Positions 1 to 64,000 of a DNA stretch of 64,000 bases are shown here, in pieces; positions within the stretch are counted from its first letter, which is position 1; every line of letters starts with the position of its first letter. This DNA comes from Geoalkalibacter halelectricus (GTDB lineage Bacteria > Desulfobacterota > Desulfuromonadia > Desulfuromonadales > Geoalkalibacteraceae). The translations under genes and the position numbers were made by a program. The notes beneath the pieces were generated by a model. The model ran no database searches. It saw only the letters and a program-made list of their open reading frames with translations, and was not told where the DNA came from. The stretch spans positions 2,915,001 through 2,979,000 of the forward strand of contig NZ_CP092109.1 of the NCBI RefSeq assembly GCF_025263685.1, given 5' to 3'.

Positions 1-1
1 C

Positions 2-658
2 GAGCTGTTGCTGAGCCGCGAGGATTTCACTCCCGAACAGCGGCGCGAATTTCTCACCTACATTTTCGAGAAGGCCGACGCCCTGGCCGCCATCGTCGAC
101 GATCTTCTCGACCTCAGCCGCATCGAGTCGGGGCGCGAAATCGAGCTGCGCAAGGAACCCAGCGCGCCGGATCAGCTCTTTTTGCCCGTCATTCGCGATT
201 TCCGCCTGCAGCATCCCGACGCCGAGTTCGAGGTCGCCCTGGCGCCCAGCGCCGCCGACTTGCTGGTCGATCGCCGCAAGAGCGCCCAGGTGATGGAAAA
301 CCTGCTGTCCAACGCCGTCAAGTACTCTCCCGGCAAACGGCGGGTCAAGATCAGCGGCTACGCCGAAGGGGCGTATTACCAAGTTCTGGTGCGCGACTGG
401 GGCATGGGCATGACGCCCGAGCAGCAGGCGCGGGTGTTCGAGAAATTCTATCGCGCCGATTCCTCCAATGTGGCCGTCTCCGGAACCGGGCTCGGCATGT
501 CCATCGTCAAGCACATTGTCGAAGCCCACGGCGGGCGCGTCTGGCTCGAGAGCGCCCCCGGCGAGGGCACCAGCGTCTATTTCACCCTGCCTTTGGCCAT
601 CGCCGTTCCTAACTCTCCAGAGCACGCGTCAAGCGCCCGCAGCCTTTCTCCCTCCTGA
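2..658 (+). CDS. Sensor histidine kinase, C-terminal part (cut by window start)
   Basis: The reading frame is open to the left edge, so the N-terminus, sensor region and phospho-accepting histidine lie outside. What remains is the second HisKA helix (VDDLLDLSRIESG) and a complete HATPase_c domain with an N box (ENLLSNAVKYSP), a G1 box (DWGMGM) and a G2 box (GTGLGMSIVKHIVEAHGG). The arrangement resembles PhoR/VicK-type kinases. It would autophosphorylate and pass phosphate to a response regulator that is not visible here. It is followed by a 227-bp gap before the first chemoreceptor, so it is probably not in the chemotaxis transcript. Confidence 0.9.
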   Translation, partial: ELLLSREDFTPEQRREFLTYIFEKADALAAIVDDLLDLSRIESGREIELRKEPSAPDQLFLPVIRDFRLQHPDAEFEVALAPSAADLLVDRRKSAQVMENLLSNAVKYSPGKRRVKISGYAEGAYYQVLVRDWGMGMTPEQQARVFEKFYRADSSNVAVSGTGLGMSIVKHIVEAHGGRVWLESAPGEGTSVYFTLPLAIAVPNSPEHASSARSLSPS

Positions 659-885
659 GTCACTCCCCAGGAAAGCCCTCCCTTTTGTTTTTTTTGTTTT
701 TCGCCCATCTCCCAACTCGTTGAAAAATTATCAAAAAGTTTAACTAGGAGAAAATCAGTCAAAAAATTAATGCGAATAAATGTTGATTTTAAAATTAATT
801 TAAGCTAAGAATGATTCCGTGTGATTTGACGTTGGTGGCATTTGTTTGAAGAGCATCCGCGCTCGACGCGGGAGGGAAGGCGTAA

Positions 886-2118
886 ATGAGAAGATTGTTT
901 CGACAGTGGGATGGCGTCCTGCTCGCCGCGGCAGCGGCGGGCCTTGGCACATTGGCGGTCGCCGCGGGCCTGCTGCTCGGCGGAGCGGGGCTCTTGAGCC
1001 TGGCCGCGGTTGCGGCGACGACTCTGCTCTGGGCGGGTCTGCTTGGCGGCGCGGTGTATAGCCGGCGGCGTCGCGCACAGCAGCAATGGTGGCAGACCAA
1101 CCAGGACCTGGCCGATCTGACCAACCGTACCAAATCCTTGTTCGAGTTTCTGGCCCGCCAATTCAACGGCCAATTTTCCAACATCAAAACCGAAAACGAT
1201 CAGGTACGCACCCTGCTCGCCGACGCCATCGACAAGCTCATCAACAGCTTCACCGGGCTTGAGCAGCAGACCCGCCGCCAGCAGGAGCTGGCCCTGGGAT
1301 TGGCGGGCAAGGGCGGCGGCACCCAGGGTGGTCTGAGTTTCGAGACCTTTCTCAAGGAAATCGACGAAGTGCTCGCGACCTTTACCGACGCCATCGGCCG
1401 TAACAGCGAAATGGCGCGCGGCATGGTCCAGTCCATGGGCGAGACCAGCCGCCAGTTCCAAACCGTGTTGGGGCTGCTCGGCGAAGTCAAGAAAATCGCA
1501 GACCAGACCAATTTGCTCGCTATCAACGCCGCCGTGGAAGCGGCGCGGGCCGGCCAGGCCGGCAAGGGCTTCGCCGTGGTGGCCGAGGAAGTGCGCAACC
1601 TCTCCATCCGCTCCAACCGTTTCAGCGACCAGATCGGCACCTCGGTGGAAGGCATCTCCCAGGCCCTTGCCGACGCGGAGAAAATCGTCAATCAGATGGC
1701 CTCCCAGGATCAGGTCGTGACCGGCGGCGCTCGGCGGCGGGTGGATGCCCTCATGGAGAAAACGCGCGAATTCAACACCAGCGTCGAGGCGTCGGGGCGC
1801 GAAATCAGCGATTCCTCGGAGCGCGTCGCCGGTGAGGTGCGCCACGCCGTGACCTCCCTGCAGTTTCAGGATATGGCCACCCAGGTGCTGGGTACGGTGA
1901 ACAATCGGGTGGAGAATCTCGAAAGTCTGCTGGAGGGGTTGGCGGTTCTTTCGTTGGAAGAGCACCGTGGGGCGGGGCAGGATCTCAGCGAAGAGTGTCG
2001 CAACCGCCTGGAAGACTTCAAGCAGGCCATTGAGGAGGCCGGCCGCCTGCTGGAAAAGGCCAGCCATAACCCCGTGTCGCAAAAAAGCATGGATGAAGGC
2101 GACATCGAACTGTTTTAG
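886..2118 (+). CDS. Short methyl-accepting chemotaxis-type protein without periplasmic domain
   Basis: A 410-residue chemoreceptor-like protein. Residues 9-65 form two closely spaced hydrophobic segments with almost no loop, followed by an Arg-rich stop (YSRRRRAQQ). There is therefore no periplasmic sensor, and no HAMP domain is evident. The rest is a cytoplasmic coiled coil containing the signalling hairpin tip ([18 protein letters not shown]), which contacts CheA and CheW. The C-terminus ends in an acidic-aromatic tail (DEGDIELF). The start is ATG, preceded by a strong GGAGGGAAGG Shine-Dalgarno. It lies upstream of cheY-cheA-cheW and may report an internal or membrane state. Family assignment is firm; the stimulus is unknown. 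Confidence 0.9.
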
Positions 2119-2136
2119 ACCCGGTCCACCGTCGGT

Positions 2137-2399
2137 GTAGGGGCGGTGGAACCCCGCCCAGGGCGACGCATGCGTCGCCCCTACGTTAGCCAGTGAAGTT
2201 CTGGAGCGAGGCACAGGGTTGATTCACGAAGAATGCTGATGTAGGGGCGAGGCGCTGCCTCGCCCAGGGCGACCCACCGGGTCGCCCCTACGGTAACCGG
2301 TGACGTTGTGGGAGCAAGGCCCCGGCTTGATTCACGAAGAATGCTGATGTAGGGGCGAGGCGCTGCCTCGCCCTGGGCGACCCACCGGGTCGCCCCCAC
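2137..2399. repeat. Three tandem GTAGGGGCG/CGCCCCTAC palindromic units
   Basis: Three units at about 2137-2184, 2241-2291 and 2349-2399 each begin GTAGGGGCG and end GTCGCCCC(T/C)AC, with an inner CGCCC(A/T)GGGCGAC junction. Each unit can therefore fold as one or two hairpins. The last two lie in a direct repeat with a period of 108 bp that includes TTGATTCACGAAGAATGCTG. The repeats fill the 314-bp gap between the first chemoreceptor gene and cheY, and no gene is seen there. Half-units recur at 26237-26262 and 26741-26766. Confidence 0.85.
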
Positions 2400-2432
2400 C
2401 ACGCAACAAATGTTTCAGGAGGGACAACAACC

Positions 2433-2798
2433 ATGAGCAAACAAATTCTCGCCGTCGATGACTCCCGTTCGATCCTGCAGATGGTGTCATTCACCCTCAA
2501 AGGCGCGGGTTACCAGGTGACCGAGGCCGCCGACGGCCAGGCGGCTTATGATCTGGCGGGCAGCGGCAATTTCAACCTGATCATCACCGACCTCAACATG
2601 CCGCGCATGGACGGCATCACCCTGACGCAGAAGCTGCGCGCCCATCCCAAATACAAATTCACCCCCATTCTGATGCTCACCACCGAGGCCGGCGACGCCT
2701 TCAAGACTCGCGGCAAGGCGGCGGGCGCCACCGGCTGGCTGGTCAAGCCCTTCGACCCGCAGAAGCTGATCGGCGTGGTGAAAAAGGTTCTCGGATAG
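2433..2798 (+). CDS. cheY: CheY-type single-domain response regulator
   Basis: A 121-residue receiver domain with nothing else attached. The acidic pocket D9/D10, the phospho-acceptor D53 (LIITDLNMPRMDG), a Thr-Thr pair in MLTTEA and the conserved Lys in LVKPF are all present, so it should be phosphorylated by CheA. The start is ATG with upstream GGAGGG. It sits directly before the STAS gene and cheA, and is probably the first gene of that operon after the repeat block. The output could be flagellar or pilus motility, or another process; no flagellar gene is in view. Confidence 0.93.
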   Translation: MSKQILAVDDSRSILQMVSFTLKGAGYQVTEAADGQAAYDLAGSGNFNLIITDLNMPRMDGITLTQKLRAHPKYKFTPILMLTTEAGDAFKTRGKAAGATGWLVKPFDPQKLIGVVKKVLG

Positions 2799-2808
2799 GG
2801 GCTGAGTG

Positions 2809-3162
2809 ATGAGCGAATTCCTCTTGACTGAAGAAACCGGGACCGACGGGCGGCCATTGGGCCGTCTGGCCCTGGGCACCGCCCTGACCGTGGCCGAAGC
2901 CGCACCCTTGCGCCTGGCGCTGATGAAGGCTCTCGACTCCTGCGAGGAGTTGGTGCTTGAGGCAGGTGGGGTCGAGGATGTCGATGTGGCTGGTCTGCAG
3001 GCCCTGTGTGCCGTGCATCGCGCCGGCGTCGCCGGAGTGCGCAAAATTCGCCTTACTGGGCTCGACGCCGGCCCTTGGCCGGAGATGCTGCGCGTTTCCG
3101 GTTTTTTGCGCCATGAAGCCTGTCCAGCGTCCAATGACCGCAAGAACTGTCTCTGGCTGTGA
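2809..3162 (+). CDS. STAS-domain protein in the chemotaxis operon
   Basis: About 117 residues resembling a STAS (anti-sigma factor antagonist-like) domain: a beta strand, a helix, then VEDVDVAGLQALCAVHRAG, the position where the phosphorylatable Ser lies in SpoIIAA-type proteins. Here DVDVAGLQ replaces the usual DSSGLG, so the canonical Ser is missing. A GTG three bases upstream could also start translation; ATG at 2809 is preferred. It lies 10 bp after cheY and 36 bp before cheA. STAS proteins occur in some chemosensory clusters; the role here is inferred only from neighbours. Confidence 0.75.
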   Translation: MSEFLLTEETGTDGRPLGRLALGTALTVAEAAPLRLALMKALDSCEELVLEAGGVEDVDVAGLQALCAVHRAGVAGVRKIRLTGLDAGPWPEMLRVSGFLRHEACPASNDRKNCLWL

Positions 3163-3198
3163 CGCAATGCAATCCGAGAATATGAGGGGCCTGCCGCC

Positions 3199-5307
3199 AT
3201 GAGTGAACGACCCAACGACGCCTTTCGTGAAGAAGCCTATGAGTTGCTCATCGAGCTGGAAACCTCTCTGCTCGAGCTTGAGGACAATCCCCGCGACATG
3301 GATGTCGTCGGGCGCGTGTTTCGCGCCATGCACACCATCAAAGGCTCGGGTGCCATGTTCGGCTTCGACGAGATTTCCGCCTTCACCCATGAGATCGAGA
3401 CGGTTTTCGACCTGGTGCGCAACGGCGATATTCCCGTGACCAAGGAAATGGTCGACCAGTGCCTGTTGGCCCGCGACCAGATCAAGGCCATGCTCGACGA
3501 GGCGGGCGGCGGCCCGGTGGTCGACCGCTCCCAGACCGCCCAATTGGCAGCGGCTTTTCGTGCGTTTCTGCCCGAGACCGAAACCGAACAGTCGTCTCTA
3601 CCCGCAGTAGCGCAGAACCAGGCCGAACAAGGCGAAACCCGCACCTGGCGCATCCGCTTTCGCCCCGCGCCGGATATCTTCGCCAACGGCACCAATCCCC
3701 TCTCCCTGCTGCGCGAACTCTGCGAACTGGGCGAGGCGCGGGTGGTGGCCCAGACCGATCTCATTCCGACCATCGACGACCTCAATCCCGAGGCCTGCTA
3801 CCTGTACTGGGACATCATCCTGACGACCAGGGCCGATCGCAACGCCATCGCCGACGTCTTCATCTTTGTCGAGGATGACTGCGAACTCAGCATCACGGCC
3901 ATCGACGAAGGCGGGTGCCTGGATGACGGCGAGAGCCGCAAGCGGCTCGGCGAAATTCTCGTCGAGCGCGGCGATCTCAAGGAAGATGACCTTGAACGGG
4001 TGCTCGCCGCGCGCAAGCGCCTGGGCGAAGTGCTGGTGGACGACGGCCTGGTCAAGCCCGGCGCGGTGGCGGCGGCCCTGGCCGAGCAGCAGGCGCTGGA
4101 AAAACAGCGCGGCAATCGTCCCCCGGCCGATGCGGCATCGAGCCTGAGGGTGCCCGCCGAGCGTCTCGACAAGCTGGTCGATCTGGTCGGCGAGTTGGTC
4201 ACCGTGCAGTCGCGCCTGTCGCAGACCGCCGCCGGTCGCGAGGACGCAACCCTCACCGCCGTTTCCGAAGAGGTCGAGCGGCTGGTGGAAGAGCTGCGCG
4301 ATCTGACCCTCAATATCCGTATGCTGCCCATCGGCACCACCTTCAGCAAGTTCAAGCGTCTGGTGCGCGACCTCGCGCGCGATCTCGGCAAGGAGATCGA
4401 GCTGGAAACCTCGGGCGCCGACACCGAGCTGGACAAAACCGTCATCGAGCGTCTCAACGATCCCCTGGTGCACATCATCCGCAACAGCATCGACCACGGC
4501 ATCGAGATGCCCGACCTTCGCCAGGTGGCGGGCAAGCCGCGTCAGGGCACCATCCATCTGGCCGCCATGCATTCGGGCGACAGTGTGGTCATCGAGATCC
4601 GCGACGACGGCAAGGGCCTCGACCGCGACGCCATCCGCGCCAAGGCCATCGCCAAGGGCCTCATGGGTGAAAATGACGAGCTGCCAGACAACGAGCTGTT
4701 TCAGTTCATCTTCGGCGCCGGATTTTCCACCGCCCAGAGCGTGACCAATGTTTCGGGGCGCGGCGTGGGCATGGACGTAGTGCGCCGCGCCATCGAGGCG
4801 CTGCGCGGCGCCATCGACATCCGCAGCGACAAGGGTCGCGGCACCACCATCCGCGTGCGCATCCCCCTGACCCTGGCCATCATCGAGAGCCTGCTGGTGG
4901 GCATCGGCAAGGATCGTTTCGTGCTGCCCCTGTCCCTGGTCGAGGAATGCATCGAACTCACCGAGAAGGATGTGGCCGCCGCCCACGGGCGCAACCTGGT
5001 GCGGGTGCGCGATCAACTGGTGCCCTATCTGCCCCTGCGCCGCTGGTTCGACATTCAGGGCGAGCGTCCCGCCATCGAGCAGGTGGTCATCACCACCCTC
5101 GAAGGTCGCCGCGTGGGTTTCGTGGTCGATCAGGTCATCGGCGAGCACCAGACGGTGATTAAATCCCTGGGACGCATGTACCGCGACGCGGAGGGCATCT
5201 CCGGCGCCACCATCCTCGGCGACGGCAGCGTGGCGTTGATTCTCGACGTACCCCAACTGGTGCAGGGAGCGGAACAGGAAGAGAAGTCGGCGACGCAGGG
5301 TTTGTAA
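3199..5307 (+). CDS. cheA: Chemotaxis histidine kinase CheA
   Basis: A 702-residue CheA. Residues 1-105 form the HPt/P1 domain with phospho-accepting H45 (AMHTIKGSG). Residues about 150-245 form a P2-like domain. Residues 252-308 contain two RLGEILV/RLGEVLV repeats resembling halves of an MshEN/GspE N-terminal domain, which is not usual in CheA. The dimerisation domain starts near 313, and the HATPase near 410-555 has an N box (HIIRNSIDHGIE) and a G box (GRGVGMDVV). The CheW-like P5 domain occupies about 556-695. It phosphorylates CheY, CheB and probably the extra receivers in this operon, in complexes with the MCPs and CheW. Confidence 0.96.
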   Translation: MSERPNDAFREEAYELLIELETSLLELEDNPRDMDVVGRVFRAMHTIKGSGAMFGFDEISAFTHEIETVFDLVRNGDIPVTKEMVDQCLLARDQIKAMLDEAGGGPVVDRSQTAQLAAAFRAFLPETETEQSSLPAVAQNQAEQGETRTWRIRFRPAPDIFANGTNPLSLLRELCELGEARVVAQTDLIPTIDDLNPEACYLYWDIILTTRADRNAIADVFIFVEDDCELSITAIDEGGCLDDGESRKRLGEILVERGDLKEDDLERVLAARKRLGEVLVDDGLVKPGAVAAALAEQQALEKQRGNRPPADAASSLRVPAERLDKLVDLVGELVTVQSRLSQTAAGREDATLTAVSEEVERLVEELRDLTLNIRMLPIGTTFSKFKRLVRDLARDLGKEIELETSGADTELDKTVIERLNDPLVHIIRNSIDHGIEMPDLRQVAGKPRQGTIHLAAMHSGDSVVIEIRDDGKGLDRDAIRAKAIAKGLMGENDELPDNELFQFIFGAGFSTAQSVTNVSGRGVGMDVVRRAIEALRGAIDIRSDKGRGTTIRVRIPLTLAIIESLLVGIGKDRFVLPLSLVEECIELTEKDVAAAHGRNLVRVRDQLVPYLPLRRWFDIQGERPAIEQVVITTLEGRRVGFVVDQVIGEHQTVIKSLGRMYRDAEGISGATILGDGSVALILDVPQLVQGAEQEEKSATQGL

Positions 5308-5340
5308 CAACGGACCACGGACAACGGACCACGGACAGAA
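5307..5340. repeat. Heptamer-type tract between cheA and cheW
   Basis: Four consecutive 7-mers of the form GGACCAC / GGACAAC / GGACCAC / GGACAGA follow the cheA stop codon. The last leads straight into the AGGAAGG Shine-Dalgarno of cheW. It belongs to the same 7-bp-period family seen at 9852, 11429, 17629, 20005 and 24368, although its bases differ slightly. Confidence 0.65.
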
Positions 5341-5354
5341 AGGAAGGTATAACC

Positions 5355-5858
5355 TTGAGCGAGGACGTCTGCAACGAAACCAATCAGTATCTGACCTTCA
5401 AGCTGGACGAGGAAATTTTCGCCCTGGGCATCGCCAAGGTGCGCGAGGTGCTCGACTTCACCGCCATCACCAAGGTGCCCAAAACGCCTGATTTCATGCG
5501 CGGGGTGATCAACGTGCGCGGCGGAGTGGTGCCGGTCATCGATTTGCGCGTCAAGTTCGGCATGGCGCCCACGCCGCAGACGGTCAACACCTGCATCATC
5601 ATCGTCGAGATCGCCATGGAGGGTGAAACCACCATACTCGGGGTGCTCGCCGATCAGGTCGAGGAGGTGCTCGATCTCGATCCCGCCCAGATCGAACCGG
5701 CGCCGCGCATCGGCACGCGCCTACGCACCGAGTTCATCAAGGGCATGGGCAAGCGCGACGAGCAGTTCATCATCATTCTCGATATCGACCGGGTGTTCAG
5801 CGGTGAGGAGTTGGCGAAGGTGAGCGGCGGAGAAGAATTGGCGCAAGGGGTGGGGTAG
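5355..5858 (+). CDS. cheW: Chemotaxis coupling protein CheW
   Basis: A 167-residue single-domain CheW with the typical pattern: TFKLDEEIFALGIAKVREVL, then PDFMRGVINVRGGVVPVIDL, then an LGVLADQVEEVLDL stretch. It bridges CheA to the receptor tips. Translation appears to start at TTG, because a good AGGAAGG Shine-Dalgarno lies 8 bp upstream and no ATG is placed before the conserved start of the domain. It follows cheA after a 47-bp gap that holds a heptamer repeat tract, and is 56 bp before the next MCP. Confidence 0.95.
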   Translation: MSEDVCNETNQYLTFKLDEEIFALGIAKVREVLDFTAITKVPKTPDFMRGVINVRGGVVPVIDLRVKFGMAPTPQTVNTCIIIVEIAMEGETTILGVLADQVEEVLDLDPAQIEPAPRIGTRLRTEFIKGMGKRDEQFIIILDIDRVFSGEELAKVSGGEELAQGVG

Positions 5859-5914
5859 TTCGGACGTTTCATAGTGCATTTTTCAAGAGGGATTAAGGGG
5901 AAGGGAAAAAGACC

Positions 5915-7990
5915 ATGAAGAATCTCAAACTGGGAGTCAAGTTAACCTGCGGATTTGTCTTAGTTGCATTGATCACCCTGGCCGTGGGGATCATCGGCTG
6001 GCGCGGGGTGGACAACCTCGATCGCCATCTGACCGAGGTCGGCGAGGTGCGCATGCCCAGCGTCCAGAGCCTGCTCGATTTGGACGCTGCCTCGGGCGAC
6101 ATCATGATGGCCCAGCGCTCGCTGCTCAACCCGCGCATGCCCATGGAGGATCGCGCCCGTCAGTATCAGAACATCGAGCGTGCCTTTCAACGTATCCAAG
6201 CGGCCGTCGATGTTTATGCGCCCTTGCCGCAAACTGCCGAGGAGGAAGCCATCTGGCGTCAGTTCGTGCCGGTCTGGGAGGATTTCCGCCGCCAGAATGA
6301 TGAATTCATGCGCATGTCGCGTGAACTCGAAGGCACGGGCGTCCTCAACCCTGTGCTGTTGCGCGCCGAGTTGCAGCAGTTCCGCGCCGATCATCATGAA
6401 CTCATGGGGCGGGTGATGACCATGATCCGCACTGGTCAGCCGTTTCGCGGCGGCGATGACCATACCGCATGCAATTTTGGACGTTGGTTGAGCACCTTTC
6501 AGACCGACAATGCGCAGATTCGCGAAATCCTCGCCGGGGTCAACGACAATCACGGGCCCTTTCACCAGGGCATCGCCCGCGCTCAGCAACGCGTTCTTGC
6601 CGGTGACCAGCGCGGCGCGGAGGAAATTCTGACCGCGACGATCATTCCCGGTGCCCAAGGTACCTTTGAACGCTTCGATCGCATGCTGGCCGAGGCCGCG
6701 CGTGCGGAGGCTCTCTATGCCGCCATGGAGGCCCAGGCCATGGGTGCCTCGCGGGCACGCTACGATGAAGCCATGGATCTTTTGGCCAGAATCATTCACA
6801 TCAACGAAGAAGTGGCGGCTGAGGCGGTGGTCGTTGCCCACCAGGAAGCCGCGCGGGCTGAGGCACTGGCGGCCGGTGGAGCGGCCGTCGGTGTCGTGCT
6901 GGCCTTGGCTCTCGGGTTTTTCCTCACCCGCATCATCACCCGCCCCATCATCCAGGGCGTGGCCTTCGCGCAAACCGTTGCCGAGGGGGATTTGAGCAAG
7001 CAGCTCGACATCGACCAAAAAGACGAGATCGGCCAGTTGGCTTCGGCCTTGAACGGCATGGTGGAAAAGCTGCGCGACGTGGTGTCCGACGTGCGTGGGT
7101 CGGCGGACAATGTGGCCTCGGGCTCCCAACAGCTCTCGGCGAGCAGCGAGGAGATGAGCCAGGGTGCCACCGAGCAGGCCGCGGCCGCCGAGGAGGCCTC
7201 AAGCTCCATGGAGCAGATGGCGGCCAACATCCGCCAGAACGCCGACAACGCCATGCAGACGGAAAAAATCGCCGCCAAGAGCGCCCAGGACGCCCGCGAG
7301 GGCGGGGACGCCGTGGGTAAGACCGTGGCGGCCATGAAGCAGATCGCCGACAAGATTTCCATCGTCGAGGAGATCGCCCGCCAGACCAACCTGCTGGCCT
7401 TGAACGCCGCCATCGAAGCGGCGCGCGCCGGCGAGCACGGCAAGGGCTTCGCGGTGGTGGCCGCCGAGGTGCGCAAACTGGCCGAACGCAGCCAGACGGC
7501 GGCGGCCGAGATCAGCGAGCTGTCGGGATCGAGCGTTGAAATCGCCGAAGCCGCGGGCAAGATGCTCGCGCAGATGGTGCCCGACATCCAGAAAACCGCC
7601 GAGCTGGTGCAGGAGATCGCCGCCGCGAGCAAGGAGCAGGACGCCGGTGCCGAGCAGGTCAACAAGGCCATCCAGCAGCTCGATCAGGTGATCCAGCAGA
7701 ACGCCTCGGCCTCCGAGGAGATGGCGAGTACCTCGGAAGAACTCTCCAGCCAGGCCGAGCAACTCCAACAGGCCATCGCCTTCTTCAAGGTCGACGGCGG
7801 CGCCCACGCCACGGTGCGCGCTGGCAAGCCCCAGCCCCGCCCCCCGGCGCCCAAGGCCATCACCCACGCCGCGCCGGTGAAAAAAGCCGCGCCCAAACCG
7901 GCCAAGGACGCCGCTTGGGGCAAGAGCGGCGTGGCCCTGGACATGGGCGCCAAGAACGACAAGCTCGATGAGGAATTCGAGCGTTATTGA
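5915..7990 (+). CDS. Methyl-accepting chemotaxis protein with CZB-like periplasmic region
   Basis: A 691-residue transmembrane receptor. TM1 is near residues 8-28 and TM2 near 318-338 ([17 protein letters not shown]), followed by HAMP (about 340-395) and the signalling domain with the tip [20 protein letters not shown] near 490-510. The region between the two TM segments is mainly helical. It contains a 3-His/1-Cys signature of chemoreceptor zinc-binding (CZB) domains: His near 160, then H183 and C186 in [11 protein letters not shown], then H213 and H217 in NDNHGPFHQ. If correct, the metal site is periplasmic. A Pro/Ala-rich linker precedes the C-terminal tail DEEFERY. It lies between cheW and cheR and is the likely dedicated receptor of this pathway. 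Confidence 0.92.
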
Positions 7991-8007
7991 GAAAAAAATG
8001 GATGAAC

Positions 8008-8093
8008 TTTCACCGCGGAGAACGCTGAGAGCGCAAAGAAAGCATGAAGGCGTCTTTCCTCCGCGCTCTTGGCGTCCTCTGCGGTGAGAAAAG
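8008..8093. repeat. CACCGCGGAG-type intergenic palindrome (copy 1)
   Basis: Left arm TTTCACCGCGGAGAACGC..AGCGCAAAGAAA and right arm TTTCCTCCGCGCTC..TCTGCGGTGAGAA are imperfect reverse complements separated by about 12 bp. Similar elements occur at 16141-16332, 21422-21542 and 22690-22803. It separates the MCP gene from cheR. An in-frame ATG at 8044 inside this element would extend CheR by 29 residues, but those residues are the translated repeat and are unlikely to be real. Confidence 0.75.
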
Positions 8094-8130
8094 GTTTCTC
8101 GGATCTATCTTTATTGATTCAGTGTGTGCC

Positions 8131-8967
8131 ATGGCCCTAACCGATCAGGATTTTAAAAAACTCTGCGCCTTCATCTACGAGCATGTCGGCATCAAGATGT
8201 CCGACGTCAAGCGCACCATGCTCGAAGGCCGCTTGCAGAAACGTCTGCGCGTCCTGGGGTTGGCCGACCATCGCGCCTATTGCGAATTTCTTTTCAGCGC
8301 GGCGGGGCAGGAGCAGGAGTTGGTGCACATGATCGATGTGGTCACCACCAACAAGACCGATTTTTTCCGCGAGCCGGCGCATTTCAATTTTCTGGCCCGC
8401 GAAGTGCTACCGCAACTCGCGGCGCAGTACGGCAGGGGCAACGGTCGTAAAATCAGGTTCTGGAGCGCCGGTTGCTCGACGGGCGAGGAGCCCTACACCC
8501 TGGCCATGGTGCTGCGCGAATTTCAGGAGGAGCGGGCGCAAGAGCGCGTCGACTTCGACATCTTCGCCAGCGACATTTCCACCCGGGTGCTCGAGCATGC
8601 GCGGCGCGCGGTGTACAGCGAGGAGCGCATCGGACCCGTTCCGCCCCTGTTGCGCAAGAAATATCTGCTGCGCAGCCGCGACCCCAAGTCCGGCCTGGTG
8701 CGCATGGGTCCGGCGCTGCGCGCCATGCTGCGGTTCGGGCGCATCAACTTCATGGATGAGGATTTCGGTCTTCAGGAGCGTTTTCAGGTGGTGTTCTGTC
8801 GCAACGTCATCATCTATTTCGACAAGCCGACCCAGGAGCGCCTCATGCACAAGTTCTGCCGCCATCTTGACCGGGGTGGATATCTGTTTCTCGGCCATTC
8901 CGAGTCCTTGCATGGTTTTGACGTACCGCTGACGCAGGTCGCGCCGACGGTTTATCGGAGGCAATGA
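8131..8967 (+). CDS. cheR: Chemoreceptor glutamate methyltransferase CheR
   Basis: A 278-residue CheR. The N-terminal helical domain (DFKKLCAFIYEHVGIKM..) is followed by the SAM-binding domain with VTTNKTDFFREPAHF, the glycine-rich motif FWSAGCSTGEEPYTLAM, and a late FCRNVIIYFDKPTQ motif ending LFLGHSESL. It methylates glutamates of the MCPs using SAM, opposing CheB. I place the start at ATG 8131 (MALTDQDFKKL), because the in-frame upstream codons translate a repeated palindrome. The Shine-Dalgarno at 8131 is weak. It ends 7 bp before the next response regulator. Confidence 0.94.
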   Translation: MALTDQDFKKLCAFIYEHVGIKMSDVKRTMLEGRLQKRLRVLGLADHRAYCEFLFSAAGQEQELVHMIDVVTTNKTDFFREPAHFNFLAREVLPQLAAQYGRGNGRKIRFWSAGCSTGEEPYTLAMVLREFQEERAQERVDFDIFASDISTRVLEHARRAVYSEERIGPVPPLLRKKYLLRSRDPKSGLVRMGPALRAMLRFGRINFMDEDFGLQERFQVVFCRNVIIYFDKPTQERLMHKFCRHLDRGGYLFLGHSESLHGFDVPLTQVAPTVYRRQ

Positions 8968-8974
8968 AAAGGTC

Positions 8975-9865
8975 ATGGTGAGCGCTCCCCCATCCGCAAG
9001 TTGCCTGTCCGGCTGCAAGAGCTATCTGCCCGATCTGAGTGGTCGACGGGTGCTGGTGGTCGCCGACGATGAAGAAAGCCGCGAACTGCTCGAGGAGATG
9101 ATTCTGCTGTGGGGGGGGGAATTCCTTGGCGTGCAGAACGGCGCGGAAGCCTTGCAGCAAGCGCGACTGGCCTTGGCCGAGGGGCGCCGCTTTGATCTGA
9201 TCATCATCGATCTCAACCGGACCTGCGCGCGCGGCGCGGCGGCGGCGCGCACCCTGGCGGGTGAAACCGCTTTGAGCGCCACCCCCATTTTGTTTCTCAA
9301 CGGTGAGCCTTGCCCACCCCCTGAGTCCGCGGCGCTGCCCGGCGCCTTCTGCGTGGAAAAGCCCCTGCGCCTAGTTGATCTTCAGGATGCCGTAAGCAAG
9401 GTTCTGTGCGGGCGGGTGTTCAATTTTCCGCGCCGCACCAAGGCCTGGCTGACCACGGGCAAGACCCCGATCTCGCAGCGTATCCTGCTGGTGGAGGACA
9501 GCCCGGTCAATCAAAAGCTCATGCAGACCCTGCTGGGCAAGCGCGGCCACCAGCTGGCCACCGCGGAAAACGGCCGCGAGGCCCTGGAACTTCTGGCCGG
9601 CGGCACTTTCGATTTGATTCTCGTGGACATGCAGATGCCGGTCATGGACGGCATAGAGCTGACTCAAATCATTCGCCGGGGCGATGGGGGACTCTGCGAT
9701 CCCAACATCCCCATCATCGGCACGACGGCCCACGCCTACGAAGAAGAGCGAGAACAATTTCGCGCCGCCGGCCTCGATCACTGCCTTGCCAAGCCCTTCA
9801 AAATCCAGGAACTCCTGGCCCTCGTCGAGCGTTACGCCAGGCAGGAGATCACGGACGACCAATGA
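8975..9865 (+). CDS. Tandem-receiver response regulator
   Basis: A 296-residue protein with two receiver domains. REC1 (about 20-145) keeps an acidic pair (VADDEES), a putative acceptor Asp (LIIIDLN) and the Lys in VEKPL, but it lacks the usual MP.MDG loop and has LFLNGEP where the switch Thr/Ser is expected. It is therefore semi-degenerate. REC2 (about 165-290) is canonical, with VEDSPVNQ, ILVDMQMPVMDG and LAKPF, like the receivers of hybrid kinases. No output domain is present. The final residues (ITDDQ) and the stop codon are encoded by the start of a heptamer tandem repeat, so the C-terminal end may have been reshaped by repeat growth. Confidence 0.9.
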   Translation: MVSAPPSASCLSGCKSYLPDLSGRRVLVVADDEESRELLEEMILLWGGEFLGVQNGAEALQQARLALAEGRRFDLIIIDLNRTCARGAAAARTLAGETALSATPILFLNGEPCPPPESAALPGAFCVEKPLRLVDLQDAVSKVLCGRVFNFPRRTKAWLTTGKTPISQRILLVEDSPVNQKLMQTLLGKRGHQLATAENGREALELLAGGTFDLILVDMQMPVMDGIELTQIIRRGDGGLCDPNIPIIGTTAHAYEEEREQFRAAGLDHCLAKPFKIQELLALVERYARQEITDDQ

Positions 9866-9898
9866 CCAATGACCAATGACAAAGGACAAAGGACAAAA
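9852..9898. repeat. Heptamer tandem tract (GACCAAT/GACAAAG type)
   Basis: A run of 7-bp units (GACCAAT, GACCAAT, GACCAAT, GACAAAG, GACAAAG, GACAAAA) spans the end of the tandem-receiver gene and the gap before the next receiver gene. It supplies the stop codon of the first gene (TGACC..). Confidence 0.85.
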
Positions 9899-9901
9899 TA
9901 A

Positions 9902-10303
9902 ATGCGCATACTCATTGTCGAGGATGATTTCACCAGCCGCCGCCTGATGCAGAAACTGCTTGAACCCGTGGGAGAGTGCGAGCAGGCGGTCAACGGCCGC
10001 GAGGCCTTGGATGCCTTCGAGGCGGCGCACCGCGAGGGTCGCCCCTATCGCCTGATCTGTCTGGACATCATGATGCCCGAGATGGACGGCCAGGACGTTC
10101 TCAAGGTGATGCGCCGCCGCGAGGCCGAACTGGGCGTCGCCCCGCGCGACGAGGCGCGCATCATCATGACCACCGCCCTGGACCAGCCGCGCGACGTGGT
10201 CGAGGCTTTCTATCGCGGCGGCTGCACGGATTATCTGGTCAAACCCATCGACAAGAAGATTCTGCTGAACAAATTGCGCGAGTGCAAAGTGTTAGGTGCG
10301 TGA
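9902..10303 (+). CDS. CheY-like response regulator
   Basis: A 133-residue stand-alone receiver. The acidic pocket D8/D9, acceptor D55 (LICLDIMMPEMDG), switch Thr in IIMTTALD and Lys in YLVKPIDKK are all intact. A Cys-rich touch (GGCTDY, RECKVLG) is incidental. The start ATG directly follows the heptamer tract; no strong Shine-Dalgarno is evident. It lies between the tandem receiver and cheB, so it is probably a further CheA target or a phosphate sink. Confidence 0.9.
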   Translation: MRILIVEDDFTSRRLMQKLLEPVGECEQAVNGREALDAFEAAHREGRPYRLICLDIMMPEMDGQDVLKVMRRREAELGVAPRDEARIIMTTALDQPRDVVEAFYRGGCTDYLVKPIDKKILLNKLRECKVLGA

Positions 10304-10339
10304 TGTTTGCCGGTGCATGAGGATGTGAGGGGGGCGGCG

Positions 10340-11416
10340 ATGAAGGACGGGCGATCCGACAAAATCAAAGTCATGATCGTCGATGATTCGGCGGTGGTGC
10401 GTCAGACTCTGGCGGACATTCTCAGCTCCGATCCGCAGATCGAGGTGATCGCGACGGCCTCCGATCCTTTTGTCGCCGCCGAGCGCCTGAAAAAGGACAT
10501 TCCCGACGTCATCACCCTGGACGTCGAGATGCCGCGCATGGACGGGCTCACCTTTCTGCAAAAGATCATGAGTCAGCATCCCATCCCGGTGGTGATGTGC
10601 TCGAGCCTCACCGAGCGTGGCTCGCAAACCGCCCTCAAAGCCCTGGAATACGGCGCCGTCGATATCATCACCAAGCCGCGCCTAGGCACCCGTCAGTTTC
10701 TCGCCGAGGCCCGGGTGCGCATCTGCGACGCGGTCAAGGCGGCCGCCGGCGCGCGCCTGGTCAAGCTCTCGCCGCGCACCCTGGAAGCGTCCCCCAAACT
10801 CACTGCCGACGCGGTGCTGCCCAGCGTCAGTTCCAAAGCCATGATCGCCACCACCGAAAAGGTCGTGGTGGTGGGGGCCTCGACGGGCGGCACCGAGGCT
10901 CTGCGGGTGTTTCTCGAAGCCCTGCCCATGGATATGCCCGGCATCGTCGTGGTGCAGCACATGCCCGAGCATTTCACCGCCACCTTCGCCCAGCGCCTCG
11001 ACAGCCTGTGCCGGGTGTCGGTGAAGGAAGCCGAGGACAACGACACGGTGTTGCGCGGCCGCGTGCTCATCGCCCCGGGCAACCGCCACTGCCTGCTCAA
11101 GCGCAGCGGCGCGCGCTATTACGTGGAGATCAAGGATGGGCCCCTGGTGTCGCGCCACCGGCCTTCGGTGGATGTGCTGTTCCGCTCCACGGCCCGCTAT
11201 GCGGGGGCCAACGCCGTGGGAGTCATCATGACGGGCATGGGGGATGACGGCGCGCGCGGCATGCGCGAGATGAAGGAGGCCGGTGCGCGTACCATCGCCC
11301 AGGACGAGACGAGCTGCGTGGTGTTCGGCATGCCCAACGAGGCTATCAAGCGTGGAGGGGTGGATAAGGTTCTGCCGTTGGAAAAAATCGCGGCGGAGGT
11401 GGTGCGGATGGTTTAA
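10340..11416 (+). CDS. cheB: Chemotaxis methylesterase CheB
   Basis: About 358 residues. The N-terminal receiver ([24 protein letters not shown]) is joined by a linker to a methylesterase domain. That domain has the catalytic Ser at S181 in [10 protein letters not shown], the His in VVQHMPEHF, and the Asp in [11 protein letters not shown]. It demethylates or deamidates receptor glutamates when phosphorylated by CheA. A TTG start at 10307 is possible, but ATG 10340 has a GAGGGGGGCGG Shine-Dalgarno and begins at the expected place. It is the last che gene. A heptamer repeat tract follows the stop. Confidence 0.95.
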
Positions 11417-11428
11417 GGGTTAAGGGCT

Positions 11429-11460
11429 GTCATTTGTCCTTGGTCATTTGTCATTTGTTT
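11429..11460. repeat. Heptamer tract after cheB
   Basis: GTCATTTGTCCTTGGTCATT followed by GTCATTTG is the reverse-complement orientation of the GACAAAT/GACCAAG units seen elsewhere. It lies directly after the cheB stop codon. Nothing gene-like is seen in the rest of this 131-bp gap. Confidence 0.8.
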
Positions 11461-11547
11461 CTAAATCTTGCTGTCTTGGGGTTGTGGGTTATACTCATTT
11501 TCAGGTAGCTATGACGCGCTGTTCCTCTTGGGCCGGGGGAGTTCGGC

Positions 11548-12582
11548 ATGAACGACGGTTCCGGTCGGTCAACGCAGTCCGTTTCTCCTCGGTGTTCCTC
11601 CAAAACCGAGTCGACTTTCACCTTTCAGGTGGAGGCGCCGGTTTCTTCGTTGCTTTTCATCGCTTCCTCGGTATTGAGTCTCACCCTGATTTTTGCGCCG
11701 CGCAACAGCACCATCGGCGTGTTGACTGTTTTTGGCTGGGGTGACGGACAGCTGTTCTGGCAGGGCGAGTTGTGGCGGTTGTGGATCAACAGCTTGCTGC
11801 ACAACAACATCTTTCACTATCTCTTCAATATTTACTGGGTGCTGCGTTTTTCACCGGTGCTGGAAGCCCTGATCGGCTCGCGGCGCTATCTGGTGCTGCT
11901 GGTGACGGCGGCCTGGGTGGTGGGGCTGGCCGGGAATCTCACCTGGGAGGCGGGCGGCATCGGCCTCTCCGGGCTGGTGTATTTCATGTTCGCCTACCTC
12001 GATCGCCTGCGGCCCGAGCACAAGGCGGCGCGGCGGGTCTGCGACGGGCCGACGCGGGTGCTGTTCTACTCCTGGCTGGCCATCGGGCCGCTCATAACCC
12101 TGGCCGGGCTGGTCGCCATCGGCAACGTGGTGCATCTGGCCGGGCTGGTGTTCGGGCTGGCCGCCGCCACCACTTTCAGGCACACGCGGTCGTGGGCGCC
12201 GCCCCGGCGGCTGGTTCCGGCCGCGGTCCTGCTGACGGTGCTGCTGGCGGGCAGTGCCTACCTGCACCGCCCGACTCTCAATGCCGACTGGCATTACTGG
12301 AAGGCCTACGCCTCGACGGACCTCATGGTGCAGCTCCATCATTATCAGAGAGTTCTGGAACTCGCCCCGGACAACAACGCCGCCCGCTACAACCTCGGCC
12401 TGCTCCATTACGAGCAGGGTGATTTTTCCGGTGCCGAGCAATACTGGCTGCAAATCGCCTCCCGCGAACCCGCAAACGCCGAAATTTGCCGCGCCCTGTT
12501 CTCCCTCTACGCCCGCAAGGGCGACGCCGACAACATGGAATTCTGGGCCCGGCGCTTCGAGCATACCAAGCAGGCGCTTTAA
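11548..12582 (+). CDS. Rhomboid-family membrane protease with C-terminal TPR
   Basis: A 344-residue protein. After a short Ser-rich N-terminus there are about six to seven TM segments with rhomboid hallmarks: WRLWINSLLHNNIFHYLFNI, the catalytic Ser S141 in GIGLSGLVYF, and the partner His H196 in VVHLAGLVFG. Residues about 250-340 form TPR-like helices (YQRVLELAPDNNAARYNLGL, then another repeat). Such proteins cleave substrates within the membrane, and the TPR part probably recruits a partner or substrate. The start is ATG after GGGGGA. It stands alone between the che cluster and the toxin-antitoxin pair. Confidence 0.85.
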   Translation: MNDGSGRSTQSVSPRCSSKTESTFTFQVEAPVSSLLFIASSVLSLTLIFAPRNSTIGVLTVFGWGDGQLFWQGELWRLWINSLLHNNIFHYLFNIYWVLRFSPVLEALIGSRRYLVLLVTAAWVVGLAGNLTWEAGGIGLSGLVYFMFAYLDRLRPEHKAARRVCDGPTRVLFYSWLAIGPLITLAGLVAIGNVVHLAGLVFGLAAATTFRHTRSWAPPRRLVPAAVLLTVLLAGSAYLHRPTLNADWHYWKAYASTDLMVQLHHYQRVLELAPDNNAARYNLGLLHYEQGDFSGAEQYWLQIASREPANAEICRALFSLYARKGDADNMEFWARRFEHTKQAL

Positions 12583-12694
12583 TCCCATTGCTCAGGACGC
12601 GATTGGTTGCAACCGCATTGCGGGCGCGGCAAAATCATGCTAGTGTCTTTAATTGTAATACGCCGTCATGCGAAGAAAGACTTTGGAGGAAATC

Positions 12695-12961
12695 GTGAGT
12701 CAGGGACAATCCACCACCAAGGAGCAGGTCAGTTTCAGGTTGCCCGCCGATACCAGGGAGCGAATCGAACGCTTGGCCCGCGCGACTCGCCGCTCCCGAA
12801 CCTTCGTTATCGAAGAAGCGATCAACCGCTATCTCGATCTGAACGAATGGCAGATTGCCGAAATCGAGCAGGGGCTGGAGGAGGCGCGGACGGGCAAAGT
12901 GGTTCCCCATGAGGAGATCGTCGCCAAGTGGGAGGCCCGGCGTGCGGATTCAGTGGACTGA
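12695..12961 (+). CDS. Ribbon-helix-helix (CopG-type) antitoxin
   Basis: About 88 residues. The N-terminal part (EQVSFRLPADTRERIERLAR..RSRTFVIEEAINRYLD) is a ribbon-helix-helix DNA-binding domain. The C-terminal tail (IAEIEQGLEEARTGKVVPHEEI) is typical of antitoxins that wrap around ParE/RelE toxins. GTG 12695 is chosen as start because a perfect GGAGGA lies 4 bp upstream; ATG 12668 would add nine residues. It overlaps the toxin gene by 20 bp, which implies translational coupling. It probably represses its own promoter. Confidence 0.85.
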   Translation: MSQGQSTTKEQVSFRLPADTRERIERLARATRRSRTFVIEEAINRYLDLNEWQIAEIEQGLEEARTGKVVPHEEIVAKWEARRADSVD

Positions 12962-13220
12962 AGGGGCGGAGCGCAATCTCGACGCCATCGCCGCGTATAT
13001 CGCCGAGGACAACCCGGCGGCCGCGGCCGCCACGGTTTTGCGGATTCTGCGCCGGGTTGCCGCGCAACTGTCGGCTTTTCCCGCCAGCGGTAAGCCGGGC
13101 CGTATCCCTGAGACGCGTGAACTGGTCTTTCCCGAGTTGCCATACATCGTCGTCTATACCGTAGTGGATGAGGTCGTCACCATCCTGAGGGTGTTTCATG
13201 CGGCCCGCAAAATCGATTGA
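12942..13220 (+). CDS. ParE/RelE-family toxin
   Basis: A 92-residue protein (RIQWTEGAERNLDAIAAYIA..) with the ParE fold signature: a helical hairpin rich in Ala and Arg, then FPASGKPGRIPETRELVFPELPYIVVYTVVDEVVTILRVFHAARK. The GTG start at 12942 has GGAGG 6 bp upstream, inside the antitoxin gene. ParE-type members poison gyrase and RelE-type members cleave mRNA; the sequence alone does not decide between them. The context with the ribbon-helix-helix gene makes a type II toxin-antitoxin module very likely. Confidence 0.85.
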   Translation: MRIQWTEGAERNLDAIAAYIAEDNPAAAAATVLRILRRVAAQLSAFPASGKPGRIPETRELVFPELPYIVVYTVVDEVVTILRVFHAARKID

Positions 13221-13328
13221 GAGGATTTTCCCCAGACAATTCCCCTCCACAATCTCTATGTCCAGGGGTTGATCCCCTGCCTTGACTCCGCAAACACCCC
13301 TCGCTTAAACTTTGCCCTAAATGTTCAG

Positions 13329-13438
13329 CCTGGGATCGCAACCCCCATGGCAAGGGGCGCTTTTCGCCGTCCATGGCCGCTTGACCGGCGCCATCCCTGG
13401 CGCCAGACACCCTTGCCATGGGGGCCGCGACCCCAGGC
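13329..13438. repeat. Large GGGGTCGC/CCCCCATGG palindrome
   Basis: The left arm from CCTGGGATCGCAACCCCC through ATGGCAAGGG pairs, with few mismatches, with the right arm CCCTTGCCATGGGGGCCG..CCCCAGG. Between them sits another hairpin (CCGGCGCCATCCCTGGCGCC). The whole forms a cruciform-like structure of about 110 bp upstream of the hydrogenase operon. Shorter relatives occur at 16202-16223 and 22931-22948. Confidence 0.75.
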
Positions 13439-13509
13439 CGCTTGAAGATACACTTTGCCAAGTATTTTCCATCATCCGCTCGCCGCCTTTCGCTCCTGGG
13501 TAGTAACGC

Positions 13510-15408
13510 ATGAATCAGATTCTCACCGATCCCGCCGGGCGGCTGCCCCTGGATGAGCCGCGCTGGCGGCGTATGACTCGTGCCGAAATCGAGCATTTCG
13601 TGCGCGCCTTGCAAAGTGCCTTCGAGGTCGTGGGGGTGCAGGAGCAGGGCAACCGCCTGACCCTGGCGCGCCTGGACGATCCCGCGGCGCTGATTCTGGA
13701 ATTCCCCCCCCACGTCCACTCACCGAAGAAATTTCTCTTTCCCAACTGGGAGAAGTTGTTTCGCTTTCGCCTGGGCGGCGGCGTGCTGCTCGAACCCGAG
13801 CGCGCCGCCACCCCGCGGGTGATTTTCGGCATGCATCCCTGCGACCTGCATGCGGTGCAGGTGCTCGATAACTGCCTGTTCGAAGGAGAAGCCGACAGCG
13901 CCTACCGCGCCAAGCGCGAAGTGACCATCCTCATCGGCGTCGACTGCGTGCCCGACAATCACTGCTTTTGCACCAGCATGGGCACCGATCGTGTCGCCGA
14001 GGGCTTCGATCTGTTTTTTCATCGCCTGGACGGCGGCGCCTATCTGGTGCAGACCGGCAGCAAACGCGGCGAGGCGCTGTTGTGTCGTTACGCGCCCTTG
14101 GTGGGCGAACGTCCGAGCGAGCCGCCGCTGCCCTTGCAGGTCAAGCAGTGTCCGACGCGGCTGGACTTTCCCTTTGAGTCCCTGGCGCCGCTGCTGGAGA
14201 AGGTCTACGAGCATCCGGTGTGGGAGGAGGTGGGCGAACGCTGCCTGGGGTGCGGCGCCTGCACCATGCTGTGCCCGACCTGTTACTGCTTCAACGTCGA
14301 GGATCGCCTCGATCTCAATCTGGCCGGGGGCGAACGGGTGCGCACCTGGGATTCCTGCCAGTTCGATCAGTTCACCAAGGTGGCGGGCGGCGGTGAGTTC
14401 CGCGGCGATCAGGGCGATCGCCAGCGCCACCGCTTCTTTCGCAAATACAAATATCTCTGGGATAAGTACCAACGCACCGCCTGTGTCGGCTGCGGCCGCT
14501 GCAGCCGCGAGTGCCTGAGCCGCATCGAGCCGGTGCCCCTGCTCAATCGCCTGTTCGACGAGCAGGCGCGCCCCGCCCTGAATCTGGCGCCAGGTGCCGA
14601 ATACCGTCCGCGCCTGGCGGAAATTCTTTATGTGGCGCAACTGACGGAGACGGAAAAGCTATTTCGCCTGCGCCTGCCCGAATCCATTGAGTTTCAGCCC
14701 GGGGAATTTCTCGAGATCAGCGTCTTCGGCCTGGGGGAAGCCCCCTTCACCATCGCTTCGGCACCGATACCCGGCGACGAGGTCGATGTTGTGGTGCGCG
14801 CCGCCGGCACCCTGACCCAGGCCATGCACCGTCTCAAGCCGGGCGATACGGTGGGGGTGCGTGGTCCCTTCGGCAAGGGCTTTTCCCTGGAGGATTTCCT
14901 CGGCCGCGACGTGCTGCTGGTGGCGGGCGGCATGGGCTTGATCACCCTGCGCTCGCTCTTGTTGGGCATTTTGGCGCGGCGCGAGCGTTTCGGTCGGGTT
15001 TTGCTGCTCTACGGCGCGCGCACCGTCGGCCATTTTCTGTTTCGCGATGAGTTGCTGGCCTGGCATCGCGGCGGCGAAATCGACAGCCGCTTCGCCGCCC
15101 TCGGCGGAGACAATTCCTGGATCGTAACGCGCGGCGACATTACCCATCTTTTCAAGGATCTCGACGTCGTCGCCGAGCGCACCACCGCCGCGGTGTCGGG
15201 CCCGGCGCGCATGTACCGCTGCGTCAATCCGCTGTTGTTTCGCCTGGGCATCGCCGAGGAGCGCTTGTTTCTCAACCTGGAACGCCACATGAAATGCGGC
15301 CTGGGCAAGTGCGGCAAATGCCGTATCAACGACATTTGCGTGTGCGAGAGCGGGCCGATTTTTCCCTACACGCGGGTCAAGCACCTCAAGGAGGCCATTG
15401 AGCGATGA
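13510..15408 (+). CDS. Hydrogenase electron-transfer subunit, fused HydB (beta) and HydG (gamma)
   Basis: A 632-residue fusion. The N-terminal half (about 1-360) matches the 4Fe-4S beta subunit of group 3b hydrogenases and AsrA-type proteins, with Cys clusters CLGCGACTMLCPTC near 243-257 and CVGCGRCSREC near 324-335. The C-terminal half (about 365-632) is the gamma subunit, a ferredoxin-NADP reductase-like module. It has an FAD motif (PFTIASAPIPGDE), a nucleotide-binding segment (VLLVAGGMGLITLRSLL) and a terminal 2Fe-2S Cys set (CGLGKCGKCRINDICVC). It would pass electrons between the NiFe site and NAD(P). In Pyrococcus-type enzymes these are separate genes. The stop overlaps hydD by 4 bp. Confidence 0.88.
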   Translation: MNQILTDPAGRLPLDEPRWRRMTRAEIEHFVRALQSAFEVVGVQEQGNRLTLARLDDPAALILEFPPHVHSPKKFLFPNWEKLFRFRLGGGVLLEPERAATPRVIFGMHPCDLHAVQVLDNCLFEGEADSAYRAKREVTILIGVDCVPDNHCFCTSMGTDRVAEGFDLFFHRLDGGAYLVQTGSKRGEALLCRYAPLVGERPSEPPLPLQVKQCPTRLDFPFESLAPLLEKVYEHPVWEEVGERCLGCGACTMLCPTCYCFNVEDRLDLNLAGGERVRTWDSCQFDQFTKVAGGGEFRGDQGDRQRHRFFRKYKYLWDKYQRTACVGCGRCSRECLSRIEPVPLLNRLFDEQARPALNLAPGAEYRPRLAEILYVAQLTETEKLFRLRLPESIEFQPGEFLEISVFGLGEAPFTIASAPIPGDEVDVVVRAAGTLTQAMHRLKPGDTVGVRGPFGKGFSLEDFLGRDVLLVAGGMGLITLRSLLLGILARRERFGRVLLLYGARTVGHFLFRDELLAWHRGGEIDSRFAALGGDNSWIVTRGDITHLFKDLDVVAERTTAAVSGPARMYRCVNPLLFRLGIAEERLFLNLERHMKCGLGKCGKCRINDICVCESGPIFPYTRVKHLKEAIER

Positions 15409-16139
15409 AGCCGCGCATCGGGTTTTTCGATTTCACCTGCTGCGAGGGCTGCCAGCTCACCATCCTCAATCTTGAGGATGAGTTTCTCGAACTGCTGGAG
15501 CTGGTGGAGATCGTCGAATTTCGCGAGATTATGACGGGGGAGGCGGCCGCCCTGGACATCGCCTTCGTCGAGGGCAGCATCGCCTCGCCGGACGAAGCGG
15601 CGCGCCTGCAACGCATCCGCGAGCGCAGCCGCACCCTGGTCGCCCTCGGCGCCTGCGCCGACAATGCCGGGGTCAACGCCCTGAGCCATTTCTGCCCTCC
15701 CGACGAGCTGAGCAACAGCGCCTACGGGCGCAAGGTGGCGGATATGGAACAACGCCTGCCGCGCCCCCTGGAGTGTTTCGTGCCGGTGGATGCGCGCGTA
15801 CCCGGCTGCCCCATCGACGGCCGCGAATTTCTCGGTTTGCTGCAGGCCCTGCTGGTGGGACGCACTCCGGAGCTGCCCGCTTACGCGGTGTGCGTCGAGT
15901 GCAAACTCAGGGAATATCCCTGCACTTTTGACCAGGGCACCGTCTGTCTGGGGCCGGTGACGCGCGCCGGGTGCAATGCCCTGTGCCTGGCCGGCGGTGA
16001 TCGCTGCCGCGGCTGCCGCGGCCTGGTGGACAATCCCCGCTCCCAACCCTACCGCCGGATTCTTGAGCAGCACGGCTTGACGGTGGAGGATATTCTGGCG
16101 GAGTTTCGGGTGTTCAATCTGCCGCCGGAGAAATCTTAG
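15405..16139 (+). CDS. hydD: [NiFe] hydrogenase small (delta) subunit, group 3b type
   Basis: A 244-residue small subunit without a Tat signal, so cytoplasmic. It has the proximal-cluster Cys motif near the N-terminus (FDFTCCEGCQ), then LGACADN, VPGCPIDG and C-terminal Cys-rich motifs (CVECKLREYPC, CNALCLAGGDRCRGCRG) for further 4Fe-4S clusters. The ATG overlaps the end of the beta-gamma fusion gene (ATGA), giving translational coupling. It carries electrons from the NiFe large subunit to the HydBG fusion. A 207-bp repeat-filled gap separates it from hydA. Confidence 0.92.
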   Translation: MKPRIGFFDFTCCEGCQLTILNLEDEFLELLELVEIVEFREIMTGEAAALDIAFVEGSIASPDEAARLQRIRERSRTLVALGACADNAGVNALSHFCPPDELSNSAYGRKVADMEQRLPRPLECFVPVDARVPGCPIDGREFLGLLQALLVGRTPELPAYAVCVECKLREYPCTFDQGTVCLGPVTRAGCNALCLAGGDRCRGCRGLVDNPRSQPYRRILEQHGLTVEDILAEFRVFNLPPEKS

Positions 16140-16140
16140 G

Positions 16141-16332
16141 TTTTCACCGCGGAGGACGCGGAGGTCGCAGAGAAATGCAAAAGAAGTTGTAAGCTATTCA
16201 GCATGGGGGCTGCGACCCCACACCGGGTGAATAGATCCAAGAAATTTTGTATCGGTTTGCGACACCATGCCGAATGACTCTGAAATATTTAGCTTTTTTT
16301 CTCAGCGACCTCCGCGCTCTCAGCGGTGAAGG
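16141..16332. repeat. CACCGCGGAG-type palindrome (copy 2) enclosing a GGGGTCGC motif
   Basis: Left arm TTTTCACCGCGGAGGACGCGG..GTCGCAGAGAAATG (from 16141) and right arm CTCAGCGACCTCCGCGCTC..AGCGGTGAAGGG (to 16332) are reverse complements. In the middle lies CATGGGGGCTGCGACCCCA at about 16204-16223, related to the palindromes at 13329 and 22931. The element fills the gap between the hydrogenase small- and large-subunit genes, within what should be one operon. Confidence 0.75.
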
Positions 16333-16346
16333 GTTTCCAAGACTCC

Positions 16347-17624
16347 ATGAACATCGACATCAAACACCTCGCCCGCATGGAAGGGCACGCCAATCTGGTG
16401 GTGGATACAGCCAACGGCGAACTCAAAGAGTGCCGTCTGGAAATCGTCGAATCACCCCGGTTTTTCGAGGTGATGCTCAAGGGCCGCCATTACAGCGACG
16501 TGGCGCCCATCGCGGCGCGCATCTGCGGGGTGTGTTCGGTGTCTCACACCCTGGCCTCCCTGGCGGCCACGGAAAATGCCCTGGGGGTCAAGGTATCCGC
16601 CCAGACTCTTGGGTTGCGGCGCCTGCTCAGCTACGGCGAAAATCTGCAAAGTCACCTGCTGCATCTCTATTTCATGGCGGTGCCCGATTATCTGGGTGTG
16701 CCGAGCCTGCTGCCCCTGGTCAAGACCCGGCGCAAACTGGTGGCGCGCGCTCTGCGCCTGAAAAAGGTCGCCAACGATCTGGTGCGCATCGTCGGCGGGC
16801 GTCCGGTGCATCCGGTAACCCCGCGCGTCGGTGGCTTTTCAGCCCTGCCGGCGGCCCAGGATCTCAAGGAGCTACGGCGGCGTCTGGTGGCGGCTTTGGC
16901 GGATCTCGAGGAAACCGTGGCCATGTTCGCCTCCTTTGCCGTGCCGGAGATGGCGCGCGAGACGGAATATTTGTGTCTCGATGCGGCCGAAGGTTATCCC
17001 AGCCTCGCCGCGCGCATGGTTTCCAGCGACGGCATCGACGCGCCGGTGGCGGAGTTCCCCGCTATCGTGCAGGAATATTTCAAGCCCTACGCCAACGCCA
17101 AGTTCGCCCGCGCCTCGCGCGACACCCTCATGGTCGGCCCCCTGGCGCGCTATCGCAACGCCGCCGCCAAGCTCTCGCCCATGGCCAAGAAGGTCGCCGC
17201 CGCCCTGAGCCTCGATCCCGCCACCACCAACCCCTATCACGGCAACCTGGCGCGCCTCACGGAAGTGGTGCATTTCTTCGAGGAGGCTATCCACCTCATC
17301 GACAGCCTGCTGCTCAAAGGTATCCGTAGCGAATCCATCTGGGTACCGCCCGGCGGCGGCACCGGGGCGGGGGCGGTGGAGGCGCCGCGCGGTACCCTGT
17401 TTCACGCCTACGCCTACGACGAGCAGGGTCGCATCACCGCAGCCAACTGCATCATCCCCACCGCCCAGAACCTCGGCAACATCGAGGCCGATCTGCGCGC
17501 CCTGGTCCCGGAAATTCTCCACCTGCCCAAGGAAGAAATTACCACCCGCCTGGAAATGCTCATCCGCGCCTACGATCCCTGCATCAGTTGCTCGACGCAT
17601 CTGGTGAAGGTTGAGTATTTGTAA
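16347..17624 (+). CDS. hydA: [NiFe] hydrogenase large (alpha) subunit, group 3b type
   Basis: About 425 residues. The Ni-Fe ligands are visible: C60 and C63 in RICGVC and C412 and C415 in DPCISC. The protein ends seven residues after H418 of DPCISCSTH. This short tail (LVKVEYL) is what the maturation protease encoded next door should remove. With the HydBG fusion and HydD it forms a cytoplasmic, bidirectional NAD(P)-linked hydrogenase. The GTG at 16326 lies in a repeat element; ATG 16347 begins at the conserved N-terminus (MNIDIKHLARMEGH). The Shine-Dalgarno is weak. Confidence 0.92.
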   Translation: MNIDIKHLARMEGHANLVVDTANGELKECRLEIVESPRFFEVMLKGRHYSDVAPIAARICGVCSVSHTLASLAATENALGVKVSAQTLGLRRLLSYGENLQSHLLHLYFMAVPDYLGVPSLLPLVKTRRKLVARALRLKKVANDLVRIVGGRPVHPVTPRVGGFSALPAAQDLKELRRRLVAALADLEETVAMFASFAVPEMARETEYLCLDAAEGYPSLAARMVSSDGIDAPVAEFPAIVQEYFKPYANAKFARASRDTLMVGPLARYRNAAAKLSPMAKKVAAALSLDPATTNPYHGNLARLTEVVHFFEEAIHLIDSLLLKGIRSESIWVPPGGGTGAGAVEAPRGTLFHAYAYDEQGRITAANCIIPTAQNLGNIEADLRALVPEILHLPKEEITTRLEMLIRAYDPCISCSTHLVKVEYL

Positions 17625-17628
17625 AGGC

Positions 17629-17751
17629 TGTCATTTGTCCTTGGTCATTTGTCATTTGTTTAAGATCAAAATCTGTCCTTATCTGCGACGGAGAGCGATT
17701 TTGAGGGTTTTAAGGTTTTAACAAATGACAAATGACCAAGGACAAATGACG
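17629..17751. repeat. Inverted pair of heptamer tracts
   Basis: GTCATTTGTCCTTGGTCATT (from about 17629) and, 70 bp later, CAAATGACAAATGACCAAGG followed by ACAAATGAC (to 17749) are reverse complements and would form a long hairpin. The right arm contains three ATG codons (17725, 17732, 17746), two of them in frame with the protease gene, so the repeat supplies its start. Confidence 0.85.
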
Positions 17752-18756
17752 ATTATTTTAGGCCTCGGCAACCCGCTTATGGGTGATGACGGGGTGGGGA
17801 TTGTTGCGGTGGAGCGATTGGCGGCTCTGGACCTGCCGCCCGGCGTCGAGGTTGTCGATGGGGGGACCGGTGGTTTGACGTTGCTGCATCTTATGGAGGG
17901 GGCGGCGCGGGTGATTTTCGTGGATGCCGTGGATATGGGGCGGGCGCCCGGCGCCATCGCCTGCTTTGATTTGAATCGGGTGGATGTGGCTGAGCAGGGC
18001 GCTCTTTCCCTGCACGAAACCGGTCTGCCCCAGGTGTTGGCTTTGGGGCGGGAACTCGGCGTGCTGCCGCGGGTGATTCTCTACGGTGTGCAGCCTGCTT
18101 GTGTAGCGCCGGGGACGAGGTTGTCACCGAACGTGAAAGATGCCTTGCCGGAGTTGGTCGGGCGGATTTTGCGCGAGGTGGGGGAGCATGCTATCCTTTT
18201 TCCCATGCAAACTGAAATTCTTGAGCAATTAAAGGCAATTCCGGCAGGCTGGCAGCGCCGCCTCTATTTCATGGGCGTTCTGGGCGAGGTCCTGGCGCCC
18301 GCCGGGGTGCGGCCGGTCATCGTCGGCGGCAACGCGGTGGAGTTCTACACCCTGGGCGGTTATGCCACCGCCGATATCGATCTGGTGGTTGCCGAGCGGG
18401 CGGAGGTTGATCGCTGCCTGGCCGCCATGGGGTTCACCCGCGAAGGGCGGCATTGGTTCAGCGAAGAGTTGGACCTGGCTGTGGAAATTCCCGGCTCGGC
18501 CCTGGCCGGCGATCCGGAGCGGGTGACCGAGGTCGAAATCGACGGTCGGTTGGTTTACCTTATCGGTTTGGAGGATTTGATCATCGATCGGCTCAACGCC
18601 CTGGTCCACTGGCGCTCGGCGCGTGACGGCGAGTGGGCCGAGCAGATGCTGGCCCTGCATTTCGACGAGGTGGATTTTGACTATTTGCGGAGGCGGGCGC
18701 AAGGTGAAGGGGTGGGGGATGCCCTGCAAGCTATCCTGAATCGGATGGAGCCATGA
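17746..18756 (+). CDS. Hydrogenase maturation protease fused to a nucleotidyltransferase-like domain
   Basis: 336 residues in one open frame. The first ~150 residues are a HycI/HoxW-type endopeptidase with GNPLMGDDGVG, VDAVDMG and SLHETG, the Ni-sensing Asp, Asp and His positions. It should trim the C-terminus of HydA next door. After about residue 154 a different domain begins (MQTEILEQLKAI..). It contains VIVGGNAVEFYTLGGYATAD followed by IDLVV, a GG..DxD pattern of nucleotidyltransferases (DUF6036/AbiEii-like). No stop codon separates them. An internal ATG at 18205 has no good Shine-Dalgarno, so this is either a true fusion or a lost stop. The start is ambiguous because ATGs at 17725 and 17746 both lie in a heptamer repeat. 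Confidence 0.8.
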   Translation: MTIILGLGNPLMGDDGVGIVAVERLAALDLPPGVEVVDGGTGGLTLLHLMEGAARVIFVDAVDMGRAPGAIACFDLNRVDVAEQGALSLHETGLPQVLALGRELGVLPRVILYGVQPACVAPGTRLSPNVKDALPELVGRILREVGEHAILFPMQTEILEQLKAIPAGWQRRLYFMGVLGEVLAPAGVRPVIVGGNAVEFYTLGGYATADIDLVVAERAEVDRCLAAMGFTREGRHWFSEELDLAVEIPGSALAGDPERVTEVEIDGRLVYLIGLEDLIIDRLNALVHWRSARDGEWAEQMLALHFDEVDFDYLRRRAQGEGVGDALQAILNRMEP

Positions 18757-18971
18757 AGCGCATCAATTTCAACGATTATGTGCACGAAAACCAGAGCGCT
18801 TTTACCCGGGCGCGCCTAACGCGCGATTGCGGCCGGCAACCCATGGCGCGCCCGCGTTCCCGCGAGGAGTGCGCGATCTTGCTGCGCCTCGATCGCGCCC
18901 GTCGCCGTCAATGGCTGGAGCAGGGCAAGCTGGAGGTTCTCGGCCCACGCAAGTTTCGCCTGAATTTCTAG
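18753..18971 (+). CDS. Small basic protein coupled to the nucleotidyltransferase
   Basis: A 72-residue, Arg-rich protein (MKRINFNDYVHENQSAFTRA..). I do not recognise the family. Its ATG overlaps the stop of the preceding gene (ATGA), so the two are translationally coupled, an arrangement often seen with nucleotidyltransferase-plus-small-partner gene pairs. The sequence LLRLDRARRRQWLEQGKLEV suggests a helical, nucleic-acid-friendly surface. It ends 27 bp before the convergent hypE gene. A toxin-antitoxin-like pairing is speculation. Confidence 0.6.
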   Translation: MKRINFNDYVHENQSAFTRARLTRDCGRQPMARPRSREECAILLRLDRARRRQWLEQGKLEVLGPRKFRLNF

Positions 18972-18998
18972 GAGGCGGGCGCACCCTTTTCAAACGAC

Positions 18999-20012
18999 TC
19001 AGCAGATACGCGGCAACTGCTCCCCGGCGAGCATTTCGATGGCGCGCAGGCCGCCGATGGCGGTGCGCAGGTAGACCTTGCCCGCGGAGGCGCCGGTGAC
19101 TTCGCCGATGATGGCGGCGTGGCGGCCTTGGGGATGGCGGTGCATGATGTCTAGGGCTCTCCCGGCGGCCTCGGGGGCGAGCAGGGCGAGCAATTTCCCT
19201 TCGTTGGCCACATAGAGCGGATCGAGGCCGAGGATGGCGCAGGCGCCGCGCACCGCTTCGCCGACGGGCAGGGCGGGTTCCTCCAGGGTCAGATCGACGT
19301 TGGATTGCAGGGCGATTTCCTTGAGGGTGGTGGCCACGCCGCCGCGCGTCGGATCGCGCAGCACATGCAGATCCCTGCCGACGCCGGCGATGAGGTCAGC
19401 CACCAGCTCGTGCAGGGGCGCGGTGTCGCTTTGGATGTCGCTGTGCAGATCCAACCCCTCGCGCCCGGCGAGCACCGCCATGCCGTGATCGCCGATAGTG
19501 CCGTTGACCAGGATCTGGTCGCCGACCCGCGCGCCGCTGCCGAGAATTTCCAAATCATGATCGAACACGCCGATACCGGCGGTGTTGATGAAGATCTTGT
19601 CGGCCTTGCCGCGCGGCACCACCTTGGTGTCCCCGGCGACGATGGCCACCCCAGCGGCGGCGGCCGCCGCCTTCATGCTGTCAAGCACCCGTTCCAGATC
19701 AGCGACCGGCAATCCCTCCTCAAGAATCAGCCCGACGGTCAGATACAGGGGCCGCGCCCCGCTCATGGCCAGGTCGTTGACCGTGCCGTTGACCGCCAGA
19801 TCGCCGATATCCCCGCCGGGAAAAAAGATCGGATCAACCACGTAGGAATCGGTAGTGAACGCCAGTCGCCGCCCGCCGTGGCTAAGCACCGCCGCATCGT
19901 TCTGCTCACGCTGCGGCAGCCCCGAAAGGCGCGGAATGATAACGTCGTCGAGCAACTGATGGCTGAGCTTGCCGCCGCTACCGTGGCCCAAAAGGATGAT
20001 ATTGTTTGTCAT
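18999..20012 (-). CDS. hypE: Hydrogenase maturation factor HypE
   Basis: A 337-residue PurM/AIR synthase-family protein. The N-terminal part (LLGHGSGGKLSHQLL), FTTDSYVVDPIFFPGGDIG and VNGTVNDLAMSGARP are characteristic. The C-terminus ends PRIC, giving the terminal Cys (C337) that carries the thiocarboxamide/thiocyanate used to make the CN ligands of the NiFe site. The start ATG lies at the edge of a heptamer repeat tract. It is the last gene of the minus-strand hypABCDE run and serves both hydrogenases in this window. Confidence 0.96.
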   Translation of the reverse strand: MTNNIILLGHGSGGKLSHQLLDDVIIPRLSGLPQREQNDAAVLSHGGRRLAFTTDSYVVDPIFFPGGDIGDLAVNGTVNDLAMSGARPLYLTVGLILEEGLPVADLERVLDSMKAAAAAAGVAIVAGDTKVVPRGKADKIFINTAGIGVFDHDLEILGSGARVGDQILVNGTIGDHGMAVLAGREGLDLHSDIQSDTAPLHELVADLIAGVGRDLHVLRDPTRGGVATTLKEIALQSNVDLTLEEPALPVGEAVRGACAILGLDPLYVANEGKLLALLAPEAAGRALDIMHRHPQGRHAAIIGEVTGASAGKVYLRTAIGGLRAIEMLAGEQLPRIC

Positions 20013-20082
20013 TTGTCCCTTGTCCTTGGTCCTTGGTTTTCGCCTTTAACAAATGACAAAGGACAAATGACCAAGGACAGCC
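20005..20082. repeat. Inverted pair of heptamer tracts between hypD and hypE
   Basis: GTCATTTGTCCCTTGTCCTT.. on the left and AACAAATGACAAAGGACAAA.. on the right are reverse complements around a short AT-rich centre (TTTTCGCC). The whole could form a hairpin in the hyp transcript. The left edge overlaps the hypE start codon. Confidence 0.85.
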
Positions 20083-20084
20083 TT

Positions 20085-21176
20085 TCAGATTCCATATTTA
20101 TACTCCGCCGCGCAGGTCCCCTCGCTCGACACCATGCAGGCGCCCACGGGATTTTCCGGGGTGCAGGCGTTGCGGAACAGGGGGCAGTCGCCGGGGCGTA
20201 CCTTGCCCTTGAGGATTTCGCCGCACAGGCAGCCCGGGTGTTCGCGGGGCGCCTCGACCTCCACGGCGATCCGGCGGGCGGCGTCGAAGGCGGCGAATTC
20301 GTCGCGGATGCACAGGCCGCTGCCGGGAATCACGCCGATGCCGCGCCAGGGCACGTCACAGGGGGCGAACACCTGAGCGAGAATGTCCCGCGCGCGGGGA
20401 TTGCCCTCGGGGCGCACGATGCGGCTGTACTGGGTTTCCACCCGCGGCCGGCCCTCCAGCACCTGATCGGCCAGCATGGCGATGCCTTGCAGCATGTCCA
20501 GGGGCTCGAAACCGGTGATGACGCAGGGCACGCCGAGCTGCTCGGCCAGGGGCGCGTAGGCTCCGGGGCCGATGATGGCGCTCACATGGGCCGGGCACAG
20601 ATAGCCGCTGACCTGGAGTTCGGGGTCGGCGGCCAGGGCCGCCATGGGGATGGGGATGGTCTTGTTGGCCCCGAGGACGAAAAAGTTTTTCAGTCCCTGG
20701 CGCTGCGCGGCGAGGATCGCCCCGGCGATGGTCGGCGCGGTGGTCTCGAAGCCCACGCCGAGAAACACGATTTTTTTCTCGGGATGTTTTTGCGCCAGGG
20801 CCAGGGCGTCCAGGGGCGAATAGACGATACGCACCTCGGCGCCGCGTGCCTGCTCGTGCTGGAGATTGCTGGAGGAACCGGGCACGCGCACCATGTCGCC
20901 GAAAGTGGCGATGACCACCTCCGGCAGGCGCGACAGGGCGACGGCATGGTCCACATAATCCACCGGGGTCACGCACACCGGGCAGCCCGGCCCCGAGATC
21001 AGGCGGATCTGCGGCGGCAGCAGGGAGCGGATGCCGTGCTGGTAGATGGCCATGGTGTGGGTGCCGCACACCTCCATGAAGGTCATTTGGCCCGCGTAAT
21101 CGGCCACCCGCGCGTGCAATTGTTCCACCATCCGGCGCGCCACCGCGCCGTCGCGAAAGGCGTCGAGGTATTTCAT
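20085..21176 (-). CDS. hypD: Hydrogenase maturation factor HypD
   Basis: A 363-residue iron-sulfur protein. Conserved Cys motifs are MEVCGTHTMAIYQHGI, SGPGCPVCVTPVDY, and C-terminal DCPLFRNACTPENPVGACMV with CLCGEILKG. It works with HypC as the scaffold on which Fe(CN)2CO is built. The ATG overlaps the end of hypC by 4 bp (coupled translation). The C-terminus is followed by an inverted heptamer repeat before hypE. Confidence 0.96.
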   Translation of the reverse strand: MKYLDAFRDGAVARRMVEQLHARVADYAGQMTFMEVCGTHTMAIYQHGIRSLLPPQIRLISGPGCPVCVTPVDYVDHAVALSRLPEVVIATFGDMVRVPGSSSNLQHEQARGAEVRIVYSPLDALALAQKHPEKKIVFLGVGFETTAPTIAGAILAAQRQGLKNFFVLGANKTIPIPMAALAADPELQVSGYLCPAHVSAIIGPGAYAPLAEQLGVPCVITGFEPLDMLQGIAMLADQVLEGRPRVETQYSRIVRPEGNPRARDILAQVFAPCDVPWRGIGVIPGSGLCIRDEFAAFDAARRIAVEVEAPREHPGCLCGEILKGKVRPGDCPLFRNACTPENPVGACMVSSEGTCAAEYKYGI

Positions 21177-21406
21177 TCCACGCCCCCGCCCTGGGCGAGA
21201 ATCTGGCGGAACAGGTCAATGGTGGCCTGGGCGTCTTCCTCATCGAGCTTGCTGATGGCAAAGCCCGCGTGGATCAGCACGAAGTCGCCCACCGCCACCG
21301 GATCGGCGAGCAGCATCAGCGACGCCTCGCGCTGCACGCCGTCGATTTCACACACGGCCAGATCACCGTCGATGGTCTGGATCTGCATTGGTATTCCCAG
21401 GCACAT
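21173..21406 (-). CDS. hypC: Hydrogenase maturation chaperone HypC
   Basis: A 77-residue HypC/HybG-type protein. It begins MCLGIPMQI, and the N-terminal Cys2 after Met removal binds iron together with HypD and then contacts the large-subunit precursor. The OB-fold pattern (VGDFVLIHAGFAISKLDEEDA) is typical. Only one HypC is present here for two hydrogenases; a second homologue could be elsewhere. An AGGAGT-type Shine-Dalgarno lies upstream. It is separated from hypB by a 139-bp repeat-bearing gap where hypF often sits. Confidence 0.95.
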   Translation of the reverse strand: MCLGIPMQIQTIDGDLAVCEIDGVQREASLMLLADPVAVGDFVLIHAGFAISKLDEEDAQATIDLFRQILAQGGGVE

Positions 21407-21421
21407 GGAGGACTCCTGTTA

Positions 21422-21542
21422 AGGCTTTCACCGCCCGCTCGCAATGCTCGCTCAAGACGCAAAAAAAAATAGAGAATAAACAGTTTAAGGCTTTTTCCTT
21501 AAGGCTTTCCTTTGCGGTCTCTGCGTACTCTGCGGTAGAGCA
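21422..21542. repeat. CACCGCGGAG-type palindrome, degenerate copy (between hypB and hypC)
   Basis: GGCTTTCACCGCCCGCTCGC at about 21423 and TTTGCGGTCTCTGCG..CTCTGCGGTAGAG at about 21510-21540 are partial inverse copies of the family seen at 8008, 16141 and 22690. No other gene content is visible in this 139-bp gap. Confidence 0.55.
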
Positions 21543-21545
21543 GGT

Positions 21546-22313
21546 TCAGGTTTTTTTTCGGTTCGCGCCCTGCGCCAACCACGCATACCACTTTTCCATC
21601 CCTTCACCACTCTTGCACGAAACTTCAAGAATTTGGATGTCCGGCTTGACCTGGCGGGCGTAGGCTTTGCACTTTTCCAGGTCGAAATCGAGGTAGGGCA
21701 GCAGGTCGATTTTGTTGATGAGCAGCAGGTCGGCGGCGTGGAACATGTTGGGATACTTAATGGGCTTGTCCTCGCCCTCGGTGACGGAGAGCACCGCGAC
21801 CTTGTGATCCTCGCCCAGGTCGAAGGCCGCCGGGCACACCAGGTTGCCGACGTTTTCGATCATGAGGATGTCCGTGGCGTCGAGGTCGAAGTGCTCGACG
21901 CCGTGGCCGACCATGTGGGCGTCGAGGTGGCAGCCGGCGCCGGTGTTGATCTGGTGCACCGGCACGCCGGTGGCGGCGATGCGTGCGGCGTCCTGGTCGG
22001 TCTGCTGGTCGCCCTCCAGTACCGCGAAAGCGATGTTGCCTGCCAGGTCGCGCAGGGTGCGTTCGAGAATCGAGGTCTTGCCCGAGCCGGGTGAACTCAC
22101 CAGGTTGAGCACGAACAGGCCCTTGGCGCCGAACCGGGCGCGGTTGTTGCCGGCCAGGCGGTTGTTCTTGGCGAGGATGTCCTCCTCGATACGCAGGGTG
22201 CGTCGTCCCTGGTCGTGGGAATGGCCGTGGTCATGGCCGTGATCCTGGGCATGACCGGGTTCGTGATGATGATGGTGGTGATCCGTCGGGCCGCAGCCGC
22301 AGTCGATGCACAT
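21546..22313 (-). CDS. hypB: Hydrogenase nickel incorporation GTPase HypB
   Basis: About 255 residues. It starts MCIDCGCGPTD, the high-affinity CxxCGC nickel site, followed by a His-rich stretch (six consecutive His, then alternating HGHDHGHSHD) that can store nickel. The G domain has the P loop SSPGSGKTSIL, metal-site Cys/His (GAGCHLD), and NKIDLLPY for guanine recognition. It delivers nickel with HypA. I use the ATG at 22313 rather than an upstream in-frame codon because it begins at the conserved Cys motif. It lies 2 bp after hypA. Confidence 0.95.
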   Translation of the reverse strand: MCIDCGCGPTDHHHHHHEPGHAQDHGHDHGHSHDQGRRTLRIEEDILAKNNRLAGNNRARFGAKGLFVLNLVSSPGSGKTSILERTLRDLAGNIAFAVLEGDQQTDQDAARIAATGVPVHQINTGAGCHLDAHMVGHGVEHFDLDATDILMIENVGNLVCPAAFDLGEDHKVAVLSVTEGEDKPIKYPNMFHAADLLLINKIDLLPYLDFDLEKCKAYARQVKPDIQILEVSCKSGEGMEKWYAWLAQGANRKKT

Positions 22314-22315
22314 GG

Positions 22316-22657
22316 TCAGTCGACCTCCAGTTCGAGAATGCGCAGTTCCTCGCCCTGCACTGTGTCGAGAGCCAGGGCGTCGCAATGAGGACAAGCATAG
22401 GTGAAGCGGTCCATGGCGCTCTCGGCGCCGCAGGCGCGGCAGCGCCCGCGCCCGGGTACGGCGTCGATGATCAGGCGCGCGCCTTCAAGTAAAGTGCCCT
22501 GGGAGCAGGCCTCGAAGGCGAATTCCACCGCCTCGGGGATCACGCCGGAGAGCGCGCCGATCTGCACGGTCAGAGACAGCACCCGCGTCGCGCCCTGCTC
22601 GCGGGCGTGGCCTTCGGCGATCTCGACGATGCTGCGGGTGATGCCCAGTTCGTGCAT
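22316..22657 (-). CDS. hypA: Hydrogenase nickel metallochaperone HypA
   Basis: A 113-residue HypA. The N-terminal MHE motif (nickel ligands, H2) and the zinc-binding pair CRACG and CPHCD are all present. It passes nickel to the large subunits together with HypB. It is the first gene of the minus-strand hyp run. Its promoter should lie in the 334-bp gap shared with the divergently transcribed regulator gene, but no convincing -35/-10 was found. Confidence 0.95.
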   Translation of the reverse strand: MHELGITRSIVEIAEGHAREQGATRVLSLTVQIGALSGVIPEAVEFAFEACSQGTLLEGARLIIDAVPGRGRCRACGAESAMDRFTYACPHCDALALDTVQGEELRILELEVD

Positions 22658-22689
22658 TCAGCGGCCTCGAGAATCGACAAAAGAAAAAA

Positions 22690-22803
22690 AGGATTTGCAC
22701 CGCTGAGCACGCCGAGGGCGCCGAGAAAAATTCAAAGTTTCGGCAAAAAAACAGGGAAAAATTTTTCTCTGCGTTCTTCGCGATCTCTGCGGTGAGAAAG
22801 GTT
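22690..22803. repeat. CACCGCGGAG-type palindrome (copy 4) in the hypA-regulator gap
   Basis: Left arm TTGCACCGCTGAGCACGCC..GCCGAGAAAAATT and right arm TTTTTCTCTGCGTTCTTCGC..TCTGCGGTGAGAAAGG are imperfect reverse complements. It lies between the divergent hypA and NtrC-family regulator genes. The rest of this 334-bp gap holds a GGGGTCGCAGTCCCCATG palindrome at 22931-22948 and no gene. Confidence 0.75.
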
Positions 22804-22930
22804 TTGAAAGATTAGGCGAAATAATAGAGCCGAATTGTGTCAAAATGCAACTCCGTGCCGCAGCCTCCGGTGTATACGTGTGTCATTCTGGAAAACCGTT
22901 GCGACGCTGTTGGCGCATTTGTTAATTTGC

Positions 22931-22948
22931 GGGGTCGCAGTCCCCATG
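22931..22948. repeat. Short GGGGTCGCAGTCCCCATG element
   Basis: GGGGTCGCAGTCCCCATG, 44 bp before the regulator start codon, matches the core of the palindromes at 13331-13350, 13411-13436 and 16204-16223. It could be a remnant repeat, a hairpin in the leader RNA, or a protein-binding site. Confidence 0.5.
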
Positions 22949-22991
22949 TTGTACAGTTGCCGTTCTTTATTCGCCCCAGGATGGACCGCTC

Positions 22992-24353
22992 ATGACCAAG
23001 GGAAAAATCCTCATCTGCGATGACGAGGTTGAGATCCAGAACTTTCTGCGCAAGCTGCTTCAGGCGCGCGGTCATCAGGTCGAATGCTTCGGCGCGGGTG
23101 CCGCCCTGCTCAAGGCTCTTGATGAAATGGAAGGGGCGCTGCCCGATCTGGTGCTGGTCGACGCCAAGATGCCCGGCCTCGACGGCCTGGAGGTGCTGCG
23201 GCGCATCAAGGCAGGCCATGGCGATCTGTGCGTGGTGCTGATGAGTGCCTTCGCCACGGTGCGCAATGCCGTTGAAGCCATGAAACTCGGTGCCCACGAT
23301 TATCTGATCAAGCCTTTCATCGCCGAGGATATTTATGCTCTGGTCGATACGGTGGTGGAGCGCGGCCGCCTGGTCGCCGAGAATCGCGCCCTCAAGGCCG
23401 AGATCCGGCGGCGCTTCGACCCCGAGCAGGTGATCTTCAAGAGCCAGGCCTTCCGCAATGTTTTCACCCTGGCCAAGCGCGTGGCGACCAGCGATGCGAG
23501 CGTGCTGATTCTTGGGGAGAGCGGCACGGGCAAGGAATTGATCGCTTCCACCATTCACTACGGCAGCGCGCGCCGCGACGAGCGGTTTCTCACCCTCAAC
23601 TGCGCCGCCATCACCGACACCCTCCTCGAAAGCCAGCTCTTCGGCCACGTCAAGGGCGCCTTCACCGGTGCCGTGGCCAATCACCGCGGCCTGGTCGAGG
23701 AGGCCAATCGCGGCAGCCTGTTTCTCGACGAGATCGGCGACCTGAGCCCGGCCCTGCAGGCCAAGCTGCTGCGATTGTTGCAGGAAAAGGAGTTCCTGCC
23801 GGTGGGCGCGACCCGGGTGCGCCACGCCGACGTGCGTTTCATCGCCGCCACCAACAAGAACCTCGAGGAGGAGGTGGCGCGCGGCCGGTTCCGCGAGGAT
23901 CTCTTCTACCGTCTCAACGTGGTGACCCTGCAACTTCCGCCCCTGCGCGAGCGCCGCGAGGACATCGCGCTGCTCGCCGAGCATTTCGTGCGCAAATACG
24001 CCAAGCGTCCCGAGCAGCGCCTGAGTGCCGAAACCCTGGCTGTGCTTGGTCGCTATCCCTGGCCCGGCAACGTGCGTGAGTTGGAAAACACCATGGAAAT
24101 GGCGGTGATCCTTACCGACGGCGATGAGATCGCGCCCGGCTGTCTGCCCGCCAAGATCACCAGCGGCGGCAATCCTGAGGATTTCAGTCTCCCCGAGCGT
24201 GGGGAGCTGTCCCTCGAGGATGTGGAACGCATGTATATCGAACAGGTCTTCCGCCAGACCGGTTTCCATAAAGTCAAATCCTCCGAAATTCTCGGCATCG
24301 CCCGCAAGACCCTCGACCGCAAGCTCGCCCAGTACGGAATTGATAAGGAATAA
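22992..24353 (+). CDS. NtrC-family sigma-54-dependent response regulator (HupR/HoxA-like)
   Basis: A 453-residue protein: receiver (ILICDDEVEI, acceptor D57 in LVLVDAKMPGLDG, YLIKPF), AAA+ domain with Walker A GESGTGKE and the sigma-54 contact loop GAFTGA, and a C-terminal Fis-type HTH (KVKSSEILGIARKTLDRKL). It stimulates open-complex formation by sigma-54 polymerase. It lies between the hyp genes and the uptake hydrogenase operon, whose promoter region contains a good -24/-12 element and a TTG-N5-CAA motif. A role like HupR/HoxA, controlling hydrogenase expression, is therefore likely. No cognate sensor kinase is adjacent. Confidence 0.92.
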   Translation: MTKGKILICDDEVEIQNFLRKLLQARGHQVECFGAGAALLKALDEMEGALPDLVLVDAKMPGLDGLEVLRRIKAGHGDLCVVLMSAFATVRNAVEAMKLGAHDYLIKPFIAEDIYALVDTVVERGRLVAENRALKAEIRRRFDPEQVIFKSQAFRNVFTLAKRVATSDASVLILGESGTGKELIASTIHYGSARRDERFLTLNCAAITDTLLESQLFGHVKGAFTGAVANHRGLVEEANRGSLFLDEIGDLSPALQAKLLRLLQEKEFLPVGATRVRHADVRFIAATNKNLEEEVARGRFREDLFYRLNVVTLQLPPLRERREDIALLAEHFVRKYAKRPEQRLSAETLAVLGRYPWPGNVRELENTMEMAVILTDGDEIAPGCLPAKITSGGNPEDFSLPERGELSLEDVERMYIEQVFRQTGFHKVKSSEILGIARKTLDRKLAQYGIDKE

Positions 24354-24367
24354 TAAGGGCTGCGCCC

Positions 24368-24430
24368 GTCATTTGTCCCTGGTCATTTGTCATTTGTTTA
24401 AAGCCAAGGACCAGGGGCCAGGGACAAAAG
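24368..24430. repeat. Heptamer tracts upstream of the uptake hydrogenase
   Basis: GTCATTTGTCCCTGGTCATT and GTCATTTG on the left face CCAAGGACCAGGGGCCAGGG followed by ACAAAAGG on the right, giving a potential hairpin just after the regulator gene. It may end the regulator transcript, but no U tract of usual length follows. Confidence 0.8.
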
Positions 24431-24436
24431 GCTACA

Positions 24437-24447
24437 TTGTGTGGCAA
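24437..24447 (+). promoter_or_regulatory. Candidate HupR-type upstream activator site
   Basis: TTGTGTGGCAA fits TTG-N5-CAA, the palindrome reported for HupR enhancer binding in Rhodobacter capsulatus. It lies about 100 bp upstream of the -24/-12 element, a normal distance for sigma-54 enhancers. One short match could be chance. Confidence 0.45.
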
Positions 24448-24546
24448 ATTGTCCAAAATGTTCCTTTTTGTCTGATCTCCCGCCGTATACAAATTCCTCT
24501 CTAAAATCCTGTTATGACTTGCCTTTTTAATGTGAAGCGGTGGCGC

Positions 24547-24561
24547 TGGCATATTGTTTGC
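24547..24561 (+). promoter_or_regulatory. Sigma-54 (-24/-12) promoter for the uptake hydrogenase operon
   Basis: TGGCATATTGTTTGC has the invariant GG and GC separated by exactly 10 bp and agrees with the TGGCAC-N5-TTGC consensus except for one base. It lies 101 bp upstream of the hybL start codon and immediately downstream of an NtrC-family activator gene. Confidence 0.75.
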
Positions 24562-24661
24562 CCCTGGTTAGCGCCGTCGGGTTTGGGTGCGTGGTCATTT
24601 TGCCCATCTGCCGCAGCGGCCTCGCACCGGCCACCATCACATTTTTCAGGAGAGAGGGATT

Positions 24662-26224
24662 ATGGGAAAAATCATCATCGATCCGGTCACCCGTATCGAA
24701 GGCCACCTCAAGATCGAGGCGGTTCTGGACAACGGGGTGGTCAAGGAAGCCAGAAGTTCGGGCATGATGTATCGCGGACTCGAGAACATTCTGCTCGGCC
24801 GCGACCCGCGCGATGCCGCGCGGATCATGCAGCGCATCTGCGGGGTGTGCCCGACCTCCCATGGGCTCACGGCGACCTTCGCCCTCGATGAGGCCTATGG
24901 CGTCAACGGCAACATTCCCGCCAACGGGCGTATCCTGCGCAACCTGATTCAGGGCGCCAACTATGTCCAGTCCCACATCCTGCATTTTTACCAACTGGCC
25001 GCCCTCGATTATGTCGACGTCACCGCGGCGGCCGATTACAGCGGCTCCGATCCCAACCTGCGCAAGGTCAAGGAGTTCATCGCCCGCGGCAACCTCGGCC
25101 CGTTCCTGCCGCGTTACGAGGGCGATTATCGTTTGACCAAGGAAGAAAACCGCGCCGCCGTCTCTCACTATGTCGAGGCCCTCAACCTGCGGCGCATGGC
25201 CCATGAGGCGCTTGCCGTGTTCGGCGGCAAGATGCCGCACAACATGTCCATCGTCGCCGGCGGCGTGACGGCCGATCCGACCATCGACAAGATCGCCGCC
25301 TATCTGTGGAAAATCGAGCAGTTGAGCGATTTCATCGAGCACCGCTACCTGCCCGACGTGCTCATGGTGGCGCGCCGCTACAGCGATTATTTCGGTATCG
25401 GCGCCGGCTGCAAGCAGTTCATGTCCTTCGGGGTGTTCGACCTCGACCATCATCCCGACCTCACCAAGCGCAAGCGTTACCTGCCCCAGGGCATCGTGCG
25501 CGCCGCCGATTTCAGGCTGCAGCCCATGGATCCCAACCGCATCACCGAGCAGGTGGAGAACAGCTGGTATCGCGAGACCGGCCCGGTGCATCCCTATGAC
25601 GGCAGCACCGAACCCGATCGCGACAAGGCCGGCGCCTACAGTTGGTGCAAATCGCCGCGCTACGCCGGCGAGGTCATGGAAGTCGGTCCTCTGGCGCGCA
25701 TGCTGGCCGCCTATGCGGGCGGCCATGACGAGGTCAAGGCCCAGATCGACGGCGTGCTGGCGCAGTTCAACGCCGGCCCCGAGGCGCTGTTTTCGGTGCT
25801 CGGCCGCCACGCGGCGCGTGCCATCGAGTGCAAGCTGGTCGCCGACCAGCTCAAGAAGTGGGTGCTGGAACTGCAACCCGGAAACCCGGTGTGCGCCGAA
25901 TACTCCCTGGACGTCAACAGCCGCGGCATGGGTCTGCACGAGGCGCCGCGCGGCGCCCTGGGCCACTGGATCGTGGTGGAAGGGGGCAAGACCAAGAATT
26001 ATCAGGCGGTGGTGCCCACCACCTGGAACATGGGCCCCGCCGACGCCAAGGGCGTGCCCGGGCCGGTGGAGCAATCCCTCATCGGCACTCGGGTCAAGGA
26101 TCAGGAAAATCCCTTCGAGCTGGTGCGCATCGTGCGCTCCTACGACCCCTGTCTCTCCTGCGCCGTGCATGTGGTGACGCCCAAGGGCCGCGACCTCGGC
26201 CGCTTCGTGGTGGCGCCGGAATGA
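24662..26224 (+). CDS. hybL: [NiFe] uptake hydrogenase large subunit (group 1, Hyb type)
   Basis: A 520-residue large subunit. Nickel ligands are C60 and C63 (RICGVCPTSHG) and C497 and C500 (DPCLSCAVH). Cleavage after H503 would remove a 17-residue tail ending VVAPE. The N-terminal DPVTRIEGHLKIE motif and length fit membrane-associated periplasmic respiratory hydrogenases. It has no signal of its own and travels through Tat with the small subunit. ATG 24662 follows AGGAGAGAGG. A sigma-54 promoter lies about 100 bp upstream. Its end overlaps the protease gene by 4 bp. Confidence 0.95.
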   Translation: MGKIIIDPVTRIEGHLKIEAVLDNGVVKEARSSGMMYRGLENILLGRDPRDAARIMQRICGVCPTSHGLTATFALDEAYGVNGNIPANGRILRNLIQGANYVQSHILHFYQLAALDYVDVTAAADYSGSDPNLRKVKEFIARGNLGPFLPRYEGDYRLTKEENRAAVSHYVEALNLRRMAHEALAVFGGKMPHNMSIVAGGVTADPTIDKIAAYLWKIEQLSDFIEHRYLPDVLMVARRYSDYFGIGAGCKQFMSFGVFDLDHHPDLTKRKRYLPQGIVRAADFRLQPMDPNRITEQVENSWYRETGPVHPYDGSTEPDRDKAGAYSWCKSPRYAGEVMEVGPLARMLAAYAGGHDEVKAQIDGVLAQFNAGPEALFSVLGRHAARAIECKLVADQLKKWVLELQPGNPVCAEYSLDVNSRGMGLHEAPRGALGHWIVVEGGKTKNYQAVVPTTWNMGPADAKGVPGPVEQSLIGTRVKDQENPFELVRIVRSYDPCLSCAVHVVTPKGRDLGRFVVAPE

Positions 26225-26736
26225 GCGCCGCGGCTTGTAGGGGCGCATTGAATGCGCCCGCCCGGCCGTTGTCCGGAATCCACCGCGCCCCCATCCTGGT
26301 CATGGCGGTGGGCAACATCCTGCGCCGGGACGACGGCTTCGCTGACGCGGTGCTCAAGGTTCTGGCCGAGGAGGAGCTGCCGCAGGAAGTCGAACTCTTC
26401 GACGCCGGAACCTCCATCATCGACCTGATGGATGTGTTTCACGACCGCGAGCGGCTCATCGTCGTCGACGCGGTGCAGGGCGGTCAGGCTCCCGGCACCC
26501 TCTACCGCTTCAGTCCCGAGGAGGTCGAGGCCGAGGCGATTCCCACCGCCAGCCTGCATCAGGTGGGGCTGCTGGAAACCCTCAAGCTGGGCAACCTGGT
26601 GGACTGCCGTCCCCAGGCGACGGTGGTCATCGGCGTGCAGCCCGGTTCCACGGAGCTGGGCATCGGGTTGACGCCGGAAGTCGAGGCCGCGGTTCCGGGG
26701 GCGGTCAGGCTGGTGAAAAAGGAGCTTGGTTTGTAA
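26221..26736 (+). CDS. hybP: Hydrogenase maturation protease for the uptake hydrogenase
   Basis: About 171 residues of HybD/HyaD type with the nickel-sensing residues in GNILRRDDGFAD, VDAVQGG and SLHQVGLLE. It removes the C-terminal peptide of HybL. The ATG overlapping the hybL stop is preferred, because the next ATG (26302) would cut off the first beta strand (ILVMAVGN). As a result residues 5-12 or so are encoded by a GTAGGGGCGC..GCGCCC palindrome, and a mirror half-repeat follows the stop codon. The N-terminal 23 residues are therefore probably not conserved in homologues. Confidence 0.88.
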   Translation: MSAAACRGALNAPARPLSGIHRAPILVMAVGNILRRDDGFADAVLKVLAEEELPQEVELFDAGTSIIDLMDVFHDRERLIVVDAVQGGQAPGTLYRFSPEEVEAEAIPTASLHQVGLLETLKLGNLVDCRPQATVVIGVQPGSTELGIGLTPEVEAAVPGAVRLVKKELGL

Positions 26737-26766
26737 AGACCAGGGCGAGGCATGCCGCGCCCCTAC
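26237..26766. repeat. GTAGGGGCG half-repeats bracketing hybP
   Basis: GTAGGGGCGCATTGAATGCG followed by CCC (26237-26259) lies inside the first codons of hybP, and the opposite-facing AGGGCGAGGCATGCCGCGCC followed by CCTAC (26743-26766) lies just after its stop. Both match the repeat units at 2137-2399. Only the two ends are repeats; the bases between are the hybP gene. Confidence 0.6.
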
Positions 26767-26797
26767 ATGACAATTTTCCCTTTACAGGAGATCCATC

Positions 26798-27898
26798 ATG
26801 GCACTTTCAAGACGCAGGTTTCTTCAGTTTTCCGCCGGCACCGCCGCGGCCCTGGGCGTCAATATCTTCGAAAACCCCCTGCTGAAAAAAGCGTTCGCCG
26901 ACGCCATCAAGCATACCCCCATCATCTGGCTGGGTACCGGCGCCTGCACGGGCTGCTCCGTGGCGCTGCTCAACAGCCTGGCGCCGCGCGTCCAGGATGT
27001 GCTGCTCGACCAGGTGGTGCCGGGACACCACACGGAGCTGGCCTTTCACTCCACGGTCATGGCCGCCGCCGGCGATCTGGCCATGGAGGCCATGTACGCC
27101 GCCGAGGAAAAGCCCTTCATCCTGGTGGTCGAGGGCTCCATCATCACCAAGGATCCGCGCATGTGTGAAATCGGCGAGGTCGATGACCACGGCATCACCA
27201 GCACCGAGCACATGGATCGCATGGGACCCAAGGCCAAGCTGGTGCTGGCGGTGGGCTCCTGCGCGGCTTTCGGTGGCGTCAACAAGGCCAACATGAACCC
27301 CAGCGGCTCCATCGGCGTGGCGGAATACTTCAAGCAAAAGGGCATCACCACGCCGGTCATCAACATTCCCGGCTGCGCCATCCACCCCGACTGGTTCATC
27401 GGCACCCTGGCCGCCTACCTGCTCGCCGGGCCGCAATCCATCGAGCTTGACGAGCACCTGCGGCCGAAAATGTTCTTCAGCAAACTGATTCACGACAACT
27501 GCCCCCTGCGCGGCCATTTCGACGCCGGGCGCTTCGCCCAGCACTGGGGCGATCCCTACTGCCTGTACAAGCTTGGCTGCAAAGGGCCCGTGGCCCACGC
27601 CAACTGTCCGGAGAAAAAATTCAATTCGGGCACCAACTACTGCCTCGACAACCGCCATCCCTGCATCGGCTGCGTCGAGCCGGAATTTCCCTACGAGGGC
27701 TCCCTGTTCGAGCCGCCGCCGGTGTACACCGTCACTCCGCCGGCGGCCTTTCCGCCCATCCACACCGAGCAGCGCCAGAATATCGATTTTTCGCCCACCT
27801 ATGGGGCGCTGGCCGGAATCGCCGTGGGTGCCGCGGGCGTGAGCATGATCCGCAAGCGCTCCGCCGAAGCCAAACAGGACCTGGACGAAAAGGAGTAA
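26798..27898 (+). CDS. hybS: [NiFe] uptake hydrogenase small subunit
   Basis: 366 residues. A Tat signal (SRRRFLQFSAGTAAALG) directs the folded heterodimer out of the cytoplasm. The mature part begins with the proximal-cluster motif GTGACTGCSVALL; further Cys motifs are VGSCAAFGG, IPGCAIHPDW, CPLRGHF, CKGPVAHANCP and CIGCVEPEF for the medial and distal clusters. A hydrophobic C-terminal segment (YGALAGIAVGAAGVSMI) followed by basic residues anchors it in the membrane. CAGGAGA precedes the ATG. Operon order here is L-P-S-A-B, different from the S-A-B-L-P order known in Geobacter sulfurreducens. Confidence 0.95.
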   Translation: MALSRRRFLQFSAGTAAALGVNIFENPLLKKAFADAIKHTPIIWLGTGACTGCSVALLNSLAPRVQDVLLDQVVPGHHTELAFHSTVMAAAGDLAMEAMYAAEEKPFILVVEGSIITKDPRMCEIGEVDDHGITSTEHMDRMGPKAKLVLAVGSCAAFGGVNKANMNPSGSIGVAEYFKQKGITTPVINIPGCAIHPDWFIGTLAAYLLAGPQSIELDEHLRPKMFFSKLIHDNCPLRGHFDAGRFAQHWGDPYCLYKLGCKGPVAHANCPEKKFNSGTNYCLDNRHPCIGCVEPEFPYEGSLFEPPPVYTVTPPAAFPPIHTEQRQNIDFSPTYGALAGIAVGAAGVSMIRKRSAEAKQDLDEKE

Positions 27899-27902
27899 GG
27901 GG

Positions 27903-28811
27903 ATGCCGATCACACGCAGGAAGTTCTTCAAAGTCGCCGCGGCGACGGGGGCGGGCGCCTGTGCGGCTTTGACCGCGCCGCCCCAGGCCTCGGCGGCCAA
28001 CCGGCCGGCCGATCCCGGTTTCGGCATGCTCAACGACTCGACCCGCTGCGTCGGCTGCAAGGTCTGCCAGGTGGCGTGCAAGAAGGTCAACGAGCTGCCC
28101 GCCGAGAGCACCCTCGGCGACGGTGGGCGGCTGTTCGATTCACCGCGCGGCCTCTCCGACCGCACCTACACTCTGGTCAAGATGCACCGCGACGAAGACA
28201 GCGGCGAGGCCACCTTCGTCAAGGAGCAGTGCATGCACTGCCTCGATCCGGCGTGCAAATCGGCCTGCCTGGTGTTGGCCTTCGAGCGCGAGGAGACCGG
28301 GGCGGTGACTTGGAACAGCCGCAAATGCATGGGCTGCCGCTATTGCATGATCGCCTGTCCCTACAACGTGCCGCAGTTTGAATGGCACCGGGCGATTCCC
28401 GACATCAGCAAGTGTACTCTGTGCCACGATACGCGCCTGGTGCATGGCCAACCCACGGCCTGCGCCGAGGTCTGCCCCGTCGACGCCATCACCTTCGGCC
28501 ACCGCGACGAGCTGTTGCGCATCGCGCGCAACCGCATCGCCGCCGATCCCGATCGCTACGACCCCCATGTCTACGGCGAGCACGAAGTCGGCGGCACCGG
28601 GGTGCTTTACCTGACCAAGCCCAAGGTCAGTTTCGCGTCCTTGGGCCTGCCGCCCTTCGGCTACAAGGGGGTGCCGCGCCTCACCGAATCCATCCAGCAC
28701 GGCATCTTTAAATACTTCATTCCGCCGGTGGCCATTTACGCGGCCCTCGGCGGCATCATGGCCTTCAACCAGAGGCGCAACAAGCTCAAAGGAGAGACGG
28801 AGCATGAATAA
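27903..28811 (+). CDS. hybA: Periplasmic ferredoxin-like hydrogenase subunit HybA
   Basis: 302 residues. It has a Tat signal (TRRKFFKVAAATGAGACAA), then four 4Fe-4S Cys sets: CVGCKVCQVACKK, CMHCLDPACKSAC, CMGCRYCMIACPY and CTLCHDTRL..CAEVCP. A C-terminal TM helix lies near residues 270-290. It carries electrons from the small subunit to the HybB quinone-reacting membrane protein. It starts 4 bp after hybS and overlaps hybB by 8 bp. Confidence 0.94.
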   Translation: MPITRRKFFKVAAATGAGACAALTAPPQASAANRPADPGFGMLNDSTRCVGCKVCQVACKKVNELPAESTLGDGGRLFDSPRGLSDRTYTLVKMHRDEDSGEATFVKEQCMHCLDPACKSACLVLAFEREETGAVTWNSRKCMGCRYCMIACPYNVPQFEWHRAIPDISKCTLCHDTRLVHGQPTACAEVCPVDAITFGHRDELLRIARNRIAADPDRYDPHVYGEHEVGGTGVLYLTKPKVSFASLGLPPFGYKGVPRLTESIQHGIFKYFIPPVAIYAALGGIMAFNQRRNKLKGETEHE

Positions 28812-29985
28812 GGCAGCCGCCCTGCGCTTAAAGTTCTGGACGCCCAACGTGGCGCTGCTGGTCTTCTTCATGGTCAGCGCCGCGGTGTTTTCCTATTTTC
28901 GTTTCTTTCACGGTTTCGGTTCCGTGACCAACCTCAACCCCAACTATCCCATGGGCCTCTGGATCGCCTTCGACGTCGCCTGCGGCGTGGCCCTGGCGGC
29001 GGGCGGCTTCACCACCTGTCTCATCGTGGAGATTTTCGGCAAGCACAAGTACCATGCCCTGCTGCGCCCGGCGATTCTTACCGCCTTCATCGGCTACATG
29101 CTGGTGGGCATGGCGGTCATGTTCGACCTGGGGCGCTGGTATTACATCTGGCACGCCCTGATCTACTGGAACGGCAACTCGGTGCTTTTCGAGGTGGCCT
29201 GGTGCGTCATGCTCTACCTGAGCGTGCTGGCGGTGGAGAACGTGCCGGCGGTGGTCGAGGAATACAAGGACAAGGTCAGCCTGCCCGGCCCCCTGGCGCT
29301 GTTCAACAACCTGGTCAACGCCTTTCTGCACGTTGCCGACAAGGTCATGGGCAAGGTGGCGGTGTTCTTCGTCCTCGGCGGGGTGGTGCTGTCCTTCGGC
29401 CATCAGTCGTCCCTGGGCACCATGATGCTCATCGCCCCCTACAAGCTGCACGAGCTGTGGTTCACCCCTTGGTCGCCCTTGCTGTTTCTCATGTCGGCCA
29501 TCGCCGTGGGGCCGTCCATGGTGGTGTTCGAGGCCAGCCTCGCCACCTATTTCTTCAACCGCAAATCCGAGATCAATCTGATCGGGGATTTCGCCAAGTT
29601 CATCCCCTGGTTTCTCGGCGCCTTTCTGCTGTTTCGCTTCGGTGACCTGGCGTGGCGCGGCGCGCTGCCGGCGGCCTTCGTGCCGGGCACCTACGCCTAC
29701 GCCTTCTGGGTGGAGATGGCGTTGTTCATCATCCCCTTCGTCGCCCTGATGAACAAAGGCGTGCGTTTTCACAGCGTCAAGTTGTTTCTGGCGGCCTGCT
29801 CGGTGATCTGCGGCGTGGTGGCCTACCGTTTCAACGTGTTTCTCATCGGCATGGACATGGGCCCGGGCTGGAACTACTTCCCCTCGGTGGGCGAGTTCGC
29901 CGTGACCTTCGGCTTTGTCGCCTTCGGCGTGTTTCTCTACAAACTTGCCGTGAATTACCTGCCTATTCTCGAACAGCAGCATTAA
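28804..29985 (+). CDS. hybB: NrfD/HybB-family integral membrane subunit
   Basis: A 393-residue polytopic protein with about ten hydrophobic segments, typical of NrfD/PsrC/HybB quinone-interacting subunits (for example VFSYFRFFHGFG, FGHQSSLGTMMLIAPYKLHE). It lacks heme or Fe-S ligands, as usual for the family. It links hydrogen oxidation to the quinone pool, and in the Hyb system can couple to proton movement. It is the last gene of the operon; a strong terminator follows within 45 bp. Confidence 0.94.
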   Translation: MNKAAALRLKFWTPNVALLVFFMVSAAVFSYFRFFHGFGSVTNLNPNYPMGLWIAFDVACGVALAAGGFTTCLIVEIFGKHKYHALLRPAILTAFIGYMLVGMAVMFDLGRWYYIWHALIYWNGNSVLFEVAWCVMLYLSVLAVENVPAVVEEYKDKVSLPGPLALFNNLVNAFLHVADKVMGKVAVFFVLGGVVLSFGHQSSLGTMMLIAPYKLHELWFTPWSPLLFLMSAIAVGPSMVVFEASLATYFFNRKSEINLIGDFAKFIPWFLGAFLLFRFGDLAWRGALPAAFVPGTYAYAFWVEMALFIIPFVALMNKGVRFHSVKLFLAACSVICGVVAYRFNVFLIGMDMGPGWNYFPSVGEFAVTFGFVAFGVFLYKLAVNYLPILEQQH

Positions 29986-30029
29986 TCCCCCCGCTGCTGC
30001 TGTACGCACCTCCCTGCTTTCATGATGAT

Positions 30030-30065
30030 GGGGAGCGGCCCAATGTGCCGCTCCCCGATTTTTTT
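30030..30065 (+). terminator. Rho-independent terminator after hybB
   Basis: GGGGAGCGGC and GCCGCTCCCC form a perfect 10-bp stem with a 7-nt loop, followed by GATTTTTTT. It closes the uptake hydrogenase operon. Confidence 0.95.
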
Positions 30066-30149
30066 GCCTCGGCAAGTTGCTGAAATTCCACCTCCAAAAA
30101 AATAACATTGTTTTTTCATGGGCTTGGTGTGGATTTTTCTTGCCAAAGT

Positions 30150-30166
30150 CTAATTCGTTGAATTAG
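30150..30166. promoter_or_regulatory. Inverted repeat upstream of a chemoreceptor gene
   Basis: CTAATTC-GTT-GAATTAG is a perfect 7-bp inverted repeat in an AT-rich stretch 41 bp before the MCP start codon. It may be an operator or part of the promoter; no convincing sigma-54 or sigma-28 element was found near it. Confidence 0.35.
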
Positions 30167-30206
30167 GTTAATTTGAAATTTTAAATTTCTGAGGGGGTCG
30201 TTTTCT

Positions 30207-32459
30207 ATGTCCATCAAGTACAAGCAACTGATCATGGTTATTGCCGCGGTCGTGATTCCCATGCTCATCACCCTGGGATTCACGCGGCATTTTGCCGCGC
30301 AGACCGAGGCGCTGGTCGCGGCGGAGGTCGAGGAGTTGGTGGATGCCAACCTGGCAGCCATCGTCGGCAATGCCGTCGAGCAGATCGAGAGCTACAACCG
30401 TGGGCGCGATTTGCAGCGCGAAACCGCCATCCGCAACTATTTGCGCTCCGCGGCCGACGGCTTGTTGCTGAAGATCAGCCGCTATCATGAAGCCCTTCCG
30501 CCCGAGGAAGCCTGGGAGAATATCCGTGAGGAAATTCTCTCCCTCAGAATCGCGACGAGCGGCGACGCCTTCACCATGAACAGCGCCGGGGTGCTGACCA
30601 TTCACGCAACCAGCCAGGGGCGCAACCTCGCGGGCAATGCCCATATCGACGAAATGCGCAGCAAAAGGGAAGGCTACATCGTCTATCACGCCGTCACCGC
30701 CAAGCGCGACAAGGCTGTTTACTACCGCTATTTCGAGCCCCTCGACCTGATTATCGCGCCCGGGGTGTTCATCGATGAAATGGAGGTACTCTATGACCAG
30801 CAGGGCGAAGCGGCGGCCCTCGCGGCGGTCCGCACCCGCCTGGAAAGGCTGGCAGTTGGCGAAAACGGCTATTTCTGGGTGCTTCAGGCTAGCGGCGAAA
30901 ATCGCGGCCGCTACCTGGTCTCTCCCGAGGGCAAGCGCAACGGCGAGAGCATCCTGGAGATGCGCGATGCACAGGGCCGACCGGTATTCAATCTCCTCGC
31001 GGAAAGGGCGCGAGGCAATCCCGGCGAGCTTCAGGAAATTCATCTGGATATTCCCAGCGCGCGCACCGGACACAGCGAACGCATGATGCTCGATTTTCTG
31101 TACTACGAGCCCTTCGACTGGTTGATCGGCGCCACGGTCCCGGAGCAGGAATATCTGGCCGCCAGCGAAATGCTCGGCGCCTCCTTCACCCGCATGCAGG
31201 GATATCTGTTGGGGCTCGGCGGTTTGCTCGCCCTGGCCGCGGGTCTGTTCGCCTGGTGGGCGGCGCAGCGCACCGTGCGCCCCATCCGTGCGGTGATGGA
31301 AATGGTCGGTGAAATCGAACGCGGCCATCTCGACCTGCGCCTGCGGCTGACGCGCAAGGATGAGCTGGGCCAGATGGCGCGCACCATGGATGAACTCGCC
31401 GATAATCTGCAGCACGAGGTGGTCGACGCCCTGCAGAAGTTGGCCGTGGGCGATCTCAACTTCGAGGCGCGGCCGCGCGACGGGCGCGACGTCATTCGCG
31501 GCGCCCTGAAAAAACTCAGCGACGATCTCAACGGCATGGTGCGTCAGATCCAGAGCGCCGGCGAGCAGATCGCCACGGGCGCGGGCCAGGTGGCAGACGC
31601 CAGCCAGTCACTGTCCCAGGGGGCCACCGAGCAGGCCAGCTCCTTGGAGGAGATCTCGGCGTCCATCAACCAGATGGCCGGGCAGACCAGCCAGAGCGCC
31701 GAGAACGCGGGTCAGGCCAACCGCCTGGCGGGCGCGGCCAAGCAGTCGGCCGAGCGCGGCCGCGAGCGCATGCAGTCCATGGTGCAGGCCATGGGCGAGA
31801 TCAGCGCGGCGAGCGGCGACATCAGCAAGATCATCAAGACCATCGACGAGATCGCCTTTCAGACCAATCTGCTGGCGCTCAACGCGGCGGTGGAGGCGGC
31901 GCGCGCCGGGCAGCACGGCAAGGGCTTCGCGGTGGTGGCCGAGGAGGTGCGCAATCTCGCGGCGCGCAGCGCCAAGGCGGCGCGCGAGACGGCCGAGTTG
32001 ATCGAATCCTCGGTGGGCAAGACCCGCCAGGGCGAGCAGATCGCCGGCGAGACGGCCGCGGCCCTCGACGAGATCGCCACGGGCATCACCAAGGTCAGCG
32101 ATCTGGTGGGCGAAATCGCCGCGGCCTCCAGCGAGCAGGCCGAAGGCATCGGCCAAGTCAACACCGGCCTCACCCAGATCGACCAGGTCACCCAACAGAA
32201 CACCGCGAGCGCCGAGGAATCGGCGGCCGCCGCGCAGGAGCTCTCCGGCCAGGCGGCGCAACTGCGCCAACTCTTGCAGCGGTTTCGCCTCAAGGGGCAG
32301 GGGGGCGCACCGGCCCCCGCCGCCTCCGTGCCGCAAGGGCAACCCCGTCTTGCCCCGGCGCCGCCGTCGCAGCACTGGGGCGGTGAACAACCGGCTAAAG
32401 CGGCCAAGGTCGCGCCCGCGGCCATCGCCCTGGATGACGAAGAGTTTGGGCGCTATTGA
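30207..32459 (+). CDS. Methyl-accepting chemotaxis protein with Cache-type periplasmic sensor
   Basis: A 750-residue receptor. TM1 is near 8-27 and TM2 near 330-355 ([20 protein letters not shown]). The ~300-residue periplasmic part contains two Cache-like halves ([20 protein letters not shown]..; [20 protein letters not shown].., ending [17 protein letters not shown]), a fold that usually binds small organic ligands. HAMP (about 350-410) and the signalling domain (tip [20 protein letters not shown]) follow. A Pro/Ala linker leads to the C-terminal tail DDEEFGRY. It is monocistronic between two terminators. The ligand cannot be read from the sequence. Confidence 0.92.
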
Positions 32460-32510
32460 AAAAAAAGACTTGAACAAACATGCCACGCCGTCCGGCGCTG
32501 GGCAAATTTC

Positions 32511-32542
32511 ACGGGGTCGCTGCGGCGGCCCCGTCTTTTTTT
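32511..32542 (+). terminator. Rho-independent terminator
   Basis: ACGGGGTCGC and GCGGCCCCGT pair (one G-U) around a short loop, followed by CTTTTTTT. It ends the Cache-type chemoreceptor transcript. Confidence 0.92.
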
Positions 32543-32694
32543 AAAAAATTAAATTAATTCCTCTAAATTTTTTATTGAGAATTGTCGAAAGGGATGATAT
32601 GGTTAGGCTGATTTAATGTCTTGAGGGTATCTGTCTTGGGGGTTGGTATCTCCCAGGGGCACCCCTCACCGCACCATAATTAGGGAGAGGACAT

Positions 32695-34554
32695 ATGGCG
32701 TCACGGCTCAACAGCATTCAGGCCAAGGTCGGCGGAATTCTGGCGTTGATTTTGGTCCTGGCATTCGGCATCAGTACCGCCATCAGCACCCTGCAGGGTG
32801 CTGCTTTGCTGGAGAAAAACGGCGAGGCTGCCCTGCGCGCCTTGCAGATCTCGACGCAGGAGCAGGCTCGTAGCGTGTTCTACAGCCTGGAGATCGGCAC
32901 GAAAAGCTCCGTGGAGTTGGGGGAGATGGATATCTTTCAGGATCTGATCAACGACCTGGGCAACGTGCCTGGCGTGGTTGAAGTCGGACTGACCAATCCC
33001 CGCGGCACCATTGATTATTCCAACGTGCGCGCGAGCGTCGGGGGAAGAATTCCTGTGGCCGATAAGGCCCCGGGCGATCGCCAACCCCTGGTGACCAGCG
33101 AAGCCAACGATATTTTGACCCTGTCGCGCCTGAGCATCATGGAGAAGGCCTGCCTGGATTGCCACTTCGACGCCAAGGTCGGCGATGTGGCCGGGGTGCT
33201 GTTCGTGCGTTTCAACCTGGAAGGCTTGCGCAGCATGGAAAGTTCCATGACCGCGGCCTTTGCCGAGGCGCGCGCCAAAAGCATTTCCACCGGTCTGCTC
33301 ACCGGCGGTGGTGGGCTGCTGGTGGCCGCTCTGGCCGTGATCTTTTTGCTCGGTCGTCTGGTGCGTACGCCCCTGCTCCGCCTGGTCGGCATGGTGGAAG
33401 AGTTGGGTCGCGGCCATCTCAACCAGCGCCTCAACATCGACAAGGACGATGAAATCGGCCAGATGGCCAAGGCCATCGACAGCTTTGCCGATACCTTGCA
33501 GAACGACATGGTCGCCAACATGAAGAAGCTGGCCGCCGGCGACCTCGATTTCAGCGTGGTGCCCTACGACGCCCAGGACGAAATCCGCCACTCGCTGCGC
33601 AAGGTGAGTGAGGATCTCAATCTGGTGATGAGCGAGGTGCAGGGCTCCGGCGATCAGATCGCGCGCGGCGCCGATCAGGTGGCCGAGACCAGCCAGTCGC
33701 TTTCCCAGGGGGCCACGGAGCAGGCCAGTTCCTTGCAGGAGATTTCCGCCTCCATCAACGAGATGGCGGCCCAGATCAAGACCAGCGCCGATCATGCCAC
33801 CCAGGCCGATGGGCTCTCGCGCCAGGCCAGCCAATCCGCCTCGCGCGGCCAGCAGCAGATGCAAGCCATGGTCGAGGCGATGGGCGAGATCAACCGCGCC
33901 GGCGCCGATATCTCCAAGATCATCAAGGTCATCGACGAGATCGCCTTCCAGACCAACCTGCTGGCCTTGAATGCCGCCGTCGAGGCGGCGCGCGCCGGGC
34001 AGCACGGCAAGGGCTTCGCGGTGGTGGCCGAGGAGGTGCGCAACCTCGCCGCGCGCAGCGCCAAGGCGGCCAAGGAAACGGCTGAACTCATCGAGGTGTC
34101 GGTGGGCAAGGCGAGAAACGGCGGAGAGATCGCCGATCAGACGGCGACCGCCCTGGATGAGATTGTCGGGGGCATCACCAAGGTATCCGATCTCATTGGT
34201 GAGATTTCCGCCGCCGCCAACGAGCAGGCCGAAGGCATCGGCCAGATCAACCAGGGCCTCGGCCAGATCGATCAGGTCACCCAGCAGAACACCGCCAATG
34301 CCGAGGAGTCGGCGGCGGCCGCCGAGGAATTGTCCGGTCAGGTGCGCGATCTGCGCCAGATGCTGCAGCGCTTCAAGCTTAAGGGCGCGGCCCGGCAGGA
34401 AATCGGTTTTGCCGCGGTTCCCGCCGTCTCGGCCGGCTGGGGCGGACAGAACGAAGCCGCGCCGGTGGCGCCCAAGCCCAGGAGCAAGCCCGAGAAGCCG
34501 GTCGCGGCCCAGTCCTTCATCGCCCTGGACGATGAGGAATTCGGCCGCTACTGA
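32695..34554 (+). CDS. Methyl-accepting chemotaxis protein with a periplasmic heme c motif
   Basis: A 619-residue receptor. TM1 is near 10-30 and TM2 near 200-222 ([16 protein letters not shown]). The ~170-residue periplasmic domain contains a CxxCH motif ([19 protein letters not shown]), the covalent heme c attachment site. This matches the PAS-like heme-c sensor domains known from Geobacter chemoreceptors, which are thought to sense redox state or small gases. HAMP, the signalling domain ([20 protein letters not shown]) and the tail DDEEFGRY follow. Its cytoplasmic half is nearly a copy of the preceding receptor, suggesting duplication followed by sensor exchange. The start is ATG after GGGAGAGG. 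Confidence 0.93.
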
Positions 34555-34584
34555 GAACGAGCGGGCAATGGGAAATAACAGAGG

Positions 34585-34620
34585 ACGCCGGGCGGGGATT
34601 ATCCCTGCCCGGCGTTTTTC
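34585..34620 (+). terminator. Rho-independent terminator
   Basis: ACGCCGGGC and GCCCGGCGT form a stem around GGGGATTATCCCT, followed by TTTTTC. It ends the heme chemoreceptor transcript, 246 bp before phoB. Confidence 0.93.
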
Positions 34621-34831
34621 GTTGCTGCGCCCGGTGTGTTGAACGGGTATTCTTTGATTGCGTGAATCAATTCAGACAAGGGAGAGCTAATCCATGTCTA
34701 GCCATCATCGCCAGGCGGCAGGCCCCTTTAACTTTTTTCTCACACTCATTGAAATCTAACACGCGGTGTTTATACTGCCCGCGTTTGCCCGCCCCAAGGG
34801 GGTGTTTGGATCAGGCACGAGGACGAAGCGC

Positions 34832-35524
34832 ATGAGCAAGGAAAACATACTGGTTATCGAGGACGAGGAGGACATCCTCGCCCTGGTGCATTACAACCTG
34901 GCCAAGGAAGGCTATGTGGTGACGCCCGTGACCACGGGCGAGGACGGGCTCAAGGCCGCCGCGCGCCAGGTTCCCGATTTGATCCTGCTCGATCTGATGC
35001 TGCCGGGCATCGACGGCCTGGAAATCTGCCGACGGCTGAAAAAAAGTCCCGAGACGGCTGCCGTGCCCATCATCATGGTCAGCGCCAAGGGCGAGGAAGC
35101 CGATGTGGTGGCGGGTCTGGAATTGGGCGCCGAGGATTACGTCACCAAGCCCTTCTCCAACAAGGTGCTGCTGGCGCGAATCAAGACCGTGCTGCGGCGC
35201 CGCGCGCGCGAGGCCCAGCCGCCCGGCAAGGACGAGACCCTGAGCATCCACGGCATCACCATCAATCCGGGGCGCAACGAGGTGCTGGTCAACGGCGCGG
35301 CGGTGGATCTGACCTTCACCGAATTTCGCGTGCTGCATTTTCTGGCGAGTCGCCCGGGGTGGGTCTTCACGCGCTACCAGATCGTCAACGCTGTGCGCGG
35401 CGACGATTACGCGGTGACCGATCGCGCCGTCGACGTGCAGATTGTCGGCTTGCGCAAAAAGCTCGGATCCTGCGGCAAGTACATTGAAACCGTGCGCGGT
35501 GTCGGCTACCGCTTCAAGGACTGA
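34832..35524 (+). CDS. phoB: Phosphate regulon response regulator PhoB
   Basis: A 230-residue OmpR/PhoB-type regulator. The receiver has E10/D11 and acceptor D54 (LILLDLMLPGIDG) and the Lys in YVTKPFS. The winged helix has RNEVLVNGAAVDLTFTEFRV and ends ETVRGVGYRFKD. It binds Pho boxes under phosphate limitation. ATG 34832 is preferred to an in-frame upstream start, which would add 22 unrelated residues. It is 5 bp before the kinase gene and upstream of pstSCAB-phoU, which secures the assignment. Confidence 0.93.
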   Translation: MSKENILVIEDEEDILALVHYNLAKEGYVVTPVTTGEDGLKAAARQVPDLILLDLMLPGIDGLEICRRLKKSPETAAVPIIMVSAKGEEADVVAGLELGAEDYVTKPFSNKVLLARIKTVLRRRAREAQPPGKDETLSIHGITINPGRNEVLVNGAAVDLTFTEFRVLHFLASRPGWVFTRYQIVNAVRGDDYAVTDRAVDVQIVGLRKKLGSCGKYIETVRGVGYRFKD

Positions 35525-35529
35525 TCTCC

Positions 35530-37302
35530 ATGCGTCGTCCGCGCCTGTTCTGGCAACTTTTTCCTTCCTACGTCGCCCTGACGGTGGCCGTTCTGATCGC
35601 CGCGGGCTGGTATTTCTCCACCACCCTGAAAAATTTCTACCTCAGCCAGCTCGCCGCCGATCTCACCGCCCAGGCCCGCTTGATCGAGCCGCAGGTGGCC
35701 GCGCGGTTCGGCGTCGAGCACGGGCCGGCGCTGGATGCCCTGGCCAAGGACCTCGGCCGCAGGGCGGGGGTGCGCATCACCCTGGTCTTGCCCGGCGGCG
35801 AGGTGCTGGGCGATTCCCTGCAGGATCCGCGTCTCATGGACAATCATGCCGCGCGTCCGGAAATCGTCGCCGCCTTCGCCGGAAGTCCGGGGGTCGCCAC
35901 GCGCTACAGCGCCACGGCGCGCGAATCCATGATGTACGCGGCGGTGCCGGTGGTCGTCGATCCGGGAGGTATGGCCGGAGCGGTTCGCGTCGCCATTCCG
36001 GTCACGGCGGTGGAGCGCACCCTGAGCGATTTGCGCACCCGCACCCTGGCCGCCGGCCTGGTCATCACCCTGCTTGCGGCCCTGCTCAGCCTGGCGGTCT
36101 CCCGGCGCATCAGCCGGCCCCTGGAAGAGATGAAGGCCGGCGTCGATCGCTTTGCCGCAGGCGATCTCGACCGGCGCCTCGCGGTCGACGGCTCCGAGGA
36201 AATTCACGCCCTGGGCCAGGCCATGAACCGCATGGCGGCCGAACTCGATGACCGCATCCGCACCGTGCTGCGGCATCGCAACGAGCAGGAGGCGGTGCTC
36301 TCCAGCATGGTCGAAGGAGTGCTGGCGGTGGACCGCGACGAGCGCGTGATCCGCATCAACCAGGCCGCCTTGCGCCTGCTCGGCCTGCGCGACCAGGACA
36401 TCAAGGGGCGGCGCATCCAGGAGGTGGTGCGCAAGGCCGACCTGCAGCGCTTTGTGTCGCGAGCACTCGCGGCGGCCGAGCCGGTTGAGGAGGACATCGT
36501 GCTGCACGAGGGCGGCGAGCGCTATTTGCAGGCGCACGGTACCCCCCTGCACGACGCCCGGGAGCAGATCGGGGCGCTCATTGTGCTCAATGACGTGACG
36601 CGACTGCGGCGTCTGGAAACCATGCGCCGTGATTTCGTCTCCAATGTGTCCCATGAGCTCAAAACACCCATCACCGCCATCAAGGGGTTCGTCGAAACCC
36701 TGCTGGACGGCGCCATGCATGATCCCGACGACGCCCGGCGCTTTCTGGAAATCATTACCCGCCAGGCCGATCGACTCAACGCCATCATCGACGACCTGCT
36801 GACCCTCTCGCGCGTCGAACAGGGCGAAGAGCAGGGCGGCCTGCCCCTGGAGGAACTGCCCCTGCGCCCGGTGCTGGAGGCCGCGGTGCAGGCCTGCGCC
36901 CTGCTCGCCGATGAGAAGGCGTTGCGCATCAACCTGTTCTGCTCGCCCGAACTCAAGGCGCGGATCAAGGCGCCGCTGCTGGAACAGGCGGTGGTCAACC
37001 TGCTCACCAATGCCATCAAGTACAGCCCGCGCGAGGGCAAGGTCGCCATCGAGGCGGCCCGGTTTCAGGACAAGGTGACCATCCGCGTGCAGGACTGGGG
37101 CTGCGGCATTCCCAAGGAGCATCTGCCGCGGCTCTTCGAGCGCTTCTACCGGGTCGACAAGGCGCGCAGCCGCAAGCAGGGCGGCACGGGCCTGGGCCTG
37201 GCCATAGTCAAGCACATCGTGCAGGCCCACGGCGGCGAAGTCATCGTCCACAGTACGCCGGGGCAGGGCAGCACCTTTTCCATTCATTTGCCTGGTTGCT
37301 GA
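35530..37302 (+). CDS. phoR: Phosphate regulon sensor kinase PhoR
   Basis: A 590-residue kinase. TM1 is near 12-32, then a ~130-residue periplasmic loop, TM2 near 172-192, HAMP, and a PAS domain (VLSSMVEGVLAVDRDERVIRINQAA). HisKA carries H375 in NVSHELKTPITAIKG, and HATPase_c has NLLTNAIKYSP, DWGCGIP and GGTGLGLAIVKHIVQAHGG. PhoR senses phosphate status through the Pst-PhoU complex and phosphorylates PhoB. A periplasmic domain of this size is larger than in E. coli PhoR but common in other phyla. Confidence 0.92.
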   Translation: MRRPRLFWQLFPSYVALTVAVLIAAGWYFSTTLKNFYLSQLAADLTAQARLIEPQVAARFGVEHGPALDALAKDLGRRAGVRITLVLPGGEVLGDSLQDPRLMDNHAARPEIVAAFAGSPGVATRYSATARESMMYAAVPVVVDPGGMAGAVRVAIPVTAVERTLSDLRTRTLAAGLVITLLAALLSLAVSRRISRPLEEMKAGVDRFAAGDLDRRLAVDGSEEIHALGQAMNRMAAELDDRIRTVLRHRNEQEAVLSSMVEGVLAVDRDERVIRINQAALRLLGLRDQDIKGRRIQEVVRKADLQRFVSRALAAAEPVEEDIVLHEGGERYLQAHGTPLHDAREQIGALIVLNDVTRLRRLETMRRDFVSNVSHELKTPITAIKGFVETLLDGAMHDPDDARRFLEIITRQADRLNAIIDDLLTLSRVEQGEEQGGLPLEELPLRPVLEAAVQACALLADEKALRINLFCSPELKARIKAPLLEQAVVNLLTNAIKYSPREGKVAIEAARFQDKVTIRVQDWGCGIPKEHLPRLFERFYRVDKARSRKQGGTGLGLAIVKHIVQAHGGEVIVHSTPGQGSTFSIHLPGC

Positions 37303-37341
37303 TCGATTCAGCCACCGGCGCCCCTCGTTTCCCCATGCGTG

Positions 37342-37358
37342 CTAACCAATTCCTAACA
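37342..37358 (+). promoter_or_regulatory. Candidate Pho box 1
   Basis: CTAACCAATTCCTAACA contains two CTAAC(A/C) repeats spaced 11 bp, the 7+4 layout of PhoB sites, upstream of pstS. The base sequence differs from the E. coli Pho box, so this is a guess based on layout. Confidence 0.4.
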
Positions 37359-37427
37359 CAGCCCTATCAAGCGCCTCACAATCCCCACTTATAAAAGCCT
37401 TCGTTCAAACAAACTTCTTATTTAGGC

Positions 37428-37444
37428 GTAACCGCCGCCTAACA
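37428..37444 (+). promoter_or_regulatory. Candidate Pho box 2
   Basis: GTAACCGCCGCCTAACA repeats the same pattern (TAACC and TAACA, 11 bp apart) 86 bp downstream of the first pair and about 85 bp before the pstS start. Two such pairs in one leader support a PhoB operator. Confidence 0.4.
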
Positions 37445-37529
37445 AATGTCCGTCATTCTCTGCGCCATCGAGTTCCCGCACATGGTCGGGAAAGAAATCA
37501 CTTTCAAGCGTAGAGAAAAGGAGATGCAG

Positions 37530-38519
37530 ATGAAGGCAACCAAACGTTTCATTCTTCGGGGACTGACCCTGTGCGCCGCCCTGGCCCTGGTTCCGGCTTC
37601 GATGAACCTTGCCCAGGCCCAGGTGGATCCCAATCTGCCCAGCTACAGCCGTGCCGCCGGTGTCTCGGGCAACCTCTCGAGCATCGGCTCGGACACCCTC
37701 AACAACCTCATGACCCTGTGGGCGGAAGAGTTCAACAAGTTCTACCCCAACGTGCGCGTGCAGATTCAGGGTGCCGGTTCGTCCACCGCCCCCGCGGCCC
37801 TCATCGAAGGCACCGCCAACTTCGGCCCCATGAGCCGTCCCATGCGCGATTCGGAAATCCAGAACTTCGAGAATCGCCACGGCTACAAGCCCACGGCCGT
37901 TCCGGTGGCCGTCGACACCATCGCCGTCTACGTCAATCGCGACAACCCTATCGAGGGGATGACCATCCAGCAGGTCGACGCGGTGTTTTCCGTCGGGCGG
38001 CGCTGCGGTAATCCGACCGACATCACCCGCTGGGGCCAGTTGGGCTTGACCGGCGCCTGGGCCAATCGCGACTTCACCCTCTACAGCCGCAACGCCGTCT
38101 CTGGCACCTACGGCTTTTTCAAAGACAACGCCCTGTGCGGCGGCGACTTCAAGCCGAGCATCAACGAGCAGCCCGGTTCGGCCTCGGTGGTCCAGGGCGT
38201 GAGTGAATCCATCAACGGCATCGGTTATTCGGGCATCGGCTACATCACCTCGGGCGTGCGCGCCATTCCCCTGGGCAAGGAGCCTGGCAAGTTCTTCGAG
38301 CCCAACGCCGAAAACGCCGCCAGCGGCGACTATCCCCTGGCGCGCCTGCTCTATGTCTACATCAACAAGCACCCCAACCGCGACCTTTCGCCCCTGGAGC
38401 GCGAGTTCGTGAAGCTGGTGCTCTCCCAGGAAGGTCAGGAGGTCGTGGTACGCGACGGCTACATCCCCCTGCCGGCGAGCATCGCCAAGAAAACCCTGGA
38501 AGAACTCGGCATCAAGTAA
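37530..38519 (+). CDS. pstS: Phosphate ABC transporter substrate-binding protein PstS
   Basis: About 329 residues. The Sec signal peptide ([20 protein letters not shown]) is cut near AQA. The mature protein has the PstS phosphate-binding features: [38 protein letters not shown], and [12 protein letters not shown]. Two adjacent ATGs exist (37524, 37530); AAAAGGAG fits 37530 better. It delivers phosphate to PstCA. It is followed by a strong hairpin before pstC, which may raise pstS mRNA relative to the rest of the operon. Confidence 0.95.
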
Positions 38520-38545
38520 CAACGATTGCCGGCGCTTGACCCCTC

Positions 38546-38580
38546 TTGCCCGCCCCGCCGCCTGTCGGTGGGGCGGGCAA
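38546..38580 (+). other. Stable intercistronic hairpin between pstS and pstC
   Basis: TTGCCCGCCCC and GGGGCGGGCAA are perfect complements around GCCGCCTGTCGGT, without a U tract. A structure like this after a binding-protein gene commonly protects the upstream mRNA from 3' decay or causes partial termination; its effect here is inferred. Confidence 0.65.
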
Positions 38581-38674
38581 GCCGCGCCCGGCGGCAGGAG
38601 TATGGACGTTTTGCAGCAAACGAAACTTTCGATTTTTGACCGGCCGGTGCAGGGCGGTAAGCGAGGTAGGACTC

Positions 38675-40960
38675 ATGCGTGAAGACAACGCCCGGACCTC
38701 CGGAACGAATAACGGCACTGCGAGCGGCCTGCCGGATCAGGCGCGCCGCGATCGGCTGAAAAAGTGGCGGCGCGCCAAGGACCACTTCTCAACCTACGGT
38801 GTGTCGGCCGGTGGGTTGGGAGTGGTTTTCGCCCTGGCGCTGATATTCATCTACCTCTTCTACGAGGTGTTTCCCCTGCTGCGTTCGGCGGACATCACCC
38901 CGGTTTCGAGCTACGCCCTGCACGAGGGCGGCATCGAGCACTTCAGCCTGGAGCGCTACAACGAACTGGCGGCCATTCACACCAGCGATGGACGGGTGCG
39001 GTTTCTGGAAGCCGGCGATGGGCAATTGCGCCGCGAGGTGGTGCTGCCGCTTCCGGAGGATGCCTCCATCAGTGCCTTCGCCGCCGGAGATCCCAGCGAG
39101 GGGTTGTTCATCTACGGTCTCGATGACGGGCGCGCCCTGGTCGCGCGCACCGAGTACCGGTTGAGCTATCCCCAGGATCGCCGCCATATTGAGCCCCAGA
39201 TCGCCTATCCCCTGGGCGCCGAGGCGGTAAGCGTCGATGCCGCTGGCGCCGCCTTGCGCCGGGTTGCGGTGCAGGAGACCGGGCGCGGATTCACGGTGGC
39301 CGCGGCCACCGACGACGGGCGCCTGCTACTTGCCGTGTACACCGCCACGGTGTCGCTGTTCACCGGGGAGGTGAGCCTACGCCGCCAGGAATATATTTTG
39401 CCCAGCCCTGCGCAGCCGGCCGAAAAGCTGCTGATCGACGGCGCGGGGCGCAATCTCTTCGTCACCGATGCCCTCGGCGCCATCCATTATTACGACATCA
39501 GCAATCCGGCCGCCGCCATCCTGGTGCACAGCGTCGCGGCGGTGGCGCCGGGCGCGACCATCAGCGCCGTGGAATTTCTCAAGGGATCGGTGTCCCTGAT
39601 CGTCGGGGGCACGGACGGCACCCTCAGCCAGTGGTTTTTGGTGCGCGACGCCGACAACGTGCAGAAATTGACGCGCATTCGCGACTTTCTGCCCCACGCC
39701 GCGGCCATCACCACCCTGGCTCCGGAGTACAACCGCAAAGGCTTCGTCGCCGCCGACGCCTCGGGGTCCATCGGCATTCACTACGCCACTTCCCAGCGTA
39801 CCCTGCTCATGGAGCCGATCAGCGACAAGCCGCTGGTGCATTTGGGGCTCTCGCCCGTCAATATTGCCCTGCTGGCGGTGGATGAGGCCGGCCGGGTGCA
39901 TTATTTCGATCTCGACAACCCCCATCCCCAGGTGTCCATGTCGGCGCTGTGGAGCAAGGTCTGGTACGAGGGTCGCGAGGGCCCCGCCTATGTCTGGCAG
40001 TCGTCCTCGGCCAGCGACGACTTCGAATCCAAGTTCAGCCTCGTGCCCCTCACCCTCGGCACCCTCAAGGCGGCATTTTTCGCCATGCTCTTCGCCATCC
40101 CCCTGGCCATCATGGCGGCGGTCTATTCGGCTTATTTCATGACCCGCGCCCTGCGCGGCTTCGTCAAGCCGACCATCGAGGTCATGGAGGCTTTGCCCAC
40201 GGTCATCCTCGGCTTTCTTGCCGGGTTGTGGCTGGCGCCCTTCATCGAGCGCAATCTGCCCGCAGTCTTCGCCATCTTCCTGTTCATCCCCCTGGCCATG
40301 CTGCTGGCCTCCTTTCTCTGGTCGTGCCTGCCGGCCGATTTTCGCGCGCGGATCTCGCCGGGCTGGGAAGGCGCGCTGCTGGTGCCGGTGGTGTTGGTGG
40401 TCGGATGGCTGTGCGTGGCCATGAGCCCGCAGGTCGAGGTGTGGTTCTTTGACGGCAGCATGCGTCAGTGGCTAACCGAGGTGGGCATCACCTACGATCA
40501 GCGCAATGCCCTGGTGGTCGGCATCGCCATGGGTTTCGCGGTCATCCCGACGATCTTCTCCATCACCGAGGATGCGGTGTTCAACGTGCCCAAGCATCTC
40601 ACCCAGGGCTCCATGGCCTTGGGCGCGACCCCCTGGCAGACGGTGGTGGGTGTGGTGATTCCCACCGCCAGCCCCGGCATCTTCTCGGCGGTGATGATCG
40701 GCTTCGGCCGCGCGGTGGGTGAAACCATGATCGTGCTCATGGCCACTGGCAACAGCCCCATCACCAACTTCAACATTTTCGAGGGAATGCGCACGCTGTC
40801 GGCGAACATCGCGGTGGAGCTGCCGGAAACGGCGGTGGCCAGCACCCATTTCCGCATTCTGTTTCTGTCGGCGCTGGTGCTCTTTGTCATCACCTTCATT
40901 GTCAATACGGTGGCCGAGGTGGTGCGTCAGCGCTTGAGAAAACGTTACAGCTCCCTATAA
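38675..40960 (+). CDS. pstC: Phosphate ABC transporter permease PstC (long form)
   Basis: 761 residues. One TM helix (about 50-70) is followed by a ~390-residue extracytoplasmic region with repeated beta-strand patterns reminiscent of WD40/propeller repeats. The permease domain (about 465-755) carries the ABC inner-membrane signature with the EAA loop GSMALGATPWQTVVGVVIP. Long PstC proteins of this kind are known in other Proteobacteria. It pairs with PstA to form the membrane channel. The start ATG 38675 follows AGGTAGG; longer in-frame starts lie in GC-rich non-coding sequence. Confidence 0.92.
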   Translation: MREDNARTSGTNNGTASGLPDQARRDRLKKWRRAKDHFSTYGVSAGGLGVVFALALIFIYLFYEVFPLLRSADITPVSSYALHEGGIEHFSLERYNELAAIHTSDGRVRFLEAGDGQLRREVVLPLPEDASISAFAAGDPSEGLFIYGLDDGRALVARTEYRLSYPQDRRHIEPQIAYPLGAEAVSVDAAGAALRRVAVQETGRGFTVAAATDDGRLLLAVYTATVSLFTGEVSLRRQEYILPSPAQPAEKLLIDGAGRNLFVTDALGAIHYYDISNPAAAILVHSVAAVAPGATISAVEFLKGSVSLIVGGTDGTLSQWFLVRDADNVQKLTRIRDFLPHAAAITTLAPEYNRKGFVAADASGSIGIHYATSQRTLLMEPISDKPLVHLGLSPVNIALLAVDEAGRVHYFDLDNPHPQVSMSALWSKVWYEGREGPAYVWQSSSASDDFESKFSLVPLTLGTLKAAFFAMLFAIPLAIMAAVYSAYFMTRALRGFVKPTIEVMEALPTVILGFLAGLWLAPFIERNLPAVFAIFLFIPLAMLLASFLWSCLPADFRARISPGWEGALLVPVVLVVGWLCVAMSPQVEVWFFDGSMRQWLTEVGITYDQRNALVVGIAMGFAVIPTIFSITEDAVFNVPKHLTQGSMALGATPWQTVVGVVIPTASPGIFSAVMIGFGRAVGETMIVLMATGNSPITNFNIFEGMRTLSANIAVELPETAVASTHFRILFLSALVLFVITFIVNTVAEVVRQRLRKRYSSL

Positions 40961-40973
40961 GGTTGGATGACTG

Positions 40974-42638
40974 ATGAAGACTTGGCTTAAAAGCGGCAGC
41001 CCCTATATCTGGCTGACCGGCGGCGCCATGACCCTGTGCATGGTGATGGTGATTGGTCTGCTGCTGCTGATCGGGGTGCGCGGCTTCAGCCATTTTTGGC
41101 CGGCGGCCATTGTCGAGACCACCTACACCCTGCCCGGGGCCGAGCCCGTGCGCCTGCTCGGCGAGATATCGCGCAGCGAAACCCTCACGGCGGTCCAGGT
41201 TCGTGAAGCCGGCATCGAGGTGCCCGAGGGCCAGCAGCTCGTGACCCGTCACCTGTTCAAGCAGGGCACCCGCGATCACCTCGGTCGTGATTTCGTCTGG
41301 TATCTCGACGACTTTATGAGCGAGTGGCGTTATCCCAAGGATGCCCTGATGCTGGAGCGCCGCGAGTGGGGAAATTTCTACGGCTATCCCGTCGAACTGC
41401 GCGAAGGCGATCAGGTGGTGGCGCGCGGTGAGGCGCTGCCCCGGGAACTTGCTGCGCGCGTCAAGCGCAGCAACGATCTCTTCGAGCAGATTCGGCGCAT
41501 TGAGCGCCGCGACATCGGCAACATCAATATGCGTCTGGAGCGCATTCGCCTCGCCGAACGCCGCCTTGAGCTGAGCGACGATGTCCCCCCGGCGCAAGTC
41601 GCCGAACAGAAGGAGGGCTTCGCCCGCGAACGCGCGGAGCTTGACGCCGAGTATCTGGTCCTGCAGGACCAGCTCGATCAGCTCTACCTCGACATGCGCC
41701 GCGATACCCTGGTGGCGGAAATCATGGACGGCCGCCAGGTGGAAATCTCCCTGGCCAACATCGTGCGCGCCTCCCAGCCCAACGCCATGGGGCTGGGGAG
41801 CAAGTTGGCCTACTACGGCGACCGCCTCTGGGAATTTCTCGCCGGCTACCCGCGCGAGGCCAATACCGAGGGCGGAATCTTTCCCGCCATTTTCGGGACC
41901 GTGACCATGGTTTTCGTCATGTCCATCATCGTCACGCCCTTCGGGATTCTGGCCGCCATCTATCTGCGCGAATACGCCAAGCAAGGCCCGCTGCTGCGGA
42001 TTATTCGCGTGTCGGTCTACAACCTGGCGGGGGTGCCCTCCATCGTGTTCGGCGTGTTCGGGCTGGGCTTTTTCGTCTATTTCATCGGCGGCGGCATCGA
42101 TCGCCTGTTCTATCCCGAAGCCCTGCCCGCACCGACCTTCGGCACCCCGGGCCTGTTCTGGGTGTCCTTGACCCTGGCTCTGCTGACCCTGCCGGTGGTC
42201 ATCGTCGCCACCGAGGAGGGCCTGGCGCGCATTCCGCGCACGGTGCGCGAGGGCAGCCTGGCCCTGGGCGCGACCAAGGCCGAAACCCTGTGGCGCATCG
42301 TCGTGCCCCAGGCTACCCCGGCCATGATGACCGGATTGATCCTGGCCATCGCCCGCGCCGCCGGCGAGGTGGCGCCGCTCATGCTGGTCGGGGTGGTGAA
42401 GCTGGCGCCGACCCTGCCCATCGACGGCCACTTCCCCTTCGTGCACCTGGAACGCAAGATCATGCACCTGGGCTTTCACATCTTCGACGTCGGCTTCCAG
42501 AGCCCCAACGTCGAGGCGGCGCGTCCCCTGGTCTACGCCACCGCCCTGACCCTGGTCATCATCATCATCGCCCTGAACATGGCGGCGGTGGCGATCCGCA
42601 ACCATCTGCGGGAAAAATACCGCAGCGAATCGGACTGA
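40974..42638 (+). CDS. pstA: Phosphate ABC transporter permease PstA (long form)
   Basis: 554 residues. The N-terminal TM helix (about 15-38) is followed by a ~250-residue insert that is partly coiled coil ([27 protein letters not shown]). The permease domain (about 300-540) has the EAA loop [19 protein letters not shown]. The insert is expected in the periplasm and may contact the PstC propeller-like part. It lies 13 bp after pstC and 16 bp before pstB. Confidence 0.92.
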
Positions 42639-42654
42639 GAGGTTTAAGAAACTA

Positions 42655-43512
42655 ATGATGCTGAGCGAACCCACTGCGGCTAAATCCGTGCTTTCGACCC
42701 GCCCGCCCCAGATGCCCGCGACCAGCGGCATGACCAAGAAGCTCTCCCTGGAGAAGGAGACTTTCTGCCTGGAGACGCGCAATCTCAACCTCTACTACGG
42801 CAGCAAGCAGGCGCTGCGCGGGATCAACATCCGGATTCCGACCAACCGGGTCACCGCCTTCATCGGCCCCAGCGGCTGCGGCAAGTCGACGCTGCTGCGC
42901 TGCTTCAACCGCATGAATGACCTCATCGACATCTGTCGCATCGAAGGCGAAATTCTCTTGGACGGCCAGGACATCAATCACCGCTCGGTGGACGTGGCGG
43001 AGTTGCGCCGTCGGGTTGGCATGGTGTTCCAGAAGCCCAATCCCTTTCCCAAGACCATCTATGAGAATGTCGCCTACGGCCTGCGCCTGCAGGGGGTCAG
43101 GAATCGCCAGGTGCTCGACCAGGCGGTGGAGCGCTCCCTGCGCGGCGCCGCCCTGTGGGACGAGGTCAAGGACCGCCTGCACGACAACGCCTTCGGACTC
43201 TCCGGCGGCCAGCAGCAGCGCCTGGTCATTGCCCGCGCCATCGCCATCGAGCCGGAGGTCATTCTGCTCGATGAGCCCTGCAGTGCCCTTGACCCCATCG
43301 CCACGGCCAAGATCGAGGATTTGATCGCCGAACTTAAGGAGCGCTACACTATCGTCATCGTCACCCACAACATGCAGCAGGCCGCGCGCGTCGCCGACTA
43401 CACGGCCTACATGTTTCTCGGCGACCTGGTGGAATTCGGCGAAACCAGCCAGATTTTCAGAAAACCCAAAAACAAGCAGACCGAAGACTACATTACCGGC
43501 CGTTTCGGCTGA
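42655..43512 (+). CDS. pstB: Phosphate ABC transporter ATPase PstB
   Basis: 285 residues. Walker A is GPSGCGKST, the signature motif LSGGQQQRL, Walker [14 protein letters not shown], and the H loop [11 protein letters not shown]. It energises phosphate import by PstCA. The N-terminal ~35 residues before the conserved start ([20 protein letters not shown]) are Pro/Ser/Thr-rich and may be partly untranslated if a later start is used. Confidence 0.95.
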
Positions 43513-43529
43513 GCGAGGATCGAAAAACC

Positions 43530-44189
43530 ATGACTCTTTTGATGTTGCGGGAACTGGACAAGGTCAAGAAAGGCCTGCTGGAATTGTGCGCCATGGTCGA
43601 GGACAGCGTGGCCAAGGCGATTCAATCCGTGGAGCGCATGGATGTGGAACTGGCCCGCGAAGTGATCGCGGGCGACGACGACATCGACGCCCGCGAGGTG
43701 GAACTCGACGAGGAGTGTTTCAAGATCATCGCCCTGTATCAGCCGGTGGCGGTGGATCTGCGCTTTCTCGTGGCGGTGATGAAGTTCAACAACGATCTGG
43801 AGCGCATCGCCGATTTGGCCGCCAACATCGCCGAGCGGGCCGTGGCCCTGGCGGAAATCTCCGGGGTGGCCGCCGCGCCCTTCGATTTTTCCGAAATGGC
43901 GCACAAGGCCCAGGGGATGCTCAAAAAAAGCCTCGATGCCCTGGTCAACCTCGATGTGGATACGGCGCGCCGGGTGATTTGCATGGATGACGAGGTGGAT
44001 GCCCTGCACAGCAACAACTTTCAACTGGTCAAGGACGAGATCCGCCGGCGTCCCGAGCACATCGACGCCTTGCTGCAATACGTCACCGTTTCGCGCCACG
44101 TGGAGCGCATCGCCGATCTCTCGACCAATATCGCCGAAGAGGTGATCTATATCGTCGAAGGCGACATCGTGCGTCACTGTTTGCCCTAG
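43530..44189 (+). CDS. phoU: Phosphate signalling protein PhoU
   Basis: A 219-residue, all-helical PhoU with two repeats, each with the metal-binding E/D pattern (FNNDLERIADLAANIAE; RHVERIADLSTNIAEE). It links Pst transport activity to PhoR, keeping the regulon off when phosphate is plentiful. It is the last gene of the pst operon; a terminator follows 33 bp after the stop. Confidence 0.95.
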   Translation: MTLLMLRELDKVKKGLLELCAMVEDSVAKAIQSVERMDVELAREVIAGDDDIDAREVELDEECFKIIALYQPVAVDLRFLVAVMKFNNDLERIADLAANIAERAVALAEISGVAAAPFDFSEMAHKAQGMLKKSLDALVNLDVDTARRVICMDDEVDALHSNNFQLVKDEIRRRPEHIDALLQYVTVSRHVERIADLSTNIAEEVIYIVEGDIVRHCLP

Positions 44190-44222
44190 TCGTTTCCCGC
44201 TATTCGCGAAAAAAATTGCCCG

Positions 44223-44254
44223 AAGGCCGTTTCCCTGTGGAACGGCCTTTTTTT
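44223..44254 (+). terminator. Rho-independent terminator after phoU
   Basis: AAGGCCGTTTCC and GGAACGGCCTT form a stem with one bulge around CTGT, with a run of seven T beginning at its 3' edge. It ends the phosphate operon. Confidence 0.93.
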
Positions 44255-44271
44255 ATGCCCCCTTTGTGCGC

Positions 44272-44277
44272 TATAAT
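44272..44277 (+). promoter_or_regulatory. Candidate sigma-70 -10 box for the transglycosylase gene
   Basis: A perfect TATAAT lies 18 bp after the phoU terminator and 40 bp before the chosen GTG start. The -35 position falls in the T-rich terminator tail and is weak. It rules out the upstream ATG at 44216 as a start if used. Confidence 0.5.
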
Positions 44278-44311
44278 GTGCGGAATTTTCGCAAATTGGA
44301 GACTGACACAG

Positions 44312-44761
44312 GTGCGGGACAAGAACATTGTCGTGGGCTTTTTTTGGGGAATGGCATTGTGGCTCTTCGGTTCCGCGGCCCATGCCTTTTGTTTCGAGGA
44401 AGCCGCCGAGGAATACGGCGTGCCCGCCGGTCTGCTGTGGGCCATTGCCAAGGTGGAGTCGAATTTCGATCCTCTGGCGGTGCAGGTCAATAGAAACGGT
44501 AGCACGGACCATGGCGTGATGCAGATCAATTCGACCTGGATCGGGCACTGGCCCGATGTCAGCCGCGAGGCTCTCGATGACCCCTGCACCAACGTGCGCA
44601 TCGGCGCCCGTGTGCTTGCCGACTGCCTGGGGCGCCTCGGCTACACCTGGGAGGGCATCGGGTGCTACAACGCCCTGAGCCTGGACAAGCGCGCCGTCTA
44701 CGCGCGCCGGGTGATCGCGGTGATCGAGAGCATGGTGGACGAGGTCGGTCGGCAACCATGA
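44312..44761 (+). CDS. Secreted lytic transglycosylase-like protein (SLT family)
   Basis: About 149 residues. The signal peptide (IVVGFFWGMALWLFGSAAHA) ends before FCFEEAAEEYGVP. The SLT domain has the catalytic Glu in AIAKVESNFDPLAV, the GVMQIN motif and GCYNAL. This short form is similar to IagB/VirB1 enzymes that open peptidoglycan for secretion or pilus machines. The GTG start is preferred because GGAG lies 10 bp upstream and a TATAAT box lies between it and the first in-frame ATG. Confidence 0.85.
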   Translation: MRDKNIVVGFFWGMALWLFGSAAHAFCFEEAAEEYGVPAGLLWAIAKVESNFDPLAVQVNRNGSTDHGVMQINSTWIGHWPDVSREALDDPCTNVRIGARVLADCLGRLGYTWEGIGCYNALSLDKRAVYARRVIAVIESMVDEVGRQP

Positions 44762-44804
44762 ACTTCTTATGTTTTGTTTTGATTGACTCGAGGGTGGTCT
44801 GATT

Positions 44805-46826
44805 ATGAACAGACAGCGCAGGATAATTTTTCTGCCGATCGCTTTCATCCTGATGCTTGTTTTCGCCTCCGCGGCCCAGGCGCGCCTGACCCTGGGCGTG
44901 GTCGCCCAGGATGGGTTGTCCCTTTCCCAGGAGGCGCCCTTGCAGGAGCTGGCCCGGCATCTCGAAGGCCAACTCGGTACCGAGGTGCGCCTGCGTCTGT
45001 TTCACGAGGCCGATACCCTGCTGCAGTGGATGCGGCGTTTTCGCGAGGTGGATGTCGCCCTGCTCGACCAGACGGATTTGCGCGGCCTGGCGGCCGGGGA
45101 GGCGCTGCCGTTGGTCGATTTCCAGCGCCGCGAGCGCCAGGAACTGGCGCGCCAGGTGATGGTGGTACGCCAGGGCGCCAATCCCGCTCTGGTCGCGCAT
45201 CTGCGAGAGGTGCTGCTGAATATGGACCAGAGCGCGGCGGGACGCAGGATATTGGCCGATCTGGGCATCGCGCGTTTCCTGGCGCCGGGCAGCGGCCTGG
45301 CGCGCGAGAGCGAAATCCCGCCCCTGCACGTGGCGCGGCCCGCGCCTGAGCCGCCTCCCGCCCCTCGCCCGGCACCCGCGCCCGCTCCGCCGCCTGCACC
45401 CCGGCCGACACCCGCACCGACACCCGCACCGGAACCCACTCCGCCCGAACCTGCGCCTGAAGCAGAACCGCTGCTCGCGCCTGAGCCTGAGCCTGAGCCG
45501 CGACCCACACCGGAACCCGCGCCCGCGCCGCGCCCCGCGGCGGAGATGCCCGTTGCGCCTGACGCGCCCGATGTCCCGGTTGCGGTGCCCGAGACCACTC
45601 CACGCATCTGGCTCGACGAAGGGCCGGCGCCCCTGCCCGCCGATGCCCCGCCGCCCGTAACTGTGCCGGAGCCCGCGCCCGCGCCGGTAGTGGAACCCGA
45701 GCCGCCGACGCCGACGGTAGCGCCACCCGCCACCGATCGCGTCATCCCCGGCTGGCGCAAGTTTCTCGATGCCCTGGTGGTGCTCGCCGCCGTGGGCGGC
45801 ACGATTTGGTTTTTCCGCAAGCGCCGGGCGGCACGCACGGCCCAGCAGGAGAGCAGCGCGGCGAAAAAGATCCAGCGCGAGCAGCGCGATGCGGAAGGCT
45901 TTCTGGATATTTCCGCGGAATCCCTGGCCGGTGCGGGGCCGTTTTGCCCGCTGCCCGACAGAGGGCGCGGCACGTCGCCCAAGACCGCACTCGCCCCGGT
46001 GCCCGAGTCCGAGACGGTGTCGGAAGCGACCAATCGGGCATCTCCCGCCCCGGAACCGAGCAAGTCCCGTGCGCCCGCGATGCCCGCGGCACTCAAGGGG
46101 CGTTTGGATGCCGATCAGGTGCTGGCCCTTTTGCGCACCCTCGAAACCTATCCGCGCCCGGGGACTTTGGTGGTGCGCAGCCCGCATGACGAAAAGCGCA
46201 TTCACTTTCGCAAGGGTTCCGTCTCGGCGGCTTTTTCCATCAACCGGGCCAATCGCACCCAGGCCGGTTTTCTGATGAACAAACTCGGCTATCTGCTGAT
46301 TCGCATGGGACTCATCAACGAAGAGCAGCGCGATCGCGCCCTGGAATTCTGCGAGCAGAATCCCGGCATGCGTTTGGGTGAGGTTCTGGTGCAAAGCGAT
46401 GCTCTCTCCCCGGCCGATCTCAAGCGGGCCCTGCGTACCCAGGCCGAGGGGGTGATTTTTTCCTTGTTTCTCTTCCCCGAGGGTGATTTCGAGTTGGTGG
46501 GCGAAAGTCTCGATTTTTCCCTCGACGACGACCTGGCGATTCCCGTGGCCGATCTGCTCAAGGAAGCGGCGCGCCAGGAGGAGGAATGGTCCTCTTTCCG
46601 CAAGGACATTCCTTCCCTCGAAACCGTGATCGATTACGATGACCAGGGGCGGGAGAAACTCGCAGGCGCACGCATGACCCCGCACCAGCAGATGGTTCTG
46701 GCGCTTGTCGACGGCCGGCGCAGTCTCAAGGACATCTGCCGTGAGGCGACCATGCTTGATTTCGAGATCTTCAAGTTCATCTACCTCATGGTGCGGGCGC
46801 GGATTTTAAAACCGGTAAATACATAG
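44805..46826 (+). CDS. Membrane protein: periplasmic PhnD-like part, Pro-rich linker, TM, PATAN (DUF4388) domain
   Basis: 673 residues. A signal/anchor (1-26) is followed by a ~125-residue stretch resembling half of a phosphonate/phosphate-type binding protein (RLTLGVVAQDG.., REVDVALLDQTDLRG). Residues about 178-305 are a Pro/Ala/Glu-rich spacer (repeats of PAP, PTP, EPEP). One TM helix lies near 318-338. The cytoplasmic part (about 425-600) is PATAN/DUF4388-like (LKGRLDADQVLALLRTLE, HFRKGSVSAAFSI) and includes a GspE-N-like repeat pair (GLINEEQRDRAL; RLGEVLVQSDALSPADLKRAL). This looks like a one-component transmembrane signalling protein, but its ligand and output are unknown. It is followed directly by a lytic transglycosylase gene. 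Confidence 0.7.
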   Translation: MNRQRRIIFLPIAFILMLVFASAAQARLTLGVVAQDGLSLSQEAPLQELARHLEGQLGTEVRLRLFHEADTLLQWMRRFREVDVALLDQTDLRGLAAGEALPLVDFQRRERQELARQVMVVRQGANPALVAHLREVLLNMDQSAAGRRILADLGIARFLAPGSGLARESEIPPLHVARPAPEPPPAPRPAPAPAPPPAPRPTPAPTPAPEPTPPEPAPEAEPLLAPEPEPEPRPTPEPAPAPRPAAEMPVAPDAPDVPVAVPETTPRIWLDEGPAPLPADAPPPVTVPEPAPAPVVEPEPPTPTVAPPATDRVIPGWRKFLDALVVLAAVGGTIWFFRKRRAARTAQQESSAAKKIQREQRDAEGFLDISAESLAGAGPFCPLPDRGRGTSPKTALAPVPESETVSEATNRASPAPEPSKSRAPAMPAALKGRLDADQVLALLRTLETYPRPGTLVVRSPHDEKRIHFRKGSVSAAFSINRANRTQAGFLMNKLGYLLIRMGLINEEQRDRALEFCEQNPGMRLGEVLVQSDALSPADLKRALRTQAEGVIFSLFLFPEGDFELVGESLDFSLDDDLAIPVADLLKEAARQEEEWSSFRKDIPSLETVIDYDDQGREKLAGARMTPHQQMVLALVDGRRSLKDICREATMLDFEIFKFIYLMVRARILKPVNT

Positions 46827-46875
46827 GGGTTCGCGGCCACCGCGGCCCGTGACTTTTGGGAGGACGATTAGAGAA

Positions 46876-47853
46876 ATGGGTGCTGGATGGTTGGCCAAGG
46901 CTGCCGTGGTTGTCTGCTTTCTACTCTGGGCGACGACGTCGCTTGCCGCGGCGGAGGATTTTTCCGCCTGGGTGGAAGAGTTTCGCGCCGAGGCACGCGC
47001 CGCCGGCATCTCCGCCGAACTGCTCGATCGAGCCTTGGCCGATCTTACGCCCCTGGAGCGGGTCATCGAACTGGATCGGCGTCAGCCTGAATTCACCCAG
47101 ACCTTCGAGGAATATTTGGCGCGGCGGGTGACCGATGCGCGCGTCGAAGAGGGGCGCGCGATGCTCGCGCGCTATCCCAGCTGGCTCAACAAAATCGCCG
47201 AGCAGTATGGTGTTCAGCCGCGTTTCATCGTTGCGTTGTGGGGGTTGGAGAGCAATTATGGGCGCCACACGGGCAGCTTCTCCATCATCCAGTCCCTGGC
47301 CACCCTGGCCTACGAGGGGCGGCGCGGCGCCTTTTTCCGTAACGAATTGCTGCACGCCCTCAAGATTGTCGATGCGGGGCATATTTCTCTGGAGCGCATG
47401 ACCGGTTCCTGGGCCGGCGCCATGGGGCAGGCCCAGTTCATGCCCTCGACCTTCAGCAACTTCGCCGTTGACGGCGACGGCGACGGCCGTATCGACATCT
47501 GGCATTCCATTCCCGACGTCTTTGCCTCGGCGGCAAATTACCTGTCGCGCCACGGCTGGCGCGACGACCAGACCTGGGGACGCCCGGTACGGCTGCCCAA
47601 GGGTTTTGACGCATCCCTGGCCGGTCTCGACCAGCGCAAACGTCTGAGCGAATGGCAGCGCCTCGGCGTGCGGCGCATCGACGGCCGTTCTCTTCCGACC
47701 CGCGACCTGCAAGCCTCTTTGCTGCTGCCCGAGGGGGTCGATGGACCGGCCTATCTGGTCTACGACAATTTTCGCGTGCTGCTGCGCTGGAACCGCTCCA
47801 ACGTCTTTGCCGTGAGCGTCGGCCTGCTCGCCGACCGCCTGGTGGAACCCTGA
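46876..47853 (+). CDS. mltB: Membrane-bound lytic murein transglycosylase B family
   Basis: About 325 residues. Signal peptide GWLAKAAVVVCFLLWATTSL. The MltB/SltB family 3 domain has the catalytic Glu in ALWGLESNYGRHTGSF, then GSWAGAMGQAQFMPSTF and VDGDGDGRIDIWHSIPDVFAS. It cleaves glycan strands, releasing 1,6-anhydro products. No lipobox Cys is visible after the signal, so it may be periplasmic rather than lipid-anchored. ATG 46876 is 12 bp after GGGAGG; a GTG at 46849 is an alternative. Confidence 0.88.
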   Translation: MGAGWLAKAAVVVCFLLWATTSLAAAEDFSAWVEEFRAEARAAGISAELLDRALADLTPLERVIELDRRQPEFTQTFEEYLARRVTDARVEEGRAMLARYPSWLNKIAEQYGVQPRFIVALWGLESNYGRHTGSFSIIQSLATLAYEGRRGAFFRNELLHALKIVDAGHISLERMTGSWAGAMGQAQFMPSTFSNFAVDGDGDGRIDIWHSIPDVFASAANYLSRHGWRDDQTWGRPVRLPKGFDASLAGLDQRKRLSEWQRLGVRRIDGRSLPTRDLQASLLLPEGVDGPAYLVYDNFRVLLRWNRSNVFAVSVGLLADRLVEP

Positions 47854-47917
47854 AGGCCTTTTCATCCCACGGAAATAATTCTTTCTACCCCTTGGAATTT
47901 CTTGCCGCAGGAGTATA

Positions 47918-48016
47918 ATGTCAAACCAGAAACGGGAAAAAATAACCGGAAGGTTAGTCCTGATGTGGTTGAATTTGAACTTTCTGGGACGAGGGCATCT
48001 GTGGAGGAAGCCATGA
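47918..48016 (+). CDS. Possible 32-codon leader ORF
   Basis: ATG 47918 has a good CAGGAG Shine-Dalgarno 5 bp upstream and opens a 32-residue frame (MSNQKREKITGRLVLMWLNL..) whose TGA overlaps the ATG of the next gene (ATGA at 48013). This suggests translational coupling, but nothing else shows that it is a real protein. Confidence 0.3.
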   Translation: MSNQKREKITGRLVLMWLNLNFLGRGHLWRKP

Positions 48017-48276
48017 GAGACGAATTGATCCGAGTGAAGCTGTGGGATGAGGGTGACGGGCGCAATCCGACCCAAGACATGGTGTGCGCCTGGAGTGTGC
48101 TGGCGCGCCTCGGTGCGCCCTACCGCTTTGGCGGGCGGGCTCCCGATGGCCAGGTCGAGTACCTGGTGCTGGATCCCGCGGATGGGCACGTAGTCGCCTC
48201 GGGACGCGGCACCACGCCCGAAGAGGCCATGTGTTGCGCCGCCCTGGCGGCGCGCGGCGCCCAAAGTAGCCACTGA
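48013..48276 (+). CDS. Small hypothetical protein
   Basis: About 87 residues (MRDELIRVKLWDEGDGRNPT..). I do not recognise the family. It has a repeating beta pattern (YRFGGRAPDGQVEYLVLDPA) and a C-terminal Ala/Cys-rich helix (EEAMCCAALAARGA). ATG 48013 with GGAGGAAG 6 bp upstream is the best start; a TTG at 47902 would make it 37 residues longer. A terminator follows within 25 bp. Confidence 0.6.
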   Translation: MRDELIRVKLWDEGDGRNPTQDMVCAWSVLARLGAPYRFGGRAPDGQVEYLVLDPADGHVVASGRGTTPEEAMCCAALAARGAQSSH

Positions 48277-48298
48277 TTGCGCACCAAATCGCACAATG

Positions 48299-48325
48299 AC
48301 GCTCCGGAAACGGGGCGTTTTTTTT
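48299..48325 (+). terminator. Rho-independent terminator
   Basis: ACGCTCCG and CGGGGCGT pair (one G-U) around GAAA, followed by eight T. It ends the small hypothetical gene's transcript. Confidence 0.88.
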
Positions 48326-48490
48326 GGGGGGGGCGGGGGCGATAAAGGAATGGCGGCGGAGGTTGTTTCGCCCTGCGGCGAGCGGGCGAATGAGATTTTC
48401 CATATTAATTTCAATGCACTGGGAGGATTGCGGGGTTGCGAAGCCGGGGGCTGATGGTTAAATTGGAAAATATACCTGACAGGAGTTCGC

Positions 48491-49984
48491 ATGGCGCCGT
48501 CGGCCGAAAATTCTTCCGCTTCTCATCTCCCCGCCCTGGCCCCGGATCTGGTGGTGTGCGGCAGCGCAGGACACTGGCGCATTGAGCGTGTATCCCCGGG
48601 TTTGGCCCAATTCCTCGATGCCACTCCCGAGCAATTCGCGGGGCGCTCCCTGGGCACGGTTTTCGCCGACAGCGTGCCTTCCCTGGTTGACCTGGCGCGC
48701 GAGGCGGCCGGCCGCGGCGAACCCTTGGAGGCGGTGCCGGTGCGGCTCTCGGTTCCAGGCGGCGGTCGCGCCCTGGTGGCCCAGGTGGCGCCCGGTGGTC
48801 TCACCGAGGACTATCGCGCGCAACGCGTGGCGTTTCGGTTTCAGCCGGCAGCGCCGGTGAGTGATGAACAGATCCAGGACTTTCACGGCATTGTCGGCGG
48901 CAGCCCGGCCATCGCCGAGGTGGTGCGCAAAATCGGGCTGTATGCGGCCTCCGACGCCTCGGTGGTGATCACCGGGGAAACCGGCACCGGCAAGGAATTG
49001 GTCGCGCGGGCCCTGCATCGGGAAAGCCCGCGCCGTCAAGGTCCCTACGTGGTGATGAACTGCGCCGCCATTGCCGAGGATTTGCTGGAGTCGGAGCTCT
49101 TCGGCCATGAAAAGGGTGCTTTCACCGGGGCGGTACGCGCTCATCGCGGCCGTTTCGAGCGCGCCCACGGCGGCAGCCTGTTTCTCGATGAAATCGGCGA
49201 TATGCCCTTGCATACCCAGTCCAAGCTGCTGCGCGTGCTTGAGGCCGGGCGCATCGAGCGCGTCGGCGGCGAGCAGGAACATCAGGTCGATGTGCGGGTG
49301 CTGTGCGCCACCAATGTGCCGCTGGAGCGCGCCGTGAGCGAGGGCCGCTTTCGCGCCGACCTCTACCACCGGGTGGCCGTGTTGCGCATCCATCTTCCGC
49401 CCCTGCGCGACCGCGTCGAGGACCTACCCCAGCTGGTGCGTCATTTCCTCGACCTGTTCAACCGTAAATACGGCCGCGTCATCCACCGCCTGACGCCCGA
49501 GGCCATGCACATCCTGCAAGCCTATCTGTGGCCCGGCAACGTGCGCGAATTGCGCAATGTTCTCGAGCGCGTTTATGTGGAGACCCAGGCCGAGGTCATT
49601 GGCGCGCGTGCCTTTCGTGAATGGATCCGGGAACGGCAGAATTTTGCACCCGGCGGCTGGGATCTCGATGCCGGGGTGGAGCGCAACCGCAACCAATCTC
49701 CCGTCTATGCCTCCTTCCAGCCGCAGCGGCCCCAGCGCTCCCTACTCCCCGTGACCGGTGTGTTCGACGCCGAAATCCTGCCTCCCGAGGCCAAGGTGCG
49801 CACCGCCCGCCCCGTGGGCCCCAGCCATCTCGATGCCGAGGAGATCCGCCAGGCTTATCAAGCCGCCGGCGGCAACCTGGCCGCCGCCGCGCGCCTGCTC
49901 GGCGTGCACCGCGCCACTCTCTATCGTCATTTGAACAAACTTGGAGTGTCGCGCGAAGATCTGACACGCGGAGAGAAAGAGTAA
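48491..49984 (+). CDS. Sigma-54-dependent transcriptional activator with N-terminal PAS-like domain
   Basis: 497 residues. An N-terminal PAS-like segment ([27 protein letters not shown]) replaces a receiver. The AAA+ domain has [14 protein letters not shown] and LFLDEIGDM, and the C-terminal HTH is [26 protein letters not shown]. It is a one-component enhancer-binding protein, activated through its PAS domain rather than by phosphorylation. Target genes are not evident; the next gene, clpB, has no clear -24/-12 element upstream. Confidence 0.9.
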
Positions 49985-50172
49985 AGCCCGGCCGCGACGT
50001 CGCACGACCGTCGCACCCCAGGCTGCAACGTTGCAATGGGAAATTGCAAAATCAGCCCGCTTTGTTCAACCCTGCATAATTGTTCATAAATTCTGTTCAG
50101 GTAAATAGGCACGCAATTTGATGGTTTGATGGGCGAACATATTGAATTTCCATCATCCTGAGAGGAGTACCC

Positions 50173-52797
50173 ATGGATATCAACAAGCTGACGGTTAAAA
50201 CCCAGGAAGCCTTGCAGGCTGCGCAGACCCTGGCCATGAAATATGGCCACGTGGAGGTTGACGGCGAGCATTTGCTAGCTGCCCTGGTGGACCAAGGGGG
50301 CGGGCTGGTGCCGCGTCTGTTGCAAAAGATGGACGTCGACCCCCAGGCATTCGCCGCGGACCTGCGCCGCGAGTTGGAGCGCCGCCCGAGCGTCTCGGGG
50401 CCCGGCGTCGAGGCGGGTAAAGTCTACGTGACCCAGCGTTTTAACCGCTTGCTTATCAAAGCCGAGGAAGAGGCCAAGCGCCTGCGCGACGACTATGTGA
50501 GCGTCGAGCATATTCTGCTCGCCATTGCCGAGGAAGGCGGCGCGACCGCCGCCGGGCGGCTGTTCAAGCAGTTCAACCTGAGCCGCGACCGCATCCTGCA
50601 GGCCCTCACCGCCATCCGCGGTCATCAGCGCGTCACCAGCCCCGATCCCGAGGGCACCTACGAGGCCCTGGAGAAATACGGTCGCGACCTAGTCAAGGAG
50701 GTGCAAAAAGGCAAACTCGACCCGGTGATCGGCCGCGACGGCGAGATCCGCCGGGTGATCCGCATCCTCTCGCGCAAGACCAAGAACAATCCGGTGCTCA
50801 TCGGCGAGCCCGGGGTCGGCAAGACCGCCATCGTAGAGGGCCTGGCCCATCGCATCGTGCGCGGCGACGTGCCCGAGGGTCTCAAGGACAAGACCCTCTT
50901 CGCCCTGGACATGGGGGCTCTCATCGCAGGCGCCAAGTACCGCGGCGAGTTCGAGGAACGCCTCAAGGCTGTTCTCAACGAGATCCGCCAGAGCGAAGGG
51001 CGCATTCTGCTGTTCATCGACGAGTTGCACACCATTGTCGGCGCCGGCAAGGCCGAAGGCTCAATGGATGCCGGCAACATGCTCAAGCCCCTGCTGGCAC
51101 GCGGCGAGTTGCATTGCATCGGCGCCACCACCCTGGATGAATACCGCAAGCACATCGAAAAGGACGCCGCCCTGGAGCGCCGCTTCCAGCCGGTGCTGGT
51201 CGAGCAGCCCACGGTGGAGGACACGGTGAGTATCCTGCGCGGCCTTAAGGAGCGTTTCGAAGTGCATCATGGCGTGGCCATCCACGACAACGCCCTGGTG
51301 GCGGCGGCGACCCTCTCGCACCGCTACATCAGCGATCGCTTCCTGCCCGACAAGGCCATCGACCTGGTGGACGAGGCCTGCGCCACCATCCGCACGGAGA
51401 TCGATTCCCTGCCCCAGGAGCTCGATGAGGTCACCCGGCGCGTCATGCAGCTCGAAATCGAGGAAGCGGCCCTCAAAAAGGAAAAAGATCCCGCCAGCCG
51501 TGCGCGTCTGGAGGCCCTGAGCCGTGAGCTGGCCGAGCTGCGTCATCAGAACGATGTGCTGCGTGCCCAGTGGGAACAGGAGAAGGAAGGCATCCGCAAA
51601 TTGCAGAGCTTGCGCGAGGAAATCGAAAAGGTGCGCCAACAGATCACCGTGGCCGAGCGCGACTATGATCTCAACCGCGCGGCCGAGTTGCGTCATGGAC
51701 GCTTGCCGCAGCTGGAGAAGGAACTGCACGAACGCGAGGCCGAGCTGACCGGCGCCCAGGCCGGGCCGCGCCTGCTGCGCGAGGAGGTCACGGAAGAGGA
51801 GATCGCCGAGATCGTGTCGCGCTGGACGGGTATCCCCGTCACCCGCCTGGTCGAGGGTGAGCGCGACAAACTGTTGAAACTCGACACGGTGCTGCATCGG
51901 CGCGTCATCGGTCAGGACGAGGCGGTGAGCCTCGTCGCCGACGCGGTGATTCGCGCCCGCGCCGGCATCAAGGATCCGCGTCGTCCCATCGGTTCGTTCA
52001 TCTTCCTTGGCCCCACCGGGGTGGGCAAGACCGAGCTGGCGCGCGCCCTGGCGGAAACCCTCTTCGACAGCGAGGACAACATGGTGCGCATCGACATGTC
52101 CGAGTACATGGAGAAGCACGCCGTGAGCCGCCTGATCGGCGCCCCGCCGGGATATGTGGGCTACGAGGAAGGCGGGCAGCTCACCGAAGCGGTGCGGCGC
52201 AAGCCTTATGCCGTGATTCTCTTCGACGAGATCGAAAAAGCACATCAGGATGTGTTCAACGTGCTGCTGCAAATTCTCGACGACGGGCGCGTCACCGACT
52301 CCCAGGGGCGCACCGTGGATTTCAAGAACACGGTGATCATCATGACCAGCAACATCGGCTCGCACCACCTGCTCGAGGGTGTGGATGCCCAGGGCGGCAT
52401 CAAGGAGGGCGCGCGCACCCTGGTGATGAAGGAGCTGCGCGCTCATTTCCGGCCGGAGTTTCTCAACCGCGTCGATGACCTGGTGCTGTTCAAGCCCCTG
52501 ACCCTGGAGGAAATCAAGCGCATCGTTGATCTGCAAACCGAGGATCTGCGCAAGCGCCTGGCCGGGCGGCGGCTCAACCTGGAGCTGAGCGAGGAGGCGC
52601 GCAGCTACATCGCCGAGGCCGCCTACGATCCGGTGTACGGCGCGCGGCCCCTCAAGCGCTATCTCCAGCATCAGCTCGAAACGCGCATCGGCCGGGCGCT
52701 CATCGCCGGGGACATCCGCGACGGAGCGACCATCCGCATCGCGCGCGGCGCCGAGGGGCTCGAGGTGAGCCATGTGAATCCACCGGAGTCGAGTTGA
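50173..52797 (+). CDS. clpB: ATP-dependent disaggregase ClpB
   Basis: 874 residues. A double Clp-N repeat (about 1-150) is followed by AAA1 with GEPGVGKTA near 211, a coiled-coil middle domain (about 410-525, rich in E/R/L heptads) that contacts DnaK, AAA2 with GPTGVGKTE near 612, and a C-terminal small domain ending [19 protein letters not shown]. It extracts polypeptides from aggregates with DnaK/DnaJ. The start follows GAGAGGAG. A terminator lies 35 bp after the stop. No CIRCE or clear heat-shock promoter was found. Confidence 0.97.
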
Positions 52798-52830
52798 CAC
52801 CCTTTCCGGCAAGAGCCCATGGAAAAATAA

Positions 52831-52870
52831 AAACAGGCGCCGCTTGGGAGAAGCGGCGCCTGTTTTTGTT
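52831..52870 (+). terminator. Rho-independent terminator after clpB
   Basis: AAACAGGCGCCGCTT and AAGCGGCGCCTGTTT form a perfect 15-bp stem with a GGGAG loop, followed by TTGTT. It would act in both directions. Confidence 0.95.
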
Positions 52871-52976
52871 GGGAAATAAGGAATTCTTTACAATTTGCGT
52901 TTGCATCCTGACCAGAAATAAAATATAATTAAATTCCGCAAATCACCTGGTTGGAAATTTAGGGAGAATGCACACC

Positions 52977-53831
52977 ATGAGTCGGCGCAAACGGTTTGGC
53001 GAAATACTGGTCGAAGCGGGCATTATCGATGAGGCCTCCCTGCAAAAGGCCCTGGACCGTCAAAAAGGCTCGGGGCGGCGCCTGGGACGCGTGCTGGAAG
53101 AACTCGGCGTCGTCACGGAAAAGGATATCGCCGTGACCTTGTCGCGCCAATTCGGCTTCAAAACCGTGAGCGGTCTGGCCAAATACAATTTCCCCTCCGA
53201 GGTGCTTGCGCTGATCGACGGTTCCCAGGCCCTGGAAAAGCTGATTTTTCCCCTCAAGAAGCAGGACAAGACTCTGTTTTTGGCCATGGTCAACCCTCTG
53301 GACATGGAGACCCTGGACAATTTGGCCTTTCGCACCGGTTTCAAGATTGTTTCCTGCGTGACCACGCCTTCGGAAATTCAGGCGGCGGTGGATAAATTCT
53401 ACCTTGCCGCCAAACAGGAGCAGGCGTCGGACTGGTGGACCATTCTCATCGTCGAGGATCAGGAGTTGGCCCGCGCCGCCGCGGCGGCCGCCCTGCGCAA
53501 GCACGGCTATACGGTGGTGGAGGCGGAAAACGGCGCCGAGGGTCTCAAGCAGGCGCACCAGCACAAACCCCACCTGATTATTGCCGACACGATCATGCCG
53601 CGCATGGATGGCTACGAGATGTTTCGCGCCCTCAAGAGCAACCCGGCCACCGCCAAGATTCCCGTGATCGCCATGTCGTCCAAATCATCGGCGGAAGAAG
53701 AAGCGCAGGTGCTCGACATGGGCTATCTGGATTTCATCGCCAAGCCCATCAATCCGGTGCGCCTCGCGGCGCGCAGCCGGCGCGCCCTGCGGCTGACCTA
53801 CGGGGAGGGCGATCCGCCGCGGCGCACCTGA
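52977..53831 (+). CDS. MshEN-like domain fused to a response regulator receiver
   Basis: About 284 residues. The N-terminal ~145 residues resemble the GspE/MshE N-terminal domain: two RxGE(I/V)L..G.I....L..AL modules (RFGEILVEAGIIDEASLQKA; LGRVLEELGVVTEKDIAVTL) followed by a helical second half. In MshE this fold binds cyclic di-GMP. The C-terminal receiver has ILIVEDQE, acceptor Asp in LIIADTIMPRMDG and the Lys in FIAKPINP. The combination suggests a signal integrator without DNA-binding output. ATG 52977 fits GGGAG spacing better than ATG 52968. Confidence 0.8.
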   Translation: MSRRKRFGEILVEAGIIDEASLQKALDRQKGSGRRLGRVLEELGVVTEKDIAVTLSRQFGFKTVSGLAKYNFPSEVLALIDGSQALEKLIFPLKKQDKTLFLAMVNPLDMETLDNLAFRTGFKIVSCVTTPSEIQAAVDKFYLAAKQEQASDWWTILIVEDQELARAAAAAALRKHGYTVVEAENGAEGLKQAHQHKPHLIIADTIMPRMDGYEMFRALKSNPATAKIPVIAMSSKSSAEEEAQVLDMGYLDFIAKPINPVRLAARSRRALRLTYGEGDPPRRT

Positions 53832-53973
53832 GCGGTAGCCCTGCAAGCGGCCTTAAGCAATTGAAAAGCAAAGGGAAAAAAGCGCGCAAGCGGGACCGAT
53901 TTTGCTTGCCCTTCCGGGGTCGCGGGGTATAATATAACCGATAAGGTCACAAATGGCCTGGAAGGAGGAGTTA

Positions 53974-54249
53974 ATGCGCATTGATGTTCTTTGTAAGCCC
54001 GATGGCGACAAGCGCTGCGAGCGGACCTTGTCGCGCGTGCGGCAGGCCTTGGAGAATCTCAATCTCGAGGCCGAGGTTCATCTTTACCGCGACCAGCGCA
54101 AGATGATCGACAACCGCGTGTATGTTTCACCGGCGCTTCTCATCGATGACATCGTCAGGGTGGCCGGACGGGTGCCGAGCATCGAGGAAATCGAACGGTT
54201 GCTGCGCGAACGGCCCCGCTATCAGAAGCGCATGAAGGATGTCGCTTGA
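53974..54249 (+). CDS. Thioredoxin-fold-like small protein
   Basis: 91 residues. The second half (YVSPALLIDDIVRVAGRVPSIEEIERLL) closely follows the end of small thioredoxin-like proteins, with a cis-Pro-like SPAL, then the GRVPS loop and last helix. The first half (RIDVLCKPDGDKRCERTL) has a Cys after the first strand, but the second Cys is seven residues later instead of CxxC. A dithiol role is uncertain; metal or redox sensing is possible. ATG 53974 follows GGAGGAG. Confidence 0.6.
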   Translation: MRIDVLCKPDGDKRCERTLSRVRQALENLNLEAEVHLYRDQRKMIDNRVYVSPALLIDDIVRVAGRVPSIEEIERLLRERPRYQKRMKDVA

Positions 54250-54282
54250 GCCGACCGCTCAGGCCTCTGTGAGTCACTTCGA

Positions 54283-54312
54283 GACCTCCCCTCACCGGGA
54301 GGTCTTTTTTTT
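54283..54312 (+). terminator. Rho-independent terminator, group II intron insertion site
   Basis: GACCTCCC and GGGAGGTC pair around CTCACC, followed by eight T. The first base of the intron-like sequence starts 2 bp after the T run. Confidence 0.95.
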
Positions 54313-54314
54313 AT

Positions 54315-54608
54315 GTGCGCCCAGCATGGGCGCACTCTTGTGGGTGCAAGTCCCACCGTAAGTTGATCACGGCGAACGAAGTGAAGCGCAACTGCACGAG
54401 GGCGACCGAGTGTGGGGAGGAAGCACCACCGAATCAACGCAAAGCGGCTTAACTTCGGCAAATTTTTGTTATCAATGAACGCTTCCCCTGGCCAGCCTGT
54501 GCTGACTCGGGGAGAGGTGTAACTCTAAAGTCCAGTCACCTGTGGATTGCCGGCAACCCGAAACCGGCGAAAATTCCAGTCATGATACGTCAGGCAAGCG
54601 TGAAGGGT
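54315..54608 (+). mobile_element. Group II intron remnant (5' part only)
   Basis: Starts with GTGCG, the group II intron 5' consensus. A closing hairpin (GTGCGCCC..GGGCGCAC) and TGTGGGTGCAAGTCCCACC follow, with further domain-I-like blocks up to GGCAAGCGTGAAGGG. No reverse transcriptase/maturase gene, no domain V-like GNRA hairpin and no 3' splice site are seen, so it is a truncated, immobile relic. Its position immediately behind a terminator T run is the target preference of class C group II introns. The 3' limit is approximate. No other gene lies in the 450-bp gap 54250-54699. Confidence 0.7.
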
Positions 54609-54635
54609 CAATTTGTTTCCCCCGCCGGCAAATCC

Positions 54636-54681
54636 TTTACAGCATTCCCGTTTGTGCTAGAGTTTTCTGTGAATTCTAGCA
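54636..54681 (+). promoter_or_regulatory. Candidate promoter with overlapping inverted repeat
   Basis: TTTACA (54636-54641), 16 bp, TAGAGT (54658-54663) resembles a sigma-70 promoter for the kinase gene 37 bp downstream. An inverted repeat TGCTAGA..TCTAGCA (54655-54681) overlaps the -10, so it may be an operator or leader hairpin. Confidence 0.4.
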
Positions 54682-54699
54682 TTTAGGAGAGAGAGCGGG

Positions 54700-56268
54700 A
54701 TGACTTCGGAGATGGTCCACCAGGCATTGATGAAGCCTCAAGCCTACCCGGACGCCCCGGAAAAAGTGGAATTCACCGAGACCCATGTATCGCGTCTCTA
54801 CTTTACCCGCAACTTTGTCTACAAAGTCAAAAAGCCCGTTGATTTCGGTTTTCTCAATTTCACCACCCTGGATCGGCGCCGTTTTTATTGCGAGGAGGAA
54901 GTGCGGCTGAACCGGCGCTTTTGCCCGGACACCTACTTGGGCATTAAGGAGATTCGCCGGGATTCCGGCGGCATTCATCTCAACGGCCAGGGCGAGATAC
55001 TGGATTATGCCGTGTGGATGAAGCGTCTTCCCGCCGCGCGCATGCTCGATCACCTCATCGAAGCTCGGTCCCCCGAATTAGAGGCGGTCATGCCTGCCTT
55101 GGGGGCACTGCTGGCCCGCATCGAGGAGCAGGCGCAAATCTGCCGCGAAAACAGCGGCATGAGCAATCTCGACGAGGTGCGCCGGAACTGGCGTGAAAAC
55201 TTCGATCAGATTGCCCCCTTCGTGGGACGTACACTCGTTGCCCCAACCCTGGATCTGTGCCGCCGCTATGTTGACGGCTTTCTACAGGCCAACGCGGCCC
55301 TGCTGCTGCAACGTGAGGCCGACGGTTATGTGCGCGATGGCCACGGCGACCTGCACGCCGAGCACATCTGCCTGACCGACCCGGTGAGGATTTATGACTG
55401 CATCGAATTCAACCGGCGTTTTCGCGTCGCCGACATCGCCGCCGACCTGGCGTTTTTGCTCATGGACCTTGAGGTCCGCGGCCGCCGCGACCTGGCCGCC
55501 GCCTTGCTTGAAGGCTATGTGAACAGCGCCGCTCCGGACCCTGAGCTTGGAACACTTCTGCCTTTCTATAAGATCTACCGCGCTTTCGTGCGCGGCAAGG
55601 TCGAGAGCTTTTTGAGTGCCGATGACAGCGCCGCCGAATCCGTGCGCAGCGCGGCGCGCCGGCGGGCCAGGCACTATTTCAATCTCGTGCTGGGCTATTT
55701 GATGCAGCCCTGCCTGATTTTGACCTGCGGCCTGATGGGCAGCGGCAAATCGACCCTGGCGCGGGCCTTGGCTCACAGCACCGGCGCACAAATTCTGCGC
55801 TCCGACGCCATCCGCAAGGAACTGGCCGCGGACGCGGCAAAAAATTCCCCCCACCACGACTTCGGCGCGGGCATATATTCGTCCGAATGGACCCGTCGCA
55901 CCTACGATAGCCTGCTGCAGAGTGCCGCCGCCGGCCTGGGGCGCGGCGCCATGCTCATCGTCGATGCGTCCTTTGCCGATGCGCAACAACGCCGCCTTTT
56001 CATGAATCTGGCCCAGAAAATCGGGCGCCCCTGCTTTGTCCTGCACCTGCGGAGCGACACCGCCACCCTCGAGCAGCGTCTGCGGCGGCGCAGCGCCGAG
56101 CAAACGGACATCTCAGACGGCCGGGTCGAACTGCTTGCCGCCCATCAGCGCGCTTTTTCAGCCCCGCAGGCCGACCCCTGGGTGGTTGAGATTGACGCAA
56201 CCGCCGACATAGATGAGAATGTCGAATATGTATTAGGCGAAATCATTCAGCGGGCAGGATTTCTCTGA
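54700..56268 (+). CDS. Bifunctional APH-family kinase and P-loop NTPase
   Basis: 522 residues. The N-terminal ~330 residues resemble aminoglycoside phosphotransferase/choline-kinase folds with the catalytic loop GHGDLHAEHI and metal loop YDCIEFNRRFR. The C-terminal ~185 residues are a P-loop kinase-like domain with Walker A CGLMGSGKST and an Arg-rich lid (LEQRLRRRSAEQ). Proteins of this build are common in Proteobacteria and annotated as AAA/APH fusions, with substrates not established. Nothing here indicates antibiotic resistance. The ATG of the small membrane gene overlaps its stop (TGATG). Confidence 0.8.
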   Translation: MTSEMVHQALMKPQAYPDAPEKVEFTETHVSRLYFTRNFVYKVKKPVDFGFLNFTTLDRRRFYCEEEVRLNRRFCPDTYLGIKEIRRDSGGIHLNGQGEILDYAVWMKRLPAARMLDHLIEARSPELEAVMPALGALLARIEEQAQICRENSGMSNLDEVRRNWRENFDQIAPFVGRTLVAPTLDLCRRYVDGFLQANAALLLQREADGYVRDGHGDLHAEHICLTDPVRIYDCIEFNRRFRVADIAADLAFLLMDLEVRGRRDLAAALLEGYVNSAAPDPELGTLLPFYKIYRAFVRGKVESFLSADDSAAESVRSAARRRARHYFNLVLGYLMQPCLILTCGLMGSGKSTLARALAHSTGAQILRSDAIRKELAADAAKNSPHHDFGAGIYSSEWTRRTYDSLLQSAAAGLGRGAMLIVDASFADAQQRRLFMNLAQKIGRPCFVLHLRSDTATLEQRLRRRSAEQTDISDGRVELLAAHQRAFSAPQADPWVVEIDATADIDENVEYVLGEIIQRAGFL

Positions 56269-56489
56269 TGAAAAATGCGCCGTCCTCGCACCTGCGGGAA
56301 GCCTGGGTTTTGTTCTTCGTTCTCGGGGTGGTCATGATCAACTACCCCTTTATTCACATCTTCAACAAGGACATTCTGATTTTCGGAATCCCCTTGCTGG
56401 TATTGTATTTCCTCGTCGGCTGGCCGCTGTCGATTCTGGTGGTTTATATTTTCGCCCGCATCCTGGATAAAACGGAACATTCTGAATAG
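56268..56489 (+). CDS. Small two-helix membrane protein, putative symporter partner
   Basis: 73 residues with two hydrophobic helices (WVLFFVLGVVMINYPFIHIF; LLVLYFLVGWPLSILVVYIF) and a charged tail. It is similar in size and layout to small subunits encoded next to SSF sodium:solute symporters. It starts one base into the preceding stop and ends 9 bp before the symporter-phosphatase gene, so it is probably translated with it. Confidence 0.75.
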   Translation: MKNAPSSHLREAWVLFFVLGVVMINYPFIHIFNKDILIFGIPLLVLYFLVGWPLSILVVYIFARILDKTEHSE

Positions 56490-56498
56490 CGCGACCTC

Positions 56499-59400
56499 AT
56501 GGTGACTCTCGAGTTCGTCATCCTCATCACTCTCTCTTATTTCGCCCTGCTCTTCGCGGTCGCGTATTACGCCGACAAGCGCCGCGAGCAAGGCCGCAGC
56601 ATCATTTCCAACTCCCACATTTACTCCCTGTCCCTGGCCGTATACTTCACCACCTGGACTTTTTACGGCAGCGTCGGGCGCGCGGCGACCTCGGGACTCG
56701 ATTTTCTGCCCGTCTACCTGGGCCCGACCCTGATCGCCTTTTCCTGGTGGTTTCTGCTGCGCAAGATGGTGCACATCAGCAAGGAGCAGAACATCGTCAG
56801 CATTGCCGACTTCATCTCCAGCCGCTACGGCAAATCCGCACCGCTGGGGGCCATCGTCACCCTGTTTGCCGTAGTCGGCATCATGCCCTACATCGCTTTG
56901 CAGCTCAAAGCGGTGTCCCATACTTTCGAGTTGATCGTCCTGCACGGGATTTCCGAAACCGGGGCGCGCGGCTTTCCGCCCTGGTTTCCCGCCAATCTTG
57001 ACACCGCCTTCATCATCGCCGCAGTGCTTTCGCTCTTCGGCGTGCTGTTCGGCGCCCGCACGCTCGATGCCGCGGCGCGGCATGAGGGGCTGGTGGCGGC
57101 CATCGCCCTGGAATCGGTGATCAAGATCGTGGCTTTCATGGCTGTGGGCATCTTTGTGACCTACGGCCTCTTCAATGGCTTCTCCGACATCTTCACCCAG
57201 TTTCTGCAGCAGTTTCCAGAGCGCAAGCACCTGATCATGCTGGGAACCGAGGAGATTCCCTACGCCAAGTGGTTTACCCTGACTTTCATCTCCATGATGT
57301 CGGTGATGTTTCTGCCGCGCCAGTTCCACATCATGGTCATCGAAAACTCGGATGAAAACCACATTCGCAGCGCCATGTGGCGGTTTCCCCTCTATATGTT
57401 CCTCATCAATCTGTTCGTCCTGCCGATTGCCCTGGGCGGGCTGCTGCTGACCGGCGGCGACACCACCAACGCCGATTATTTCGTGCTGCACCTGCCCTTG
57501 GAGGCCGGTCAAACCTGGCTCGCCATGCTGGTGTTTCTCGGCGGCTTCTCGGCGGCCGCCGGCATGGTCATGGTCGCCTCGGTGGCCCTGGCGACCATGA
57601 TTCTCAACCATCTGGTCATGCCCATTGTGCTGCGCCTTCATGTGCAGGCCGGCGACATTTCCGGATTGCTGATCAACATCAAACGACTGGCCATCGTCGC
57701 CGTGGTCTTTCAGGGCTATCTCTATTTCAAGATCATCGGTGATACCCTGGCACTGGTGAATATCGGACTGATTTCCTTTGTCGCGGCAACCCAGTTCGCT
57801 CCCGCGGCCATCGGCGGCTTGTACTGGGAGCGCGCCAACCGCCGCGGGGCCATGGCCGGCATCCTGCTCGGCTTCTGCGTGTGGTTCTACACCCTGATGG
57901 TTCCCTCCTTTGTGCGCTCGGGCTGGATGGAAAGCGAGATTCTCGAAAAAGGGCTGTTTGGACTGAGCATCTTGCGGCCCACTGAACTCTTCGGCCTGGC
58001 GGGATTCGATCTCTGGTCCCATGCCCTGTTCTGGAGCCTGTTTTTCAATCTTGCGGCCTATCTGTTCTTTTCCCTGTTCACCTCGCGAAGCCCCCTGGAA
58101 GTGGAACAGGCCGAAAAATTCGTCAATGCCTACGGCTATCAGGAAGAAGAGCAGACGCGCAAACGGATCAGCAAAGCGCCCTCGGTCATGGAGTTCGTCG
58201 AGCTGATGGCCAAATTCATCGGCGAAAAGCAGGCCCATACCTCCATCGCCGAATATCTCGGCGACCGCGAAATCGACGAGCGCGGCGGCCTTTCGGAATA
58301 TGAGCTGCCGAATCTCAAACGCTTCACCGAACGCACCCTGGCCGGTTCCGTCGGCGCCGCCCCGGCGCGCATCATCATCGAGAATTATCTGTCCGCGCGC
58401 GGCAGCAAGATGGAAGACGTCTTTGATATCTTCGGGTCGGTGACTCTGAGCCGCACCACCAGCCGGGAGCAGCTCGGCGTGCTTTACGAGGCGGCGCGCA
58501 TCGTCGCCAGCGGCGACCACCTCGATGACATTTTCGACCAGATCCTCGAACTTCTCATCCAGCAGTTCAAATTCGATCTGTGCGTCATCCGCATCCTTGA
58601 CGAGGACAAGAACACCCTGGTGGTGCGCTGCCAGAACGGGATGACTTCCGAGCATCTGGGCGAGTCAGAGCGCGACATTTCGCGCGACACCTATATCGGC
58701 GAGGCCTTTCTCACCAATTCCGTCGTCAAGGCCAACGACACGGATTTTCTCGACAAGCCGCACTCGGCCCAAATCATTCACCGCGAGGGTATCAAATCCT
58801 TCGCCCACGCTCCCATCACCATCGAGGGTCAGCCCATCGGGGTGCTATCGGCCTTCTCGCGGTCGGTCAAGGGTATTTTCACCGACGAATTCATCGCCCT
58901 GTTCCGCAGCCTCGCCGGGCAAATCGGCATCGCCTGGCGCAACGCCATCCAAACCTCCAAGCTCATCGAGGCTCGCGGACGCGAACGCGAGTTGGAAATC
59001 GCCATGAACATCCAGATGAGCCTTTTGCCGACCAGCGTCCCCAATGTGCCGGGCATCAGACTTGCTGGGGTGTGCGTTCCCGCCAGTCAGGTGGGGGGCG
59101 ATTATTACGATTATTTGGTGCGCGACAACAACAGCCTCGATCTCGTCATTGCCGATGTCTCGGGGCACAATGTCGGCGCCGCGCTACTGATGGCCGAAAC
59201 CCGCACCTTCATCCAGGCCCGGGCACGCGGGATTCATACGCCGAGCCAGATGATGGACGAACTCAATCGCTTTTTCTATGATGATCTGACGCGGGCCGAA
59301 CTCTTCATCACCATGTTTTACTTGAATTTCGACACCCAGACCCGGCGCATCTCCTTTGCCAATGCCGGCCACAATCCCCCCCTGATTTGGCGTCACGGCC

Positions 59401-59729
59401 AACGCAGTTGCGAAGAACTCGACGCCGAAGGGCTGATTTTGGGAGTCAAGAAGGAGGTCAAATTCTTCGAGGAAAAGGGCCAGCTCGACCCTGGAGACGT
59501 CCTCCTGCTCTATACCGACGGCATCATCGAAGCCGAGAACGATTTGGGGGAATTTTTCGGGACCGAGCGGCTGTGCACTCTTCTGCACGAATATCACGAA
59601 CTCGAACCCGATGCGATCCTCAACCAGATCCTCGACCAGGTCCGCCTGTTTACCGGGACCCAGAATTTCTCCGATGATGTCTCCATGATCGTCATGCGCG
59701 TTCAGCCCGCTGGCACCGACAGCAATTGA
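56499..59729 (+). CDS. Sodium:solute symporter-like sensor fused to GAF and PP2C (SpoIIE/RsbU) phosphatase
   Basis: 1076 residues. Residues 1 to about 535 form 12-13 TM helices of the SSF/PutP family (for example FTTWTFYGSVGRAATSGLDF, YAKWFTLTFISMMSVMFLPR), as in CbrA-type sensors. A linker (about 545-640) leads to a GAF domain (about 650-810). The C-terminal PP2C domain has metal ligands in GGDYYDY (near 866), DVSGHNVGAALLMAETR (near 885), LYTDGIIEAEN (near 1005) and FSDDVSM (near 1058). It should dephosphorylate a STAS antagonist, and such a gene follows directly with its kinase. Whether the SSF part transports or only senses a solute is open. Confidence 0.9.
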   Translation: MVTLEFVILITLSYFALLFAVAYYADKRREQGRSIISNSHIYSLSLAVYFTTWTFYGSVGRAATSGLDFLPVYLGPTLIAFSWWFLLRKMVHISKEQNIVSIADFISSRYGKSAPLGAIVTLFAVVGIMPYIALQLKAVSHTFELIVLHGISETGARGFPPWFPANLDTAFIIAAVLSLFGVLFGARTLDAAARHEGLVAAIALESVIKIVAFMAVGIFVTYGLFNGFSDIFTQFLQQFPERKHLIMLGTEEIPYAKWFTLTFISMMSVMFLPRQFHIMVIENSDENHIRSAMWRFPLYMFLINLFVLPIALGGLLLTGGDTTNADYFVLHLPLEAGQTWLAMLVFLGGFSAAAGMVMVASVALATMILNHLVMPIVLRLHVQAGDISGLLINIKRLAIVAVVFQGYLYFKIIGDTLALVNIGLISFVAATQFAPAAIGGLYWERANRRGAMAGILLGFCVWFYTLMVPSFVRSGWMESEILEKGLFGLSILRPTELFGLAGFDLWSHALFWSLFFNLAAYLFFSLFTSRSPLEVEQAEKFVNAYGYQEEEQTRKRISKAPSVMEFVELMAKFIGEKQAHTSIAEYLGDREIDERGGLSEYELPNLKRFTERTLAGSVGAAPARIIIENYLSARGSKMEDVFDIFGSVTLSRTTSREQLGVLYEAARIVASGDHLDDIFDQILELLIQQFKFDLCVIRILDEDKNTLVVRCQNGMTSEHLGESERDISRDTYIGEAFLTNSVVKANDTDFLDKPHSAQIIHREGIKSFAHAPITIEGQPIGVLSAFSRSVKGIFTDEFIALFRSLAGQIGIAWRNAIQTSKLIEARGRERELEIAMNIQMSLLPTSVPNVPGIRLAGVCVPASQVGGDYYDYLVRDNNSLDLVIADVSGHNVGAALLMAETRTFIQARARGIHTPSQMMDELNRFFYDDLTRAELFITMFYLNFDTQTRRISFANAGHNPPLIWRHGQRSCEELDAEGLILGVKKEVKFFEEKGQLDPGDVLLLYTDGIIEAENDLGEFFGTERLCTLLHEYHELEPDAILNQILDQVRLFTGTQNFSDDVSMIVMRVQPAGTDSN

Positions 59730-59908
59730 TTATATAAGACCCGCGCGGGTCAGACCCGTCGAGCTGCCGAAAAAAAAACAGGCGTGGCACAACGGGGTGA
59801 GTTATGCTATCGTTATGATTGAATCAATTTAACTAGACTCGAAAAATTCGGAGTGCGGCGAAAGGCCTAAAATCGTTCGCCGGGTGCTTCTATGCAAAGG
59901 AGAATGCA

Positions 59909-60244
59909 ATGATCCTTAAGGTTGAAGAAAAAGGCGAGGTGGTGGTCATCCAAGTCAAGGAAGAGCGCCTGGATGCCCATAACAGCGGAGAACTCAAAAG
60001 CCAGATGCTGAGCCTGTTCGAGGAAAGCAAGAATCACATCGTCATCGATCTTCAGGAAGTGCGCTTTGTTGATTCCTCGGGTCTGGGCGCGTTGGTTTCA
60101 GGATTCAAGAACGCCAGTGCCCGCAACGGCAACCTGAAACTCTGCGGTCTGCAGCCCCAGGTCAAGTCCATGTTCGAACTGACCCGCCTGCATCGGGTTT
60201 TTGAAATTTTTTCGGGTCTTGAGGAAGCGCTGGCGAGTTTTTGA
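59909..60244 (+). CDS. STAS-domain anti-sigma factor antagonist (RsbV/SpoIIAA-like)
   Basis: 111 residues. The phosphorylatable Ser is in VDSSGLGALV (S56/S57). It should bind the kinase encoded next when unphosphorylated, and be reset by the PP2C domain of the upstream symporter fusion. AAAGGAG lies 6 bp before the ATG. The 179-bp gap upstream contains a GACCCGCGCGGGTC palindrome and AT-rich sequence that may hold its own promoter. Confidence 0.92.
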   Translation: MILKVEEKGEVVVIQVKEERLDAHNSGELKSQMLSLFEESKNHIVIDLQEVRFVDSSGLGALVSGFKNASARNGNLKLCGLQPQVKSMFELTRLHRVFEIFSGLEEALASF

Positions 60245-60263
60245 ACGGTCTCTCGGGGGGCGT

Positions 60264-60689
60264 ATGAAAAACGAAAGAATCGAGGTGGATATCAAAGTCC
60301 CCAATCAGACCCGCTATCTTAGTCTGATCGGAAAAATCGGCGAGGACGTGGCGAGAACACTAAAGAAATACAAGGGTGACCGCGAGGAACTCGCCTACCA
60401 CATCAACCTGGTTCTGACCGAATCCATGACCAATGCCATCCGGCATGCGCACGAAGGCGACCCCACCAAGGAGGTCCACATCACCATCACCATCGAGGAC
60501 AAGGAACTCTGCATCAAGGTTTACGACCAGGGCCAAGGCTTCGATATCAGCACCCTGCCCGTTCCCGAAATCCGCTGCCTGGAAGAACACGGGCGTGGTG
60601 TTTTCATTATCCACACCCTCATGGACAGCGTCAGCTATCGCAAATTCAACGGCGGACATGTACTGGAAATGATCAAGGCCCTTCAATAA
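60264..60689 (+). CDS. Anti-sigma factor-type serine kinase (RsbW-like HATPase)
   Basis: About 141 residues, a stand-alone GHKL ATPase: N box LTESMTNAIRHAHEGDP, G1 VYDQGQGFDI, G2 EEHGRGVFIIHTLMDSV. It would phosphorylate the STAS protein encoded 19 bp upstream, and when free hold its target inactive. No sigma factor gene is nearby, so the target could be a sigma factor elsewhere or a non-sigma protein. ATG 60264 follows GGGGGGCG. Confidence 0.9.
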   Translation: MKNERIEVDIKVPNQTRYLSLIGKIGEDVARTLKKYKGDREELAYHINLVLTESMTNAIRHAHEGDPTKEVHITITIEDKELCIKVYDQGQGFDISTLPVPEIRCLEEHGRGVFIIHTLMDSVSYRKFNGGHVLEMIKALQ

Positions 60690-60783
60690 CCCTCTGCAAG
60701 CGGTGCCTTACCCCTCGCCGAGCGCAGTTTTCCCACCGGTTCCTTTCCTCATTCCTTCGCCCTGGGCCCCGTCGCCTTGACGC

Positions 60784-61563
60784 TCAGTTTTTCCTTTTCG
60801 CGCACCAAAAAACGCCCACCGCCCCCAATAGAATCATGGGCAAGGACAGCAATTGACCCATGGTCGCCGCGCCCCAGAGCAAACCCAGGTGAGCGTCGGG
60901 CTCGCGGAAAAATTCAACCAGGAAGCGAAATGCCCCATAGAGGGCGATAAAGGTGAAAAACGGCACCCCAGGGCGCGCCTGCCGGCGGTGCAGCACATAA
61001 AGGACCACCGATAGAACAAGCCCCTCCAAGGCGGCCTGGTAGAGCTGGCTGGGATGCCTGGGCAGCGGTCCCGCGCCGGGGAACACCATCCCCCAAGGCA
61101 CCTCCGTCACGCGCCCCCAGAGTTCGGCGTTGATGAAGTTGCCGATTCGCCCAAAACCCAGACCTGGAGCGGCGGCCATGACCAGGATATCCGCGGTGAG
61201 CAGCAAAGGCAACTGCCGGCTGCGCACAAACCAGACGGCCGCCACCACCACCCCAAGCAGCCCGCCATGAAAACTCATGCCGCCTTCCCAGACAGCGAAA
61301 ATTTCCAGGGGATGACTTAGAAAATGCGCGGGATTGTAAAACAAAACATATCCCAGCCGCCCGCCGACGATGACACCGATCACGCAGTAAAAAACCAGAT
61401 CGGCAACCTGATCGCGCTTTAGAGGCATCGCGCGCAGGTGACTGAGGTGGGAAATCAGCAGGTAGGCCATCAAGAACCCGAGCAAATACATCATCCCGTA
61501 CCAGCGTAAGGCCAGGGGTCCGATTTCGATGATGACGGGATCAATCTGGGGAAAATTCAACAT
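60784..61563 (-). CDS. lgt: Prolipoprotein diacylglyceryl transferase
   Basis: About 259 residues with seven TM segments. The Lgt signature is GRIGNFINAELWGR, and GGRLGYVLFYNP and MSFHGGLLG are also conserved. It transfers diacylglycerol from phosphatidylglycerol to the lipobox Cys of prolipoproteins. ATG 61563 is preferred; a longer in-frame start would lie within the upstream gene. It overlaps the RluA-type gene by 7 bp. Confidence 0.95.
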   Translation of the reverse strand: MLNFPQIDPVIIEIGPLALRWYGMMYLLGFLMAYLLISHLSHLRAMPLKRDQVADLVFYCVIGVIVGGRLGYVLFYNPAHFLSHPLEIFAVWEGGMSFHGGLLGVVVAAVWFVRSRQLPLLLTADILVMAAAPGLGFGRIGNFINAELWGRVTEVPWGMVFPGAGPLPRHPSQLYQAALEGLVLSVVLYVLHRRQARPGVPFFTFIALYGAFRFLVEFFREPDAHLGLLWGAATMGQLLSLPMILLGAVGVFWCAKRKN

Positions 61564-62528
61564 GATTCTGGTTCCTTGGGCGGAAATGAAAAGAGGTTGT
61601 CCGGCGGCATCCCGAGATGTTGCAGAAGAGCCAACATGTCCTGGGGCAGCGGGGCGCTGAGCTGAAGGGGCGCGTTGGTTACTGGATGGCGCAGCGCCAA
61701 ATGAAGGGAGTGAAGCATGTGGCGAGAAACGCAAAAATCGCCGAGACTAGCGCAGCCTCCGTAAGCCGCATCGCCCAGCAAGGGATGCCCGAGTTCCGCC
61801 AGATGGGCACGGATTTGATGGGAACGACCGGTGGGAATGCGAACCTCCAGCAGAGCGGCATCCTCCCAGGCATGTAAGACCCGATAGTGGGTCAGCGCCT
61901 CACGGCCCCCCTGAGGGACGGATTTTACCAGGTTGTTGCGCCGCCCCCTGGCCAGAAGCGTCCGGATTTCTCCACACCGCTGCGAAGGAACCCCCTGAAC
62001 CAGGGCCCAATAGATTTTTTCAATATCGCGCGCGGCCATGGCCTGGGTCAGCGGCTTATGAGCCTGAGGGTGAATCGAGAATACCATAATCCCCGAGGTG
62101 TTGCGATCCAGACGTTGCACCATACCCAACTCTGGACGACACTGGGGGCGAAAAGGATCATGCAAATAGCGCAACAGAGCCTCATAAAGGGTGCCCTTGT
62201 AACGTGCGTGGGTGGGCTGGGTGTCGATTCCAGCAGGCTTATCGATCGCCAGAAGGTAGCGATCCTGAAAGACTATATGGCGCTCCGTCACGGAGAACGG
62301 TTCCAGGGGCAAGCCGTCAAGATGAACCTCGATCCCCTGCCCTTCCCGGACCTGCAAGGAGCACCGACAGGTGCGCCGTCCGTCAACGTGAACTCCCCCC
62401 AGATCGATGATGCGGCGGGAATAAGTGCGCGAAAAGCCACTCAGCCGCGCGGCCAAAACTTGATCGAGGCGTTGGCCGGCGTCTTGTTCCCCTACCCGGA
62501 GCCGATGAATTTCACCCTTACCCCTCAT
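61557..62528 (-). CDS. RluA-family pseudouridine synthase with S4 domain
   Basis: 323 residues. The N-terminal S4 domain (QRLDQVLAARLSGFSRTYSRRII) is followed by the RluA catalytic domain with the nucleophilic Asp in MVQRLDRNTSGIMVF. RSHQIRAHLAELGHPLLGD is also diagnostic. It modifies uridines in rRNA or tRNA; the exact site (RluA, RluC or RluD) is not decided here. It is the upstream gene of lgt on the minus strand. Confidence 0.92.
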   Translation of the reverse strand: MRGKGEIHRLRVGEQDAGQRLDQVLAARLSGFSRTYSRRIIDLGGVHVDGRRTCRCSLQVREGQGIEVHLDGLPLEPFSVTERHIVFQDRYLLAIDKPAGIDTQPTHARYKGTLYEALLRYLHDPFRPQCRPELGMVQRLDRNTSGIMVFSIHPQAHKPLTQAMAARDIEKIYWALVQGVPSQRCGEIRTLLARGRRNNLVKSVPQGGREALTHYRVLHAWEDAALLEVRIPTGRSHQIRAHLAELGHPLLGDAAYGGCASLGDFCVSRHMLHSLHLALRHPVTNAPLQLSAPLPQDMLALLQHLGMPPDNLFSFPPKEPESC

Positions 62529-62632
62529 GACCTCTCCCGTAAAAAAAGAATCATTTCAGCACATTGAACAAAAAGCGCAAGTCATTATAAAAAAATAATT
62601 CCTGTACCGAGGAAAAAATTTGCCGCTGAGCG

Positions 62633-62660
62633 TTGACAGTCACCGCACCTGTGCTAGAAA
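62633..62660 (+). promoter_or_regulatory. Sigma-70 promoter of the 6S RNA
   Basis: TTGACA (62633-62638), 16 bp, TAGAAA (62655-62660). Initiation would fall near 62667-62670, about 20 bp before the closing stem of the 6S RNA. Confidence 0.7.
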
Positions 62661-62682
62661 TGATATCAAATAAGATCTTTCA

Positions 62683-62869
62683 AAATTCTCTGGGATGCAC
62701 GACACGGACCTTATCGGGGTGACCAACATTTATGGGTCAAAGCATCCGGCCAGTGATCATGGTGAGCCTGCCCATCCTTGAATGGGACGCCTAAAGTGAT
62801 CCTCCGGTGAATTCCGCAAGGTTTCAAAAGGTCACGGCGACGAGCAAACGATCGGCATTCCGGAGGCGA
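62683..62869 (+). ncRNA. ssrS: 6S RNA
   Basis: The closing stem CTCTGGGATGC (62688-62698) pairs with GCATTCCGGAG (62855-62865), the same layout and nearly the same bases as the ends of E. coli 6S (CUCUGAGAUGU..GGCAUCUCGGAG). The length (~185 nt), a central open region and a consensus promoter upstream fit. 6S RNA mimics an open promoter and holds sigma-70 RNA polymerase in stationary phase. No good ORF occupies this strand. Exact ends are estimates. Confidence 0.8.
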
Positions 62870-62871
62870 AT

Positions 62872-63060
62872 AAGCAATTGGCAGGTCGCAGGGCAGCGGC
62901 ATAATCCGTTAGGACTCATCCGCTTGAAGCAGCGACTTCCCATGGCAGGAGCGTTCCTGAATCTTCCGGCGTCAGGTTCACAGGAAGTTGGTCCTGGAAG
63001 TGACATAACGCACCTGACCGCGGATGAAGAAAGTGCCCTGACGTATCTGCCAATTGCTTT
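62872..63060 (+). ncRNA. Second rod-shaped RNA immediately downstream of 6S
   Basis: GCAATTGGCAG (62874-62884) and CTGCCAATTGC (63047-63057) are perfect 11-bp complements closing a 184-nt stretch. Inside them CAGGGCA pairs with TGCCCTG, CATCCGC with GCGGATG, and TCAGGT with ACCTGA, so a long rod can be drawn. It begins about 5 nt after the 6S RNA and ends about 10 bp before a terminator. It could be a second 6S-like RNA, a relative of the 6S-Flank motif, or a new RNA. No protein-coding signal is convincing here. Confidence 0.6.
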
Positions 63061-63067
63061 CCCATGC

Positions 63068-63103
63068 ATAAAGCCCCGCAATCCATGGATCGCGGGGCTT
63101 TAT
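63068..63103. terminator. Terminator between the RNA pair and ihfB
   Basis: ATAAAGCCCCGC and GCGGGGCTTTAT form a perfect 12-bp stem around AATCCATGGATC. With A/T-rich flanks it can serve the RNA transcript on the plus strand and the convergent ihfB transcript on the minus strand. Confidence 0.85.
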
Positions 63104-63136
63104 GTGTTCTTGGCTGCAGTGTGTCGCAAAAATTCG

Positions 63137-63427
63137 TCAACAGCAAGTTCCGTTGTTGACCCGCTCACGCAATTCCTTACCGGTCTTGAAGAACGGCGTC
63201 TTCTTGGGCGGAATTTTCACCAAATCGCCGCTTTTGGGATTGCGTGCCTCGCGAGCATCGCGCTCACGGATGGTAAACGAGCCAAAGCCGCGAATCTCAA
63301 CGCGATCCCCTCCAATGAGCGCCTGGCTGATGCTGTCGAAAATGGTGTTGACGACCAATTCAGCCTCTTTTTTACTCAAGGCCACGTTTTCGACCGCCAA
63401 CTGCTCAATCAATTCACTTTTCGTCAT
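63137..63427 (-). CDS. ihfB: Integration host factor beta subunit / HU-family DNA-bending protein
   Basis: 96 residues: MTKSELIEQLAVENVALSKK, then DSISQALIGGDRVEIRGFGS, then NPKSGDLVKIPPKKTPFFKTGKEL. The R/K-rich beta arm and IPPKK motif match IHF-beta better than HU. It bends DNA and often helps sigma-54 activators reach their promoters. It lies 18 bp after sppA on the minus strand, with CAGGAG upstream of the ATG. The C-terminal NNGTCC is slightly unusual. Confidence 0.93.
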   Translation of the reverse strand: MTKSELIEQLAVENVALSKKEAELVVNTIFDSISQALIGGDRVEIRGFGSFTIRERDAREARNPKSGDLVKIPPKKTPFFKTGKELRERVNNGTCC

Positions 63428-63445
63428 GGTGTCATATCTCCTGTT

Positions 63446-64000
63446 TCAATTCACCTGCCACAAATATTGCAGGCCATCGGCATTCTGCCCCTGCAGACTC
63501 TGGCGCACGCGGGTCACGCTTTCCTGAATCAGATACTCAAAGAACCTGGGTCTTTCGGGCGCGGGATAGACGGTGCGGGGTTCGCCTTTGATGCCCGCCA
63601 TCTCGCCGGCCACAAGGATCGCATCGCGCAAATTCCCCAGATCGTCCACAAGCCCCAGGGACAGGGCCTGACGTCCGCTGAAAATGCGTCCGTCGGCAAG
63701 TCCCACCACCTCGGCATAGTCCATGGAGCGCCCCTGGGCCACCGCGGATACGAACTGGTCGTGAACATCATTGATGAGTTCTTGAAGGATGTGTTCTTCC
63801 TCCGCGCTCATGGGGCGCACCGGTGAGCCGATATCCTTGTGCTCCCCACTTTTAATCACCCGGTTCTTGAGCCCTATTTTGTCAAGAAGCTCCTGAAAAT
63901 TGGTAAATTCCATGATCACGCCGATGCTGCCGGTTATCGTACCAGGATTGGCGAGAATGCGGCTGGCGGGCGCGGCGATGTAGTAGCCGCCTGAGGCCGC
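63446..64000 (-). CDS. sppA: Signal peptide peptidase SppA, C-terminal part (cut by window end)
   Basis: The frame is open to the right edge. It begins inside the catalytic-Ser segment (ASGGYYIAAPASRILANPGT) followed by GSIGVIMEF and GRIFSGRQALSLGLVDDLGN, diagnostic of S49 peptidases. The missing N-terminal part should carry the TM helix and catalytic Lys. SppA degrades released signal peptides in the membrane. It is the upstream neighbour of ihfB. Confidence 0.93.
   Translation of the reverse strand, partial: AASGGYYIAAPASRILANPGTITGSIGVIMEFTNFQELLDKIGLKNRVIKSGEHKDIGSPVRPMSAEEEHILQELINDVHDQFVSAVAQGRSMDYAEVVGLADGRIFSGRQALSLGLVDDLGNLRDAILVAGEMAGIKGEPRTVYPAPERPRFFEYLIQESVTRVRQSLQGQNADGLQYLWQVN

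Follow-up and report, generated by a model that had tools for sequence, protein, structure and literature searches.

A conserved gene module joining an SLC5-STAC-GAF-PP2C fusion to STAS and GHKL proteins in Geoalkalibacter halelectricus and its relatives

Results

Organization of the operon

The window analyzed here is a stretch of 64,000 nucleotides from Geoalkalibacter halelectricus (assembly GCF_025263685.1, contig NZ_CP092109.1, positions 2,915,001 to 2,979,000 of the forward strand). It carries four adjacent genes for a small membrane protein, a large fusion protein, a STAS protein and a GHKL kinase (Table 1). These genes lie where the original prediction, made from the sequence alone, had placed them, with the domain order it claimed and with their catalytic motifs intact. 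A gene for an APH-like and AAA_33 kinase fusion, whose stop shares one base with the start of the small gene, is probably the first gene of the operon, and this kinase cluster is found upstream in 14 of the 20 long regions compared. In the same 20 regions, the unit is frequently bounded by a gene on the opposite strand, such as lgt. The dN/dS values for all four genes range from 0.014 to 0.14 among computable pairs, with synonymous sites near saturation in several of these.

Table 1. Features of the operon, with positions counted from the first letter of the window.
Feature	Position	Strand	Evidence
APH-like and AAA_33 P-loop kinase fusion gene, 522 aa	54700..56268	+	Pfam AAA_33 5.7e-30, APH 1.1e-5
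Small two-helix membrane protein, CbrX-like positional partner of SLC5-STAC sensors	56268..56489	+	Profiles, hydrophobic stretches, dN/dS, spacing
SLC5-STAC-GAF-PP2C fusion (transceptor phosphatase), 1076 aa	56499..59729	+	
SLC5 domain (sodium:solute symporter fold), residues 1-535	56499..58103	+	
Lys209 codon, counterpart of CbrA Lys196 (Na2 site)	57123..57125	+	Alignments
STAC domain, residues about 560-634	58176..58400	+	Alignment to STAC part of 10ed; four helices in predicted model
GAF domain, residues 670-816	58506..58946	+	
47-residue helix joining GAF to PP2C, residues 796-842	58884..59024	+	Predicted model; start overlaps end of GAF match
SpoIIE/RsbU-type PP2C phosphatase domain, with Asp868, Asp886, Asp1007, Asp1059 and Asp1060	59025..59702	+	
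STAS anti-anti-sigma-like protein; candidate phospho-acceptor Ser56, codon 60074-60076	59909..60244	+	
Stand-alone GHKL kinase (RsbW/SpoIIAB-like), N, G1 and G2 boxes intact	60264..60689	+	

The fusion protein is a transceptor with a phosphatase output

Residues 4-634 of the fusion align with the SLC5-STAC structure of CbrA (10ed) with an E-value of 3e-79, which bears out the proposed kinship to CbrA. Specifically, an SLC5 fold is followed by a STAC domain, as in other transceptors, and a PP2C domain stands where the HisKA-HATPase output of a two-component kinase (TCST) would be. Because of this replacement, we file the protein as an SLC5/STAC variant that falls outside the kinases. In this transceptor of the CbrA/CrbS type, a SpoIIE/RsbU phosphatase takes the place of the histidine-kinase output, and the predicted fusion of SSF, GAF and PP2C domains is thereby refined to SLC5-STAC-GAF-PP2C. 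The SLC5, GAF and PP2C folds are all recovered in a predicted model of modest confidence (pLDDT 74, pTM 0.49), built from an alignment of 12 sequences comprising the window and 11 named loci. A check of the PP2C metal ligands found all five Asp residues listed in Table 1 to be present and invariant in 29 of 29 aligned fusions, a set that omits L016, which has an in-frame TAG after residue 688. Metal binding is assigned among these residues as is usual for the family.

The STAS and GHKL proteins and their target

Similarly, the STAS protein retains the serine attributed to it. Ser56 is invariant in 16 of 16 aligned sequences (16 of the 29 STAS sequences were taken in), and it aligns with a position occupied by Ser in 1th8_B and by Ala in 1tid_B (SpoIIAA). 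We take the Ala to reflect the S58A variant. The kinase also stands alone as described, and residues Glu54, Asn58, Asp89-x-Gly91-x-Gly93 and Gly111-Arg-Gly (alignment numbering, one more than from the ATG) are invariant in 28 of 28 aligned sequences, the set of 29 less L011, which is truncated by a contig end. Its N, G1 and G2 boxes line up with those of RsbW and SpoIIAB. Thus, the RsbU-RsbV-RsbW-like parts that had been proposed are present with intact catalytic residues.

The genome of the window encodes one RsbW-like GHKL protein (88 bits, versus 33 for the next match) and a single stand-alone STAS protein that passes the PF01740 cut-off; two further PF01740 matches lie within frames of 539 and 593 residues. 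Five SpoIIE phosphatases are encoded in total, and the four besides the fusion might feed the STAS-GHKL pair.

Five sigma-70-type factors (PF04542) are present in this genome: RpoD, an RpoS-like factor that scores below its curated cut-off, RpoH, a FliA/WhiG-type factor and one ECF factor. The kinase could be a classical anti-sigma factor for the RpoS, RpoH, FliA or ECF protein, given that these candidates are at hand and that the closest solved relatives of the kinase by sequence are RsbW (6m36) and SpoIIAB (1til, 1l0o). However, none of the five scores over a SigB/F/G-family cut-off (the best, TIGR02980, reaches 131.9 bits versus 234.35) and all of their Sigma70_r2 genes are more than 350 kb from the operon. 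The nearest is about 355 kb away, in agreement with the claim that no sigma factor gene is adjacent. Furthermore, some partner switches, among them SiaABCD, BtrUVW and IcfG, control targets other than sigma factors, and we therefore regard an anti-sigma function as possible but somewhat doubtful.

Conservation of the module

Fusion matches at E<=1e-40, some of them fragments, occur in 53 of 58 order-level genomes. Locus retrieval covered the 30 best fusions from this search and the 30 best matches from a phylum-level search. Among the best 30 order-level loci, the small gene is upstream in all 30, and the STAS and GHKL genes are downstream in 29; the single exception lies at a contig end, and the pair is found on another contig of that genome. 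The pair also follows the fusion in 10 of the 11 loci L040-L049 and L052, and in 11 of the 12 loci L104-L115. When 395 phylum genomes were searched with two candidates scored per genome, a full-length fusion (E<=1e-60) was found in 17, and a GHKL orthologue (E<=8.2e-49) turned up in exactly these genomes. The next complete GHKL match has an E-value of 7.7e-24, and four genomes outside the class carry such weak matches. All 17 genomes belong to the class of the window, which we take to be Desulfuromonadia, going by named relatives; those bearing the fusion include Geothermobacter, Malonomonas, Desulfuromusa, Citrifermentans and Geomonas. Chance adjacency of the fusion and the STAS-GHKL pair is ruled out by these conserved loci and by the co-occurrence in the same genomes, and the proposed link between sensor and pair withstands comparison with homologous loci.

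The five order-level genomes that lack the fusion constitute one family (f4), such that loss of the sensor would be one evolutionary event. At the equivalent site in these genomes the fusion is gone, and the STAS gene is kept in five of five, followed by the GHKL gene. At L187, the gene caller chose a frame overlapping the GHKL gene, and a profile search places GHKL beside STAS there too. The small gene is apparently gone as well, as judged with a simple gene caller and phmmer, and its loss is plain solely at L186, where an APH/AAA_33-type gene stops 3 bases ahead of STAS. An lgt-like gene, recognized by its N-terminus, is downstream in four of the five loci. Since the sensor and the small gene are absent together, the two behave as one unit, and since the STAS-GHKL pair is kept without the sensor in five genomes, the pair has a use of its own. 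The f4 genomes hold 2-5 other SpoIIE matches.

The reverse arrangement is found in four genomes (G014, G016, G049 and G056) that carry seven extra full-length fusions with no STAS or GHKL gene in the fetched stretch, which for L218 stops about 490 bases past the fusion. The small gene precedes four of these seven copies, and six of them have an altered pocket. Despite the extra fusions, each of these genomes has one STAS and one GHKL gene. Indeed, one orthologue of each is present per genome in 58 of 58, barring marginal second matches and split or cut genes. Thus, the link between the sensor and the STAS and kinase genes holds in homologous loci, but the pair is not exclusive to its neighboring sensor.

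These data fit a STAS-GHKL hub with several inputs. In the broadest form of this idea, every PP2C protein of the cell would feed the pair as a general hub, and the neighboring sensor would be one input of several. The single pair per genome contrasts with the 2-5 SpoIIE matches in each of ten genomes, and both the unaccompanied extra sensors and the retention of the pair where the sensor is absent point the same way. However, the sensor sits next to the pair in almost every locus, which suggests that this input is the main one, and STAS-like proteins missed by PF01740 could serve other PP2Cs. We give the general hub even odds. It is compatible with a partner switch driven by the SLC5-STAC sensor, which we favor below, and does not exclude it.

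A small partner protein shared with sensor kinases

The small two-helix gene lies directly upstream of an SLC5-STAC gene, overlapping it in 23 of 30 loci and separated by no more than 9 bases in all. Its product is therefore the positional counterpart of CbrX. A profile built from the PP2C operons of the order alone matches a frame upstream of 66 of 80 SLC5-STAC kinases (E<=1e-3). The profile was iterated once, whereby the first-round kinase-upstream matches joined it, which brought the upstream matches to 73 of the 80 kinases, alongside 20 of the 23 phosphatases. Five matches were left over among 13,157 frames, and each proved to be the gene upstream of a further sensor, one of them at the split phosphatase locus L112, so that none was stray. 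Together, 76 of 80 kinases and 22 of 23 phosphatases, or 98 of 103 sensors, carry the small gene upstream; this total leaves out four unclassed frames, three of which have it. The hosts include Pseudomonadota, Bacteroidota and Chloroflexota.

No small gene was found upstream at L050, L053, L055 and the extra copy L046, and L051 is not assessable because the sensor frame fills the locus. The partner is not universal, since no member of its family immediately precedes L213, a Pseudomonas kinase with the CrbS domain architecture. CbrX itself matches the iterated family profile weakly (E 0.0041 in a three-locus search), and no CbrX chain was found in the PDB with this profile. Matches of the small-protein profiles to solved structures were partial and concerned MCT8 and other unrelated chains. 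The small protein of the window has no match above cut-off in Pfam or NCBIfam. Kinship to DUF3311 was not accepted on weak matches in 2 of 30 relatives (best 0.0068) and 3 of 39 members (best 0.048), nor was kinship accepted for single better-scoring matches to unrelated names (down to 0.00098).

CbrX was reported to be conserved in Pseudomonas and Azotobacter and was described as acting by translational coupling rather than as a peptide (PMC6591292). It was later observed bound to CbrA and is dispensable for growth on histidine (PMC13022988). The small gene is widely conserved and has a low dN/dS, which argues for a protein role that is not purely translational. Given its position upstream of sensors with either output, the suggested partnership of the small protein with the sensor is likely.

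Ion coupling and ligand

In proton-coupled CbrA, Lys196 fills the Na2 site (PMC13022988). The aligned residue of the fusion, Lys209, is invariant in 29 of 29 fusions, and Lys is found at this position in 131 of 132 PP2C, HK and unclassed rows. With a lysine at the Na2 position, sodium coupling is unlikely. The original prediction held that a solute or sodium flux might be the signal sensed. Sodium would fit the sodium:solute symporter fold, but it is unsupported by the alignment and a sodium-driven sensor is very improbable.

Nine CbrA positions, comprising eight pocket residues and Lys196 (PMC13022988), were mapped by way of Pseudomonas aestuarii CbrA (L209). The window has YTWTFYKSF and CbrA has YSWAFYKFF, a difference at three of nine positions. 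The window pattern is reproduced exactly in 41 of 52 PP2C rows (extra copy L046 included), 38 of 80 kinases and one of eight other paralogues; 42 of the 80 kinase rows deviate at one or more mapped positions, two of them by N-terminal gaps alone. All nine positions match in a kinase from Pseudomonas that combines PAS, HisKA, HATPase and receiver domains, which is the architecture of CrbS/MxtR (PMC7918813), a system that serves acetate use (PMC9100948). On the basis of this common pattern, our best guess, made with low confidence, is that the ligand may be a short monocarboxylate such as acetate. A pattern so widely shared may serve more than one ligand. The acetate marker TIGR03458 (a CoA-transferase family) was tried as a test of acetate use; it matches in 50 of 58 genomes, in none above its curated cut-off, and four of the five sensor-less genomes have it, such that it does not separate lineages with and without the sensor.

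Alternatively, the SLC5 part might be a membrane anchor or vestigial transporter, with a cytoplasmic signal read by GAF alone controlling PP2C. The GAF domain, whose fold has been solved in a Geobacter relative (2qyb), adjoins the linker helix in the predicted model, and the transmembrane part of CbrA is reportedly dispensable for its response when the remainder is overproduced (PMC6591292), so the SLC5 part may merely modulate. However, Lys209 and the pocket show the conservation seen in the kinase family, which a mere anchor does not need. Moreover, the small partner accompanies SLC5 with either output and disappears with it in one family. A passive SLC5 domain is therefore unlikely.

Origin of the phosphatase output

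Other members of the phylum join the SLC5-STAC-GAF part to a histidine kinase (L050, L051 and L053-L063). These proteins are 47-52% identical to the fusion over about 820 residues, but they have a HisKA-HATPase output (Pfam, L058) and no STAS or GHKL gene in the fetched flanks. In a FastTree phylogeny of 132 SLC5-STAC sequences (midpoint root; two identical pairs included; L016 with its in-frame TAG, L112 with a split frame, and L116 and L118 at contig ends omitted), all 51 PP2C rows are set apart by a single branch with support 100, and this clade sits beside the phylum's own kinases. The simplest reading of these sequences is that the output domain was apparently exchanged once, from kinase to phosphatase.

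Discussion

The module is real, conserved and intact, and it combines two known kinds of system in a new variant. The original observation is confirmed, and the interpretation placed on it is partly supported. Like RsbU-RsbV-RsbW and SpoIIE-SpoIIAA-SpoIIAB, the module has PP2C, STAS and GHKL components with the same catalytic residues, but it adds a membrane transceptor as input and resides in a genome without a SigB/F/G-type factor over cut-off. The SiaABCD system of Pseudomonas is unlike this module: it has a non-GHKL protein in SiaB, its output is through a diguanylate cyclase, and its sensor domain does not resemble SLC5.

On the sensor side, CbrA and CbrX of Pseudomonas (10ed, PMC13022988) share the SLC5-STAC arrangement, the Na2-site lysine and a small hairpin peptide encoded just upstream, whereas CbrA carries PAS and histidine kinase domains and pairs with CbrB. 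The CrbS/MxtR and RpuS kinases (acetate, pyruvate; PMC9100948, PMC5715377) likewise have an SLC5-STAC sensor, but act through a two-component output rather than through PP2C, STAS and GHKL proteins. Actinobacterial SSS-GAF-PP2C_SIG-HATPase_c proteins (PMC7918813) unite a symporter domain, GAF and PP2C in one protein; they carry HATPase_c as well, and the section that describes them contains no operon, STAS-partner or STAC analysis. In the literature searched, we found no description of an SLC5-STAC-PP2C protein with STAS and GHKL partners, nor of such a partner switch in Geobacter or Desulfuromonas relatives.

We propose, with a probability of about 0.7, that the operon is a nutrient-responsive partner switch in which the SLC5-STAC sensor drives the PP2C, STAS and GHKL proteins. 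The analysis establishes domain identity, intact catalytic residues, the operon and its co-occurrence, the common small partner and the kinship of the sensor to SLC5-STAC kinases. We infer the ligand, proton coupling, dephosphorylation, binding and the direction of output. A small solute would bind the SLC5 domain, which probably pairs with the small protein and either couples to protons or transports nothing, and the state of this domain would be relayed via STAC, GAF and the long linker helix to the PP2C domain. Active PP2C would strip phosphate from Ser56 of STAS, and the dephosphorylated protein would bind the GHKL kinase, releasing the target of the kinase. The kinase would counteract PP2C by rephosphorylating STAS.

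A more speculative extension, which we consider tentative, is that SLC5-STAC and its CbrX-like subunit form a portable input cassette that moved once, in the class ancestor, from a two-component output to partner switching. There it would be the main feed of a sole STAS-GHKL hub, with duplicated altered-pocket sensors feeding the same hub, and an acetate-like monocarboxylate would set a class-wide, non-SigB circuit in metal and sulfur reducers. If true, the small peptide would be a conserved subunit across phyla, beyond the translational leader first concluded for CbrX. Regardless, because the small-protein family is broad, what CbrX does can be tested in organisms other than Pseudomonas.

The SLC5-STAC-PP2C/STAS/GHKL combination, the cross-phylum small partner and the apparent single exchange of output make the module worth testing. 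A general question about CbrA-type transceptors is how signals pass from a transporter-like domain to an output, and a phosphatase whose likely substrate is encoded alongside offers a direct read-out through STAS phosphorylation. In these bacteria, a sensor resembling a nutrient-uptake protein seems to steer a protein switch in place of the usual histidine kinase. Should its ligand prove to be acetate, the circuit would rank as a core regulator in acetate-oxidizing Geobacter and Desulfuromonas relatives.

Genes upstream of the small membrane protein gene

A gene for a fused APH-like and AAA_33 kinase lies immediately before the small two-helix membrane protein gene, such that its stop shares one base with the start of the small gene. 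This kinase cluster was found in 14 of the 20 long regions compared. Two genes before the operon lies a gene for a protein that combines MshEN and response-regulator receiver domains.

Features in the window and elsewhere
Feature	Location	Remark
MshEN + receiver protein	52968-53831	two genes upstream of operon
APH-like + AAA_33 kinase fusion	54700-56268	adjoins small gene
Fusion with in-frame TAG	L016 1498-4707	
Additional SLC5-PP2C sensors	L214 (G016), L216 (G049), L218 (G056), L219 (G014)	beyond operon
Short PP2C protein	G000:C1:348075-348659	L005
Short PP2C protein	G000:C1:3961551-3962132	L004

Related sensors and phosphatases

Each of the four additional SLC5-PP2C sensors listed here has its own upstream small gene, and their SLC5 pocket residues (mapped from CbrA) are altered. 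No small gene was found directly upstream of three very long SLC5-STAC kinases of one family (L050, L053 and L055; frames of ~1355-1450 residues). In one relative, the SLC5-STAC-GAF-PP2C fusion is interrupted by an in-frame TAG after residue 688, close to the start of the GAF domain.

Both short PP2C proteins (264 aa at L005, 269 aa at L004) carry a Cys-x-Trp-Cys-Cys stretch close to their N-terminus; neither has a Pfam match other than PP2C. Possibly, these proteins serve as further inputs to the hub formed by the STAS protein and its GHKL kinase.
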